Part shown: piece by piece, positions 1 to 64,000 of the stretch
Position numbering within the stretch: the first letter of the stretch is position 1
How the letters are laid out: each line of letters opens with the position of its first letter
Origin: Rhizoctonia solani
Lineage: Eukaryota > Basidiomycota > Agaricomycetes > Cantharellales > Ceratobasidiaceae
Direction of reading: 5' to 3'
Length of the DNA: 64,000 nt
Assembly: GCF_016906535.1 (NCBI RefSeq)
Contig: NC_057384.1
Span: forward strand, 744,001 to 808,000
Program-made: the position numbers and the translations under genes
The notes under the pieces: model-generated
What the model was told of the DNA's origin: nothing
Database searches by the model: none
Seen by the model: only the letters and a program-made list of their open reading frames with translations

Positions 1-77
1 AGGAATGATAGGGCTTTATGGCTTAGTGGTCAAGCTGGTTCAATTCCAGCTAGTTCTATTTTCCTCTGTTTATGACA
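1..77 (-). mobile_element. Family K element, partial (window edge)
   Basis: Reverse copy of the 173-bp K family, cut by the window start. It ends in TATGACA and is followed by CTAGG. It holds the tRNA-like segment described in the findings: acceptor strands 9-15 and 52-58, D-like arm 19-32, T-like arm 33-51 with loop TTCAATT, and TTTT at 59-62. The flanking duplication cannot be checked because the left side is outside the window. Confidence 0.75.
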
Positions 78-529
78 CTAGGTGTTTGATGCAAGGGTTT
101 AGCGCACACACGCGGCACAAAAACCGCTCATAAGTCCTGCATCAGGCAACTCTATCCCCCCACACCATTTCAATATTCCATCTACACACTCTGGCGTCCC
201 CCATCCATACTCCCATCCCACCAGCCATTCCAGCCAATGTTCTGTGGCAGCCAGTTCCCAACCACCCTCTTGCAGCTCATCACCCACTCTGCAAAACCTG
301 CCCAGAATGGAACCAGAGCTGTCCCTTGGCGCTCTCCTTGAGGCTATCCAGACCCTCAATGCCACCATTGGGTCCTTGCAGGCCCAAATACAAACCCAAG
401 GCCAACAACTCTCTGAGCTCAAAGCCATATGTAAGGAAACCGCTGACCTCATTGGCAACAAGGACCAAGGGGGTCCCCAAGCCCAGCCTGGCCCATTGAC
501 TGGGCCTGTCACCCCTCCTACACACACAG

Positions 530-976
530 TGTCATGACCTTCATTGGCATGACATGATTTTTTACTATTTTCTAGTGTTTTTCTGAGATAGTTTCCTTTC
601 TTGGTATATATTTATGACTCATCAAGATCACATGACATATTTGATATATGATGTGAAATTGTAAAATGACTCATTGTTTAGTAGTGTTGTTTTTGATGTG
701 GCTTCTCTCATGTATTTAAACCAGGTCAAGTTGCTGCTAAAACAGCAAGACTTGACCTCTTTGTCAATTCACCTAAGTTCTTACCTACCCATTGCCCTGC
801 TCCCTTGTTGAGCCCAGTGCACTTTACTTAAGCATCACTTACCAGGCCTTTGTTGCCCTCTACCCTAAACCATACCCCTTGGGCCTTTGTTGCCCCTCTT
901 GTTCTCATAGTCCATTGGTGATAGGGCCACGGACTTTAAACCTACTTGTATCATAGATCCAAGCTTAGTTGTGACA
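530..976 (+). repeat. Solo LTR, family A
   Basis: 447 bp from TGTCATGACC to GTTGTGACA, flanked by the 5-bp duplication CACAG (525-529 and 977-981). It lies inside the gag of a B-type element. It is homologous to the paired LTRs at 6782 and 31418 and carries the same R-region motif AAGACTTGACC. Confidence 0.9.
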
Positions 977-1675
977 CACAGGAGGGGAAACCCACACTCC
1001 AGGCACAATTAGGCCTGGACTCAAGGCCCTGTTCTGCCCATCCAGAGGAACAGGATTTGACTTGGAAGAAGAAGAGCCAAGGAGGGAACCAAAAAAGGAG
1101 CCTTGCGGAACCCCTTGGAGCTTAAGCTCCCTCACACCTTTTGACTCAGGGTCCAGTGTAAAGCAACCCAAGATGGAGTTACCAGACCCCTACAAAGGCA
1201 ACACCAGAGGATGCAAAGCCACCCAGTGGCTTGATTGCATGCTACTTTGGGTAGCCCTCCATTGGGACCAGTTCAACAAGGAAGAACAGATGGTGGTATG
1301 GATCTTATACCACATGACAGATAAAGCTGCTGACTGGGCACTCCCTATCATAGGGACCATTATCAAGGGCAAAGGCAACCCCCCAACTACCATCCTGGCC
1401 TTAATGGCCAAATTCAAGGAAGCCTTTGCTGATCCAGACACCAAACAGGCAGCTGCCAGGAAAATAGCGGTCCTCACACAAACCTCTACCACCTCTGAGT
1501 ACGTTACAGAATTCCACAACCTAATGGCGGAATTAGACTGGAACAAGGAGGCCTATATTGCGCAGTTCATGCAAGGCCTCCACTGGAAGGTCAAGGAATT
1601 GTTATCAACCAAGGACAACATTCCTGACAATCTTGAGGCAATTTTTGCGGCCTCCATTAAAATTGACAACACCTG

Positions 1676-2234
1676 TGTTGTACGCCAACTGTAAGGTTGG
1701 GTACACGCTGGTGAGTGGGCGCTTGTGGCCGTACTGAACACTGCAATCTACTACCTAAGGCTATACTACGTCCTATACTACGTTATCTACAACGCTTAAG
1801 GCGTTCTACTGCTAACTACTGGTGACAATGGGGGCTTAGCCCTGGAGGTGTGGTGAGCGCAAGTAAGGGGGTTAACTACTGGACTACTAGGGGCTGGCTA
1901 CTTAGCTAGCTGGGGGACCCCTCCTCAATGGATATTAGACAAGGTAAAATTGACTTGGGGTCTCCAAGCAATTTTCCTTCTGTATATATAGACAAGTCTG
2001 CTAAATACATGTGGTCTGTGCGTGTGTGAATAGAAGACAACATGTGAAAAAGGAAGCGTGCTGTGGGTTGCGCAGAAGCGTGGATTTCTCCTAAGCGCCC
2101 TTGGCACAGCATCTTGGCATAATAAGTGCCAAGATCACGTGATTAAAAAACAAAAGATAACAGGTCCGTAAAAAGCACTAAAAATAACAGAAAAATCGTG
2201 CAAATCTAATGGTATATGTTAGGAGGTTGTAACA
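1676..2234 (-). repeat. Solo LTR, family B (reverse)
   Basis: 559 bp reading TGTTGTACGCC to GGTTGTAACA on the plus strand, with TSD ACCTG at 1671-1675 and 2235-2239. It is the reverse complement of the LTR that flanks the full B element (7978 and 22862). It sits in the gag of another B-type copy, so the family has inserted into itself. Confidence 0.9.
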
Positions 2235-2513
2235 ACCTGCCACAAAAACAAGGAGAACCACCCCAAAAAGCAGCCTGCTAAATCCTTGGTCACTGCAACC
2301 ACTTCCACCACAACCACTCAACGGGTCCAACTACTGGAGGATCCCAACTACGTCACCCTGGAAGAAAGGGATTGCCATCACACAGCAGGCCTCTGTGTCA
2401 AATGTGGTCAAAAGGGTCACAGAATTAAACAGTGCCCCAATGGTTGGAAGGCTACCATCAAGGAAGTGGCTAAGGTGGCAGAAACCAAGGAGTCAGGAAA
2501 AGACTAAGGCCAA

Positions 2514-2935
2514 TGTTGTAGACACACTTGATACCAGGGAGTTTATTCCCATTTTCTTGATTTTAAACAAAGGCAATTGGACTACTTTTTCAGTCACGTG
2601 ACTTTGGCGCTTATATCATACACTAAGCGCCAAGCCACGTCCCCATCTGTACTTACTCATCATACATAGCCACCTCCACCCAATGACATCATTATGACAT
2701 GTCAGTGACACATATGCATGAGTAAAAACCAACTGCAGAGCAGGGTTCTTATTTGATACAGTATTGCATATAAGTGTATTTGTAATTAGTACTGTCCTGT
2801 AATATATAAGGAGGCCAACCAACCATGGTAACACCCAGGTCAATTACCTCTTGTTGAATCCCCCTAACTGTACAAGGCCTTACAGCCAGAATCACTTAGT
2901 ACCTACAATGCCTTAAGCGTTGACTCCACTGTACA
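2514..2935 (+). repeat. LTR family C, 3'-truncated
   Basis: Starts TGTTGTAGACACAC just after the gag stop, at target GCCAA. It matches the complete C solos at 15535, 19540, 44705 and 45709 until 2935, where the palindromic element begins at a TA dinucleotide. The remaining C sequence is absent beyond the palindrome, so the right part was lost in a rearrangement. Confidence 0.8.
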
Positions 2936-4343
2936 TACACTGGCAATCAATTGCAATGCAACATTGCCTATGAGACCTTTAACCTGTTGATTGCCACTCA
3001 TGTACTTGGCCAATCTCTCTCAAACCTTGCATGAAGTACTGTCACCTTGCACTCCACCTCTGTGCAAAGTTTCATGTCAGTTGAGCTCATGGTTCTGTCT
3101 CTGGATCTCAATAAGTGATTGCAACGTTCTGATTGAAGAAATGCAATATCAAGAAACTTCTCTTCTACTGCCCTGCTACTTCTTTGCAGGTTAAGCCAGT
3201 CATCTGGGGCTGTTCCATGCCCCATTGTGAATGACTAATCAAACTCTCAGCCTGCCAGCTGCCACAGAGTTTGATGAAAGGTGGCTTGTTTCTGGTTGCA
3301 GGCTGTTGGATTTCAATGGACTGATGTGCCACAGTGGAAAGAACTTGGGATGAAGATTGCCAGGGTAGGGTTATTGGGCCCCAGGAAGACAGCTAGTACC
3401 ATTATATTAGCATGGATGAGAGTGTGGAGCTCACACCAGGGGCATCTTGGGTTTGGTCAAAACCTGTACAATTTTGCACAAGACATAGCACCTGCCATTG
3501 TGACAATCAGACTACATGAGTAAGCTATTTGACTTCTCAAGACCCAGATTCACCAGCAGATATGTATTCTAGGTCATTAATCTTCTCCCAACCTGTCCTG
3601 GACACCAGGAAATCTCAAATATCACAAAACCTGACATTTTTCATATGAGATACTACCTTATCTATGTTTCCTGGTGTCCAGGACAGGTTGGGAGAAGATT
3701 AATGACCTAGAATACATATCTGCTGGTGAATCTGGGTCTTGAGAAGTCAAATAGCTTACTCATGTAGTCTGATTGTCACAATGGCAGGTGCTATGTCTTG
3801 TGCAAAATTGTACAGGTTTTGACCAAACCCAAGATGCCCCTGGTGTGAGCTCCACACTCTCATCCATGCTAATATAATGGTACTAGCTGTCTTCCTGGGG
3901 CCCAATAACCCTACCCTGGCAATCTTCATCCCAAGTTCTTTCCACTGTGGCACATCAGTCCATTGAAATCCAACAGCCTGCAACCAGAAACAAGCCACCT
4001 TTCATCAAACTCTGTGGCAGCTGGCAGGCTGAGAGTTTGATTAGTCATTCACAATGGGGCATGGAACAGCCCCAGATGACTGGCTTAACCTGCAAAGAAG
4101 TAGCAGGGCAGTAGAAGAGAAGTTTCTTGATATTGCATTTCTTCAATCAGAACGTTGCAATCACTTATTGAGATCCAGAGACAGAACCATGAGCTCAACT
4201 GACATGAAACTTTGCACAGAGGTGGAGTGCAAGGTGACAGTACTTCATGCAAGGTTTGAGAGAGATTGGCCAAGTACATGAGTGGCAATCAACAGGTTAA
4301 AGGTCTCATAGGCAATGTTGCATTGCAATTGATTGCCAGTGTA
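2936..4343. repeat. 1.4-kb near-perfect palindrome (fold-back element)
   Basis: Arms 2936-3612 and 3667-4343 (677 nt each) are reverse complements around a 54-nt spacer. Open frames at 2991-3194, 2998-3225 and 3281-3523 recur at mirrored coordinates (sum 7279) with identical translations, so I see no indel between arms. Outer ends read TACACTGGCAATC and GATTGCCAGTGTA, that is TA plus a CACTGG-type terminus as in Tc1/mariner elements. The short open frames are unrecognised. Left flank is a C LTR and right flank an E LTR, so it may be a fusion of two inverted copies rather than one simple insertion. Confidence 0.8.
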
Positions 4344-4994
4344 GATACAGGAGTAAGAAAAAATTACTATATACAAAATGTATATGGGAATAACTAAGAA
4401 CTAGTATTAAGAATCAGAATATGTGCACAGAATATATGCACAATATAGGCTAGGCTTATCAGGAATAAACATCTCCTAACAAATACTCTACCAACTATCA
4501 AGTGCAGGTGGTTGGTTATGCATGGTACCTTAGACTAATGTTACTTAAGCCTAAGTGACTAAGGGTATGTATACTTGAGGTCTCTGGGATAGTACCTTAA
4601 GTAAGAGGGTGACCTGACTAATGCACAGGATTTATAGGATTTGCCTATTAAGTATAGGACTTAAAGATGCTTAAGTATGACTTAAGACTTATAGGGTTTA
4701 CCTAAAATGTATCTAGGACTTATGAGATATTGTAGATAAAGCTATTTACAATATGGGAGTATGGTGGATTGAAACACTATCACTCAATCACAACAGTCCT
4801 TACAGTATTGATGCACTATACTCAAGGTTGAACTCAACAACTGTGACAGTCAAGGGGCACAGGGTTGCAGTAAGTACACTAATAGGCTACCCTGTGTCTG
4901 TTGGGACTGGCCTATGGTCTTAGTGTGCCAAATAACCTCCTATGCTACTTACAATGAGTCAATCACTAAAGTAAATGTGCAAATAAGCTGTTAC
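4344..4994 (-). repeat. LTR family E fragment (reverse)
   Basis: Reverse sequence matching the 3' part of the complete E LTR at 38976-40563. It runs from near the 3' end (ACAGGAGTAAG) to about the TTAACAGCTTAT segment. Both ends are cut: by the palindrome on the left and by a forward E copy at 4995 on the right. Confidence 0.75.
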
Positions 4995-5893
4995 TGTTAT
5001 GGATATGACATTTCTCCTATAATCTGTACTTATTTTGTTAATTACACAAGTAATACTACAGCAAATAAATAAGATAAAGATGCAAACTAAGGTCTTCAAG
5101 GTCCCTCTATCCAATTGCAACTTTTGCAAAACCTCTAAGCATCAGGAACACCCTCAATATGCAATATCTTTTGCATATATGCTGTTTTCTCACTCATTTA
5201 AATATTTATAAATTCAGCTGAGTAGATAAACAGTAACAAGTAATATTTCTCCTGTTTGTAGTATTTATCATTCAAGATTCTATCTTGTGGCTACACACAG
5301 AAATATTCAGGGTCCCCCCTGTTGCATAGGCAAGTGCTCCAGCACTTAATCCGCTCTTAAGCGCCAACGCACTAAATGCGCCTTTTCTTGATCACCCGGG
5401 CATCCCACACTGCCACATTGCTTGCGCTTAGGTGCGCCTGTTTGTACGCTCCAGAACGCTGGTTCAAACATCCAAAACGGACAACGTTTGGCAGAGTTAT
5501 GCCCTGTTTACTGTAAGTACCCAATGCAGCAGTATCCTACCTTTGGGATTGTTTACTCCAAGGATGAAACACTTAGCCTTGGGGTATCTAAGGACCCACA
5601 CAGGTAAATATTGCCTTGGGACAAACATTGCCTTGGGGCAAATATTAGGAACTGTTATTATTTACTATGTACCAAAGTATTGGCTCTCCTAAGTGTTTCA
5701 GTTGCCACATGTGCCTCCTGTACCCCCTCTTGATATCAATTGTGTATATACTTATTTGTGCGCCTTCTCAGGGTATGAAAGGACCCTGTGAACACGCTTC
5801 TAATGCATCCTACTTTTACTCTCATATATTGACATATACACACAAGCCTTTAACAGCTTATCTGTGCATTTACTTTAGTGATTGACTCACTGT
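4995..5893 (+). repeat. LTR family E, 3'-truncated
   Basis: Starts TGTTATGGATATGAC and follows the E LTR at 38976 up to the CACTGTA segment, where a Tc1-like remnant begins at a TA. The GCCTTGGGGCAAACATT minisatellite of the family is present in two units near 5610-5642. It contains the family TATA region, so it is promoter-like but truncated. No coding. Confidence 0.75.
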
Positions 5894-6781
5894 ACTAGCA
5901 GAGGAAAAATGGTTTGGAAATGGCATGTGATTTGGGTGCTAAAAGAAAACTTGCTCTCCCCTGGCTGCATGAATGTAGTATATAGAAACAGGAAATACAT
6001 TGGTTAAAATACAGTAGGAGAGACAAACAAGTGTTAGAACTTTGTTGGGAGTCCCTTTGACTTAACTGTCAGAGCCAACAACTACCAAGAGGTAAAGCCC
6101 AACAAGCTATTGCCTAATATAGGACTTATCAGCTAGTGGGATCCACAATGCTCAAGGCAATTGCCAGTTAAGGGGTAGGACAAGACCTAAAGGAGTAAAG
6201 TGCACTAATGCTATTAAGATAGCAGGACAAGGAACCTTTGACAGGGACAGGTATGCTCTCAGGCAATACTCAAAGTGTATGTCTTAGGGTAGGTAGATGT
6301 GGGAAGGGATAAGAGATTGAGTTCTGAGGCTTAAGTCTCTCAGAACCCTCCTTATATATTCAGCAAGAGGGAGGAATAGTATATACATTGACAAACACAA
6401 TAACAAAGATAAGGTCACATGACCAAAGATAAGAAAGACATGATCAGATGACTAACAGTCATGTGATAGGATTACATAATAAGTGCTCAGCGCTTAAATA
6501 GCATAAAGATGCATATATCCATAAATCTTCATGAAAATAGCGCATATATTCACTATTTTTGACTTAGTGGATTCTAAGGTGGTCACGCCTCTAGGGCATG
6601 ACATTAACTAAAGCTGTTACCCAGGATGGCATTTTCTGTGTGTACTTGTTGATATCATCTGCTGTGAAGGATTTCCAGGCAGCTTCAGTGGCATTCCAAA
6701 GGTGCTTGAGACTTCTTTGGGCCCAGGGGCACTGTACACACATTGCTTAAGTTCCATCCATAATGGTTCTATTGGGTTTAG
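5894..6781 (-). pseudogene. Tc1-like transposase, 3'-end remnant
   Basis: Minus-strand remnant of a Tc1-type DDE transposase, in pieces 5894-6066 and 6604-6781. A solo H LTR (TSD TTAAC) splits it. The 6781-end piece reads LNPIEPLW, the usual glutamate motif of Tc1 transposases. A frame change downstream leads to a conserved-looking tail. The gene is cut upstream by the 5' LTR of element A at 6782, and the rest is not found beyond A's 3' LTR. The non-coding end abuts E sequence at a TA. Dead fragment. Confidence 0.6.
6067..6603 (-). repeat. Solo LTR, family H (reverse)
   Basis: 537 bp reading TGTCAGAGCC to GGGCATGACA on the plus strand, flanked by TTAAC (6062-6066 and 6604-6608). It is the reverse of the H LTR at 49068-50639 and is inserted in the Tc1-like remnant. 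Confidence 0.9.
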
Positions 6782-7232
6782 TGTCATGACCTTCATTGGC
6801 ATGACATGAATCTTTACTATTTTCTATCTTTTTTCTGGAACAGTTTCCTTTTTTGGTATATATTTATGACTCATCAAGGTCACATGACATGTTTGATATA
6901 GGATGTGAAATTGTAAATGACTCACTATTTGCTACTGTTGTTTTTGATGTGGCTTGCTTCATGTATTTAAACCAGGTCAAGTTGCTGCTAGAACAGCAAG
7001 ACTTGACCTCTTTGTCAATTCATCCTCACTCTCACCTATCCCTTTTACCCAGGCCCTTAGTTGGCCATTAGTGCACATCACTTATAAATCATAACCCAGG
7101 CCTTCATAGCCCTCTACCCTAACTGTACCCTTTGGGTCTTTGTTGCCCCTCTTCCTTGTCTGATAGTCCATTGGTGATAGGGCCACAGACTTTAAGCCCC
7201 CTTGTACCATAGGTCCAAGCTGGGTTGTGACA
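6782..7232 (+). repeat. 5' LTR of element A
   Basis: 451 bp, TGTCATGACC to GTTGTGACA, nearly the same as 31418-31868. The stretch 6975-7008 holds AGGTCAAG and CTTGACCT as an inverted pair, next to the AAGACTTGACC used for self-priming. Confidence 0.85.
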
Positions 7233-7235
7233 CTG

Positions 7236-7246
7236 GGTCAAGTCTT
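7236..7246 (+). promoter_or_regulatory. Self-priming primer-binding site of A
   Basis: GGTCAAGTCTT, four bases after the 5' LTR, is an 11-nt perfect complement of AAGACTTGACC at 6998-7008 in the LTR. This is the Tf1/sushi arrangement, in which the element's own RNA 5' end primes reverse transcription in place of a tRNA. Confidence 0.7.
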
Positions 7247-7406
7247 TTCTACTTGTACTCTTGTCAACAAACAAGACCTATGCTTGGGTAAGCACCAAAA
7301 CCTGAATAGGTGTCACATTGTAGCCCCTGTGTAATAATCAAAGACAGGAACACAAGCACCAGTAAGGTTGCAGGATAGCCCCTTGCTAGCAATTGTCTGC
7401 ATACCA

Positions 7407-7844
7407 TGTCATAACCCATATCTGGAAAGGTTATTACCATATATATCCACTGTCAAAGATATATATAGTACATGTGATGCACAGTGATATATGAATAATA
7501 TATATTGCTGGGGGATGTTGCACTCCCCCCGCCCCCCTAGCCGCAGGCCAATGTTAAGGGAGCCCGCGGGCAAGGTCTGAATAATATATTATTATAGAAG
7601 AGATTATGTCATCCCCCCCCCACCTCAAATCCGTAGTAGTTTAGTATAGTATTTGATAAAGGACTGGAGGGGGGGAGGTCATGTGACCCTGGTGGACTGT
7701 CAGTCTCTAAGTCATGAGCGCTTAGAGTAATGACAGTTCTGACTGCATATATGTGAGTATATGCGGCCTTCTAAAGACTGTGGGATATCCTATTAGTAGG
7801 TGGCTTGGTCAGGAGACATGCCAGCAAAGGCATGGGTCATGACA
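7407..7844 (+). repeat. Solo LTR, family F
   Basis: 438 bp, TGTCATAACCC to GGGTCATGACA, with TSD TACCA (7402-7406 and 7845-7849). It lies in the leader of element A. The GC-rich hairpin with an AATGTTA loop is at 7541-7569. Confidence 0.9.
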
Positions 7845-7977
7845 TACCAGGGTGTCTGCACCTTTAGTCATACACTGTTAGTCAGCCAAACCTCTGCTTA
7901 CAAAAAACCTGACTAATATCACCCTTGCACACAGCTGTTGATTTTAGTAAAAGGATTGTTTAATGCTAGTGGGAAAG

Positions 7978-8538
7978 TGTTACACCCTTGTAAACTACAC
8001 CATTGGAACCACACAATTTTTCTGTTAATTTTAGTATTTTTTATGGACTAATTATCTTTCTCTTTTCAATCATGTGATCTTGGTGCTTATTATGCCAAGA
8101 TGCTGTGCCAAGATGCCATGCCAAGGGTGCTTAAGAAAAATCCTTGCTTCTGTGCAGCCCGCAGCATGCTTCTCTTTTCACATAGTTACTTCCTTTCTCA
8201 CATGCACAGACTGCATGTAGATTACATCTTTGTCTATATATATAGCAGGGCAATTGCTTGGAGACCCCAAGTTGATTTTACCTTGTCTTTTAATACAGAC
8301 AGGTCCAGTAGTCCAGCTAAGTAGCTGGAGTTCTCAGAAGTCACACTGCTCACCCCGCTTATCTCACTCACCACACCTCCCAGGCCTAAGGCCCCATCAT
8401 CAGTAGTTAGTAGTAGAACACCCCACATGTTGTAGACACTGTAGTATAGCCTAGCCCATTAGCCAGTGTTACCTTATATTACTGATGTCCCCAAGCACCT
8501 GCCACTTGTGTGTACCCACCTTACAGTGGTGTACAACA
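7978..8538 (+). repeat. 5' LTR of element B
   Basis: 561 bp, TGTTACACCC to GTGTACAACA, preceded by GAAAG. AAGTTGATTTTAC at 8269-8281 is complementary, with one mismatch, to GTAAAAGCAACTT at 8541-8553 just after the LTR, a likely self-priming pair. The leader continues from 8539 to 8936 with no coding seen. Confidence 0.85.
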
Positions 8539-9035
8539 TTGTAAAAGCAACTTTTTTGTAGGCTTGATTGACAAGGAGAGGACCCCCTGTACTAGCACAA
8601 GGGAAAACACCTGAACAGACTTGCCTTTTGTCTTCAATAATCAAACAGACGTTGGTCCCAGGTAGTACCAAATTGCTATAAGGCAGACAGGCTCTAATCC
8701 CCTGCATACCCCAAGTTTTGCCAGAACTCAGTAGTCAGCAACCCTAGACCACTGAAATACCTGCTTGCTGAAAACCCGCCCATATCACAACCACCAGGTC
8801 TGTTGATTTGCTGTAGGGACAGTTCAACGCTAGGTACTAGATGCAAGGGTTTAGCGCCAGTACACTACAGAAAAACCACTCATAAGTCCTGCATCAGGCA
8901 CCCTACCGCCAACACCTTCTACATCATTCCATGCACTGTCACAACCAAGAATGAAATGATTGCTGTGAGATATTGAGACAATTCACACAGATGAGAGAGT
9001 GGGAAATTGACAAGGTGAATTGTTCTTGGGGTTTC

Positions 9036-9501
9036 TGTCACAACCCACTCCATTCTTTGCATGAGTCCTGACCTTGCCAAGCCTCCAACAAACTCATGTT
9101 GCATACCAACATGACCGCAAACACGCATATACTCGCACTTATGCACTCAGAACCTCCGAGTTCCCACATATAAGAGACTTGTGGTTGACATGGCTGGACT
9201 TAGTGACATTCTCTAAGTCCAGGTCACATGAACTCCCCCCCTCCAGTCCTTTATCAAATACTATACTAAACTACTATGGATTTGAGGTGGGGGGGGGATG
9301 ACATAATCTCTTCTATAATAATATATTATTCAGACATTGCCTGCAGGCTCCCTTAACATTGGCCTGCAGCTAGGGGGGCAGGCAGTGCAATGTCCCCCAG
9401 CAACTTATATTATTAATATATCACTGTGCATCATATATACTATATATATCTTTGACAGTGGATATATATGGTAATAACCCCTCCAGATATGGGTTATGAC
9501 A
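9036..9501 (-). repeat. Solo LTR, family F (reverse)
   Basis: 466 bp with TSD GTTTC (9031-9035 and 9502-9506). It belongs to the sub-group with ACTTAGTGACATTCTCTAAG, like the LTRs of the Rep-bearing element. It has the best version of the hairpin: CTGCAGGC 9341-9348 pairs perfectly with GCCTGCAG 9362-9369 around a loop with TTAACATT. Confidence 0.9.
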
Positions 9502-10162
9502 GTTTCCAAGGCAATTCACAGTCTTCTTTTATAACAAAGTGAAAAGGGGTAGATACAAGGAGAAGGGACAGTGTCTGGGCCACACAACTTGGGAGCAGGA
9601 TTGAGCATATGGCTTGGAGGCTCTACACATTGAACCAGGCCGGTGCGCAGCAGGATAAGCAAGATAGAGGCACTTAGAGCAGAATAAGTCCAGACTAAGT
9701 GCAAGAAGGGAACAAGGAAGAGGGAAGAACATAAACAGGGAAGATGTTAAGAGTTGTGTCAGTACAGGAGTAAGAAAGAATTACTATATACAAAATGTAT
9801 ATGGGAATAACTAAGAGCTATTATTAAGAATCAGTATATATGCACAGAATATATGCACAACATAGGCTAGGTTATCAGGAATAACAACTCCTAACAAATA
9901 GTCTACCAACTATCAAGTGCAGGTGGTTGGTTATGCATGGTACCTTAGACTAATGTTACTTAAGCCTAAGTGACTAAGGGTATGTATACTTAAGGTCTCT
10001 GGGATAGTACTTTAAGTAAGAGGGGTTACCTGACTAATGTACAGGATTGATAAGATTTGCCTAATAAGTATAGGACTTATAGATGCTCAAGTATGACTTA
10101 AGACTTATGGGGTTTACCTAAAATATGTTTAGGATTTATGAGATATTATAAATAAAGCTATC

Positions 10163-10335
10163 TGTCATAAACAGAGAAAAATAGAACTAGCTGGAATTGA
10201 ACCAGCTTGACCACTAAGCCATAGAGCCCTATCATTCCTCTGCTGACAACCCATGATTACACCTGCTACCCCCCAAATTTGGGCTTGGGCCAGCATGCAA
10301 CCACTTGTACTGGTCATGTGACTGTGTCCAGGACA
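10163..10335 (+). mobile_element. Family K element (173 bp)
   Basis: TGTCATAAACAGAG to TGTCCAGGACA, flanked by CTATC and TTATC, a 5-bp duplication with one change. The tRNA-like segment lies on the minus strand, with A box TGGCTTAGTGG and B box GGTTCAATTCC. Confidence 0.85.
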
Positions 10336-10784
10336 TTATCTACAATATAGGGGGTATGGTGGATTGAAACACTATCACTCAACCACAACAATCCTTACAG
10401 TATTGTTGCACTATACTCAATGTTGAACTCAACTACTGTAACAGTCAAGGGGTGCAGGGCTGCAGTAAGTACACTAATAGGCTACCCTGTGTCTATTGGG
10501 ACTGGCCTATGGTCTTAGTGTTGAAGAATCAGTATCATGGTCTATAGCATATAATCCTTACAAATGTATTTACTGATATTTGGATGTATACTTCCTATAA
10601 AAGTTTTGGTATTGGCTCTCAAGTACCTCAGTTCACTACTCTACAGTCAAACTTATATCATCCTATCAAATGTGCTTATCACCATGTAGATAACTATTGT
10701 TTAGGTAGATACATGCACATAGCTCACTATTCTACAGTCAAACTGAGATAACTATTGTTTGGATTTTATATCATTTAAAAGGTT

Positions 10785-13700
10785 ATGAGCCCTGCTGGAG
10801 ACAACTCAAAGGAAGACAGCAGTAAAGAGACAAAACCTAACAAGACCACTGCACTTTACACAATGCAGTTGACCAAGAACAGCTATCTGAGCAAAAAGAC
10901 CTACAAAATCCCACTCCTTAAAGACAATGGATTGAACTACACTGCATGGAAGTTCAGACAAACAACTGTACTATGGATGCGCAAGCTTGATACAATTGCA
11001 TGGGGCAAAGAAAGGCCACCAGCCAAGTTAACAGGCACCAATGCCACTGACAAGACAAAAGTCAACAAGCAAGAGGCCGCATACTTGAAGTGGAACCTGC
11101 GCAACAATGAGGCATTTGCTCAGATCACATGAACATGGAAGATGGGTGCATGGCTGATATAGTCAAGACCACAACAGCATATGAAGCATGGACATGGAAT
11201 GTCAAGCACTGGGAAGGGAAAGGCATGCAATTGCTGTTGTTCCTCTATCAGCAGCTCATGCAGGCAAAGATTGACAAAGGCAAAGACTTACAGACTGGCT
11301 TCAATGCCATCAAAGCAACCATTGCAAAGATTACCACGCTAGGCAAGACTGTGAGCAACTTTATGCTTGCACAAATTATTATGAACACACTCCCACCATC
11401 CTACACAATTGTCAACACCATCCTCCAAATGTCACTGAACAGAGGAGCTATCACAGCCAAGGCCATACAGAACACAGCCTATGCCAAGGAGGAATGGTGT
11501 TGCAAAGGAGGCAGAATCACTGCAATGTTTGCACAATTGTCCAAAGGGAATTCCACAGGCAAGAAGTTGTCAGGTAACAATGGCAAAGGGAAGAAGAAGG
11601 CCGCAGGCCCTCCTTGTGAAAATTGCAGGAAATCCAGACACACCAAGCAGGAATGTTGGTTAAAGGGTGGAGGAGCGGAAGGCACAGGACCGCAGCAAAA
11701 GCATCAGAACTCAAAGCAGTCAAATCAGAAAACAAACAAACCTGCATCAATGTCTAAGAACAACACTGCAAAAGTTGCTATTACTGACAAACCGTCCACC
11801 TCTGCTACCAGGACTAGGCTATATGCACTCTTAGCGTTGGATACCTGCCTTCACAACAACAATGTCTGGCTACTTGATTCAGGGGCGTCAATACATATGA
11901 CACCAAATTGCAACTGGTTCTTCACTTACCAATGTCTGAACCCACCAACCTTAATTTGAGTAGGCAATGGGAATCAAATTCCTGCAATAGGTGTTGGTTG
12001 AGTCCATGTTGCACTAAAGAACCGTCATGGTATGATCATGCAAGCAGTCATGAAATCCATGCTACATGTACCCAAGTTGAACGCAAACCTCATGTCCGTC
12101 AAGGAGCTCACAAATGGTGGCACCAATGTGCTCTTCTGCAAGGTGTTTGGCGCAATCCTGATCAGCAATCAAGGACATGGGCAAGAGATTGGTTTTGCTA
12201 AAGAACTAAGCAACCAGCTTTACAAAGTTGAATGAACAGTGAAACATACCAAAGTGATGGCACATACAGCCATTGTTGAGCCCAACAGTACCAACAATTG
12301 GGACAACATCAAAGCAAAAGAATTTGTTGTGTATGCAGCTGGGCATATTGCTTGAGTGGATCTTGAGACCTGGCATCACCAACTGGGTCACATCAGCTAC
12401 AAATACGTGCTAGATAGGGCCAAGAAGGGTGCAGTCAAGGGGATGGAGATCATTGGATCACGTACCCTGCTGCACACACCATGCAAGCTGTGTCTAGAGG
12501 GCAAGCAAACCCGTTCTCTGTTCTCCCCCTCTGAATCCTGCTCCTCCAAAGTCCTTGAACTCCTCCATAGCAACCTACATGGTCCTGTTGTAGTTGAAGG
12601 GATTGGTGGCATAAGATATTTTGCAGTAACAATCAACAACAAGTCACACAAGATGTTCATTCACTTACTCAAGTCCAAGAACAAGTACAAAAAAACTTTG
12701 AAGATCTTAAGGCGTCAGTCAAAAATCTTACAGGGAAGAAGATCAAGGCACTACGTACTGATGGTGGAGGCAAACACTGCGCCAAAACCTTTGAAGAATG
12801 GATGCACAGCAAAGGGATTGAGCACCAAAAGACCAAAGCTGACTCATTGGAGAGTAATGGCATTGCTGAACAAGGAATTGAAACCATGAATAACTTTCAG
12901 CAATGTATGCGTGCTGACGCAAACTTACCTGACAAGTACTGGGGCTTTGCAATTGTCTATGCAGCCTACTTATGGAATGTAACCCCCAAGGTGTTCCTCA
13001 ATGGCCAAACTCCCAAAGAGATGTTCTCAGGACAAATGCACAACATAGCACAACTACAAAGGTTTGGATGCACCGCCTGGGTACAGGTACCTGATAAGCA
13101 ATGGACAAAGCTTCAAGATCAATCAATTAAATGCACTTACATTGGATTCACATCAAATCAAAAGGCACACACACTTCTACATAGAGAGTCTGGAAAGCTA
13201 ATCACCTCCCAAGATGTTGTTTTTGATGAAGGCGGAGGCATTTGTCAGCATGTGGTACTTGAAAGCTGTGGGGAAAACCCCTTACCCAAAGAAGAAGGCA
13301 ACAACAAGTCAAAGGCTGAGGTAAAAACCAACAACAAGGACAAGGCAGACAATAAGAAGGACAATGCCCCCAAGCCTGTATCAGTCAGACAATCAAGCCA
13401 ATCAAGGTGCCCTCCTGTATGGTACAGGGCAAATGTGGGTGCTGAATATGCCTGGTTAGCCAACACAAATGCAATACTTGAAGCACTTAATGCAGCCCTA
13501 CCAGCACCTCCCAAAACATTTGCCAAAGCAATGTCCTGGCCAGACGGTCCCATGTGGTTGGCCTCTATGACCAAGGAGCTTGATTTGATTGAGAAGCATG
13601 GCATGGGAAAGAAAGTTGGAAGACCTACCAGCAAGAATGTTACAACCTCCTTATTTATACCATTGGATTTGCCTAATTTTCCTAATATTTTTACTTTTTT

Positions 13701-14592
13701 TACAGACTTGTTACCTTCACTTTTTCAATCACGTGATCTTGGCAAGCCCAAGGTGTTTGTTGGCGTTAAGATTGATCAAGACCAAGACGCTGGTACTCTC
13801 AAGATATTGCAGGGCCAATATATCAAAGAAATCCTGAGTTGATTCAAGATGAGCAACTGTAAGCCAAGCAAGACGCCAATGGCCAAAATGCCAAACTTAC
13901 CCAAATTGGACTTGCCAACCATTGACCAGATTCTCTATCAACAGGGTATTGGCTTGCTCATGTATGCAATGGTGCAGACCCATCTGGATATTGCTTTTTC
14001 AACTGGTCTTTTAGCCCAACGTTCAGCAAATCTGGGTCAAGACCACTGGAATGGGTTCAAGAGATCCTTGCAATACCTACAAGGCACAAAGGACATCAGC
14101 ATAGTTTACAGGCAGTCCGCTGGATCCACACTTATTGGTTACGTTGATGCCAATTACGCAGGTGATCCAAATACAAGCCAATCAACTATGGGCTGGGCTT
14201 TTATGATGGCCGGGGGATGTGTAGCATGGTCTTCTCAAAAACAGCCAACAATTTCTCTATCAAGCACTGAGGCCAAATATGTTGCAGCTGCAAGCGCAAC
14301 TCAAGAGCTAATTTGGCTCTGTCAATTTTTATCTGAATTCAATTTCCTTCCCAAGGGACCAACTACTTTACTTACCAATAACCAATTGAGTGTAGCACTG
14401 GCAAAAAACCCAGTGAATCACCAGAACACCAAGCATATTTGCATCAAGCATCACTTTCTGCAGGAGATGGTCAAGCTACAGAAAATTAATCTTGAGTACA
14501 TTCCAACCAATTGCCAAGTAGCTGACATCCTTACAAAGCCGCTTGGACGTGTCAAGTTCCCAGGCTTTGTTGCCAATTTAGGCATGTCCTAG
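10785..14592 (+). pseudogene. Copia gag-pol polyprotein, degenerate
   Basis: Gag starts at the ATG at 10785 (frame closed at 11132) and continues in another frame at 11129-11959. That frame has a CCHC knuckle (CENCRKSRHTKQEC, about 11617-11658) and protease motif LLDSGAS near 11870. A pre-integrase zinc segment (WHHQLGH and CKLC) follows at 12356-12530. The integrase core runs to about 13250; catalytic Asp positions read Asn near 12630, while DGGG is visible in another frame near 12760. The RT catalytic core is gone, replaced by a 104-bp B LTR piece. RNase H (DANYAGD, STEAKY) occupies 13849-14592, with another Asp-to-Asn change in NNQ. A non-functional polyprotein with several G-to-A type changes. 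Confidence 0.85.
13638..13741 (+). repeat. B LTR 5' fragment patching a deleted RT
   Basis: The first 104 bp of a B LTR (TGTTACAACCTCC to TGATCTTGG) are fused directly to Copia sequence that encodes the end of the RT domain. No duplication flanks it. The join GATCTTGGC is natural to the B LTR and also fits Copia codons, so a microhomology deletion after a B insertion is likely. Confidence 0.8.
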
Positions 14593-15534
14593 ACTCTCTT
14601 TTCTCACTGTAATCCAGAGTGGGTGTGTTGAAGAATCAGTATCCCAGTCTATAGTATATAATCCTTACAAATGTATTTACTGATGTTTGGATGTATACTT
14701 TCTATAAAGGTTTTGGTATTGGCTCTTGAGTACCTCAGTTCACTATTCTACAGTCAAACTGAGGTATGTTTTATCTTTCTATATCATTCTATCAAATGTG
14801 CTTACCACCATGTAGATAACTATTGTTGTGGTAGATATATGCACATAGTTCACTATTCTACAGTCAAACTGAGATAACTATTGTTTAGATTTTATATCAT
14901 TTAAAACTTAGTGTGCCAAATAACCTCTTATGCTATTTACAGTGATTCAATCACTAGAGTAAATGTGCAGATAAGCTGTTAAAGGCTTGTGTGTATATGT
15001 CACTATATAAGAGTAAAAGTAGGATAAAAGTAGGATATATTAGAAGCGTCTTCACAGGGTCCTTTTATACCCTGAGAAGGTGCACAAACAAGTATATACA
15101 TGATTGATATCAAGAGGGGGTACAGGAGGTACATGTGGCAACTGAAACACTTGAGGGAGCCAATACTTTGGTACATAGTAAACAAATAACAGTTCCTAAT
15201 ATTTGCCCCAAGGCAATATTTACCTGTGTGGGTCCTTAGATGTCCCAAGGCTAAGTGTTTCATCCTTGGAGTAAACAGTCCCAAAGGTAGGATACTGCTG
15301 TATTGGGTACTTACAGTAAATGGGGCATAACTCTGCCAAATGTTGTTCATTTTGGGAGTTTGACCCAGCGTTCTGGAGCGCACAAATAGGCGCACCTAGG
15401 AGCAAGCGATTTAGCAGTTTGGGACTCCCAGGCAATGGAGAAAAGGTGCATTTAATGCATCAGCGCTGGAGCACTTGCCTATGCAACAGGGGGGACCCTG
15501 AATATATCTGTGTGTAGCCACAAGATAGAATCTT

Positions 15535-16104
15535 TGTTGTAGACACACTTGATACCAGGGAATTTATTCCCATTTTCTTGATTTTAAACAAAGACAATTG
15601 GACTACTCTTTCAATCATGTGACTTTGGCGCTTATATCATACGCTAAGCGCCAAGCCACATCCCCATCTGCGCTTAATCAGCATACATAGCCACCTCCAC
15701 TAATGATGTCATTATGACATATCAGTGATACGTATGCATGAGTAAGGCTGACTGCAGAACAGGGTTCTTATTGGTTATGGTATTGCATATATTGTATTTG
15801 TAGTTAGTTTACCTCTGTAATATATAAGGAGGCCAACCAACCATGGTAACACCCAGGTTGATTACCTCTTGTTGCATCCCCCAACTGTATGAGGCCTTAC
15901 AGCCAGATCACTTAGTACCTACAATGCCTTAAGTGTCAACTCCACTGTACATATGTAGCCAGCCATTGCCCCTCAGGCCTTGGTCATTGTAGTTTAGTAG
16001 TTAGACGTTGTAGGGTAGAACTTGCCGCCTTAAGCAGTACATTTGTATTAGTCTCACAGCCACAAGCGCCTGCACCCTTGACGTCCTTACAGACGTCTAG
16101 GACA
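15535..16104 (+). repeat. Solo LTR, family C
   Basis: 570 bp, TGTTGTAGACAC to CGTCTAGGACA, TSD ATCTT (15530-15534 and 16105-16109), nested in the reverse E LTR. Confidence 0.9.
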
Positions 16105-16629
16105 ATCTTGAGTAATAAATACCACAAACAGGAGAAATATTACTTGTTACTGTTTATCCACTCAGCCAAATTTATATATTTAAATGAGTGAGAAAACAGC
16201 ATTTATGCTAAAGATATCGCATATTAAGGGTATTCCTGCAGTCTATTGGTTTTTCAAAGGTTGCAATTGGATAGAGGGACCTTGAAAACCCTAGTTTGCA
16301 TCTTAATCTCATTTATTTACTGTAGGATTACTGAGGTAATTAATAAAATAAGTACAGATTATAAAAGGAATGTCATATCCATCCATAACAGAAGATAGGA
16401 ACTATGCAAACAGATGAGATGGATACAGATGAGTTCCCCAGACAAATACACTGGGGGGAGGAAGGAAGTGACAGTCAACACATAATCATGTCAGGAGGTA
16501 AGGCTCATGACATGCACCCCCTCTGGCATCCTTCACCCATACTCCTGCCCTTCCAGCCATTCCAGTCATTGCTCAGTGGCAGCCCACTCCCAATCACCCT
16601 CTTGCAGCCCATCTCCCACTCTGCCAAAC

Positions 16630-17823
16630 ATGTCAGGGTTGGAACTAGAGCTGACCATTACTGCTCTCCTCAAGGCTATCACAGCCCTCACAACCACAGT
16701 TGGGTCCTTGCAGGACCAAATCAAACACCAAGGCCAACAGCTCACTGAGCTCAGGGCCATATGCAAGGAAACCACCAACTTGCTTGGCAACAAGGACCAG
16801 GGAACAGGACAAGCCCAGCCTGGCCCATTGACTGAGCCTATCACCCCTCCAGGAAGACCAGAAGACCAAACCCACACTCCAGGCACAGTTAGGCCTGGGC
16901 TCAAGGCCCCCTTCTGCTCATCAAGGGGCACAGGGCCTGACTCAGAAGAGGAAGAAAAGCCACAACAAGCCAAGAAGGAGCCTTGCAGAATGCCTAGGGA
17001 TCTGAGGTCCCTCACCCCCTTTGACTCAGGCTCCAATGTAAAACATCCCAAGATGAAGCTCCCCAACCCCTATACAGGAGACACTAGGGGGTGCAAGGCC
17101 ACACAGTGGCTTGATTGAATGCTACTATGGGGAGCCCTGCACCAAGATCAGTTTGATGAGGACAAACAAATGGTGGTATGGATTCTCTACCACATGGAGG
17201 ATAAGGCTGCTGACTGGGCCCTCCCCTTAATCAATAATATCATCAAGGGAGAAGGGAGTGCCCTGACTACCATTCCAGCCCTTTCATCCTGGTTCAAGGA
17301 GGCCTTTGCCAATCCTGATGCTAAACAAGCCACCATGCAAGAAATAGCCACCCTCACCCAGACTGCCTCAACAGCAGAATATGTCACTGATTTCTGCAGC
17401 CTCATTGCAGAGCTTGACTGGAACAAGGAGGCATATATTGCGCAGTTTACAAGGGGCCTTCACTGGAAGGTTAAGGAGCTCCTGTCAACCAAGGACAATG
17501 TTCCAGATGACCTTGAAGCCATTTTTGCAGCTTCCATTAAAATTGATAACACCTGCTGCAAAAACAAGGAAAACCGCCCAAAGAAGCAGGCATCCAAGGC
17601 ACTGGTCACCACAACCACCTCCACCACTACCACCACTCACAGGGTCTAACTATTGGAGGACCCCAATTATGTCACACCCAAGGAGAGGGACTGTTGTTGT
17701 GCAGCAGGCCTCTGTGTCAAATGTGGTCAAAAAGGGCATTGCATCAAGCAGTGCCCTAACAGCTGGAAAGCTACAATCAAGGAGGTGGCAAAAATTGCCA
17801 AGGAAGAGTTGAGAAAAGAGTAG
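16630..17823 (+). pseudogene. Gag of Gypsy element B
   Basis: Second copy of the B-type Gag. The ATG at 16630 is chosen by alignment with the copy at 307; the same frame is open from 16507. The open frame is cut by TGA at 17116-17118 and TAA at 17647-17649, both where a CpG-derived C-to-T change in an Arg or Gln codon would give a stop. The CCHC knuckle (CVKCGQKGHCIKQC) lies at about 17718-17759, and the frame ends with TAG at 17821. Pol follows in the next frame. Length and order fit a normal chromoviral Gag. Confidence 0.85.
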
Positions 17824-18827
17824 GGCCAAGGAAAGCTGCCAAAACCTTGAGCCCAAAAATAGATGTGCCTGATGTAACTTGTATTGAATTTGTATCTGTG
17901 GCTTTGGATTCCAATAAAAAACCACTTCTTTACATTGACCTACAAATGCATGACTACTTGGCAGAAATTAAAACTCTCATAGACTCTGGAGCAACCTCAA
18001 ACTTCATTTCCCCCTCCATTGTTGAAAAATTCAAAATGCAAAAAACCCTACTCAAAAATCCACAAGTAGTGAGGATGTTAGATGGTACCCTATCCCAGAC
18101 TGGTTGCACTTGGCACCAGGTTCAACTTGCAGTCTCAGCCAATGGCCACTCCCATTCCATTCCCTTTCTTGTTTGTCCCATTGGCAACACCCCAGCTATA
18201 TTAGGCATGACCTGGCTCACAACAGAATCCCCCCTCATTGATTGGCAACAGGGACTACTTACATTCCCTGAACAAGCTCAAATTGCCTCCAAGGAAGAAG
18301 CAGACCCCAATCCTCTGGCAGACCTCCCTAGTCAGTACCACAAATTTGCCAAGGTTTTTGGGGAAGAGGAGTTCAAGGCACTCCCTCCACATAGGGAGTA
18401 TGTCATAGCTATTGACCTTGTCCCCAAAGCCAAACTCTCCCCTAGACCAATTTACGGGATGACAGATGCAGAATCCAAGGCACTCAAACAGCTTATTGAT
18501 GAGGAATTGGCAACAGGCAAAATCTGCCCTAGTACCTCCCCTGCCAGCGCCCCTGTCATGCTTGTAAAAAAAGGCTGATGGTTCCCTTAGACTGGTAGTT
18601 GACTACAGGAAGCTGAATGAGGTCACCCACAAGAATGTTTCCCCACTTCCATAACAAGATGATCTAATGGCTAAATTATGCAATGCCAAAATATTCACCA
18701 AACTGGATTTACAATGGGGTTATAACAATGTTTGGATCAAGGAAGGTGACAAGTGGAAAACTGCCTTCAGAACCAAATATGGGCTCTTTGAATACCTAGT
18801 AATGCCTTTTGGTCTGACCAATGCACC

Positions 18828-19386
18828 TGTTACAACCTCCTAACATATACCATTGGAATCACCTCATTCTTCTATTATTTTTACTATTTTTTACAGACTC
18901 AATATCTATTGTTTTCCAATCATGTGATCTTGGCGCTCATTATGCCAAGATGCCACGCCAAGATGCCTTGCCAAGGGCGCTTAGGAGAAATCCGCGCTTC
19001 TGTGCAGCCCACAGCACGCTTCTCTTTTCACATGTAGGCTTCTATTCACACATGCACAGACCACATGTAAATAGCTTTCTTGTATATATACAGCAGGAAA
19101 ATTGCTTGGAGACCCCAAGTCAATTTTACCTTGTCTCTTATTCACTAGAGGAGTTATCCAGCCAGCTAAGTAGCTGGCCCCTTAGTGACTCAGAAGCTCA
19201 CCCCTGTATATTGACTCATCACATCTCCAGGCCTAAGGCCCCATTGTTGAAAGTAGTTAGTAGTAGACCGCCTTAAGCAGTAGTAGTATAGCCTTCATAG
19301 TAGATTACATAAGCAGTGATTGTAGTAGTACAGCCACAAGCGCCCACTCACTAGCAAGTAGCCCACCTTACAGTGCGGTTACAACA
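18828..19386 (+). repeat. Solo LTR, family B
   Basis: 559 bp, TGTTACAACC to GGTTACAACA, TSD GCACC (18823-18827 and 19387-19391), inserted in the RT of element B itself. Confidence 0.92.
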
Positions 19387-19539
19387 GCACCTGCAGCTTT
19401 TCAGCACTTTATGAACAATCTATTTAGGGACTTGATTGATGTCACAGTGGTTATCTATCTGGACAACATACTGATCTTCTCAGAAGACCCCAAGGACCAC
19501 CCTACCCATGTCAGGGAAGTCCTGTCACAATTAATGAAG

Positions 19540-20133
19540 TGTTGTAGACACACTCTATACCAGGGAATTTATTCCCAATTTCTTGGATTTAAACAAAGGC
19601 AAAACAGACTAGATTTTTGATCATATGACTTTGGTGCTTATATGATACACTAAGCGCCAAGCCATGTCCCCACCTGCGCTTACTCATCACACATAGCCAC
19701 CTCCACCTATGACATCATCATGACACATCAGTGACACGTATACATGAGTAAGGCCAACTGCAGAGCAGGGTTCTTATTGGATTAGGTATTTGATATGATG
19801 TATTTGCAATTAGACTACCTCTGTAATATATAACAAGGCCAACCAACCATGGTAACACCCAGGTTGATTACCTCTTGTTGCACTCTACATTGTACACAGG
19901 GCCTTAAGCCTGGGTTCCACTAAGTCACTCAGTAGTTACATTGCCCATAGCGCCTTATGCATTGTTGTCACTGTATTTACATAGCTTGCCAATGCCTTAT
20001 AGCACTTGGTCACCGTAGTTAGTAGCTTTGATGTTATAGGGTAGTTACTTGCTGCCTTAAAGCAGTTTCTCACTTGCATTCCACACAGCCACAAGCACCT
20101 GCACCCTCAACATCCTTCTAGACGTCTAGGACA
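19540..20133 (+). repeat. Solo LTR, family C
   Basis: 594 bp with TSD TGAAG (19535-19539 and 20134-20138), in the RT of element B. Confidence 0.92.
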
Positions 20134-20523
20134 TGAAGAACCAGCTGTTCTGTAAGTTGTCCAAGTGTTACTTCCATGTCACAACCATCAACTACCTAGG
20201 CATTGTCATATCCCCTGCTGGTTTTTCAATGGATCAGAAGAAGATCAAAGCAGTCACATCCTGGCCCATACCCAAAACAGTCAAGCAGGTCCAGGCCTTC
20301 TTGGGCTTTGTCAACTACCTATGCCAATTCATTCCCAACTTCAGCACTGTGGCATGTCCCCTGCACAACCTCACAAAAAAGGAAATCCCATGGACATGAG
20401 GTAATTCAGAAGAGGAAGCATTCCAAGAATTAAAGGCTCTCATTACCAAAAGTCTGGTGTTGATCCATTCCAACCCTGAACTCCCCTACTACTTAGAGAC
20501 AGATGCTTTGGGAGTAGCCATGG

Positions 20524-20972
20524 TGTCACAACTCAGCTTGGACCTATGGTGCAAGGAGGCTTAAAGTCCATGGCCCTATCACCAATGGACTATGAAACAA
20601 ATAGAAGGGTGACAAGGGCCCAAGGGGTATGATAAGGGTAGAGGGCTACTAAGGCCTGGGAGGTGATGATTAAGTAAGGTGCACTTATAGCCAACTAGGG
20701 GCTTGGGCAAAGGGTAGGTGAGAGATGGGGTAGAATTGACAAAGAGGTCAAGTCTTGCTGTTCTAGCAGCAACTTGACCTGGTTTATATACATGAGACAA
20801 GCCACATCAGAAACAACAATACTAAATAATGAGTCATTTACAATTTCACATCATATATCAAATATGTCATGTGATTTTGATGAGTCATAAATATATACCA
20901 AAAAAGGAAACTGTCTCAGAAAAAAGATAGAAAATAGTAAAGATTCATGTCATGCCACTGAAGGTCATGCGG
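20524..20972 (-). repeat. Solo LTR, family A (reverse)
   Basis: 449 bp from TGTCACAACTC to GGTCATGCGG, TSD CATGG (20519-20523 and 20973-20977), in the RNase H region of B. The last three bases read CGG where other copies have ACA, an odd terminal change. Confidence 0.85.
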
Positions 20973-22849
20973 CATGGGAGCCATACTTAGCCAAAGGGGA
21001 CTGGATAACAGGCTGCACCCAATAGCCTATATGTCCAAATCCTTCTCCAGCACCAAAGCCAACTATGACACCCACAACAAGGAACTCCTGGCAATCATCA
21101 AGGCCCTGGAGGAATGGTGGATATTCCTAGAGTCAACAGATAAACCCATTCAGGTCTTCACAGATCACAGGAATATTGAATATTGGATGCAGGCAAGGAC
21201 CTTTAACTGCAGACATGCTTGTTGGCAAATATTCCTAAGCAATTTTAACTTTGAAATTCACTATTGCCTGGGAAAAAAGTCAGGGAAACCAGATGCCCTA
21301 TCAAGAAGGTCAGACTACACAGACACACCCCAAGATCCAGAGGTTATGATTCCACAAGAAGTCATTGCCAACACAACCCAGGAAGAGCTTGAAATAGTCA
21401 CGGAAATACACACCAAGTTAAGGGAAGACCCATCCCTTGAACCAATCATCCAATTCCTCACCAAAGACATAGACAACGCTCCCCCCTCCATCCAAAAAGC
21501 CTATAAGGACTACAATTGGGTAGAGGACCTTCTATGGTACCAAGGGAAATTGGTAGCACCAGATTCAGAAACCATCAAGGAACAATTACTGAGGGAATTC
21601 CACAACTCTCCCCTGGCTGGACATCCAGGTCAACAGTGTACTCTGGAACTCCTAAGCCATAATTACTGGTGGCCAGGAATGAAATCCACGGCCAAGGAAT
21701 GGGTTGAATGCTGCCCAATATGCCAAACCAATTGTTGCCCACATGCTCCAGTAATTGCCTTGAAACCCTTAGAAGTCCCACCATTCCCTTTTCACACCAT
21801 CTCCTACAACTTCATCACAGGGTTCCCAAAATCCCAGGGCCATGATGCAATTCTGGTAGTGATTGATTCATTCTCCAAGTTTGGTCACTTTATCCCCACC
21901 TCCAAGAAAGTCACTGCAAAAGGCCTTGCAGACTTATTTGTCACCCATGTGTGGAAGCTTCACAGGTTACTGGTCAAAACCATCCCAGATCAAGGATTTA
22001 CCTTCACAGGAAAGTTCTTGAGAGCACTCTACCAGCAACTTGGAATCAAGCCCTTGTTCTCTTCTGCCTACCATCTGGGATCTGATGGACAAATGGAAAG
22101 GGTTAATTGGTTCATTGAGTTCTACTTGCATTCTTATGTTGCTGCAGACCACTCAGATTGGGCCATGTGGTTACCACTGGCAGAATATGCATACAATAAC
22201 ACCAGGCATACAGCCACAGGAAAAACCCTTTTTGAATTGGTTTATGGAAGGAACCCAGTAATGAACCCATCCAATGTCCCAGCAAATGTCCTGGAAGCCA
22301 ACCAGATAGCAGACACCCTGGCACAAGAATGGAAAGAAGTGGAATCAGCACTTAGGATGACAAAGGCAAGGATGGCAGGGACCAAAGGAGTAATCCCAGA
22401 ATTCAACATAGGCAAGAAAGTATGGCTGGATGCTAAAAACATAGAAATATAGTCAAACTCAAACAAGCTAGACCCCAAGAGATTAGGCCCCTTTGAAGTC
22501 ATTGAGAGGATCTCTAGCCATGCTTACTGCCTTAAACTCCTAGAAAGCCTAAAAATCCACAATGTCTTCTATGTAGGGCTCTTGTCAAAACTCCACAAAT
22601 CCCCAAGTCAACCACTTCCAGATCAACCTCCCCCTGAAACAATAGAGGGAGAAGAAGAGTACAAAGTAGAAAAAATCTTAGACTCCAAAAGACAATGGGG
22701 CAAGTGGTTTTACTTAATAAAGTGGAAGGGTTACAGCCCTGAAGACAGTTCCTGGGAGCCAGAGGAACTTTTGGAACATAGCCAAGATGACATCAAGTGC
22801 TTCAACCAGGCTAGACTCAAGAAGGCTTGTGACTCTGCCAAGAGCCTAT

Positions 22850-22861
22850 AAGGGGGGGCAA
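22850..22861 (+). promoter_or_regulatory. Polypurine tract of element B
   Basis: AAGGGGGGGCAA directly before the 3' LTR, the expected plus-strand primer of an LTR retrotransposon. The same 12-mer occurs in reverse at 33626-33637 in the Rep-bearing element. Confidence 0.75.
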
Positions 22862-23422
22862 TGTTACACCCTTGTAAACTACACCATTGGAACTGCACAA
22901 TTTTTCTGTAAATTTTAGTATTTTTTACAGACTAATTATCTTTCTCTTTTCAATCATGTGATCCTGGCGCTTATTATGCCAAGATGCCGCGCCAAGATGC
23001 TGTGCCAAGGGCGCTTAAGAAAAATCCATGCTTCTGCACAGCCCACAGCACACTTCTCTTTTCACATAGTTACTTCCTTTCTCACACACACAGACCACAT
23101 GTGGATTACATCTTTGTCTATATATATAGCAGGGCAATTGCTTGGAGACCCCAAGTTGATTTTACCTTGTCTTTCAATACAGACAGGTCCAGTAGTCCAG
23201 CTAAGTAGCTGGAGTTATCAGAAGTCACACTGCTCACCCCGCTTATCTCACTCACCAAACGTCCCAGGCCTAAGGCCCCATCATTAGTAGTTAGTAGTAG
23301 AATGCCCCATGCATTGTAGACACTGCAGTATAGCCTAGCCCATTAGCCAGTGTTGCCTTGTATTAGTTATGGCCCCAAGCACCTGCCACTTGTGTGTACC
23401 CACCTTACAGTGGTGTACAACA
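22862..23422 (+). repeat. 3' LTR of element B
   Basis: 561 bp, same ends and length as 7978-8538, followed by GAAAG. Differences from the 5' LTR are mostly C/T and G/A at former CpG sites. Confidence 0.9.
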
Positions 23423-24809
23423 GAAAGCAAACAGTTAGTAGCTAGCACTATAAACCTGTTGTTCTGTCTGACTGAGTACCAATTTATATTGGGAACACAT
23501 TCTAGTGTTCAATTTCCTAGATCTCATCATTTTTGCCATTTTTTGGCCATATTCCATTGTAACCCAATATCTCTACCTTGAAAAGACCCTCAACAACATC
23601 AATCACATATTAGTGGGTCAAATCAACAACCTTGAAGAATATATTGCGCAAATTGAAGAACCAGGGCTAATCCAGAATATTGCCCTTATAAAAAGTCATA
23701 AGTCATTTGCCAAACACCTCAATCATATCTACAAGGCAGATCATCAAGAACAGAGGAATCTCATTGCCATCCTTGAATCTCATAACTGCAATCTAGCTCT
23801 CACAATTGAAGAGCAAGAAAGATGTATCAAGGAAAAAGATCAACTATTGGTTGAAAAAGAGATAGAGCTAGACAATTTACATACATTCATTCAAGACACC
23901 ACCCAAGATGGAAGGGGGCAAATTCACTACTACTGGGACTATGAGTTTTGGGCAGTATTGCACAACAATGCCTGGTTTGGGTGCAATGGGCAGGACTAGT
24001 CTGATCATGCCCCAAGTACAATCTGGTTGGTCTGTACCCTCTTTTTGTACCCATACTCCTGCTCCTGTGGCTGCACTGCCTCATGTATATTCTCCCATGT
24101 CCTTTGATTACATGTCTTATCACAAACTATTTGATATGGTTGCACAAAATATGATGGTTTTAAAAAAGGAGTTCTCTCAATTGCAAGGGGCTTATGAAAG
24201 CCAACATGACCAAATTGCATTATTGAGAGGAGAACTAGAAGAGCATTGGGAACATGCCAAGAAATGGCACCAATTTTATTCAAATCAAATTCAAGGAGCT
24301 GCTGCTTCCATTCAAGCTGTGCAAGACCAGCTAGTCCACAATTCCACCCTTTGCCCTACTGCTCTTGTTCCTCCCCCACCTGCTCCCACTTCTTCCAATA
24401 TTTCCCCATCTTTGTCTCCTTCTGATCTCAAATTTGCCAAACCAAATAAATTTGGTGGCAAAAAAGATGACGCCCTTAGCTTTATCATTGCCTGCCAAGC
24501 ATAAATTAGGGTAAAAGGGGTGAACCACTCCCACAAAGAAAAGGTACTGTGGGTAACTTCATACTTTGAGGGTGCAGCAGAAGACTGGGTTGGACCCTAC
24601 AAGGAAAGGAAGGTATTCAGGGGAGAAGCAGTCCCCCTTTTGGAAGACATTGATGTGTTCTGGGCCAAGTTCACCAAACATTATGTGGACACCAATTGCA
24701 ATGAGAAGTACTGCCAAAAATGGAACAACCTGCAACAAAAATCTTCTGTCCAGGAATATACTCAAGAGTTCCAACAGTATTCCATTTCTTTGGGTTACAG
24801 CAATGAGAC

Positions 24810-25808
24810 TGTTGTAACCACACTGTAAGGTGGGCTACTTGCTGGTGGATGGGCGCTTAAGGCTGTATGTAAACAATGGAGTCAACTATCTAAGGCTAAC
24901 TACTATAACTACTAGCGCTTAAGGCACCCTACTACTAACTACTGTTGATGATGGGGTCTTAGGCCTGGGAGGTGTGGTGAGACTACTGAGGGGGGTAAGC
25001 AATATACTACTGAGATCCTAGCTACTTAGCTAGGCTGCTGGAACCTGTCTATGATGGGAGACAAGGTAAAATCAACTTGGGTCTCCAAGTAATTTTCCAG
25101 CTTGTATATATAGACAAAGACACAAAATACATGTGGTCTGTGCATGTGTGAATAGAAGCCTAAATGTGAAAAGAGAAGCGTGCTGTGGGCTGCACAGAAG
25201 CGCGGATTTCTCCTAAGCGCCCTTGGCATGGCATCTTGGCGTGGCAACTTGGCATGGTGAGTGCCAAGATCATGTGATCAAAAAACATGAGATATCATGT
25301 CATGACCCATGCCTTTGCTGGCATGTCTCCTGACCAAGCCACCTACAAATAGGATATTCCACAGTCTTTAGAAGGCCGCATATACTCACATATATGCAGT
25401 CACAACTGTCATTACTCTAAGCGCTCATGACTTAGAGACTGACAGTCCACCAGGGTCACATGACCTCCCCCCCTCCAGTCCTTCATCAAATACTATACTA
25501 AACTACTATGGATCTGAGGTGGGGGGGGGATGACATAATATCTTCTATCATAATATATTATTCAGACCTTGCCTGCAGGCATTAACATTGGCCTGCAGCT
25601 AGGGGGGTGGGGGGAGTGCAACATCCCCCAGCAACATATATTACTCATATATCACTGTGCATCACATGTACTATATATATCTTTGACAGTGGATATATAT
25701 GGTAATAACCTTTCTAGATATGGGTTATGACAAATCAAGTCCGTAAAAATAGTAAAAACATTAGAAAAATTGTCCAAATCCAGTGGTATATGTAAGGGGG
25801 TTATAACA
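24810..25808 (-). repeat. Solo LTR, family B (reverse) with nested F
   Basis: TGTTGTAACCAC to GGTTATAACA, TSD GAGAC (24805-24809 and 25809-25813), in the gag of element A. It contains an F solo LTR at 25298-25732. Confidence 0.9.
25298..25732 (-). repeat. Solo LTR, family F (reverse)
   Basis: 435 bp, TGTCATGACCC to GGGTTATGACA, flanks TATCA and AATCA (5-bp duplication with one change). The hairpin is perfect: CTGCAGGC 25573-25580, 10-nt loop ATTAACATTG, GCCTGCAG 25591-25598. Confidence 0.88.
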
Positions 25809-26452
25809 GAGACATTACATGACAAATATTACAACAGTCTCAAAAGAAATTAAGGATATCATGTTGTCAACTATGTTCCAATGGTGCCAATCCACCACCC
25901 AACAAGTTTATGATAGGGCAGAGGAGATCAAAAATCATATTGAATCATTGCACCTTTCTAATCCATCAATTCCATCTTCTGCAGCTTGCCCATCCCCCAA
26001 TGTTGTCTCAACTTCCACTTCCACTTCCACTTCCACTTGTCTCAATGTTGGGGATGATGTTTATATGATTGACCCCACTACTTGCTGCACCAAGAAAGGC
26101 ACTATTACTTCTATTGTTCATACAACTACTGGCAACATGCCCAACATAAGGTGGAATGGGGAATCTAAAGACACTCTAATCCCTTTCCCATTTTTGAAAA
26201 AGGACAAATGCCCTGCTGCAGCCGCCCTGTAAAACCAATCATTGCCCCTGTCCTGGTTCTGGTCTCAAATTCCAAAGGTCCAGGCCCCATGGATTTAGAC
26301 GGCAAGGGATTTGCAGGCATAGTATGTCATGTGTGTGGTGGCAAGGGTCATTTTGTGCAGAACTGCCCTTCAAAGCCCATGTCTGGACATGTGGCTAATG
26401 TCAAATAGTTGTGGGAAAGGCTCAGGGAAGAGAATTGGATTGAAGTAATCTC

Positions 26453-27757
26453 TGTTATGGAATGACTAATTTAGACATATGCGCCCTTAATTGCCAATAG
26501 TGAATAGTGCGAACTGTAGTAATCATACTTGCTCTATCCAAATATGGGCATAGGCATTACTATATTTGGAAACTGACGGTGCTACAAGACCTTTTATACT
26601 TTATTTCCTCATTGCGCTTGCATATATACACATCTAATCATGCGGAATGATTATGCTATTATTTTCATGATTTATAGTATTTTTTGTATTATACATTTAT
26701 ATGTAGGAACGGTACTTACAGACCATAGAACAAGTGCAAGTAAGCATGCAAGCGCCGGCGCTTTGTAATTGCAAATAAGCGCCAAAGGTCGGCGGGGCGC
26801 GCCGACGCCGATATCTCGGCGGGAAATAGGCATATTACTATGCGGACAAATACCAATAGGTCGAAGGCTCCGGCATCTCAGTTCCCAAAAAGGAATCGTC
26901 TGATTCTGAGCCAAATTGATGGAGATACTAACCATTTAAGTTTCTAGCTTTTTCTATGAGATCCTACCTTGCCTCAAGGTTATTTTTAGCATTCACACTA
27001 ATGTAATTTAGTCATGTATGCTCTAGAACATTCTATAAATAGTCTTGGGTCTATCTCACTAGGACTTATTGGGACTAATTGGTCTTTATGTATCAAATAG
27101 CTCAGACTGTACCTCTCATGTAACTTCCTCTTTTGTACATCATGTATATAGTTATTTGTTCTCCCTCTGGGGTATATAAACCCCTGAGGGAGACCCTTTG
27201 AATACAACCTTCTTTTCATCCCATTCTTAACCCTTGTGTGAACTTGAAGATCTATTAGATCTTCTTTACTTAGTTTAGAGTGTCTTATTTCGCTTTCTTA
27301 GCCTCTTAAGCTCACTGAACTTAACCTGTAAGGTATCTCGGCGCATATAGCCTCTAGCAAGGTCCCAACAGATACTGGGTAGCTAGGAAAGGCTCTAGGG
27401 CAACCCTGAACCTCTTGAGTAAGTCAGTTGGGAGAGTTTAAGGCCTTGAGAGCGGCATATACACCTTAACTGAGTGCGATCTCAGTCAAATAAATTACTA
27501 ACAAATCCAGATAAATTGTAGTAGGTAACTAAGACTCAATACTAACTTTCATAATATAGGTATAAGCATAACCAACCACCTGCATCTGCAGTAATTGCTT
27601 GATTACTTGTTAAGTGTAGGGATCACCCTGATTACTAACCTAATCTACCCTTATATAGCTAGTCTATTGCCTTTTATATCCATAGATAACTGATCTATTA
27701 ATAACTTTACTATATTCTGTATATAATTACATAGTCATAAAACCCTACTCTATAACA
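26453..27757 (+). repeat. Solo LTR, family I (CpG-rich copy)
   Basis: 1305 bp, TGTTATGGAATG to CTCTATAACA, TSD ATCTC (26448-26452 and 27758-27762), between gag and pol of element A. A TATA-like GGTATATAAA lies at about 27171. It keeps 13 CpGs in the stretch 26750-26822, whereas the copy at 32232 has none in the matching stretch, so it is a younger or unmethylated copy. Confidence 0.9.
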
Positions 27758-27825
27758 ATCTCCAACAAGGAAGAGTTGGCAAAAGAGAAAGCCAAGGCCA
27801 ATTAAGGAGTAAGGCGCTTGGCTGT

Positions 27826-30800
27826 ATGTTAGCAGATTTGCACTATGAAAATGATGATCTTGAAATTCTCTCATTATGTAACTCATCTCAAATATATGCA
27901 TTGTTTTCAGCAAATCCATGTGAAACTCCCAAAACTCAAAAATCTAGCTTCTCAGCTAAACCCTTCCAAGGGAAATCCATGATTGACTCTGGAGCAACAT
28001 CCTGCTTCATTCACCCCCTTTTGGTAGAAACCCATTGACTTCCCATGTATCCACATCAAATTCCTAAGAAACTATGTGTTATTGATGGCCAAGAAATTGA
28101 CTCTGGCCAAATCACTCATTTGACTTGTTTCAAATGTACCATTGGCAACCACACTGAAGAACTCAAATGCCACATTTCTAATATTGGCATTCATCAGTTG
28201 GTATTAGGAATGTCATGGTTAAAAAAGCACAACCCCCAAATTTCATGGGAAAAGCATACACTTGTTTTTAACTCCCTATACTGCTCCAACAACTGTCTGA
28301 CCATGCCCACTGTCTTGGAACTTAAAGCAGTGAAGGAAATACCAGTCCCTTACCAAGAATTTTCTAAAGTCTTTTTGGAAGAAGAGTTGTCCAAACTACT
28401 GCCACATTGTCCATATGAAATTGCCATTGAATTGCTCCCAGATGCAAAACCCCAACATGGCCCCATATATAGTCTAGGCCCAAGGGAAGATGCAGAGCTT
28501 AGAGAAACTATTGAGAAGCAGCTTAAGGCAGGATTGATTCAACCCTCCAAGTTCCCTATGGCCTCTCCCATTCTATTTGTCAAAATGAAGAATGGGAAAT
28601 TACAAATGTGTGTAGATTATTGGTGCCTAAATAGTATGACCAAGAAAAACATCTACCCTTTACTGTTACCTCAAAACCTTATCAAAAAATTACAAGACGC
28701 TAAGATCTTTAATAAATTTGATCTCAAGGCCAGGTATAACTTAGTAAGGATTAAAGAAGGCAATGGGTGGAAAACCACTTTCAAGACAAAATATGGGTTA
28801 TTTGAGTACTTGGTCATGCCTTTTGGTTTGACAAATGCACCAGCTGCTTTTCAGGATATGATGAATGAGATATTCCAGGATCTCCTGGATGTTTAGGTCA
28901 TTATCTACCTGGACAACATTTTGGTTTTCTCCCTAAATGAGACAGATAATGAAGCTCATGTTCAAGAAGTTCTCAAAAGACTTCAAGATAACAATCTTTT
29001 CTGCAACATCAAGAAATGTCATTTCCATGTCATGAAAATTGATTATTTAGGTTTTGTCATATCTGAATTTGGTATTGAGGTCAACCAATCCAAGGTCACA
29101 GATGCAATGAACTGGTCTACCCTCAAAAATGTCAAGAACATTCAGGAATTCCCAGGCTTTGTGAATTTTATAGGCAGTTCATCCCTAACTTTGGCAATAT
29201 GGCACAACCCTTGTACAATCTCTTGAAGAAAGATAACCCGTGGAAATGGGAACTTGCGGAACAACAGGCTTTTGATGGACTTAATAAATGTCTAACATTG
29301 GCACCATTGCTCCTACAACTGGACACCACAAAGCAATTTTATGTGGAATGCAATGCATTGGATTATGCCACAGGAGCTATACCATCCCAACACAATACTG
29401 AAGGGAAGCTAGCCCCAGTAGCTTGTTTGTCAAAGTCTCTATCTCTGGCTGAGAAGAATTACAACATTTTTGATAAAGAGATACTTGCAGTCATCAGGGC
29501 ATTTAAAGAATGGTGCTGTTTATTGGGAGGGTTGCAGTTGCCAGTCCAGGTTTTAACAGATCATAAGAACTTGGAATACTTCTCTACATCACAATCCTTG
29601 AATAAACATCAAATTTGATGGGCAAACTTTATAGTGAATTATCACTTCCAGATCATTTATAGGCCAGGAGCTCAAAACAAAAAAGCCAATATTCTTTCCA
29701 GGCACTACAACTTAGTACCCCTTGAAGGGGGGGTAGAGAACCAGGTTCTCCTGAAACCAGACCTTTTTATTGCATCTATCACCCCAGATCAGGAAATCAA
29801 TGACCTCATTGGCAAGTCAATCTATGAGGATAGTTGCCTGAAAGAAATTTTACAAAAGCTCCAGAGCAAGGAAAAGATCCTGGATTGGGAATTGAAAAAA
29901 GGATTACTTTGGTTTCAAGAAAAATATTTGTACCAAAAGACATAACCATTAGGAATTTAATACTAGAATCCAGACACAACACACTAGCTGCAGGACACCC
30001 AGGACAAGCTAGAACATTAGAACTGGTATCAAGAAATTACTATTGGCCATCTATGAAAGAATTTGTCAATGCCTATGTCAACCACTGCAAAACTTGCATT
30101 CAATCCAAACCAACCAATCAAGTACCTGTAGGCCTATTAAAACCATTGCAAATCCCTGAAAAACCTTGGGAAGACATAGCCTACAACACAATAGTTGGAT
30201 TACCAATCTTGGAAGGATTTCATGCTATTCTCACAGTCATTGACCAATTTTCAAAAATGGTTCATTTCATCCCCACACTGTCATAAACAGAGGAAAATAG
30301 AACTAGCCAGAGTTGAACCAGCTTGACCACTAAGCCATAGAGCCCTATCATCCCTCTGCTGACAACCCATGATTACACCTGCTACCCCTCAAATTTGGGC
30401 TTGGGCCAGCATGCAACCACTTGTACTGTTCATGTGACTATGTCAAGGACACACACAGTCCACAGCATCTGCTATCAATATTGCCAACTTATTTATCAAC
30501 TATGTGCAGAATCTCCATAGTTTACCAAGAAGCACGGTCTTGGACAGAGGTCCAACTTTCAATGCCAAGTTCATTTGTCATCTGTATAAAAGGCTGGATA
30601 TCAAACCCACATTTTCTACAGCCTATCATCCACAAATAGATGGACAAACAGAACGCATACAAAGAGAGGCCAAAATCTTCATTTGCATGTTTGGGAACCA
30701 CCATCAATCAGATTGGGTTTCCTTGTTACCTCTAGCAGAATTTGCCCTAAATAACCTGAGGCAAACCCATACTGGAAAATCCCCATTTCAAATATGTTAT

Positions 30801-31406
30801 GGGTTTAATCCAAGATTTTCCATTGGTCAAAAATCAGAGGAAGTGGTACCCAATGCGGACAAACATGCAGAGTTCCTGGAAAGAGGATATGATGAAGTCA
30901 AAGCAGCATTATCCCTGTCACAGGAAAAGATGAAATACTTCTATGACCAAAGGCATAAAAAGGAGGAAGAAATTCAAGTAGGAGATAAAGTTTGGCTGAG
31001 TCATCAAAACATATCCACAGATAGACCCTCAATCAAACTCAGTCACAAGAAACTAGGCCCATACTTGGCAGTAGAAAAGATTGGATCACATGTGTATAAA
31101 TTACAATTACCCCATACCATGTGCATACACCTAGTGTTCCATATCAATCTCCTTACTAAATTCCACCCTGATCCTCCTCAACCTGCACCTATCATTACAG
31201 AAGAAGGCAAAGAGGAGTACAAAGTAGAGAAGATCCTAGATAGTAAACAGAAAGGATGTGGCAAGTCAAGGAAACTTTGGTATTTGGTCAAATGGCAAGG
31301 ATACAATGAAGGAAGTAACTCATGGGAGCCAGTCAATAATGTGGCTAATGCTAAAGAAGCAATGGAAGATTGCTATAAGGAACACCCTGGTGCAGTTGGA
31401 GCTTGA
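27826..31406 (+). pseudogene. Pol of Gypsy element A (PR-RT-RH-IN-chromodomain)
   Basis: Protease MIDSGATSCF is at about 27980. The RT begins near 28330; a TAG at 28894-28896 precedes YLDN (about 28909), where YLDD is expected. The RNase H runs 29199-29618 and the integrase HHCC zinc finger from about 29970. The first integrase core Asp is changed to Asn (AYNTIVG, about 30184). A K element (TSD CACAC) splits the core at 30279-30451. The chromodomain (EEYKVEKILDSK) lies at about 31215-31350 and the frame ends at 31406, eleven bases before the 3' LTR. Stops at 28036 and 29617 fit CGA-to-TGA changes. It is closest in layout to element J. Inactive. Confidence 0.88.
30279..30451 (+). mobile_element. 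Family K element (173 bp)
   Basis: TGTCATAAACAGAGG to TGTCAAGGACA, perfect TSD CACAC (30274-30278 and 30452-30456). It sits in the integrase of element A. The tRNA-like arm keeps pairing with G:U changes. Confidence 0.9.
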
Positions 31407-31417
31407 AGAGGGAGTAA

Positions 31418-31868
31418 TGTCATGACCTTCATTGGCATGACATGATTTTTTATAATTTCCTATCTTTTTTCCGGAACAGTTTCCTTTTTTGGTATATATT
31501 TATGACTCATCAAAATCACATGACATGTTTGATATAGGATGTGAAATTGTAAATGACTCACTATTTGTTACTGTTGTTTTTGATGTGGCTTGCTTCATGT
31601 ATTTAAACCAGGTCAAGTTGCTGCTAGAACAACAAGACTTGACCTCTTTGTCAATTTATCCCCACTCTCACCTATCCCCTTTGCCCAGGCCCTTATTTGG
31701 CCATTAGTGCACATCACTTATAAATCATAACCCAGGCCTTCATAGCCCTCTACCCTAACCATACCCTTTGGGCCTTTGTTGCCCCTCTTCCTTGTCTGAT
31801 AGTCCATTGGTGATAGGGCCATGGACTTTAAGCCCTCTTGTACCATAGGTCCAAGCTGAGTTGTGACA
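31418..31868 (+). repeat. 3' LTR of element A
   Basis: 451 bp, TGTCATGACC to GTTGTGACA, preceded by a purine-rich GAAGAGGGAG. It matches the 5' LTR at 6782. Confidence 0.85.
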
Positions 31869-33158
31869 GGCAGGCCCTATATCATAGTCAAGATAACTGC
31901 AGCTACATCACAACTATGGGCATAGATGATCCAATGTTTGATTATATACTTGAATTTGAATTTTGGACCACTTGGAACTTGCATACAACTCCTCAGGAGG
32001 ATGTTAATCCTAGAGGGCTGACATAACTTAGATGCTGGTCACTCAATGCCAAAGGTGCTCTGGGCTTGCTGCTCCATGTCCTGAGTGGGACTGTCCTAAA
32101 TGTCTGAATGGGACACCAAGGGTGCAGGCACTTGTAGCCATGGGGTACTATGGGAAAACTGCTTAAGGCAGTGACATGCTATCCTACAACAACTAAATAT
32201 CTAACTACAGCAACAAGACACTGTAAGGCATTGTTATGGAATGGATAATTCAGACATATGTGCCCCTAGTTGCCAATGGTGAATAGTGCAAACTAGGGTA
32301 ATTACACTTGCTCTATTCAAATATGGGCATGCACATCACTATGTTTGGAAACTGGCAGTGCTACAAGACATTTTATGCTTTATTTCCTCATTGCACTTGC
32401 ATATATACACATGTGGTATGCAAAATGGTCATACTATTATTTCTATAATTTATAGTATTCTTTGTATCATACATTTATTTGCAGGAACAGTACTCACAGA
32501 GCATAGAACAAGTGCAAGTAAGCATGGAAGCACTGGTGCTTAGTAATTGCAAAAAAGTGCCAAAGGTTGGCAAGGCATGCCAACTCCAATATCTTGGCAG
32601 GAAAAAGGCATATTACTATGCAAACAAATACCAATAGGTTGGAGGCACTGGCTTCTCACTTCTCACAAAGGAATTGTCTGATTCTGACCCATATTTATGT
32701 AGAAACTAACCATTTAAGTTTCTAACTCTTTCTATGAGATCCCACCTTGCCTCAAGGCTATTATAAGCATTCACACCAATGTGATTTAGTCATATGTGCT
32801 CTAGAACATTCTTTGAATAGCTTTGGGTCTATCTCACTAGGACTTATTAGAACTAATTGGTCTTTATGTATTAGATAGCTCAGACTGTACCTCTCATGTA
32901 ACTTCCTGTTTTGCACATCATGTATATTGTTATTTGTTCTCCCTCTGGGGTATATAAAGCCTGTGAGGGAGACCCTTTGAATGCATCCCCATTTTCATCC
33001 CTTTTTACCTCTTTTGTGAATTTGAAGATCCAATAGATCTTCTTACCCAGTTTAGAGTGTCTTATTTTGCTTTCTTAGCCTCTTAAGCTCACTGAACCTA
33101 ACCTGCAAGGTCCCTCAGTGCATATAGCCTCTAGCAAGGTTCCAACCAGTACTGGGTA

Positions 33159-33625
33159 TGTCATAACCCATATCTGGAGGGGTTATTACCATATATATCC
33201 ACTGTCAAAGATATATATAGTATATATGATGCACAGTGATATATTAATAATATAAGTTGCTGGGGGACGTTGCACTCCCCCCGCCCCCCTAGCCGCAGGC
33301 CAATGTTAAGGGAGCCCGTGGGCAAGGTCTGAATAATATATTATTATAGAAGAGATTATGTCATCCCCCCCCACCTCAAATCCGTAGTAGTTTAGTATAG
33401 TATTTGATAAAGGACTGGAGGGGGGGAGGTCATGTGACCTGGACTTAGAGAATATCACTAAGTCCAGCCATGTCAACCATAAGTCTCTTATATATGGGAA
33501 CCTGGAGGTTCTGAGTGCATATGTGCGAGTATATGCGTGCTTGCAGTCATGTTGGTGTGCAACATGAGTGTGTTGGAGGCTTGACAAGGTCAGGACTCAT
33601 GGACAGAATGGAGTGGGTCATGACA
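33159..33625 (-). repeat. F element LTR (3' LTR by transcription sense)
   Basis: 467 bp, plus-strand reading TGTCATAACCC to GGGTCATGACA, an 11-bp imperfect terminal inverted repeat. On the minus strand it has a TATATAAGAG promoter-like box near 33491-33500. The GC-rich hairpin with AATGTTA in its loop lies at 33293-33321 (two mismatches in the stem of this copy). Confidence 0.85.
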
Positions 33626-33639
33626 TTGCCCCCCCTTTT
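33626..33639 (-). promoter_or_regulatory. Polypurine tract of element F (minus strand)
   Basis: On the minus strand this reads AAAAGGGGGGGCAA directly before the LTR. Its last 12 bases are the same as the tract of element B (22850-22861). It sets the orientation of the element and argues for replication by reverse transcription. Confidence 0.7.
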
Positions 33640-33979
33640 GCACATAGTTTAGGGGACATGAACTTGTGCCATTAGAAAAGATATCTGGATAGATATCTTA
33701 TTAGGTGTCAAGTTCTCCTAAGTACAATTGTGCAATGAGTTGTTCTGAGGTCACCTGACTTGTTCTTGGTCATGTGATCCTTGTTGGAATGTTGTTTTCT
33801 TCCTGTGGGAAAGTTCCCACACTACAGTCTTTGTAAAGCAACTTCTCAAGTCTTCTGGAAGTTCCTGGTTAGCAACATATTTCATGGTTGCTTGGTTACT
33901 GTATGGTGCCATTTTATTGTTCAGAAAGGATTGGTATAGTAAGTCATTTCCCTCTGACTCAGTCTCTTGGCCCCCATGG

Positions 33980-33986
33980 TATAAAG
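33980..33986 (+). promoter_or_regulatory. TATA-like box before the Rep gene
   Basis: TATAAAG 34-40 bp before the ATG at 34021. It is inside the element and separate from the LTR promoter, so the antisense gene may have its own promoter. The stretch 33640-33979 has no coding that I can support. Confidence 0.45.
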
Positions 33987-34020
33987 AAGAGGGCAGTGGC
34001 AGGTGGGATAAGTCATCAAC

Positions 34021-35699
34021 ATGTCTCAATGCCCAACTGCCAGCGCCACTCCCTCCACAGTCTTGGATTCACAGCCTTCAGGGCTGTTGGATGCCACCCC
34101 CTATGTTTCCCAGATTGCATCTACTGTGTGGCAGAGTCAAGAGCTGCCTCTGTCACAGCTCACTCCCAGGACTCTCAAAAGAAGGTTGGATCTGGACTCC
34201 CAAGAAGAAGGAGTAAGTGGTCTTGTTTGCTAGCAAAATCCTTTTACTAAAAGATAACTGTAAAGTCACAGATATCCTGCGTGCTTCCCCCCTTGTCCAG
34301 GCATTGGTTAGCAGTGCCCAGCAACAGGGAAGACTTAGAAAATGGAGGAAGCTCCATTGTCCCATCCATGGCTCCATTGGAGTCAAGGGAATCTATTGTT
34401 CCTGCAGCCCCTGAAGGGCAGGAGGACATTGGGGTTCTTCCCCAAGAAGGAAGGCGCTTCCGTTGTAAGGGGAAGTGTTATCTTCTCACTTATGCTTGTT
34501 ATGTCAAGAGTGAGGAGACAAGGGAAACCTCTTGCCATGAGGTTATAAAAGAGTAAGTAGTTATACCCAGGATGTTTTTACTTTTACTGAAGATTATTCA
34601 AGTCTTGTAGATCATCTTCTTACTCTGAGGAGTGGGGAAAATTCCCTTTTGGAGTATGCCATGGGAGTCACTGAGTCCCATGACCTGAGGGAAGGTGAAT
34701 GGCAGCCTGATTGGCATTGCCATGTTATTGTTTGGGCCAGGACCCTCATCTCATCAGAGGCCCTGAACCTATGGAAGTATAAGGGAGTGCGCCCTCATGA
34801 GCGTCTTCTTGTACTTAGGGATGATAAGGGAAGGTTTGCCCCTTTATCAGCCTATGAGTATCTCAAGAAGGAGGCAGATGCCTGGGAGGCAAGATATGGG
34901 ACCCTTACAGAGGAGTTCTTATTAGGCCAGTGCCCTGCAGGGTTGAAGGCTAAGACCAATGTAAGTCCCTGGTTATGGAAAGAGGTTCTCAGCTGATGGT
35001 TCTCTTATTACAGCGTAATGAAGATTTTGCCTATGCCATGGAGGCAGAGGATGCTGAGGGATTTTTTGGTTGCTTAAAGGAGCGCCAACCTTGTGATATG
35101 GCCATGGGGTATAACAACCTCAAGGCTTTCACTGGTTACTTCTACAGGGACAAGGGTGCCCTTCCTCAGGGTGTATGTGAACCCAAGGCCCTTAAGAAGT
35201 AAGTCCTCTTCTTTTTCATGATAGAAGAGAATGTTGACAAGTTGTTACCAGGGCTACAGTCAACTTGCCACCTGGTGTTCAGGAGTGGGTTACTTCCAAT
35301 ATATTGGAACGTGACCCTGAATCTGATTGTGGTAAGATCCTTGTTTTGTGGGGGCCCTCAGAAACAGGGAAGTCAGCCCTGGCTTGTTCTTGGGGGCACC
35401 ATATTAGGTTCAGGCAGAACCTCAACTCTGATGAGTTTAGTGACCATCCTATGGTTCAGTATGCAGTGCTGGATGATATGGATTGGTCCAAGGTTCCTTT
35501 GAAGATGTGGGTGCAGGAAGACTTCAACTTCTGCACTAGTTACAGATCAGAGCGCCATTGTCAATGGGGGCGTTCTACTGTTATATGTTCCAATTCTAAG
35601 CCTTCTGTATTTGCTGATTGTAGTTATGCCACAGTTGATGGCAAGAATTGGATTGACACCAATTGTACCTTTGTGTATATTGGTGATAAGCTGTATTAG
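34021..35699 (+). CDS. rep: CRESS-DNA-type replication initiator (Rep): HUH endonuclease plus SF3 helicase
   Basis: Rolling-circle initiator. The HUH domain nicks and joins single-stranded DNA, and the helicase unwinds. Five exons fit: 34021-34212, 34272-34552, 34603-34960, 35014-35198, 35252-35699. Introns are 50-59 nt with GTAAGT donors and AG acceptors, phases match, and the sum is 1464 nt (487 residues) with no internal stop. Visible motifs: motif I YLLTYACY (134-141), motif II WHCHVIVW (195-202), motif III YLKK with the nicking Tyr (244-247), Walker A GPSETGKS (373-380), Walker B VLDDMD (411-416), motif C ICSN (Asn 453). The helicase is closest in style to the geminivirus/genomovirus lineage. 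All catalytic motifs are retained, so selection after capture is possible. The first 120 residues are low-complexity and unrecognised. Introns show long residence in a eukaryote. It ends in TAG; AATAAA is at about 35754. Confidence 0.85.
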
Positions 35700-35910
35700 A
35701 TAGTTCCTCTTTGTCTTGTCTTTCCTTGTCTTGTCTGTTCTGGTTCCTGTCTTAATAAAAGCATCCTTTCTCTTCCTCCATTTGGCACTTAGAGATAAAA
35801 TGATTCTTGGAAGATCAGATAAGACACATGGTTACTAAGAAGGATCAAACATTGGAAGAAAAGGAAGAAGAGAAGAATGTAAGGTAACTAATGGAATGTT
35901 ACATATTTCA

Positions 35911-37610
35911 TCACATTCCATCAGCATAATCCAAGGGATTCCATTTGTTCATGGCCTTGTTACTTTCAAGGTCAGGCTCATGTCCACCTTCATCACTTAG
36001 TTCATGGATTGCTAAGTTAGATATACTTCTGCTCAGATCATTCTGAGCTGCTTGCATGGCCCATTGTTTGAGCCAGTCATGTAGATCCTCTATGCTCATT
36101 TCGCGTTCTAGGATCATGTAATAGACATCCTCAGGAGTGAGGTTGTCCACATAGCCACCTAAGCCTGATGGCAGTTTGTTTTTCCAGTTTTCAATTTCTG
36201 CAGCCAGCCATTCCCTTACTGTTGAGATTGGTATCCACCATTCAGGATCAATTTCCTCAATGTCTAGATGCCACTCTGCCAACTTCCTTGTGTGCTTTAG
36301 CACTGGGGCCCTTACTACATCCTCCACAGAGGCACCCACATTACCTCTACACACAAAGAACTTGGTACTTTGCATTAGTTTGGGTTGTTTTGGTGGCTCA
36401 CTGCCAACCCAGCGGAGGTATCCCCTGATTGGACAGCGTAGGGTTCTTCCAATCCAGTAGCATTTCCATTGTTGACCCATTGGTATGTAATCAAGGGTTG
36501 CTGAGGGATCAAGTAGTTTGGCATAAGCCTTGGATTGTTGGAAGGAGTCACATCTTGTGATGACCTTATGCCAGTCATAGATGTTGGTGATAGGGGGTTG
36601 ATCATTCCCCATGTCCCAGCCCATGGATGGATCTGGGGGTGCCCATTGATCCAGGTTGTCCTGGGACCAAGGGAACTCGGTCCTGTGCTCACTGGATCTG
36701 TCAAGGTGGTAAGAGGTGGCATCTCCAGTGGCCTTGGAGATCCTGGTCTCTGTTCTGATGGCAGGCATGATGTCTTAGTAATGGGGATGGATAAGAAAGT
36801 AGTGGTGCCAGTGGTGGTTTGAGATGACTTCCCAGGCATGGGATGCCTTCCTTTATACCCTGGGTTGCCAGGACCCTTATCTTTCCGCTTGTCAGACCCT
36901 TTATTGCCCTTTGCCCTAGGGTCACGTGATTTCCTATGTTCTTCAGTAGAGTAGTTTGTTCTCCCACACACCTCACATTGGATTTCAGTAGACCCTGATT
37001 TATTGGAATTGGATTCACTGTTGTTCTTGGCCTCCCAGAGGGAAGACAAGGGAAGTATTTTATCCAATTGATCAATCACTTCCTGAGAAATACCTTGATC
37101 CAGCATTTCCTGTTCCATCTTTAGATGGTTGTCAATATGTTTCTCCAACCTTTTGACTCCCATTACTAGTTCCATTAAGAATCCATAGACCTTTTGGGTA
37201 CTTGTAAGGTGGTCATTAGTAATCCATTTCCTGTTTGCCTCAGTTTTTTGTGGTTGAGTTTCCTCAGGGAATTTGGCAAAGAAGTCTTCAATAAAATCCT
37301 TCACTGTCTTATTCCTGGTTGCCTCATTTACCAAAGGGGTGTCCTTTTCCCTGGTGGCAGGGTCCTCCAAGGGTGTGTTATTCCCTGGATTCTCATGCCT
37401 AGGGTCTAGGATCCTAGCTGTGGCAAGTTGAAATGATTCCATATCCGGTTGGTCAGCCTGTTTAGAAGGGGTAATTCCTACTCCTTCCTGATGTCCCTGT
37501 TCCATGCCTTGCATAGGAGATGTCAGCTCCATGACATGATCATGTTCAGGGTTATCCAATTGGGGCAAAGTCCCAAATACACGCCTAGGTTGCATCTTAT
37601 GAAATCCCAT
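35911..37610 (-). CDS. Gag-like protein of element F, probably two exons
   Basis: Unrecognised protein on the sense strand of the element, in the place of gag. The ATG at 37610 is the first in a frame open from 37715 down to 36375. A second frame is open from 36768 to the stop at 35911. A phase-compatible intron joins them: acceptor ...CATCAG at 36755 with a TTACTAA branch-like site, donor GTATAAAG at 36858 (104 nt) or GTCATC at 36828 (74 nt). Either gives one uninterrupted protein of about 531-541 residues. Features: a charged, helical middle, a Cys/His cluster CEVCGRTNYSTEEH (about 36977-36936) that could be a divergent zinc knuckle, a basic Lys/Gly tail, then a Trp-rich C-terminal half. 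No RT motif. It could instead be a viral structural protein. Convergent with rep, 211 bp between stops. Confidence 0.5.
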
Positions 37611-37681
37611 ATTGTTGCAAAAGGTCAGATAGAGCACTATAATAGTCTCTATTACTTGCAAGTTCCAAGATATACCTATCT

Positions 37682-37885
37682 TAGTCAGTAAGAAGCCAAA
37701 TAGCGCAACCCACAAAGGAAGTCTTTAGCTATTTGCAAGAAGAAGAAGTCTCAGTTAGTAAGAAGCAAAATAGCGCAACCCACAAAGGAAGTCTTTAGCT
37801 ATTTGCAAGTAGAAGACAAGAAGTCTTAGTTATCAAGAGGCAAAATAGCGCAACCCACAGAGGAAGTCTTTAGCTATTTGCAAGT
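37682..37885. repeat. Three tandem repeats of about 70-75 bp with internal inverted pairs
   Basis: Each unit has CAAATAGCGCAACCCACA (first A changed in units 2 and 3) followed by AGCTATTTGC. The CAAATAGC and GCTATTTG halves can pair around about 22 nt. They lie in the leader just upstream of the Gag-like ATG, so a packaging, promoter or protein-binding role is possible but unproven. Confidence 0.7.
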
Positions 37886-38948
37886 AAAGCAGTGGACACC
37901 TAGGGTCCTAGTGATGAGAAGACTCTGACAGTACTTCTTATCACTAATCAGATAGAAGGATCAGTGGAGATCCTTTGTTGACAGTTGTTGATAGTTGAAT
38001 TTCAAATAAATCATGCAGTTGCTCTTTTTGAGGTGTAGCAACACCTGCTTGTCCCTATAGGTTGTAAGACAAGGGAAAACAAGCTGGCTTTCTAAGCAGC
38101 TTGTTCCACCCCTATACATACCTGGGCATCACTTGGGTCTATATACATATTTCAAATAGGAGCACAGCCTCTTGGAGCCGTAGCACAGCCTCAAGAAGCA
38201 GTATGAGTCAAAGAACCATGTGGCAGTGCTTGATTAGCCAATCAGATGCCAAGAAATACACCAGTGAGGTGAGGTCTTGGCGGAGTTGGTTCTATTTTTA
38301 GCACATGATCACGTGGAACACCGCTTAAGTATGACTCATACTCTTGGCATGCACAGCCACAATATAAGTATGACTCATCCAATTTCCATATATGGTAATC
38401 CTATTCCCCAATCCGGCCCGGTTTTACCCGGAGATCAAGCACAGCCATCATCAAGTGATTGTGGCAGTGCAGGTAGTACTTGATGACTAAGCATTTGTCA
38501 TTATGCTTGGTCATAGTTGATTTGTCATTCATGAGTTGATCATGTGACCTGGTTGCTGACTAAGCATTTGTCATCATGCTTAGTCATACTTGATTTGTTA
38601 TCAATGAGTTGATCATGTGATCTGGTTGCTGACTCATCAGAGTTCAGCTGACTAAGCTTAGTCATCCATCCATTTCATCTTCTTTCCTAATTTGGAAAGG
38701 GGATTGCCATTTTTGGTAAGTCTAGGTTGCTTAGTCTCTATTTGTCTTGAAAGTCTTCTTCAAGTTATGTCTCTTTCCTAATTAGGAAGGTGAGTTACCA
38801 TAAATGGTAATATGAAGTTGTGTTGTTGGGACAATATGTTGTGCATCATTGATGTAGAGGCATTAGTCATCCCTACATCCCCTATAGGCAATACATATAC
38901 ACATATATATGTATATATACTGGGTATAGGTGAGCAGCTTGATTTCAA
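37886..38948 (-). other. Leader of element F, non-coding
   Basis: I find no supported gene here. It holds a tandem duplication of about 78 bp (38483-38636, units containing GACTAAGCATTTGTCAT and GAGTTGATCATGTGA), a short AT-rich run of TATA repeats (38895-38920), and an inverted-repeat-like CCGGTTTTACCCGG near 38419. The bases next to the LTR (TTGAAATCAAGCTGC on the minus strand) match neither a tRNA end that I recognise nor the element's own RNA start. Confidence 0.5.
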
Positions 38949-38975
38949 TGTCATAACCCATATCTGGAGGGGTTA

Positions 38976-40563
38976 TGTTATGGATATGACATTTCTTCTT
39001 TAATCTGTACTTATTTTAATTACACTAGTAATCTCACCGTAAATAAATGAGATAAAGATGCAAACTAAGGTTTTCAAGGTCCCTCTATCCAATAGTGACC
39101 TTTACAAAACCTACAAAGCTCAGGAATGCCCTTAATATGCGATGCCTTTTGCATATATGCTGTTTTCTCACTCATTTAAATATATATAAATTCAGCTGAG
39201 TAGATAAACAGTGACAAGTAATATTTCTCTTGTTTGTAGTATTTATTACTCAAGATTCTATCTTGTGGCTACACACAGAAATATTCAGGGTCCCCCCTGT
39301 CGCATAGGCAAGTGCTCCGGCGCTTAATCAGCCCTTAAGCGCCGACGCACTAAATGCGCCTTTTCTCCATCACCCGGGCATCCCACACTGCCGAATCGCT
39401 TGCGCTTAGGTGCGCATGTTTGTGCGCTCCAGAACGCTGGGTCAAACTCCCAAAACGGACAACATTTGGCTGAGTTATGCCCCATTTACTGTAAGTACCC
39501 AATGCAGAGGTATCCTACCTTTGGGATTGTTTACTCCAAGGATGAAACACTTAGTCTTGGGACATCTAAGGACCCACACAGGTAAATAATGCCTTGGGGC
39601 AAACATTGCCTTGGGGCAAACATTGCCTTGGGGCAAACATTGCCTTGGGGCAAACATTGCCTTGGGGCAAACATTGCCTTGGGGCAAATATTAGGATCTG
39701 TTGTTTGTTTACTATGTACCAAAGTATTGGCTCCCTCAAGTGTTTCAGTTGCCACCTGTACCTCCTGTACCCCCTCTTGGTATCAATCATGTATATACTT
39801 GTTTGTGCGCCTTCTCAGGGTATAAAAGGACCCTGTGAAGACGCTTCTAATGCATCCATTTATCCACTCTTATATATTGACATATACACACAAGCCTTTA
39901 ACAGCTTATCTGCGCATTTACTTTAGTGATTGACTCACTGTAAATAGCATAGGAGGTTATTCGGCGCACTAAGACCATAGGCCAGTCCCAACAGACACAG
40001 GGTAACCTATTAGTGTAATTACTGCAACCCTGTGCCCCTTGACTGTCACAGTTGTTGAGTTCAACATTGAGTATAGTGCAACGATACTGTAAGGATTGTT
40101 GTGATTGAGTGATAGTGTTTCAATCCACCATAACCCCTATATTGTAGATAGCTTTATCTACAATATCTCATAAATCCTAGATATATTTTAGGTAAACCCC
40201 ATAAGTCTTAAGTCTTACTTAAGCATATATAAGTCCTATACTTATTAGGCAAATCCTATAAATCCTGTACATTAGTCAGGTAACCCTCTTACTTAAGGTA
40301 CTATCCTAGAGACCTTAAGTATACATACCCTTAGTCACTTAGGCTTAAGTAACATTAGTCTAAGGTACTATACATAACCAACCACCTGCACTTCATAGTT
40401 GCTAGACTATTTGTTAGGAGTTGTTATTCCTGATAACCTAGCCTATATTGTGCATATATTCTGTGCATATATTCTGATTCTTAATACTAGTTCTTAGTTA
40501 TTCTCATATACCTTTTGTATATAGTAATTCTTTCTTACTCCTGTACTTACACGACTCTTAACA
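38976..40563 (+). repeat. Solo LTR, family E (complete, 1588 bp)
   Basis: TGTTATGGATATGAC to CGACTCTTAACA, perfect TSD GGTTA (38971-38975 and 40564-40568). It has CTCAGGGTATAAAAGG near 39816-39831 as a promoter box. This is the reference copy for the four other E copies in the window. No coding; open frames across the minisatellite are repeat artefacts. Confidence 0.93.
39591..39690 (+). repeat. 17-bp minisatellite, six units
   Basis: Unit GCCTTGGGGCAAACATT repeated six times in tandem inside the E LTR. Other E copies have two units (about 5610) or one (about 15205), so the number changes between copies. Confidence 0.85.
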
Positions 40564-41106
40564 GGTTATTACCATATATATCCACTGTCAAAGATATATA
40601 TAGTATATATGATGCACAGTGATATATTAATAATATAAGTTGCTGGGGGACGTTGCACTCCCCCCACCCCCCTAGCCGCAGGCCAATGTTAAGGGAGCCC
40701 GCAGGCAAGGTCTGAATAATATATTATTATAGAAGAGATTATGTCATCCCCCCCCACCTCAAATCCGTAGTAGTTTAGTATAGTATTTGATAAAGGACTG
40801 GGGGGGGGAGGTCATGTGACCTGGACTTAGAGAATATCACTAAGTCCAGCCATGTCGACCATAAGTCTCTTATATATGGGAACCTGGAGGTTCTGAGTGC
40901 ATATGTGCGAGTATATGCGTGCTTGCGGTCATGTTGGTGTGCAACATGAGTGTGTTGGAGGCTTGACAAGGTCAGGACTCATGGACAGAATGGAGTGGGT
41001 CATGACAGGGTGGCTAGGAAAGGCTCTAGGGCAACCCTGAACCTCTTGAGTAAGTCAGTAGGTAGAGTTTAAGCCTGTTAAATCAGCATATACACTTTAA
41101 TTCAGC

Positions 41107-41667
41107 TGTTATAATCCCCTAACATATACCATTGAAATTGTCTCTTTTTTCTGATATTTTTAGTATTTTTTCCGAACCCTTTATCTTATGTTTTTCAATC
41201 ACGTGATCTTGGCGCTTATAATGCCAAGATGCCATGCCAAGATGCTGTGCCAAGAGTGCTTAGGAGAAATCCATGCTTCTGCACAGCCTGCAGCATGCTT
41301 CTAATTTCATACAGACTCTTCTACCTCTCACACACAGACCATGTATATAGTTTCTACCTTGTCTATATAAACAGCAGGATAATTGCTTGGAGACCCCAAG
41401 TCAATTTTACCTTGTCTCATATCCATTGAGGAGGCACCCAGCCAGCTAAGTAACAGGCCCCTAGCAGTGTTACTAATGTAACCCCCTTACTTTAACTCAT
41501 CCCACCTCCCAGGCCTAAGGCCCCATTGTTGACAATAGATAGCAGTAGGTTGCCTTAAGCAACAGTAGTATAGCCTAAACAGTAGATAACATAAGCATTG
41601 TCTGTGGTAGTATGGCCATAAGTGCCTGCCCTATTAGCAAGTACCCACCTTACAGTGGTGTACAACA
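41107..41667 (+). repeat. Solo LTR, family B
   Basis: 561 bp, TGTTATAATCC to GTGTACAACA, flanks TCAGC and TAAGC (5-bp duplication with one change), in the I LTR. Confidence 0.88.
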
Positions 41668-41954
41668 TAAGCACAATCTTGGTCAAATAAATTACTAACA
41701 AATCCAGATAAATCACAGTAAGTAACTAAGACTCAGTACTGACTTTTATACTGTAGGCACAAGCATAACCAACCACCTGCATCTGCAGTAATTGCTTGCT
41801 TACTTGTTCAGTGTAGGGATCACCCTGATTGCTAACCTACTTTACCTTTATATAGCTAGTTTATTGCCTTTTATATCCATAGCTAATTGATATATTAACT
41901 ACTTTATTATATTCTGTATGTAATTACATAGTCTCCAAAACCCTACTCTATAAC

Positions 41955-42127
41955 TGTCATAAACAGAGGAAAATAGAACTAGCTGGAATTGAATCAGCTT
42001 GACCACTAAGCCATAGAGCCCTATTACTCCTCTGCTGACAACCCATGATTACACCTGCTACCCCTCAAATTTGGGCTTGGGCCAGCATGCAACCACTTAT
42101 ACTGGTCATGTGACCATGTCCAGGACA
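41955..42127 (+). mobile_element. Family K element at a deletion junction
   Basis: 173 bp, TGTCATAAACAGAGG to TGTCCAGGACA. The left neighbour ATAAC is the end of the I LTR and the right neighbour TGCAG is internal C LTR sequence, so the two sides do not match. See findings for the recombination reading. Confidence 0.85.
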
Positions 42128-42409
42128 TGCAGCCTTACTCATGCATATGTGTTGCTACAATGTCATGTGGCTGAGTAAGTGCTGGAGGGGATGTGGCAGG
42201 GTACTTAGGGTATGGCATAAGCACTAAAGTCTTGTGATCAAAAAGATTGTCTGTTCAACTTTGTTTAAATTTAAGAAAATTGGAAATAATTCTGTGGTAT
42301 CAAATGTGTCTACAACAGTGACTATGAACAAGACATCTTTACAAGAGATGTTTCCCCTGGTTCCATATGTATTGTCTTGTTGTATTGAGTTTGCAATTGG
42401 GACCCTTTC

Positions 42410-42843
42410 TGTCATGACCCATGCCTTTGCTGGCATGTCTCCTGACCAAGCCACCTACAAATAGGATATTCCACAGTCTTTAGAAGGCCGCATATACTCA
42501 CATACATGCAGTCACAACTGTCATTACTCTAAGCGCTCATGACTTAGAGACTGACAGTCCACCAGGGTCACATGACCTCCCCCCCTCCAGTCCTTTACCA
42601 AATACTATACTAAACTGCTACAGATTTGAGGTGGGGGGGGGATGACATAATATCTTCTATCATAATATATTATTCAGACCTTGCCTGCAGGCATTAACAT
42701 GGGCCTGCAGCTAGGGGGGCGGGGGAGTGCAACATCCCCAAGCAACATATATTACTCATATATCATTGTGCATCACATGTACTATATATATCTTTGACAG
42801 TGGACATCTATGGTAATAACCTTTCCAGATATGGGTTATGACA
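42410..42843 (-). repeat. Solo LTR, family F (reverse)
   Basis: 434 bp, TGTCATGACCC to GGGTTATGACA, TSD CTTTC (42405-42409 and 42844-42848), inside the Harbinger transposase. Confidence 0.92.
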
Positions 42844-44704
42844 CTTTCTGCAGTGTTAAAGCAAATACAAGAAGCACACATCACTTGGCTGTCAGTGGCC
42901 AAAATGGCAGAACTCTCAGAAATGATCAAAAAATGGCATCCAATAATTGAACAAGCTTTTGGATTTATTGACAGGCTTAGCTTTCCTGTGGGGACCAGTT
43001 TGGACCCAAAAATCAAACAAGCAACCTACAATGGCTGGCTACATGCACATCAAATAACTAATCCAACTGTGTTTTCTCCTGACAGCACAACTTGTATGTC
43101 ATTTGATTTGTTGCAACTGACACACTGTTGATCCTTGGATAGGTTGTTTTAGTGCTAGGATCAATGCTCCTGGGAGCTGGCATGATTTGCAAACAGCTAA
43201 TCATATATATGAAAAGTTAAAGGACTGTCCCAACAGTCATTTCCTAATTGTTGAAACTGCTTTACTGCATACACACACTAATAGAGGCACAATCAAGATG
43301 CCTATGAAACATTGGATGCAGCTTGGAAATGACCCAGCTCAAGCTGCTGAACTTTTTGCATACTCAATTGCAATTGCATTGACTTGATAACCAGCTGAAT
43401 AGGGAATAAGAGCAATTCAAGGTAGCTACAGTTGTCTACAAGCACCTCTTGATATCAATGGCCCAGTTGGCCAACAAGTCTTGATTGGAACTTGTTTCTG
43501 CTTGAACAACCTCTGCACTTGGCTCATAGGTGTCAAACAAATTCAAATGGTTTGCATGAAGGAATAGGACAGCAAAGGTGACTGCTCTCCATGCAACTTA
43601 CAGTTACTGTTCTTCTCTGAAATCAGGAGTAACAATCAGGTTTGTTGGTTCTATCTACAAGTAGCTCCAGGACTGTCACAAACTTAGTGGTATCAAGTTG
43701 TGCTATTTTTTGTAGCAGAGAACAAATCAAGATGTGACTTGCTGTGCAAATATACATGTAAGGACAGAAAGAGTAAAGACAGATTCAAAACAACTTGTAA
43801 GGACAGATATACAAAGAAATTGTTAAAATCCAGAATGAACCAGGGGCTTGCCCTTTTTGGAAATAGTTACTTTTGAACTGGGAGGCATGTTAAATACCTT
43901 TGAAGCTTCTTCCACAAAATTGTGATCCATGTCTTCACACAGGGTAGGATTAATATTGTCTGGCTCAGTGTGGTTGGAAATGAATGCCAAGCAGGGACAA
44001 TTGGGAGTGGGCATGGAATCATCCTCAGGGGTCTTGCAAATAACATCACCTGCTACAGCAGGATTGATGGCTGGCAAGTGCTCACAAAGAAAGCTAGCAA
44101 GTGCATTACCATTTGAGGGACCACCAGCAGCCCCCAAAGCTCCTTTTGGCATGGGTATACCATACACAGCCATAGCCATAGTCAGACTATTGGCTTGTTG
44201 TTCAAGCTGATGACACCTCTCCTGTAAGATAGAACACTCTATCCTGAGCCATTCAATGGTGCAATCCCAGCCAAAGAGTTGGGCTCTGGCAGTGCCAGTG
44301 GCCTTGTGAGTACCATCAACATTGGTTGTCTTGCATTTAAGGATCTTGCTGATATTGTTCATGGTTGACTAGTCATTTCTGCAATGCTTATTGGGGTTCT
44401 TCTTGGTCTCAGTAAAGTCTTGGTCCTTTGCAGCATAGTAAGTTGTGCCTGACTTGGTCTTCACAGCAGGCTCAACCTTCTGTTTGATGGGGAATATGTT
44501 GGAACATACCAAAACCTTGTTGCCCAAGGATATTTCAATCACCTCAGGCTCTGGATTATGAGCTGCTGAGCTAGGCTGCATTGACTTAGAGCAAGCAAAC
44601 AGGGGAGGAGCCAGTCTAGTGACAGTAGGAGAGTTCTTGGAATTGATACAAGGCTTTTTAAGTGGGGGCTCATTGACTATGGTTGCATCAATTGGTATGC
44701 CCAA

Positions 44705-45263
44705 TGTTGTAGACACACTCAATACCAGGGAATTTACTCCCATTTTCTCAAATTTAAACAAAGGCAAATGGACAAGTTTTTTGATCACATGACTTTGGTG
44801 CAAATGTCATACCCTCTGCACCTTGCCACATCTCCCTCCATGCTTAGTCAGCTACATGGCCACCTCCACCTTGATGACATCATAGGTGACACATGCATGA
44901 GTAAGGCTGCTGATGGAGCAGGGTTCTGATTTGATACATTATTGCAAATTAGCATTGCCTCTCTTGAATATATAAAGAGGGCAATTGACCATGGCAATCC
45001 CCAGGCCAATTATCTCCTGTTGCATGCACTAAGTGTAAGAGGGCCTTACTGCTCAGCAAATACTAAGTAGATAGTCCACCACCACCTTAAGCAGTCTTTT
45101 GACTGTACCTAGATAGTTGGTTGCTGCCTTAAGCATGCTCATCACTGTAGTACAGTCAGTAGATGCTGTAGGATAGTCACTCAATGCCTTAAATGGTTAT
45201 CTTGTACCTGTACCTGGCCTTATGCACCAAACCCCCTTGACATCCCACAGGATCTTTATGACA
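44705..45263 (+). repeat. Solo LTR, family C
   Basis: 559 bp, TGTTGTAGACAC to CTTTATGACA, flanks CCCAA and TCCAA (one change), in the Myb-like gene. CpG-poor, hence older. Confidence 0.85.
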
Positions 45264-45708
45264 TCCAAGTCCAACCAGTTATTGTCATCAAGCATGCCAG
45301 TTTCTTCCTGAGCAACATGCTGATCTTCAACCTCATACACAGCATTGTGAAGCCTTGAGTCTTCTCTGTCTCTAGTAGGCTTCTTCCTCTTTACCATCTG
45401 AACATATCAATGTAAACATTAGTTATTCTACAATTGGAATGTAATGTGCTTTGCTCACCCAATTCCATTTATTCTTAATTATATCCCATTAGTGGCAACA
45501 ATCCTTCTGTAGCTCTGAGTTATAGTACTGAGCTGTCTTGCACCATCCAATCTTGCTTTGGGGCTTGCACAATCTAACACCTTCAACCAACTTCCACTCC
45601 TTGTCTTTTTGATACTCAGCCACGCCTGTTGGGGAACCCTTGTGTCCTTTTGCCTTTGGTTTGTAACTGGTTTCACTATACCCAACTGGTTTGGATATTT
45701 TATCCTTG

Positions 45709-46291
45709 TGTTGTAGACACATGTGTACTAGGGAATTTATTCCTATTTTCTTGGATTTGAACAAAGGCAATTGGACAACATTTTCAATCACATGACTTTG
45801 GTGCTTATACCAGACACCAAAGCACCAAGCCACATCCCCTTCTGCACTTACTCAGCACACATAGCCACCTCCACCCATGATGTCATCACAACACATCAGT
45901 GACACATATGCATGAGTAAGGCCAACTGCAGGGTGGGGTTCTTATTTGATACAGAATTGGATATAAATATATTTGTAATTAGTTCACCCTTGTAATATAT
46001 AAGGAGGCCAACCAACCATGGTAACACCCAGGTCAATTACCTCTTGTCACCACCCTACCACTGTATAAGGACCTTAGGTCCAATAATTACTTAGTCACCT
46101 ACTTAGCTCACTGCCTTAAGTGGCCTTGTAACCATACTTAGATACTTTGACACCACCTTAAGCATGCTTGCTGTTGTAAGATAGTTGGACATTGCCATAG
46201 ATAGGCCCCATGTTGCCTTAAGCAACTTATTGATTGTACAGTGCAGCCATAAGCGCCAACCCCTGCAACATCCTTACAGAAATCTAGGACA
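45709..46291 (+). repeat. Solo LTR, family C
   Basis: 583 bp, TGTTGTAGACAC to ATCTAGGACA, perfect TSD CCTTG (45704-45708 and 46292-46296), in the Myb-like gene. Confidence 0.92.
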
Positions 46292-46314
46292 CCTTGCCAT
46301 TGCTGTTGCCCTTG

Positions 46315-46757
46315 TGTAATGACCTTCATTGGTATGACATGACTTTTTACTATTTTCTACCTTTTTTCTGAAACAGTTTCTTTTTTGGTATATTTATGTG
46401 TCATCAAGATCATGCAACATATTTGATATACAATGTGAAATTGCAAATGACTCACAGTTTGTAGTTGTTGTTTTTGATGTGGCTTAACTCATGTATATAA
46501 GCAGGTTCATGCCACTGCTAAGCAGCAAGGCTTGACCTCTTTGTCAATCCATCCCTAGTTACACCTACCATTAGCCCATGCCCCTAGTTGGCCATTGGGG
46601 CTCCTTACTTATCAACCAATGACCCAGGCCTTAGTTGCCCTCTACCCTAAACTTATCCCTTGGGCCTTCATTGCTCCTCTTGATTTCATAGTCCATTAGT
46701 GATAGGGCCACAGACATTAAACCCCCTTGTACCATAGGTCCAACCTGAGTCATGACA
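46315..46757 (+). repeat. Solo LTR, family A
   Basis: 443 bp, TGTAATGACC to GTCATGACA, flanks CCTTG and CTTTG (one change), in the Myb-like gene next to the hexanucleotide tract. Confidence 0.88.
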
Positions 46758-46794
46758 CTTTGCCTTCATCCTGATCTTCATCCTTGCCGTTGCC

Positions 46795-46890
46795 CTTGCC
46801 CTTGCCCTTGCCCTTGCCCTTGCCCTTGCCCTTGCCCTTGCCCTTGCCCTTGCCCTTGCCCTTGCCCTTGCCCTTGCCCTTGCCCTTGCC
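46795..46890. repeat. (CTTGCC)16 microsatellite
   Basis: Sixteen perfect hexamers in the putative exon 2 of the Myb-like gene. They would encode Ala-Arg or Gly-Lys dipeptides on the minus strand depending on frame. The phase given by the intron above favours Ala-Arg. Confidence 0.95.
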
Positions 46891-47317
46891 CACACATTCA
46901 CTTTGACCCCCACCCTTGGCCATGCCTGTGCCTTTGCCTTTGTCTTTGTCCTCTCTGTTACCCTTATACCTGTCCTTGTCTTCCCCTTTGTCCTCTCCCT
47001 TCTTGCCTTCAAGACAAAAATTTAAAAGGATTTAGCATTGGCTAAAGACAAGATCTAAGTTATATTTACCTGGTTTAGACAATGCTGAAACCAGTTCAGC
47101 AATATCTGGTAAGGGGCTTTCAGTCCCAGCATTGCAGCATGTGATTTGGGAAACAGGCTTGCACAATTGTAGGGTAAAATGTTTGTGTTTGGGTTGATCA
47201 AGTTGGAGAGTTGGATTGGCTGACTTGGGGGGTTATTGGGTTTTGACTTAGGTTTAGGAGGCATGAGGAATAAATGTACAGATGGATGAATCAAATATCA
47301 ATGAAGAAGAAGCACAA

Positions 47318-47490
47318 TGTCATAAACATAGGAAAATAGAACTAGCCAGAATGGAACCAGCTTGACCACTAAGCCATAGAGCCCTATTATTCCTCTGCTG
47401 ACAACCCATGATTACACCTGCTACCCCCCAAATTTGGGCTTGGGCCAGCATGCAACCACTTGTACTGGTCATGTGACTGTGTCCAGGACA
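47318..47490 (+). mobile_element. Family K element (173 bp)
   Basis: TGTCATAAACATAGG to TGTCCAGGACA, perfect TSD CACAA (47313-47317 and 47491-47495), just upstream of the Myb-like gene. Confidence 0.92.
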
Positions 47491-47495
47491 CACAA

Positions 47496-49067
47496 ATACT
47501 TAGATGTGGGTTACCTTGCAGCCCTTGGAGTTTATACGTGCAGAACTACACTGTGTCTCAAAAACACTCTGGCAGCTTTAGGCATTGCTTGCACTATGTT
47601 GCATGTGCTTGGACCATGAGCCAGCAGCAGCAGGAGCAACCTGCCATGGGTAGCTGGTGGTGTTTGAACTTTTACAATGTTTTACTATGGTTGTGCCATG
47701 GTTAATATGGATGCAAACCAAGTGATGCACTGATAGGTATGTCAAACATGGATGACAATACAAGGACAATTTGAGTACAGGTCCTTGCAGTTATCTGATA
47801 GTTATAGAATTCTGCTCCCAATGTGCATTAGGCCACTGAATAGCATATATTCTTGTGTTCATGTAGTGTTCAGGATATGAGTGCAGTCACCTCAAGTGTA
47901 TGTGTGCACTCAGCAAACACCAATACAGTTGCAAATTATTTTCAAAGGTATCTAAATGTTTAGAAAGAGGGTTGCACTCTTTCTCTAAATGCCAATGCAA
48001 TCTAGGATTTAGGATTCCTCTGAGCAAAAGCACTGGTAGATTCAACAGTATTTCATATGTTTCAAGGGTCTTATGTTTACATCCAAGAAGTCTAGAACAC
48101 TCCCAGTTCTAGATTGCATTCTAAATACTGAGTTTTGCCTTACAGGGAGTCACCTATTACATTTATATAGTGCCCCTAATATCAGATTTTTGGGTGTTTG
48201 TGGAAGTAGCTCATGCATCAGGAATGTCTGGCAGGAAGCAACTACCCCATATATACTGAGTCCAGGGCCCCTTACTTTGGGGCCTCCACCAACACACAAG
48301 CACACAAGTCAAAGGCAACATGTGCCCTGCCCAGCTTGCGCCTGTGGCAACAGGCCATATAAGCCAATTTGCACTCAGGTATGATAATAGAGTGGGCTGG
48401 AATATCCTATACAATACTATGTACAAGTTCTCAGAGCAATTGAACAAGCTGTGATGGATTTACCACACAAACACTGGTTAGAGGGGTTGCATTTGTTTTG
48501 GTACTGACTAAGCAAATCACACCTGCCTGGTAGAAACATGTATACAGCACAAACAAGGGTTCATTCATAAAATTGGGACAAAATCAACAAAAGGTGTGAC
48601 CTCTCTTCTTCTTTATAACCTCCTGCACTTGTCTAGGCAAAGAATTGTACAACTGGTTGGTAAAAATCCATGGGATGTCAGTCAGGAAAAAATCCAGGTG
48701 TCATATAACCAGGGGAAAGGTCTGTTTGTTTTGGGCTGGAATGACCTTTGATGACCTAAACTTGTGATAATATGCTTGTGACTCTGGGTCATGACCAGAA
48801 TATCATCATTCCAACTTATACTTAGCCCAGCTCAGACAGGTTTGGCTGTATTTGGTCAAATTTTGCAGATTCAATCCAATGCTACTTTGTTTACCAGTCA
48901 CTTTGTGTGTGCTTGGTTTATGCATGTATGAATCTAAACATTTCCATTTGATTTGTCCATCCAATTCCTTACCTACATCTACATGATGGCAAAGAGTCAC
49001 CTACCTGAGAAATACACTACCCCCAAAAAAAGCATTGCATGTGTGATCTGTTTTGCAATGTGTATGG
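47496..49067. other. Unassigned stretch
   Basis: About 1.6 kb without a gene that I can support. Open frames are short and mutually overlapping. It is probably the upstream flank or old internal sequence of the Harbinger element or an older repeat. I see no terminal repeats or TSDs. Confidence 0.4.
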
Positions 49068-50639
49068 TGTCATGCCCTAAAGGCGTGACCACTTTAGAAT
49101 CCACTCAGTCGAAGAAATAGTGAATATATGCGCTATTTTCATGAAGATAAAGGGATATATGCATCTTTATGCTATTTAAGCGCTGAGTGCGTATTATGTA
49201 ATCCAATCACATGACCTTTAGTCATGTGATCACGTCTTTCTTATCTTTGGTCATGTGACCTTATCTTTTTTTTTGATACAATTTATTATTTGGACCCAAA
49301 CACATGGTTGGACACCAAGGATCAGATAGAGCAAGGCTACATGAAAGCAGCAGACAGAGGGGATGGGAGCTGAGAAAGGGAGGGGAACACACAGATTGGG
49401 TGAGACTACACAACATAAAGAGGGCCTGACAGAACCAGAGCTCTGCAAGCACAAACTAATGCAGGCAGGGTGGGAACAGGGTAAGAGAGCTGAGAAGAGG
49501 GAGGAGCAGACATCACGTGCAGCACGTGCACTCAATGGGGGAAAGAACATATATGTACAAGTTGAGCATAGATCACTGGGGGGGCACCATAGAGGGCAGG
49601 CATCACATGGGGGGCAAATCACATTTTTAATGCATTCATTGAGTTGCGGAATTTGGCAACAACTTGAAGTCCAGTGGTGGTGCCAAACAGAGTGGAACTC
49701 AGCAGGGGGCCCAACACCTCCTGTAGGGTGTGTCTTGCAAGATCAAATGATGGGCAGGCTTGCAGGACATGATCAAGAGTTTGGTGTGGGGCTCCACATG
49801 GGCAGCTGGGGTCATTGTTGGGGTAGAACTGTTTGCGGTATTTGCCAAAGAATGTGTGGCCCATGATGACCTGGATTAGCCAGGCAAGGATTGCACAATG
49901 GTACAGGAAAGCTTTGAAAAGGGGGTGGAGGGACAGGGAAGGGATGCGGCAGATGTGTTCTGAGACAAAGTGCAAGTGAGGTTGGGATGACCAAAGGTGT
50001 GCCCATGTGAGGCTGGCATTGGGGGTGGCTTCAGCCTTGCTCCAGGTTATTGATCTATTGTGCAAGTGCTTTGGCAGTTTCAATCCACCTTTGTTGGCAA
50101 GAGCATCAGCTTGTTCATTGCCTTCTACCCCCTTGTGCCCCAGGACCCAGTGGAGATTGAACTTGTTGAGTGGTGACTTGGAGAGGAAGTTGTTGACAGC
50201 AGAGCAGAAGTCTTGTGATGCATATTGGCATGGGTGTTTTGATAGTAGTGGTATGTTTGAGAGGGTGGCTTTATTATCTGCTCATGTGACCTTATCTTTG
50301 TTATTGTGTTTGTTACTGTATGTACTATTCCCTGCCCTTGTTGAATATATAAGGGGGGTTCTGAGAGCCTTAAGCCTCAGAACTCAACCTCTTATCCCCA
50401 TCCTACACCTACTACCCTAAGACATACACTTAAAGAGTATTGCCTGAGAGCATACCAGTCCCTGTCAAAGGTCTCTTGCCCAGCTGTCTTTACAGCATAG
50501 TGCACTCTTACTCATATTGGTCTTGTCCACCCCTTATCTGGCAATTGCCTTGAGCATTGTTGAATCCCACTAGCTGATAAGTCCTATATTAGGCAATAGC
50601 TTGTTGGGCTTTACCCTGTGGTAGTTGTTGGCTCTGACA
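49068..50639 (+). repeat. Solo LTR, family H, with nested LINE
   Basis: TGTCATGCCC to GGCTCTGACA, TSD TATGG (49063-49067 and 50640-50644). LTR pieces are 49068-49267 and 50282-50639; a 5'-truncated LINE is between. The promoter-like GAATATATAAGG is at about 50343. The 210 bp that follow (50645-50854) hold nothing recognised. Confidence 0.88.
49268..50281 (-). mobile_element. 5'-truncated Tad-like LINE with 17-bp TSD
   Basis: Non-LTR retrotransposon copy on the minus strand. TCATGTGACCTTATCTT occurs at 49251-49267 and 50282-50298, and a T-run (poly-A on the minus strand) adjoins the left copy. Coding 50281-49619 (221 codons, open to the truncation point) gives an RNase H end (DNKATLSN, GHKGVEGNEQADALA) and the C-terminal Cys-rich CPCG...H...C segment typical of fungal Tad-clade elements. 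The 3' untranslated part is 49618-49268. The 5' truncation is normal for target-primed reverse transcription. Confidence 0.8.
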
Positions 50640-50867
50640 TATGGCCTGGACTTCAAGTCTAGGCTTGGATTGATTGGGTCCACTAATATAAAATATTACA
50701 ATACAGCATTAAAATGTATTCACATAGTCTCAATATATTTGGTTGCATGGAAGCCAAGATATAGCCATATTGGGGTCAAAGCAACTGTGTATTATGTTTT
50801 TGTGTTCCTGGCTGCTAGAGTAATCTGTTGAGTCTGGCATAGCAGGATAGACTGTGTTAAGAGTTAT

Positions 50868-51040
50868 TGTCATAAACAGAGGAAAATAGAACTAGCCAGA
50901 ATTGAACCAGCTTGACCACTAAGCCATAGAGCCCTATTATTCCTCTGCTGACAACCCATGATTACACCTGCTACCCCCCAAATTTGGGCTTGGGCCAGCA
51001 TGCAACCACTTGTACTGGTCATGTGACTGTGTCCAGGACA
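50868..51040 (+). mobile_element. Family K element (173 bp)
   Basis: TGTCATAAACAGAGG to TGTCCAGGACA, perfect TSD GTTAT (50863-50867 and 51041-51045). Confidence 0.92.
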
Positions 51041-51671
51041 GTTATGTAAGTACTGGAAAAATAATGAATTACAATATATAAGGAGCATCTGAGATTAATT
51101 AGGAACTAGTATTAAGTATCAGAATATATGCTAGGTTTATTAGGAATACACAACTCATTACAAATACTCTACCAACTATGAAATGCAGGTGGTTGGGTAT
51201 GTATAGTACCTTAGAATGATATTACTTAAGGTCTCTGGGATAGTACCTTAGGTAGGTAGGCTACCTGACTGATGTACAGGATTTACAGAACTTGCCTAAT
51301 AAGTACAGGACTTATGGATGCTCAAGTAAGACTTAAGACTTATGGGGTTGACCTAAAATATATCTGAGACTCATAAGATATTATAGATAAAGCTATCTAC
51401 AATATAGGAGTATGGATGGTTGGTACACTACAGTGCTGTTCAAAACTGTTCACAGTATTGGAACTTTTGTACTGTTTCAGTTGTTACTCAATCAATTGTC
51501 ACATGATAAATTTGAAGTTAATCTGGCAAACCTGGTATTATCTTCTCTGTTTAACACAATTTATCTTATTCAGTTCAAATGAGATTTGATGAAGATACAT
51601 TCAGAACAATGGAACAATCTCTGTGAACAGTTTTGAGCAATGGACTACAGGATATACAAGTCAAGCAAATA

Positions 51672-52703
51672 TCAATACTTGGTGGGGCCACCTTTGGCTT
51701 TGATCCAAACCTGAATCCTCCTAGGCATACCCTCTATCAAATCCTGGCACTTCTGGGCACTACATTTGTCCTAAATTTCCTGCACCCTCTCCCATAACTC
51801 CAACATCCCACTTGCAGGGGTTTCATAGCTATAAAGTTCCCTCTTGACTTGATCCCAAAGGTTTTCAATTGGATTGAGGTCTGGGGAGTTAGCAGGCCAC
51901 TCACAGACCTCTAAGCCATTCTCTTGGAACCAGTCCTGTACAATATGGGCCTTGTGGGAGCTTGCATTGTCTTGCTTAAATATGACCTTCTCCATGTCCA
52001 ACTGTCCTGGACACAGTCACATGACCAGTACAAGTGGTTGCATGCTGGCCCAAGCCCAAATTTGGGGGACAGCAGTGAGAGACCCATCTATCTTGCACAT
52101 AAGACCAGAGCCTTCCCACCCCATGCATACCCCAATCATGATATGGCCTCCTCCATGCTTGTGGTGTTTTGATGATCTGGTGGGGCTGAGGTGCCTAGCC
52201 AACCCTTTATAGACATAGTGGTGCCCATCTGACCCAAATCTGTTGATCTTGGTCTCATCTGACCATTGGATCCTCTTCCAGTCATCAATTGTCCAGTGCT
52301 GGTGTGCCATAGCAAATTCATAGCATGCCTTGATATGTTCCTTTGTCATAGCTGGCTTTTTGGGCTTGACAAAAGGTACCACACCAGCTTTCTGCACTGC
52401 CCAATGCACATTAAGGCTTGAGACAGGGACCCCATTTGTGCTAGAGATCTCTTGAGCAACTAGGCATGGGGTTGTGGGGGCAGGGCCAGTCAACAAGTGG
52501 GTGGCATGGCAGATATTGGTTGGTGAGAGCTTAGAAGGGTGGCCACCAGAGTGCTTGGGGAGCTCAGGAAAGTGCATTGCCCTTATCCTGCTAATCATTC
52601 CAGTACTGACACCAGTTTGAGAGTGAATTTCTGAGTAGTGAAGGCTTTTTTTGAACTTTTCAACAACATTCTGGACATCAGAGGGAGGCAAAGCTTTAGG
52701 CAT
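51672..52703 (-). pseudogene. Tc1-like DD34E transposase, two lesions
   Basis: ATG at 52703. The N-terminal helix-turn-helix region (about 52690-52450) is followed by a catalytic core: WSDET (first Asp, about 52262), KQDNASSH (second Asp, about 51969) and NPIENLW (Glu, about 51864). Thirty-four residues lie between the second Asp and Glu. A TAG at 51771 interrupts the C-terminal part, which continues in frame to a TGA at 51672 after KGGPTKY. A K fragment (52003-52072) replaces about 15 expected residues between the first and second Asp. The rest is open, so this is a fairly young copy; two changes made it inactive. It cuts and pastes at TA dinucleotides in the nucleus. Confidence 0.88.
52003..52072 (-). 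mobile_element. Truncated family K fragment
   Basis: TGTCCTGGACACAG up to CAAATTTGGGGG, the 70 bp at the 3' end of K in reverse. The tRNA-like half is missing. No matching duplication is visible (CCAAC and ACAGC). It lies in the Tc1 transposase gene. Confidence 0.75.
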
Positions 52704-53411
52704 GGTAGGCAGAGAACAGCAAAGGGTTGAGGCAGACTCAGAGCAATCAGGAGAGATTGAATAACCTGCCAGTAGAGTATGACATCATTGAATGACATCA
52801 TATGACATCACAGCTGATGTCATCATGAAATCATTGGGGGGCTAGACCCCATTGTTCAAAACTGTTCACAGACGTACCCTGATAATTCTGTTTGTTACTG
52901 GGTCAATTCTCAACCATATCAGACCAAACAAAGTACACCACATAGGAGAGGTGATAGTGCTTGTCTGAGTAAAATTTCAAACTGGTCTGCACACTAGTGG
53001 TGAAATGATGGCTTGTTCATGAAGAAAACAGCATCTCTGTGAACAGTTTTGAACAGCACTGTATCACTCAATCACAGCAATCCTTGCAGTATGGTTGCAC
53101 TATACTCAAGGTTGAGCTTGACAACTCTGACAGTCAAGGGGCACAGGGTTGCAGTAAGTACACTAATAGGTTACCCTGTGTCTGTTGGGACTGGCCTATG
53201 GTCTGTATATACATGAATGATATCAAGAGGGGTACAGGAGGTACAGTTGGCAACTGAAACACTTGAGGGAGCCAATACTTTGGTACACACTAAATAGCAA
53301 CAGTCCCTGATATTTGCCCCAAGGCATTATTTACCTATGTGGGTGCTTGGGTGTCCCAAGGCTAGGTGCTTCATCCTTGGGGCAAAAAGTCCCAAAGGTA
53401 TGATATCTCTG

Positions 53412-53970
53412 TGTTGTAAATTGGGGGAAAAGAGGTTGAGACTCTGGTGCTGAGCAGAGTCTGTGTTGCAAGATTCCCAATTTCCAAGCTAAGTAAACAA
53501 GTAGCTTCTTTAGGGTTCTCTGGGTCTAGCTATCTTGAATACAATCAACTACAGATGTATCCTTTCTCAGTGTAAAGTGTCTTAGTAAGTATTTCTATAA
53601 GAGCAAGAGTACTGGCTCAGGTTCCCTTTGGCAGAGATAGTTATGTAAGTTTCACTCCTAGTTGCAGGAGCTAACTGGTTACTTAGTATATATCCTTCTA
53701 AGGATGATTGCCTTCTGTTCACTTAACCTAAGAACTCTGTATCAGGTCTACTACCTGTCCACACTATGGGTACTTGGGAGATCCACTTATACAAGTTTAG
53801 GTTATTTGAAATCTTGAGGCACAATATATCACACAGTTGAGGCGGGCAAGCCCAAACCCAAGAGTGACAGTCAACAGTAACAATAAGGTGGAGTAAAGTG
53901 GGTGGTGCCCTCCAAGGGTATGAAGAGTCCCCTTTTATACCCTAGAGTGGCAAGGTTACTGAGTCATTCA
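53412..53970. other. Unclassified LTR-like stretch
   Basis: Starts TGTTGTAAATTGGG after E sequence. A reversed promoter-like CCCCTTTTATACCCTAG lies near 53930. No second copy is in the window and no end or duplication is found. No coding supported. Confidence 0.4.
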
Positions 53971-54425
53971 TGTCATGAGCCTTTCCTCCTGACATGATTA
54001 TGTGTTGCCTGTCACTTCCTTCCTCCCCCCAGTGTATTTGTTTGGGGAACTCATCTGTATCCATCTCATCTGTTTGCATAGTTCCTATCTTCCCTGTTTA
54101 TGTTCTTCTCTCTTCCTTGTTCCCTTCTTGCACTTAGTCCAGACTTATTCTGCTCTAAGTGCTTCTATCTTGCTTATCCTGCTGCGCACTGGCCTGGTTC
54201 ACTGTGTAGAGCTTCTGAGCCATATGCTCTATCTTGCTTCCAAGTTGTGCGGCCCAGACACTGTCTCTTCTCTTTGTATTCACCCCCTTTCACTTTGTTA
54301 TAAAAGAAGACTGTGAATTGGCTTGGAAACTGCAAGAACAATTCACCTTGTCAATTTCCCACTCTCTCATCTGTGTGAATTGTCTCAAATATCTCACAGC
54401 AATCATTTCATTCTTGGTTGTGACA
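53971..54425 (+). repeat. LTR family G
   Basis: 455 bp, TGTCATGAGCC to GGTTGTGACA, the forward version of the G LTR split at 8937-16512. TATAAAAG is at about 54299. Flanks ATTCA and AGAGC do not match, so it is either a 5' LTR of the next element or a recombinant. It is directly followed by gag sequence. Confidence 0.8.
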
Positions 54426-57038
54426 AGAGCCTTATCTATCCCACTTCAGAGCACCTTCAGGGGACTGTCCCAAACTCCTGGCTCAGCCCAAGTGAAATCA
54501 AAGATCCATGCTCCTGAGAAGTATGATGGCAAGAATGGCCCTGCAGCCCAATCATTAATCCTGGATTGCAAAATACACTTCCTCAATGCTTCCTCCTTCC
54601 CTTCCAATCACAGTTGCATCTCCTTTGTGCTAATGAACCTAAAGCATGGACAACCCAAGAAGTGGGGGCAGATCTATCTACAGAAACTGCTTGATGGCAA
54701 TAATGAGCCAACCTTGGAATCCTGGGACACATTTAAAGCAGCATTCTTGTGCAACTGGAGCAATCCAGCAGCTACACAAATTGCAGAACAATGCCTGCGC
54801 AAGCTCAAGCAGCTGAAATCAGCAAGTGATTATGCCACAGAGTTTAGGATCATAGCAAGCAAACTAGAGTGGTCAGATCCTGCCCTAATAGCCTCCTTCC
54901 ACCAAAGGCTTAAGGCAGAAGTTAGAATCAAGCTGATTGAATGCACCCTGCACAAAAACACCACTGCACTGTACAAGTTTATCTCTAATGCCTGCGTATT
55001 GATGACACGCTGTTTGAAGTGTGCAAGAAGCTGAGAAAAGACAGCAACAACAGCAGCAGCTCACCACAACGCCCTGCTCAAGGACACTCAAGCAATCTTG
55101 TTTCCAAGAAGGTTCAGGAAGCAAGAAGAAACGCTGGAGAATGTTCCAAGTGTGGAGAGAAGTCTCACAAACGGGAGGACTGCAAGAATGGATGGTGCCT
55201 AAAAACAGCAGCATGCTCTTGGCATGTATCAGGAAAGGCTGCAGAAGTAGAAGAGCTAGAATTGTTTCCCCAAGCACAAAAAGTCTGAGGAAGCCTTGCC
55301 CTGTGTCCAGGCTTCCTGAATATCCCCTGATGTCTATAGAACCCCTGTTTTGTACAGCCTTGCAAACCAATAAATCTCCACTGCTCACTATAGACATAGA
55401 GGGAATCACAGACGCTCAAACAGCCCTGATTGATTCTGGTTCTTCTGCTAACTTCATTGAGCCCCAGTTTGCCCATTCTCAAAACACTCCACTCAATGAA
55501 TTGGACTCCCCATGCTCTGTCATTGGCATTAATGGCAAACATATCTGCAACCTTTTACAATTCAAGGCTTGGTTACTCTTTAGCTCTCAAGACAGGCAAT
55601 TTTCTGCCATCTTGTATGCTCTTCCCCTTGGGATCAGAAACCTTATCCTTGGAACCCCCTAGCTCAAATTAGCAAACCCCAACATTGATTAGACCACCAT
55701 GAAAGTCTCACTCTGCCTGGCTACAGAAGCACAAACTGGCAACATCAAACCTGAGCCTCAGAACCTCCCTGTTGAATTTTAAGAGTTCCAGAAGGTATTT
55801 AGTGAGAGATTTTTCACCACATTATCAGAACATTGCCCCTATGACATTGCTATTGACCTGGAAGAAGACAAACACCCTCCCTATGGTCCTATTTACTCTA
55901 TGACTCCTGTAGAAAGAGAAGCACTCAAGGAACACATTGACTCAGAACAAGCTGGAAAGATTGTGCCAACCACCTCACCAGCAGGAGCTCCAGTGATGTT
56001 TGTAAAAAGGGTTGATGGCAGGCTTTGCTTAGTGATGGATGATTGCTGGCTCAATGCAATCACAATCAAAGACAGATATGCGCCACCAACACAGGACATA
56101 TTAATTGAAAAACTGCACCATGCTAAGATCTTCACAAAGCTGAATTTGAGGAATGGATACCACAACATCAGAATCAAGAAAGGAGACAAATGGAAGGCTG
56201 CATTTTGCACTGCCCTTGGTCATTTTGCTCCCACAGTCATGCAATTTGGCTTTAGCAGTGCCCTGGCTGTGTTTATGTGCTTCATGAACAACATAGTCCA
56301 TGCTTTGCTTGATATCTCTGTGGTTGTGTATTTGGATGACATCCTAATCTTCTCAAACTCAAGAGAAGAGCATGTGGAACATGTCAAGGAAGTCTTATCT
56401 TGCTTGCTGAAGCATAGTCTATTCTGCAACCCTGCCAAATGCTAGTTCTTTGTCACAGAAGTTACCTACATTGGCCTTGTCTTTCTCCATGGAGATGCCA
56501 TCAGGAGAAATCACAAGGTGCAAGCAATTGTGGACTGGCCTGAACCCCAAAATGTGAAACAGGTGCAATCATTCCTAGGCTTTGCAAACTTTGACCATTG
56601 CTTTGTCCCCAACTTCTCTTGCTTAGCACACCCTCTGAACAACCTTACTCAGAAGGAGCAACCATGGATCTGGCAAGAAGAACAAAAGGCTGCATTTGAT
56701 GCAATCAAGGCTGAATTGCAAGGAGCCTGTTCTAGCTCACCCTGATGAATCTGCACCTTACACCTTGGAAACAGATGCTTTTGAAGCAGCCATGGGTGCT
56801 GTGTTATCTCAGAGATAGGAAGATGGTTGTCTACATCTTGTTGCATTCATGTCAGCCAGCTTTTCACCTGCTGAGCTGAACTATGAAACACATGACAAGG
56901 AGCTACTTGCCATTATTTGTGCATTTGAGCACCAGAGAATCTTCCTGGAAGGAGCTGAGCAGCCAATTGCTGTGTTTACTGGTCACAAGAATCTGGAGTG
57001 CTGGAAATTGGCCAGGACCTTCAACAGGTGTCATGTGC
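54426..57038 (+). pseudogene. Gypsy element L gag-pol, degenerate and truncated
   Basis: The Gag core reads from about 54426 to 55030, and a CCHC knuckle (CSKCGEKSHKREDC) lies at about 55149-55190 in the next frame. Protease ALIDSGSSANF is at about 55424, RT at 55900-56445 with intact YLDD (about 56330), and a TAG at 56443. The primer-grip and start of RNase H (56518-57038) carry TETDAFEAAMG near 56767 in another frame and a TAG near 56815. The open frame is then cut by the reverse I LTR at 57039. Integrase is not in the window. Its Gag and protease differ clearly from A, B and J, so it is a separate lineage. No credible ATG remains. Confidence 0.8.
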
Positions 57039-57483
57039 TGTTATAGAGTAGGGTTTTAGAGACTATGTAATTAAGTGCAGAATACAATAAAGTGATTAAT
57101 GGATCAATTATATATGGATATAAAAGGCAATAGACTAGCTATGTAAGGGTAAATTAGGTTAGTAATCAGGGTGATCCCTACACTTAACAAGTAATCAAGC
57201 AATTACTGTAGATGCAGGTGGTTGGTTATGCTTATACCTATAGTATGAAAGTTAGTACTGAGTCTTATTTACTTGCTGTAATTTATCTAGAGTTATATCA
57301 ATTTATTTGAAAGAGATTGCACTTAATTAAAGTGTATATGCTGCTCTCAAGGCCTTAAACTCTCCCAACTGACTTACTCAAGAGGTTCAGGGTTGACCTA
57401 GGGCCTTTGCTAGCTACCCAGTATCTGTTGGAACCTTGCTAAAGGCTATATGCGCCAAGAAACCTTACAGGTTAAGTTCAGTG

Positions 57484-58016
57484 TGTCATGACCCAAGAGG
57501 CATGAACACAGATACCCTAATATTCTATTATCTTTTTATCTAAATTTTACGAATTATATGGACCAGGGGATGTTCCCAACATGACCACAGGCCATGAAGG
57601 ACTCCCCTGGCAGAGCAATCAACATGGAATGTGAATGGTCCCTTTGTTTAGCCTGTTAGCTTTGTCCTCTGGTTACTTAGTTACCATATGTCCTTAGTTG
57701 CATTGTTCTATTGTTCTCTTAGTTACCCATACCTTTGTAGTATGTCTTCCATTGTTCTCCTTTGTACTTTACAGTTCCCTTGTTCTGTATGATGTATATA
57801 ATGAAGGGAGAGTTCTGGCATTCAGACCAGAACTTGACCTCCTGTCAATCTACTGACTACCCTCCCCACTCTCCTGCTCTACTCTAAGGGGTCTTGTGCC
57901 ATATTTGGCAAGTAAACTCTCTCTCTAAAGTGTTGGTTGCAGTCTTCTGCTTATCCCCAAAGCCAGCACTGCCTCTTTAGGCATCTATCCCATTCTTCAT
58001 TAGTCAGACTCTGACA
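57484..58016 (+). repeat. 5' LTR of element J
   Basis: TGTCATGACCC to AGACTCTGACA. TATATAATG at about 57796 serves as promoter box; AGAACTTGACC at 57830-57840 just downstream is the predicted RNA 5' region used for priming. Confidence 0.92.
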
Positions 58017-58019
58017 TTA

Positions 58020-58030
58020 GGTCAAGTTCT
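58020..58030 (+). promoter_or_regulatory. Self-priming primer-binding site of J
   Basis: GGTCAAGTTCT, three bases after the 5' LTR, is perfectly complementary over 11 nt to AGAACTTGACC at 57830-57840. No tRNA 3' end match is needed. The leader continues to 58583 without a gene. Confidence 0.75.
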
Positions 58031-58583
58031 TGGCTCTGTGCAGTGCTCTTGTTAGTGCTAGCATATAATACTCTACTGGGTGACGCATTTGCCCCAGTAT
58101 TGCTTAACTAGGACTATTGGTGGGCCAGCTTAGTGGGCACTATAGTCTTAGGGGATTGAGACCATCTGTGGTACCAGTACCTGGGGAATAGCTGAAGGTC
58201 ATAGGGGTGTAATAATCAAAGACCCTGAGGGACTAAGCAGTACCTGGATTACTATAGGGCTATAGACTAGGAATCACCAACCTGACAGGTGGATACATTC
58301 ACCTACTGCCTTGCAAACTTAGTCAGCAAAACACCCGCTTGCAGAACACCCACTTCTATATCACGCTTGTCCATAGCTGTTGATTAGTTGCAGGGGCTGT
58401 CCAAGGCTAGGTGTGGAGCAAAGTTTTAGCGCCTGGAGCAGGAATTTTTTAGTATAGTTTTTTGAACATTTTTAGGATAGTTTTTAGTAGTATAGCACTT
58501 TCAGTAGTATAGAACTCCTGTAACCTTTCTACTCTTTTCTACCTTTTATATTTCTTCTTCTTCTTTATTTCTCCACTTTCATC

Positions 58584-59897
58584 ATGAGCAGCCAAAATCT
58601 CTTTGTTACTGTGGATCCTGATTCTGTTTCCATTGCACCTTCATTACCTGCAGAGGTGTCTCAGACCCTCACAGCCTTGAAAACCTTAATCATGGCTGTT
58701 AATCATAATTTGCAGGTAGCAATTGGTCAGATCCATAATAACACTGCTGATCTTGCTACTGCCAACAACTCTCTTCAAAACCATGATGGTGGCATCACCC
58801 AGATGGAAGGGCAAGTCAAAGCCCTGGAGAATATTATCTCTGCTCTGGCTGGTGCCCCTCAAGGTTCTGGTTCAGGCTCAGGCTCTGGGTCCAGGAGGCC
58901 CAAGCTTAACCTACCAGAGAAGTTTGATGGTAGTAACAAAGACAAAGCAGTTTCATTTAGGGTGGCTGTCTCTCACTATCTGAGGGTTTCATATCCCCAA
59001 GCCTCAGTTGAGGAACAGATAGCTTTTATTATCTCTTGCCTGGAGGGTAAAGCTCATGAGTGGCTTGAACCCTACTTAGAAGAGGATGTTGTCAATAATC
59101 ACCCAGTGGCTTGGCTCCACAGTATCAATGGGTTCTGGTTGCAGTTCAATGCAAGGTGGAATGTCCAGAACAAGACTGAGAACTATAGGGCTAAATTCAA
59201 GACCCTAAAGCAAACCAAGTCTGTTCAAGATTACTACAAGGACTTCCAAACCTACTCCCAGAACCTAGGGTATAATGACATATCCCTAAGGGACTTTTTC
59301 TATGATGGCCTGTCTCTCAAAATCAAGGAGATGCTTATGGCTCAGGACTATGACCATAATGCCAGCAATGTTTCCTTAGAGAACCTTGCTGATAAAGCTC
59401 TGAAGATTGACCAGCGCCTAGAACAGTTCCAGGCACAACACAAGGGCCAGACCAACTCCTCTGGTTCCAAAAGTGGCACTACATTGTCAACAGGAGCCTT
59501 GGGCAATGTGACCAGGGATAAACTCACTGTTGGGGATAAAGTGTACATGATTGGACCAGATGGAAAAGCAAGGAAAGGCACCATTTCAAAAATTGGCAAA
59601 AATGCAAAGGGCATGTCTATTCCTACTGTGAAGTGGAATGATGGCACTGTGGTTGAGAGTAGCTTCAAAAGTCTCAAAAAGGACTCACATCCTGTAGACC
59701 CCTCTCCAGTCCAGCCAAAATCTTCCAACTCTGGACCAAGCCCTATGGATCTTGACTCTGCAGGAAAGGGCAAAAAACCTATTGTATGCTCTACCTGTGG
59801 AGGAAAGGGACACTATGCTAGCCAATGTCCTTCTAATACATACTCTGGCTATGAAGCCCATCTATCTGAGAATGAGTTGGAAAATGGGGACCTCTGA
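58584..59897 (+). CDS. gag: Gag of Gypsy element J
   Basis: 437 residues from the ATG at 58584, ending TGA at 59895-59897. Forms the virus-like particle and binds element RNA. Residues about 1-100 are helical with a Ser/Gly linker (GSGSGSGS, about 93-100). The Gag core is about 105-285 (FDGSNKDKA, then EWLEPYL). A small VGDKVYMI segment (about 313-365) looks like an SH3/Tudor-type barrel and is shared with element A. A CCHC zinc knuckle CSTCGGKGHYASQC lies at about 402-415. No stop or frameshift. Pol begins two bases after the stop in another frame, so Pol must be made by re-initiation or frameshifting. Confidence 0.92.
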   Translation: MSSQNLFVTVDPDSVSIAPSLPAEVSQTLTALKTLIMAVNHNLQVAIGQIHNNTADLATANNSLQNHDGGITQMEGQVKALENIISALAGAPQGSGSGSGSGSRRPKLNLPEKFDGSNKDKAVSFRVAVSHYLRVSYPQASVEEQIAFIISCLEGKAHEWLEPYLEEDVVNNHPVAWLHSINGFWLQFNARWNVQNKTENYRAKFKTLKQTKSVQDYYKDFQTYSQNLGYNDISLRDFFYDGLSLKIKEMLMAQDYDHNASNVSLENLADKALKIDQRLEQFQAQHKGQTNSSGSKSGTTLSTGALGNVTRDKLTVGDKVYMIGPDGKARKGTISKIGKNAKGMSIPTVKWNDGTVVESSFKSLKKDSHPVDPSPVQPKSSNSGPSPMDLDSAGKGKKPIVCSTCGGKGHYASQCPSNTYSGYEAHLSENELENGDL

Positions 59898-59899
59898 AC

Positions 59900-62800
59900 A
59901 TGAAAAGGCACCATGTCTCAGAGGGAATTAAAAACTTGGACAATTTAGAGATCTTTTCTGTAAATAACATCTCTCCACTCAATATTTACTACTCTGCATT
60001 TCCAAGTATTAGTGCCCCCAACAAGAAAAGCACCACCCAGATGAAACCATTCTATGGGTGGGCTATGATTGACTCAGGAGCTTCATCCTGTTTCATCCAT
60101 AAAAATCTTATTGACCAATATCATATACCCTTGGTCAGGAAGTCAATTCCTAGGTCATTAAAGGTCATTGATGGTCGTGATATCAGCTCTGGTTTGGTTG
60201 AGTTTGAATGTACTTTTGAATTTTTTATAGGTAGCCATAAAGAGGTTTTGAAATGTAATGTAGCAGACATAGGTAGACACTCAATTGTTTTAGGAATGTC
60301 TTGGCTCAAGTTACACAACCCAACTATAGAATGGACTACCAAGCGTGTAATGTTTAACTCTGTATACTGTAGTACAACTTGTTTTTCTTCTTCTTCTCAT
60401 ATTATCCTGGGAAACACTGGTGGGACTGCCAACCACCTTGAAAGTGTACCAGAAGACCTAGGAGGTGCTGAGGCTCCTTATGAGGCTCTTGAAAGTATCC
60501 CTAGGGATCCTGGAGGTGCTGTGGATTATTCACTTGAAGGCATCCCAGAGGAACTCTGTGACTATGCAGAGGTATCTTCTGAGGACAAGGTGACAGAGTT
60601 GCCTCCTCATTGCTCCTATGACTTGGAGATAGTCCTCCAAGATCAAACCAAACAGGTTAAAGGACCTGTCTATCCCCTTAGACCTTCTGATGATGAGGAA
60701 CTCAAGAGGATCTTAAAGGAACAGCTGGACCAAGGCCTTATCAGGCCCTCAAAATCCCATTACAGCTCTCCTGTGATCTTTGTTCCCAAAAAGAATGGCA
60801 AAAGGAGGATGTGCATTGACTACCGTGCACTGAATGCCAACACAGTCAAGAACTCTTACCCCCTTCCTTTGATTTCCAATCTCATTGAGAAGTTAAGGGG
60901 TGCAAAGTGCTTTACTGCTCTAGACCTTAAATCTGGATATAACCTTGTCAGAATTAAGGAAGGAGATGAATGGAAAACAGCATTCAAGACTAAATATGGC
61001 CTTTTTGAATACCTGGTTATGCCCTTTGGGCTGTGCAATGCCCCAGCTACCTTCCAGCACTTCATGAATGATATCCTGAGGGACATCTTAGATGTCTATG
61101 TGATAGTGTACTTGGATGATATCCTTATTTTCTCCAAATCCAGAGAAGAACATGTTACCCATGTCAGGGAAGTTCTCAAAAGGCTACAGAAGCACAAGTT
61201 GTACTGTCAGCTTGAGAAATGCAGGTTCTTCCAGGATCAAGTACACTACTTGGGAATCATAGCCAATGGGGAAGGGGTATGTGCAGACCCTGAAAAAATC
61301 TCCAAAGCTGTTGATTGGGCAACACCCCAGACAGTTAAAGGGGTTCAAGAGTTCTTAGGTTTTGTCAACTTCTACAGGCGGTTCATTATGAACTTCTCCA
61401 AGCTTGCATATCCACTCTATCAACTGTTGCGCAAGGAGAACCCTTGGAAGTGGGGTGCTGAACAGCAGGAGTCTTTTGACAACCTAAAAAGAGCTCTGAT
61501 TGAATCCCCTGTCCTCATTCAGCCTGATGTTTCAAAAGAGTTCTTCCTTGAGTGTGATGCATCAGATTATGCAACTGGTGCAATCCTTAGCCAAAAAGGT
61601 GGAGATGACAAACTCCATCCTGTGGCCTTCCTTTCAAAGAGCCTATCACCTGCAGAATGCAACTATGACATCTATGACAAAGAGTTGCTTGCAGTGATTA
61701 GAGCATTGAAGGAATGGAGACACCTTTTGGAAGGCTCTGAAATCCCTGTCAAAGTCCTCACAGATCACAAAAACCTGGAATATTTCCAAACAAAGAGGGA
61801 ACTTAACAGGCGTCAGGCTAGATGGATGGGATTTTTGGCAGACTATAACTACAGAATTGTTTACAGGCCTGGCTCCCAAAACAAAAAAGCTGATATCCTT
61901 TCCAGGAGAGAAGACCTGAAAGGGGAGGCTAAAGGGGGGGGTGAAGCCCCTGCACTTATTGCACCAGAGCTTTTTATCTCTTCAATTCTCACAGACAGTG
62001 ACCTCAATGATCTTATCAGAGATGCACTGCCTGATGACAAAACTGTTGCCAAAATCCTGAAGTCCTTGGAGGAAAACATTCCTGTTAAAGGCTGGTCTCT
62101 GGATAATGGGTTGCTCTACTACCACCAGTGCATTTATGTACCCAATGAGCCAGAAATCAGGCGCCTTGTTCTTGAAAGCAGGCATGATAATCCTTCCACA
62201 GGCCATCCAGGACAGTGGAGAACCATGGAGTTGCTGTCTCGCCATTATTATTGGTCTGGGATGAAGCAATCTGTGGCCAAATACATTCAGGCATGTGATT
62301 CATGCATCAGAAGTAAACATTCCAACCAGGCCAAGATGGGGTTACTCCAACCTATTGATCTACCCAGAAAGCCTTGGGAGGAAATTACATATGACCTGAT
62401 TGTTGGCCTTCCTATTTCAGAGGGATATGATGCAATACTCACAGTGGTGGATAGACTATCCAAGATGGTCCATTTCATTCCTACCACCTCTAAAGCCACT
62501 GCTGTTGATGTTGCAAATCTCTTTGTGAACTTCATATGGAAACTCCATGGGCTGCCCAGAAAAACCATCTCAGATTGTGGGCCTCAATTCAATGCCAAAT
62601 TCCTGCGCCAAGTATACAAGCGTTTGGGGATAGAACCACACTTCTCAACAGCCTACAGACCCCAAGTGGATGGGCAAAGTGAGAGGTTAAACCAGTTTGT
62701 TGAAATCTTCCTAAGGCACTATCTTAGCCATAGGCAAGATGACTGGGTTGCTCTCCTTCCCTTGGCAGAATTTGCATATAACAATGGGGTTCATGCTGGG

Positions 62801-63439
62801 TCCAAACACTCTCCTTTTTACCTCTGTTATGGGTACAATCCAGATTTCACTGTTGGGGATATTACTGTTACCCAAGTCCCTCAAGCAGATGAACTGGCTG
62901 AGTTCTTGAAGAGAAACCTGGAGGAAGCCAAAGCTGCATTAACCATGGCCCAGAATAAGCAAGCCTTCTACTACAATAATAAGCACAAGGCAGCAATCAA
63001 GCTTGAACCTGGTGATAGGGTCTTCTTAGACAGCAGCAATATCAAAACTTCAAGGCCTTCCCACAAACTTGAACACAAGAGGTTGGGACCATACAAAGTC
63101 TTGGAGAAGATTGGCAAAGAGAGCTACAAATTGGAACTTCCAAAATCTATGAAGATCCATCCAGTATTCCACATAGCTCTACTCCACAAGGAACCCTTTG
63201 ATGAATTCCAGTGCAAACCCAAACCTTTGCCTCCTGTAATTACCCAAACAGGAGAAGAAGAATATGTGGTGGAGAAGATTTTGGATTCCAGGAAGCAAGG
63301 AAGGAACCTGTGGTACTATGTCAAGTGGAAAGGGTATGGACCAGAAGAGAACACCTGGGAACCCAAAAGTCACTTGGCCAATGCACCAAAACAGGTTGCC
63401 AAATTCCACCAGCTCCACCCAGATGCACCTGGGCCTTGA
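59900..63439 (+). CDS. pol: Pol of Gypsy element J (PR-RT-RH-IN-chromodomain)
   Basis: 1179 residues from the ATG at 59900. Aspartic protease MIDSGASSC (about 56-64), RT with VYLDDILIF (YLDD at 404-407), RNase H (ECDASDYATG, about 550-560). The integrase zinc finger H...H...C..C is at about 760-803, and the integrase core Asp at about 832 (TYDLIVG). A second Asp is in SDCGPQF (about 893; Cys stands where Arg is usual), and Glu is in DGQSERL (about 930). The C-terminal chromodomain EEEYVVEKILDSR to NTWEP lies at about 1117-1155. It copies element RNA into DNA and inserts it; the chromodomain may direct it to heterochromatin. The stop at 63437-63439 is followed by the polypurine tract. All catalytic residues that I can check are present. 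Confidence 0.95.
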   Translation: MKRHHVSEGIKNLDNLEIFSVNNISPLNIYYSAFPSISAPNKKSTTQMKPFYGWAMIDSGASSCFIHKNLIDQYHIPLVRKSIPRSLKVIDGRDISSGLVEFECTFEFFIGSHKEVLKCNVADIGRHSIVLGMSWLKLHNPTIEWTTKRVMFNSVYCSTTCFSSSSHIILGNTGGTANHLESVPEDLGGAEAPYEALESIPRDPGGAVDYSLEGIPEELCDYAEVSSEDKVTELPPHCSYDLEIVLQDQTKQVKGPVYPLRPSDDEELKRILKEQLDQGLIRPSKSHYSSPVIFVPKKNGKRRMCIDYRALNANTVKNSYPLPLISNLIEKLRGAKCFTALDLKSGYNLVRIKEGDEWKTAFKTKYGLFEYLVMPFGLCNAPATFQHFMNDILRDILDVYVIVYLDDILIFSKSREEHVTHVREVLKRLQKHKLYCQLEKCRFFQDQVHYLGIIANGEGVCADPEKISKAVDWATPQTVKGVQEFLGFVNFYRRFIMNFSKLAYPLYQLLRKENPWKWGAEQQESFDNLKRALIESPVLIQPDVSKEFFLECDASDYATGAILSQKGGDDKLHPVAFLSKSLSPAECNYDIYDKELLAVIRALKEWRHLLEGSEIPVKVLTDHKNLEYFQTKRELNRRQARWMGFLADYNYRIVYRPGSQNKKADILSRREDLKGEAKGGGEAPALIAPELFISSILTDSDLNDLIRDALPDDKTVAKILKSLEENIPVKGWSLDNGLLYYHQCIYVPNEPEIRRLVLESRHDNPSTGHPGQWRTMELLSRHYYWSGMKQSVAKYIQACDSCIRSKHSNQAKMGLLQPIDLPRKPWEEITYDLIVGLPISEGYDAILTVVDRLSKMVHFIPTTSKATAVDVANLFVNFIWKLHGLPRKTISDCGPQFNAKFLRQVYKRLGIEPHFSTAYRPQVDGQSERLNQFVEIFLRHYLSHRQDDWVALLPLAEFAYNNGVHAGSKHSPFYLCYGYNPDFTVGDITVTQVPQADELAEFLKRNLEEAKAALTMAQNKQAFYYNNKHKAAIKLEPGDRVFLDSSNIKTSRPSHKLEHKRLGPYKVLEKIGKESYKLELPKSMKIHPVFHIALLHKEPFDEFQCKPKPLPPVITQTGEEEYVVEKILDSRKQGRNLWYYVKWKGYGPEENTWEPKSHLANAPKQVAKFHQLHPDAPGP

Positions 63440-63450
63440 AGGGGGGGAAG
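63439..63450 (+). promoter_or_regulatory. Polypurine tract of element J
   Basis: AGGGGGGGAAG (with GA before it) just before the 3' LTR, overlapping the end of pol. Primer for plus-strand DNA synthesis. Confidence 0.75.
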
Positions 63451-63983
63451 TGTCATGACCCAAGAGGCATGAACACAGATACCCTAATATTCTATTATCT
63501 TTTTATCTAAATTTTACGAATTATATGGACCAGGGGATGTTCCCAACATGACCACAGGCCATGAAGGACTCCCCTGGCAGAGCAATCAACATGGAATGTG
63601 AATGGTCCCTTTGTTTAGCCTGTTAGCTTTGTCCTCTGGTTACTTAGTTACCATATGTCCTTAGTTGCATTGTTCTATTGTTCTCTTAGTTACCCATACC
63701 TTTGTAGTATGTCTTCCATTGTTCTCCTTTGTACTTTACAGTTCCCTTGTTCTGTATGATGTATATAATGAAGGGAGAGTTCTGGCATTCAGACCAGAAC
63801 TTGACCTCCTGTCAATCTACTGACTACCCTCCCCACTCTCCTGCTCTACTCTAAGGGGTCTTGTGCCATATTTGGCAAGTAAACTCTCTCTCTAAAGTGT
63901 TGGTTGCAGTCTTCTGCTTATCCCCAAAGCCAGCACTGCCTCTTTAGGCATCTATCCCATTCTTCATTAGTCAGACTCTGACA
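63451..63983 (+). repeat. 3' LTR of element J
   Basis: 533 bp, the same as 57484-58016 as far as I can read, followed by AGTG and I LTR sequence. Confidence 0.92.
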
Positions 63984-64000
63984 AGTGAGCTTAAGAGGCT

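Follow-up and report, generated by a model that had tools for sequence, protein, structure and literature searches.

The window, a stretch of 64,000 nucleotides of the genome of the plant-pathogenic fungus Rhizoctonia solani, contains at 33159-41007 an LTR retroelement, here called F, which reads in the minus-strand sense and measures ~6.2 kb without a nested insert (Table 1). The left and right LTRs are 98-99% identical across two matched blocks, and the flanks, GGGTA and GGGTG, match at four of five positions, in agreement with an earlier note on this DNA that had seen two F LTRs bounding one insertion. That note had placed an uninterrupted I LTR outside F. It is actually a solo LTR nested in the right F LTR, with its own exact GGTTA duplication; once it is subtracted, F is 6256 bp long, comparable to seven compact copies present in the genome.

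Table 1. Layout of the F element (positions are those of the window; PPT, polypurine tract; TSD, target site duplication).
Feature	Position	Strand	Remarks
F 3' LTR	33159..33625	-	TG..CA ends; 98-99% identity with right LTR
PPT and adjoining 37 nt common to autonomous gypsy L031	33626..33662	-	86% identity over 37 nt; similarity ends there
Cassette, 4.18 kb (antisense rep, ORF1/ORF2), at the L031 gag-pol position	33663..37839		No L031 similarity at the DNA level inside the shared ends
TATAAAG box, 41 nt 5' of rep ATG	33980..33986	+	In 16/17 copies with the rep start found
rep exon 1, N-terminal extension	34021..34212	+	Also in database proteins P0025, P0027, P0048
rep exon 2, HUH motif I YLLTY (34479-34493)	34272..34552	+	Motif in 17/17 copies
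rep exon 3, HUH motif II WHCHV (34712-34726), motif III YLKK (34859-34870)	34603..34960	+	
rep exon 4, geminivirus-Rep central region	35014..35198	+	Relative P0007 matches PF08283
rep exon 5, SF3 helicase: Walker A GPSETGKS, Walker B VLDDMD, motif C ICSN	35252..35699	+	
AATAAA polyadenylation-like signal 3' of rep	35754..35759	+	Examined in the window copy alone
ORF2 (285 aa, LTR sense)	35911..36768	-	Inside R. solani proteins P0009, P0017, P0018, P0020
ORF1 (earlier 'Gag-like'), 411 aa	36375..37610	-	Overlaps ORF2 by ~0.4 kb
5' leader common to L031 (putative primer-binding, presumed packaging region)	37840..38948	-	96% identity over 1113 nt
F 5' LTR, first piece	38949..38975	-	
Solo I LTR, nested, foreign to F	38976..40563		Exact TSD GGTTA
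F 5' LTR, second piece	40564..41007	-	98-99% identity with left LTR

The antisense gene, rep, was recognized in the earlier note as a five-exon Rep with HUH and SF3 motifs; its exons are now located, and together form an open frame of 1464 nt encoding 487 aa. Splice sites are predicted ones, placed during this analysis, and exon 2 may start at 34266, the acceptor of P0025, P0027 and P0028, which would add two residues. All four introns are present in the 16 compared copies, with GT..AG borders in 16/16 for introns 2-4 and in 15/16 for intron 1. Among 17 copies, HUH motif II WHCHV is always found (in alignment A5, WHCH stands in 20 of the 21 rows not gapped at this point), and motif III reads YLKK in 13, YLKT in two and is deleted in two. 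The exact helicase motifs GPSETGKS, VLDDMD and ICSN occur in 15, 17 and 16 of these copies, respectively; in relaxed form, GxxxxGKS and ICSN or LCSN are each found in 17/17.

The kinship of this protein was approached through its relatives, all the named ones of which belong to Rhizoctonia or Ceratobasidium. The geminivirus Rep family PF08283 matches relative P0007 with E 1.2e-5, the one match that exceeds the gathering score; it is listed below that score for exon 5 of the window and for P0004, P0008, P0021 and P0032, and PF00799 is not listed. A low-confidence fold model of relative P0022 (pLDDT 54) gave 23 viral structure matches at E <= 0.001 (best 6.4e-6, TM ~0.2), in which genomovirus and geminivirus Reps rank first and the named matches are CRESS Reps. 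Against the PDB, the same model had no match at E <= 0.001, the best Rep scoring E 0.25. A Rep of the geminivirus/genomovirus type, captured by a non-autonomous LTR element, is a supported reading.

On the sense strand, the earlier note had described one 'Gag-like' gene. In its place are two overlapping ORFs, for which no similarity to Gag was detected: compared with the Gag of L031, an autonomous relative of F described below, blastp gave E >= 2 and hhalign a probability of 0.1%, and the idea that ORF1/ORF2 are the Gag of the parental element was dropped. The ORFs had no Pfam match near cut-off, and no capsid or PHROG match either. The structure model of ORF2 (pLDDT 37.5) is unusable, and a capsid function was also dropped. 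The knuckle residues differ among the relatives of ORF1/ORF2. The pN/pS is 0.15 for ORF2 in its own part, which does not overlap ORF1, and 0.32 for ORF1 outside the overlap (14 of 15 aligned copies used).

L031 is an autonomous chromodomain Ty3/gypsy element with identical LTRs and an exact TSD, encoding a 675-aa Gag (PF03732, PF19259) and a Pol with PR-RT-RH-IN-chromo order. Its LTR is 94% identical to that of F over 412 bp, and the LTR-adjacent, putative primer-binding sequence is identical in both. Since F shares the LTR, the leader and the PPT with L031, its ~4.2-kb cassette occupies the position of the L031 gag-pol. The L031 Gag and Pol proteins had no match in the cassette (best E 1.1), and at a threshold of E 0.001 neither gag nor pol of L031 was detected in any of the seven compact F copies. 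With TG..CA LTR ends, a 5-bp TSD, no RT or IN, and shared cis sequences, F is a non-autonomous Ty3/gypsy element (LARD-like). Self-primed reverse transcription was considered and dropped, as the F LTR holds no complement of 7 nt or more to the LTR-adjacent sequence. The young L031 is likely the driver of F, and we infer from the shared cis sequences that F would be mobilized in trans by the L031 family.

A genome search for other F copies, suggested in the earlier note, yielded 23 matches to rep exon 5 at 22 loci; in 18 of the matches, 147 or more of the 153 residues lie in an open frame. Wherever two F LTRs lie on the same strand 5-25 kb apart, rep is found inside (14/14), and no complete F with pol and without rep, a case the note had envisaged, was met with among these pairs; its view of a multi-copy, non-autonomous element stands. 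The seven compact copies measure 6044-6270 bp, with a TSD that is exact in four, has one mismatch in one and is missing in two; their LTRs diverge by 0.4-1.1% in six and by 7% in one. The F LTR and part of the leader have at least 42 genome matches each. These copy numbers are lower bounds, because the searches scored part of the candidates (40/279 for the LTR, 40/48 for the leader, and 66/648). The 58 LTR tips recovered comprise 28 in the 14 pairs, two spaced 851 bp apart and 28 single or inverted; the pattern allowed three mismatches at most, so that the count covers the less diverged F LTRs. Pieces without a rep match also occur: broken ORF1 at C15:891374, C9:1552884 and C2:2602153, and LTR plus leader of F type at C16:3604355 (near a contig end) and C3:185184. 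Two loci with rep fragments, L015 and L028, at first suggested that antisense rep also resides in another LTR family. However, the LTR beside them belongs to a nested I element, and since both loci have this element in common and are 98.5% identical over 5.2 kb, they represent one duplicated event.

Seventeen of the 22 loci have an alignable rep (L009, L015, L016, L028 and L029 were excluded for truncation or long insertions). Eight of the 17 are fully open, two of which are twin arms of one palindrome with a YLKT motif III; the other nine carry lesions, and motif III is gone from two copies that lie between paired LTRs. Pairwise ratios were computed on 16 copies, L012 being dropped as the twin arm of L025. 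Over exons 3-5, dN/dS is 0.10 in the rep frame only (other frames, 0.9-2.4), with 0.12, 0.06 and 0.10 for exons 3, 4 and 5; variable sites at codon positions 1, 2 and 3 number 54, 34 and 127, and introns 2-4 diverge by 14-26%. Most of this comparison is between divergent alleles, which possibly split before entering the present F lineage. When 8 of the 16 copies were sorted by our own choice into class A (the window copy, L020, L022 and L023, all young) and class B (L018, L019, L021 and L025), pN/pS was 0.93 within A, 0.15 within B at a pS of 0.08, and 0.09 between A and B. By the measure proposed in the earlier note, rep is constrained overall, although class A alone looks neutral. The neutral rep with broken motifs that the note had contemplated is not what is seen in general, although nine of the 17 copies carry lesions. 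Taken over the longer term, rep shows the marks of a gene kept by natural selection, with a dN/dS of ~0.1, and the pattern is as would be expected if the lineage depended on Rep and fresh insertions were free to drift.

The alleles of rep have been exchanged among F elements that are otherwise almost the same: in a comparison of 10 copies, rep can diverge by as much as 18% between copies whose ORF2 sequences are at most 4% apart. Together with the 22 loci, the 14 LTR pairs and the selection, such mosaics refute a unique chance insertion, or nesting, of a virus gene in one LTR element, whose probability we regard as negligible. A second alternative is that rep arrived with the cassette, bears the traces of selection from an earlier life in a free CRESS replicon or another element, and is now neutral cargo. 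The ratio within class A, the nine copies with lesions and the far greater divergence of rep alleles than of F backbones speak for it. However, class B still has a pN/pS of 0.15 at its pS of 0.08, and of the six compact copies whose LTRs diverge little, five have an open rep. Relatives also occur elsewhere: an annotated protein of Ceratobasidium sp. 423, P0048, has the same first exon, Rep relatives are present in several R. solani groups, and an ORF1 relative (P0019) and a Rep relative (P0049) come from contigs of 7603 bp each, taken as one. We consider neutral cargo unlikely.

The whole cassette might derive from one ambisense circular DNA replicon that replaced gag-pol. In geminivirus-like genomes, the genes converge tail to tail. 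So do rep and ORF1/ORF2, across a 211-nt spacer; the cassette is devoid of L031 sequence, and in other strains Rep and ORF1 relatives are near each other (RHS01_04186 and RHS01_04183). On the other hand, the ORFs resemble no capsid, as reported above, and no origin stem-loop was found: the canonical geminivirus-type nonanucleotide had no match inside any listed hairpin of F, its sole match, at 33339, being an AT-rich LTR stretch that was rejected. F also has a palindrome, at 33805. Two scans of IMG/VR viral contigs, from which near-own records may be left out, returned no relative. Such an origin, which would be compatible with the explanation that we prefer, is possible and somewhat doubtful.

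The same scans bear on a role for the host, in which the fungus would keep Rep, for instance as a regulator or as a defence against circular DNA mycoviruses, F being a mere carrier. A geminivirus-related circular DNA mycovirus is described from another fungus (PMC6950361), and rep retains its own TATA box and splice sites. But the two scans found no relative among the viral contigs covered, rep sits at 22 scattered loci, many with lesions, rather than at one kept locus, and most copies retain catalytic residues that a decoy would not need. We hold this role to be very improbable.

The explanation that we prefer, and judge probable as a whole, is that F is an L031-related non-autonomous element with a Rep cassette, mobilized in trans, whose Rep acts in cis. 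F keeps the L031-type LTR, PPT and 5' leader and has ORF1/ORF2 and the antisense Rep in place of gag-pol; Gag, RT and integrase would be supplied by the L031 family. As the packaged RNA would be the antisense of the rep introns, these would persist through reverse transcription; the proposal comes from the earlier note, and the four introns of the 16 compared copies fit it. From its motifs and dN/dS, rep is predicted to be retained as an active HUH nickase and SF3 helicase. Rep may nick and re-join, or amplify by rolling circle, the extrachromosomal or freshly integrated DNA of F; that it acts in cis on this DNA and raises the success of F is the most likely role, put forward tentatively. More doubtful is a two-engine element, moving by borrowed RT and integrase and multiplying its cDNA or circles by rolling circle with its own Rep, whose retention would then follow from its action in cis. 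If true, this would make F a natural cross between a retroelement and a circular DNA virus.

Helitrons also combine an HUH nickase and a helicase, but their Rep is fused to an SF1 helicase and they have neither TSD nor LTR; F has SF3-type motifs, LTR ends and TSDs, and a Helitron was dropped as a reading. Its Rep resembles those of Genomoviridae and Geminiviridae in the HUH and SF3 motifs and, in relative P0007, in PF08283, and differs from viral Reps by its five exons, its long N-terminal extension and its chromosomal location inside an LTR element. In recruiting a foreign gene, F recalls env captures.

A geminivirus-like Rep has also been amplified in the genome of Tuber melanosporum, within a transposon that has 37-bp TIRs and transposase ORFs but no obvious TSD, and whose Rep is interrupted (PMC3198968). 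Unlike it, F is bounded by LTRs, several of its copies show exact 5-bp TSDs, and its Reps contain introns and are open. Foreign genes were likewise recruited by LTR retrotransposons of bdelloid rotifers, where the captured ORFs include env, a DEDDy exonuclease and a GDSL esterase; the words 'geminivirus', 'ssDNA' and 'rolling-circle' are absent from that text (PMC5408684). Closest in layout are the plant LTR retrotransposons Grande, RIRE2 and Retand, in which additional ORFs are described as lying antisense to the LTR transcript and close to the 3' LTR, as in F; the antisense gene of Grande has its own promoter, and some Retand elements are non-autonomous like F (PMC7264820, PMC11963269). Those plant ORFs are described as having no similarity to viruses or transposable elements (PMC7264820) or a TRP28 domain (PMC11963269), whereas F has a recognizable Rep of CRESS type and is devoid of gag-pol.

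The antisense genes of LTR retrotransposons have long been puzzling, as no function is known for them (PMC7264820). With its recognizable enzymology (nick-join, helicase), retained motifs, several alleles and identified autonomous relative, the rep of F makes the role of such a gene directly testable. F links retroelements to replication genes known from viruses with single-stranded DNA, and points to a way in which fungal genomes may come to retain viral Reps.

The sense strand of F is the minus strand, because the polypurine tract (PPT) adjoins its left LTR and the leader its right LTR. Its host genome comprises 40.7 Mb in 16 contigs, and four of five bases match in the target flanks. Two overlapping ORFs, ORF1 and ORF2, lie on the sense strand of its interior. 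Antisense to them is the five-exon rep gene of 1464 nt, with the HUH motifs YLLTY, WHCHV and YLKK, the SF3 helicase motifs GPSETGKS, VLDDMD and ICSN; the gene also has a TATA box and an AATAAA signal. Splice sites were placed by us, supported by conservation of GT..AG across copies; on the exon 1-2 join the database proteins agree, save for a 6-nt acceptor shift. The insertion with an antisense Rep described in the earlier note is confirmed. Leader length varies between F copies by about one unit of the tandem repeats listed in the Table.

Table. Features of the window and of other F-related loci (coordinates without a locus or contig name refer to the window)
Feature	Coordinates	Strand	Remarks
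F insertion	33159-41007	minus (element sense)	F LTR at each end
Cassette of F	33663-37839		4.18 kb
Solo I LTR	38976-40563		splits right F LTR; exact GGTTA duplication
Palindrome GTGGGAAAGTTCCCAC	33805-33820		upstream of rep; identical across the 16 copies aligned; a candidate site for Rep binding or nicking
Tandem repeats	37673-37886, 38480-38625		5' leader; units of ~70-75 nt
Possibly a young complete gypsy	57483-63749		identical 300-nt repeats at both ends; pol similarity to L031 over 60062-63436
Perfect inverted repeat	2929-3612 / 3667-4350		684 bp; spacer 54 nt
Palindrome arms L012 and L025	G000:C12:237903-251043		two F copies head to head in a large palindrome; leader and ORF1/2 mirrored
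Broken rep (exons 4-5)	L015:2480-3128, L028:2480-3128		abuts antisense pol of a different gypsy; I element nested on the side opposite this junction
Broken ORF1 pieces	G000:C15:891374-893193, C9:1552884-1553457, C2:2602153-2604546		no rep match; may be remnants of old F insertions, or members of a related family
Candidate elements of ~2 kb	G000:C4:647207-649415, C5:1883761-1885954, C9:2092433-2094627, C10:1794216-1796425		perhaps a further non-autonomous family

Used as a query, the F leader gave at least 42 matches in the genome, several where the F genes are absent. Among them was L031, a chromodomain Ty3/gypsy element encoding a Gag of 675 aa (PF03732 and PF19259) and a Pol comprising protease, RT, RNase H, integrase and chromodomain, with two mutually identical LTR repeats of 460 bp and an exact AGAAG duplication. 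L031 matches F in the LTR (94% over 412 of 467 bp), the leader (96% over 1113 nt) and the PPT region (86% over 37 nt). Between these common ends no DNA match was found, and the L031 Gag and Pol, which do match other gypsies elsewhere in the window, had no significant match in F (the best, to ORF1/2, at E 1.1). This makes F a non-autonomous relative of L031, in which the cassette of rep and ORF1/ORF2 occupies the place of gag-pol. From the common cis sequences, we infer that F would be mobilised by L031-type proteins. Scoring 66 of 648 candidates revealed close relatives of the L031 Gag at nine or more loci, L031 itself included (92-100% over the main pieces); most of the others contain stops.

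A genome search with rep exon 5 gave 23 matches at 22 loci. Of these matches, 18 (93-100% identity) stay open over 147 or more of the 153 residues. Seven of the 21 loci besides the window are compact elements that run from LTR to LTR (6044-6270 bp) and contain rep as well as ORF1/2. Target site duplications were exact in four, carried one mismatch in one and were absent in two; the LTR pairs differ at 2-5 of ~465 sites in six and at 33 in the oldest. None of the seven matched L031 gag or pol at E 0.001. The LTR tip of F occurs 58 times in the genome, and all 14 same-strand neighbouring pairs of tips, 5-25 kb apart, contain a rep match. F forms a family in this genome, and the earlier proposal that a non-autonomous retroelement captured Rep is supported. 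Some F traces have no rep match: the broken ORF1 pieces at three places, and two F-type LTR-plus-leader pieces, one near a contig end. L015 and L028 are 98.5% identical over 5.2 kb, and therefore represent one duplicated event. With F, the four candidate elements of ~2 kb share the LTR tip/PPT and 117 nt of the leader, but nothing else.

The label "Gag-like", previously given to the sense gene, was not borne out: ORF1 and ORF2 had no Pfam match near the cut-off and no significant similarity to the L031 Gag. The 12 ORF1 homologues found are all R. solani records. Outside the overlap of the two frames pN/pS was 0.32 for ORF1 and 0.15 for ORF2, and inside it ~0.6 in either frame; being under constraint, they probably encode something. 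A CX2CX4HX4H pattern occurs in many relatives but is not strict, its first histidine being missing in the window copy and in the database relative P0019.

Fifty-nine proteins came out of a profile search with Rep. All those carrying a name belong to R. solani (AG-1 IB, AG-3 and AG-8 are among the names) or to Ceratobasidium sp. 423; one bears the annotation "Geminivirus Rep catalytic domain". PF08283 exceeded its cut-off in a single relative. Relatives of Rep and ORF1 in other strains bear close locus tags (RHS01_04186, RHS01_04183) or lie on equal-sized contigs of 7603 bp. In exon 3, strain 123E, AG-8 and Ceratobasidium are down to 63-70% identity to the window copy, and in Ceratobasidium exon 1 can still be recognised; rep is therefore an old gene among these fungi. 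For a low-confidence fold model of one relative (pLDDT 54), the top viral models were Reps of genomoviruses and geminiviruses (23 viral matches at E <= 0.001, with TM only ~0.2), and nothing in the PDB was significant. No Rep relative was found among the viral contigs scanned.

Among ten F copies, pairwise distances reach 18% in rep exons 2-5 and the spacer, whereas divergence is 4% or less in ORF2 and 1-6% in the LTRs. For one pair, the distance jumps at the exon 3-4 transition from ~3% to ~10%. Such mosaics would arise by template switching between RNAs packaged together, or possibly by gene conversion. On the exon 3 tree, the alleles of this genome fall among those of RHS01 and RhiTH, both R. 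solani records.

In 16 copies, dN/dS in the coding frame was 0.12, 0.06 and 0.10 for the core exons 3, 4 and 5, versus 0.91-2.37 in other frames; the contrast was weaker for exon 1 (0.28, versus 0.51 and 1.40) and exon 2 (0.47, versus 0.54 and 0.66). Intron divergence was 7-26%. Variable sites in exons 3-5 numbered 54, 34 and 127 at codon positions 1, 2 and 3 (chi-square test on the assumption of independent sites, p 3e-15). We chose two allele classes, A and B, with four copies in each; pN/pS between the classes was 0.09; it was 0.15 within class B, and 0.93 within the young class A, at only 1.5 synonymous differences per pair. Such a pattern is expected if a propagating lineage needs Rep while single insertions drift. 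Fully open rep was found in eight of 17 alignable copies, including both palindrome arms, where motif III reads YLKT; two further copies have lost this motif.

Titles and abstract openings in the open literature, with subscription papers mostly outside the search, mentioned no CRESS Rep within an LTR retrotransposon. Plant LTR elements are described as carrying antisense ORFs of unknown function (PMC7264820, PMC11963269), and a geminivirus-like transposon with TIR is reported from Tuber (PMC3198968). To the reading of a capture, the present analysis adds the autonomous relative L031, the genome-wide linkage of F and rep, the pattern of selection and the mosaics. The role of Rep in F is inferred. 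Since a freely shared Rep would not protect its own copy, the selection pattern, in an element mobilised in trans, argues for a putative benefit of Rep to F that acts in cis.
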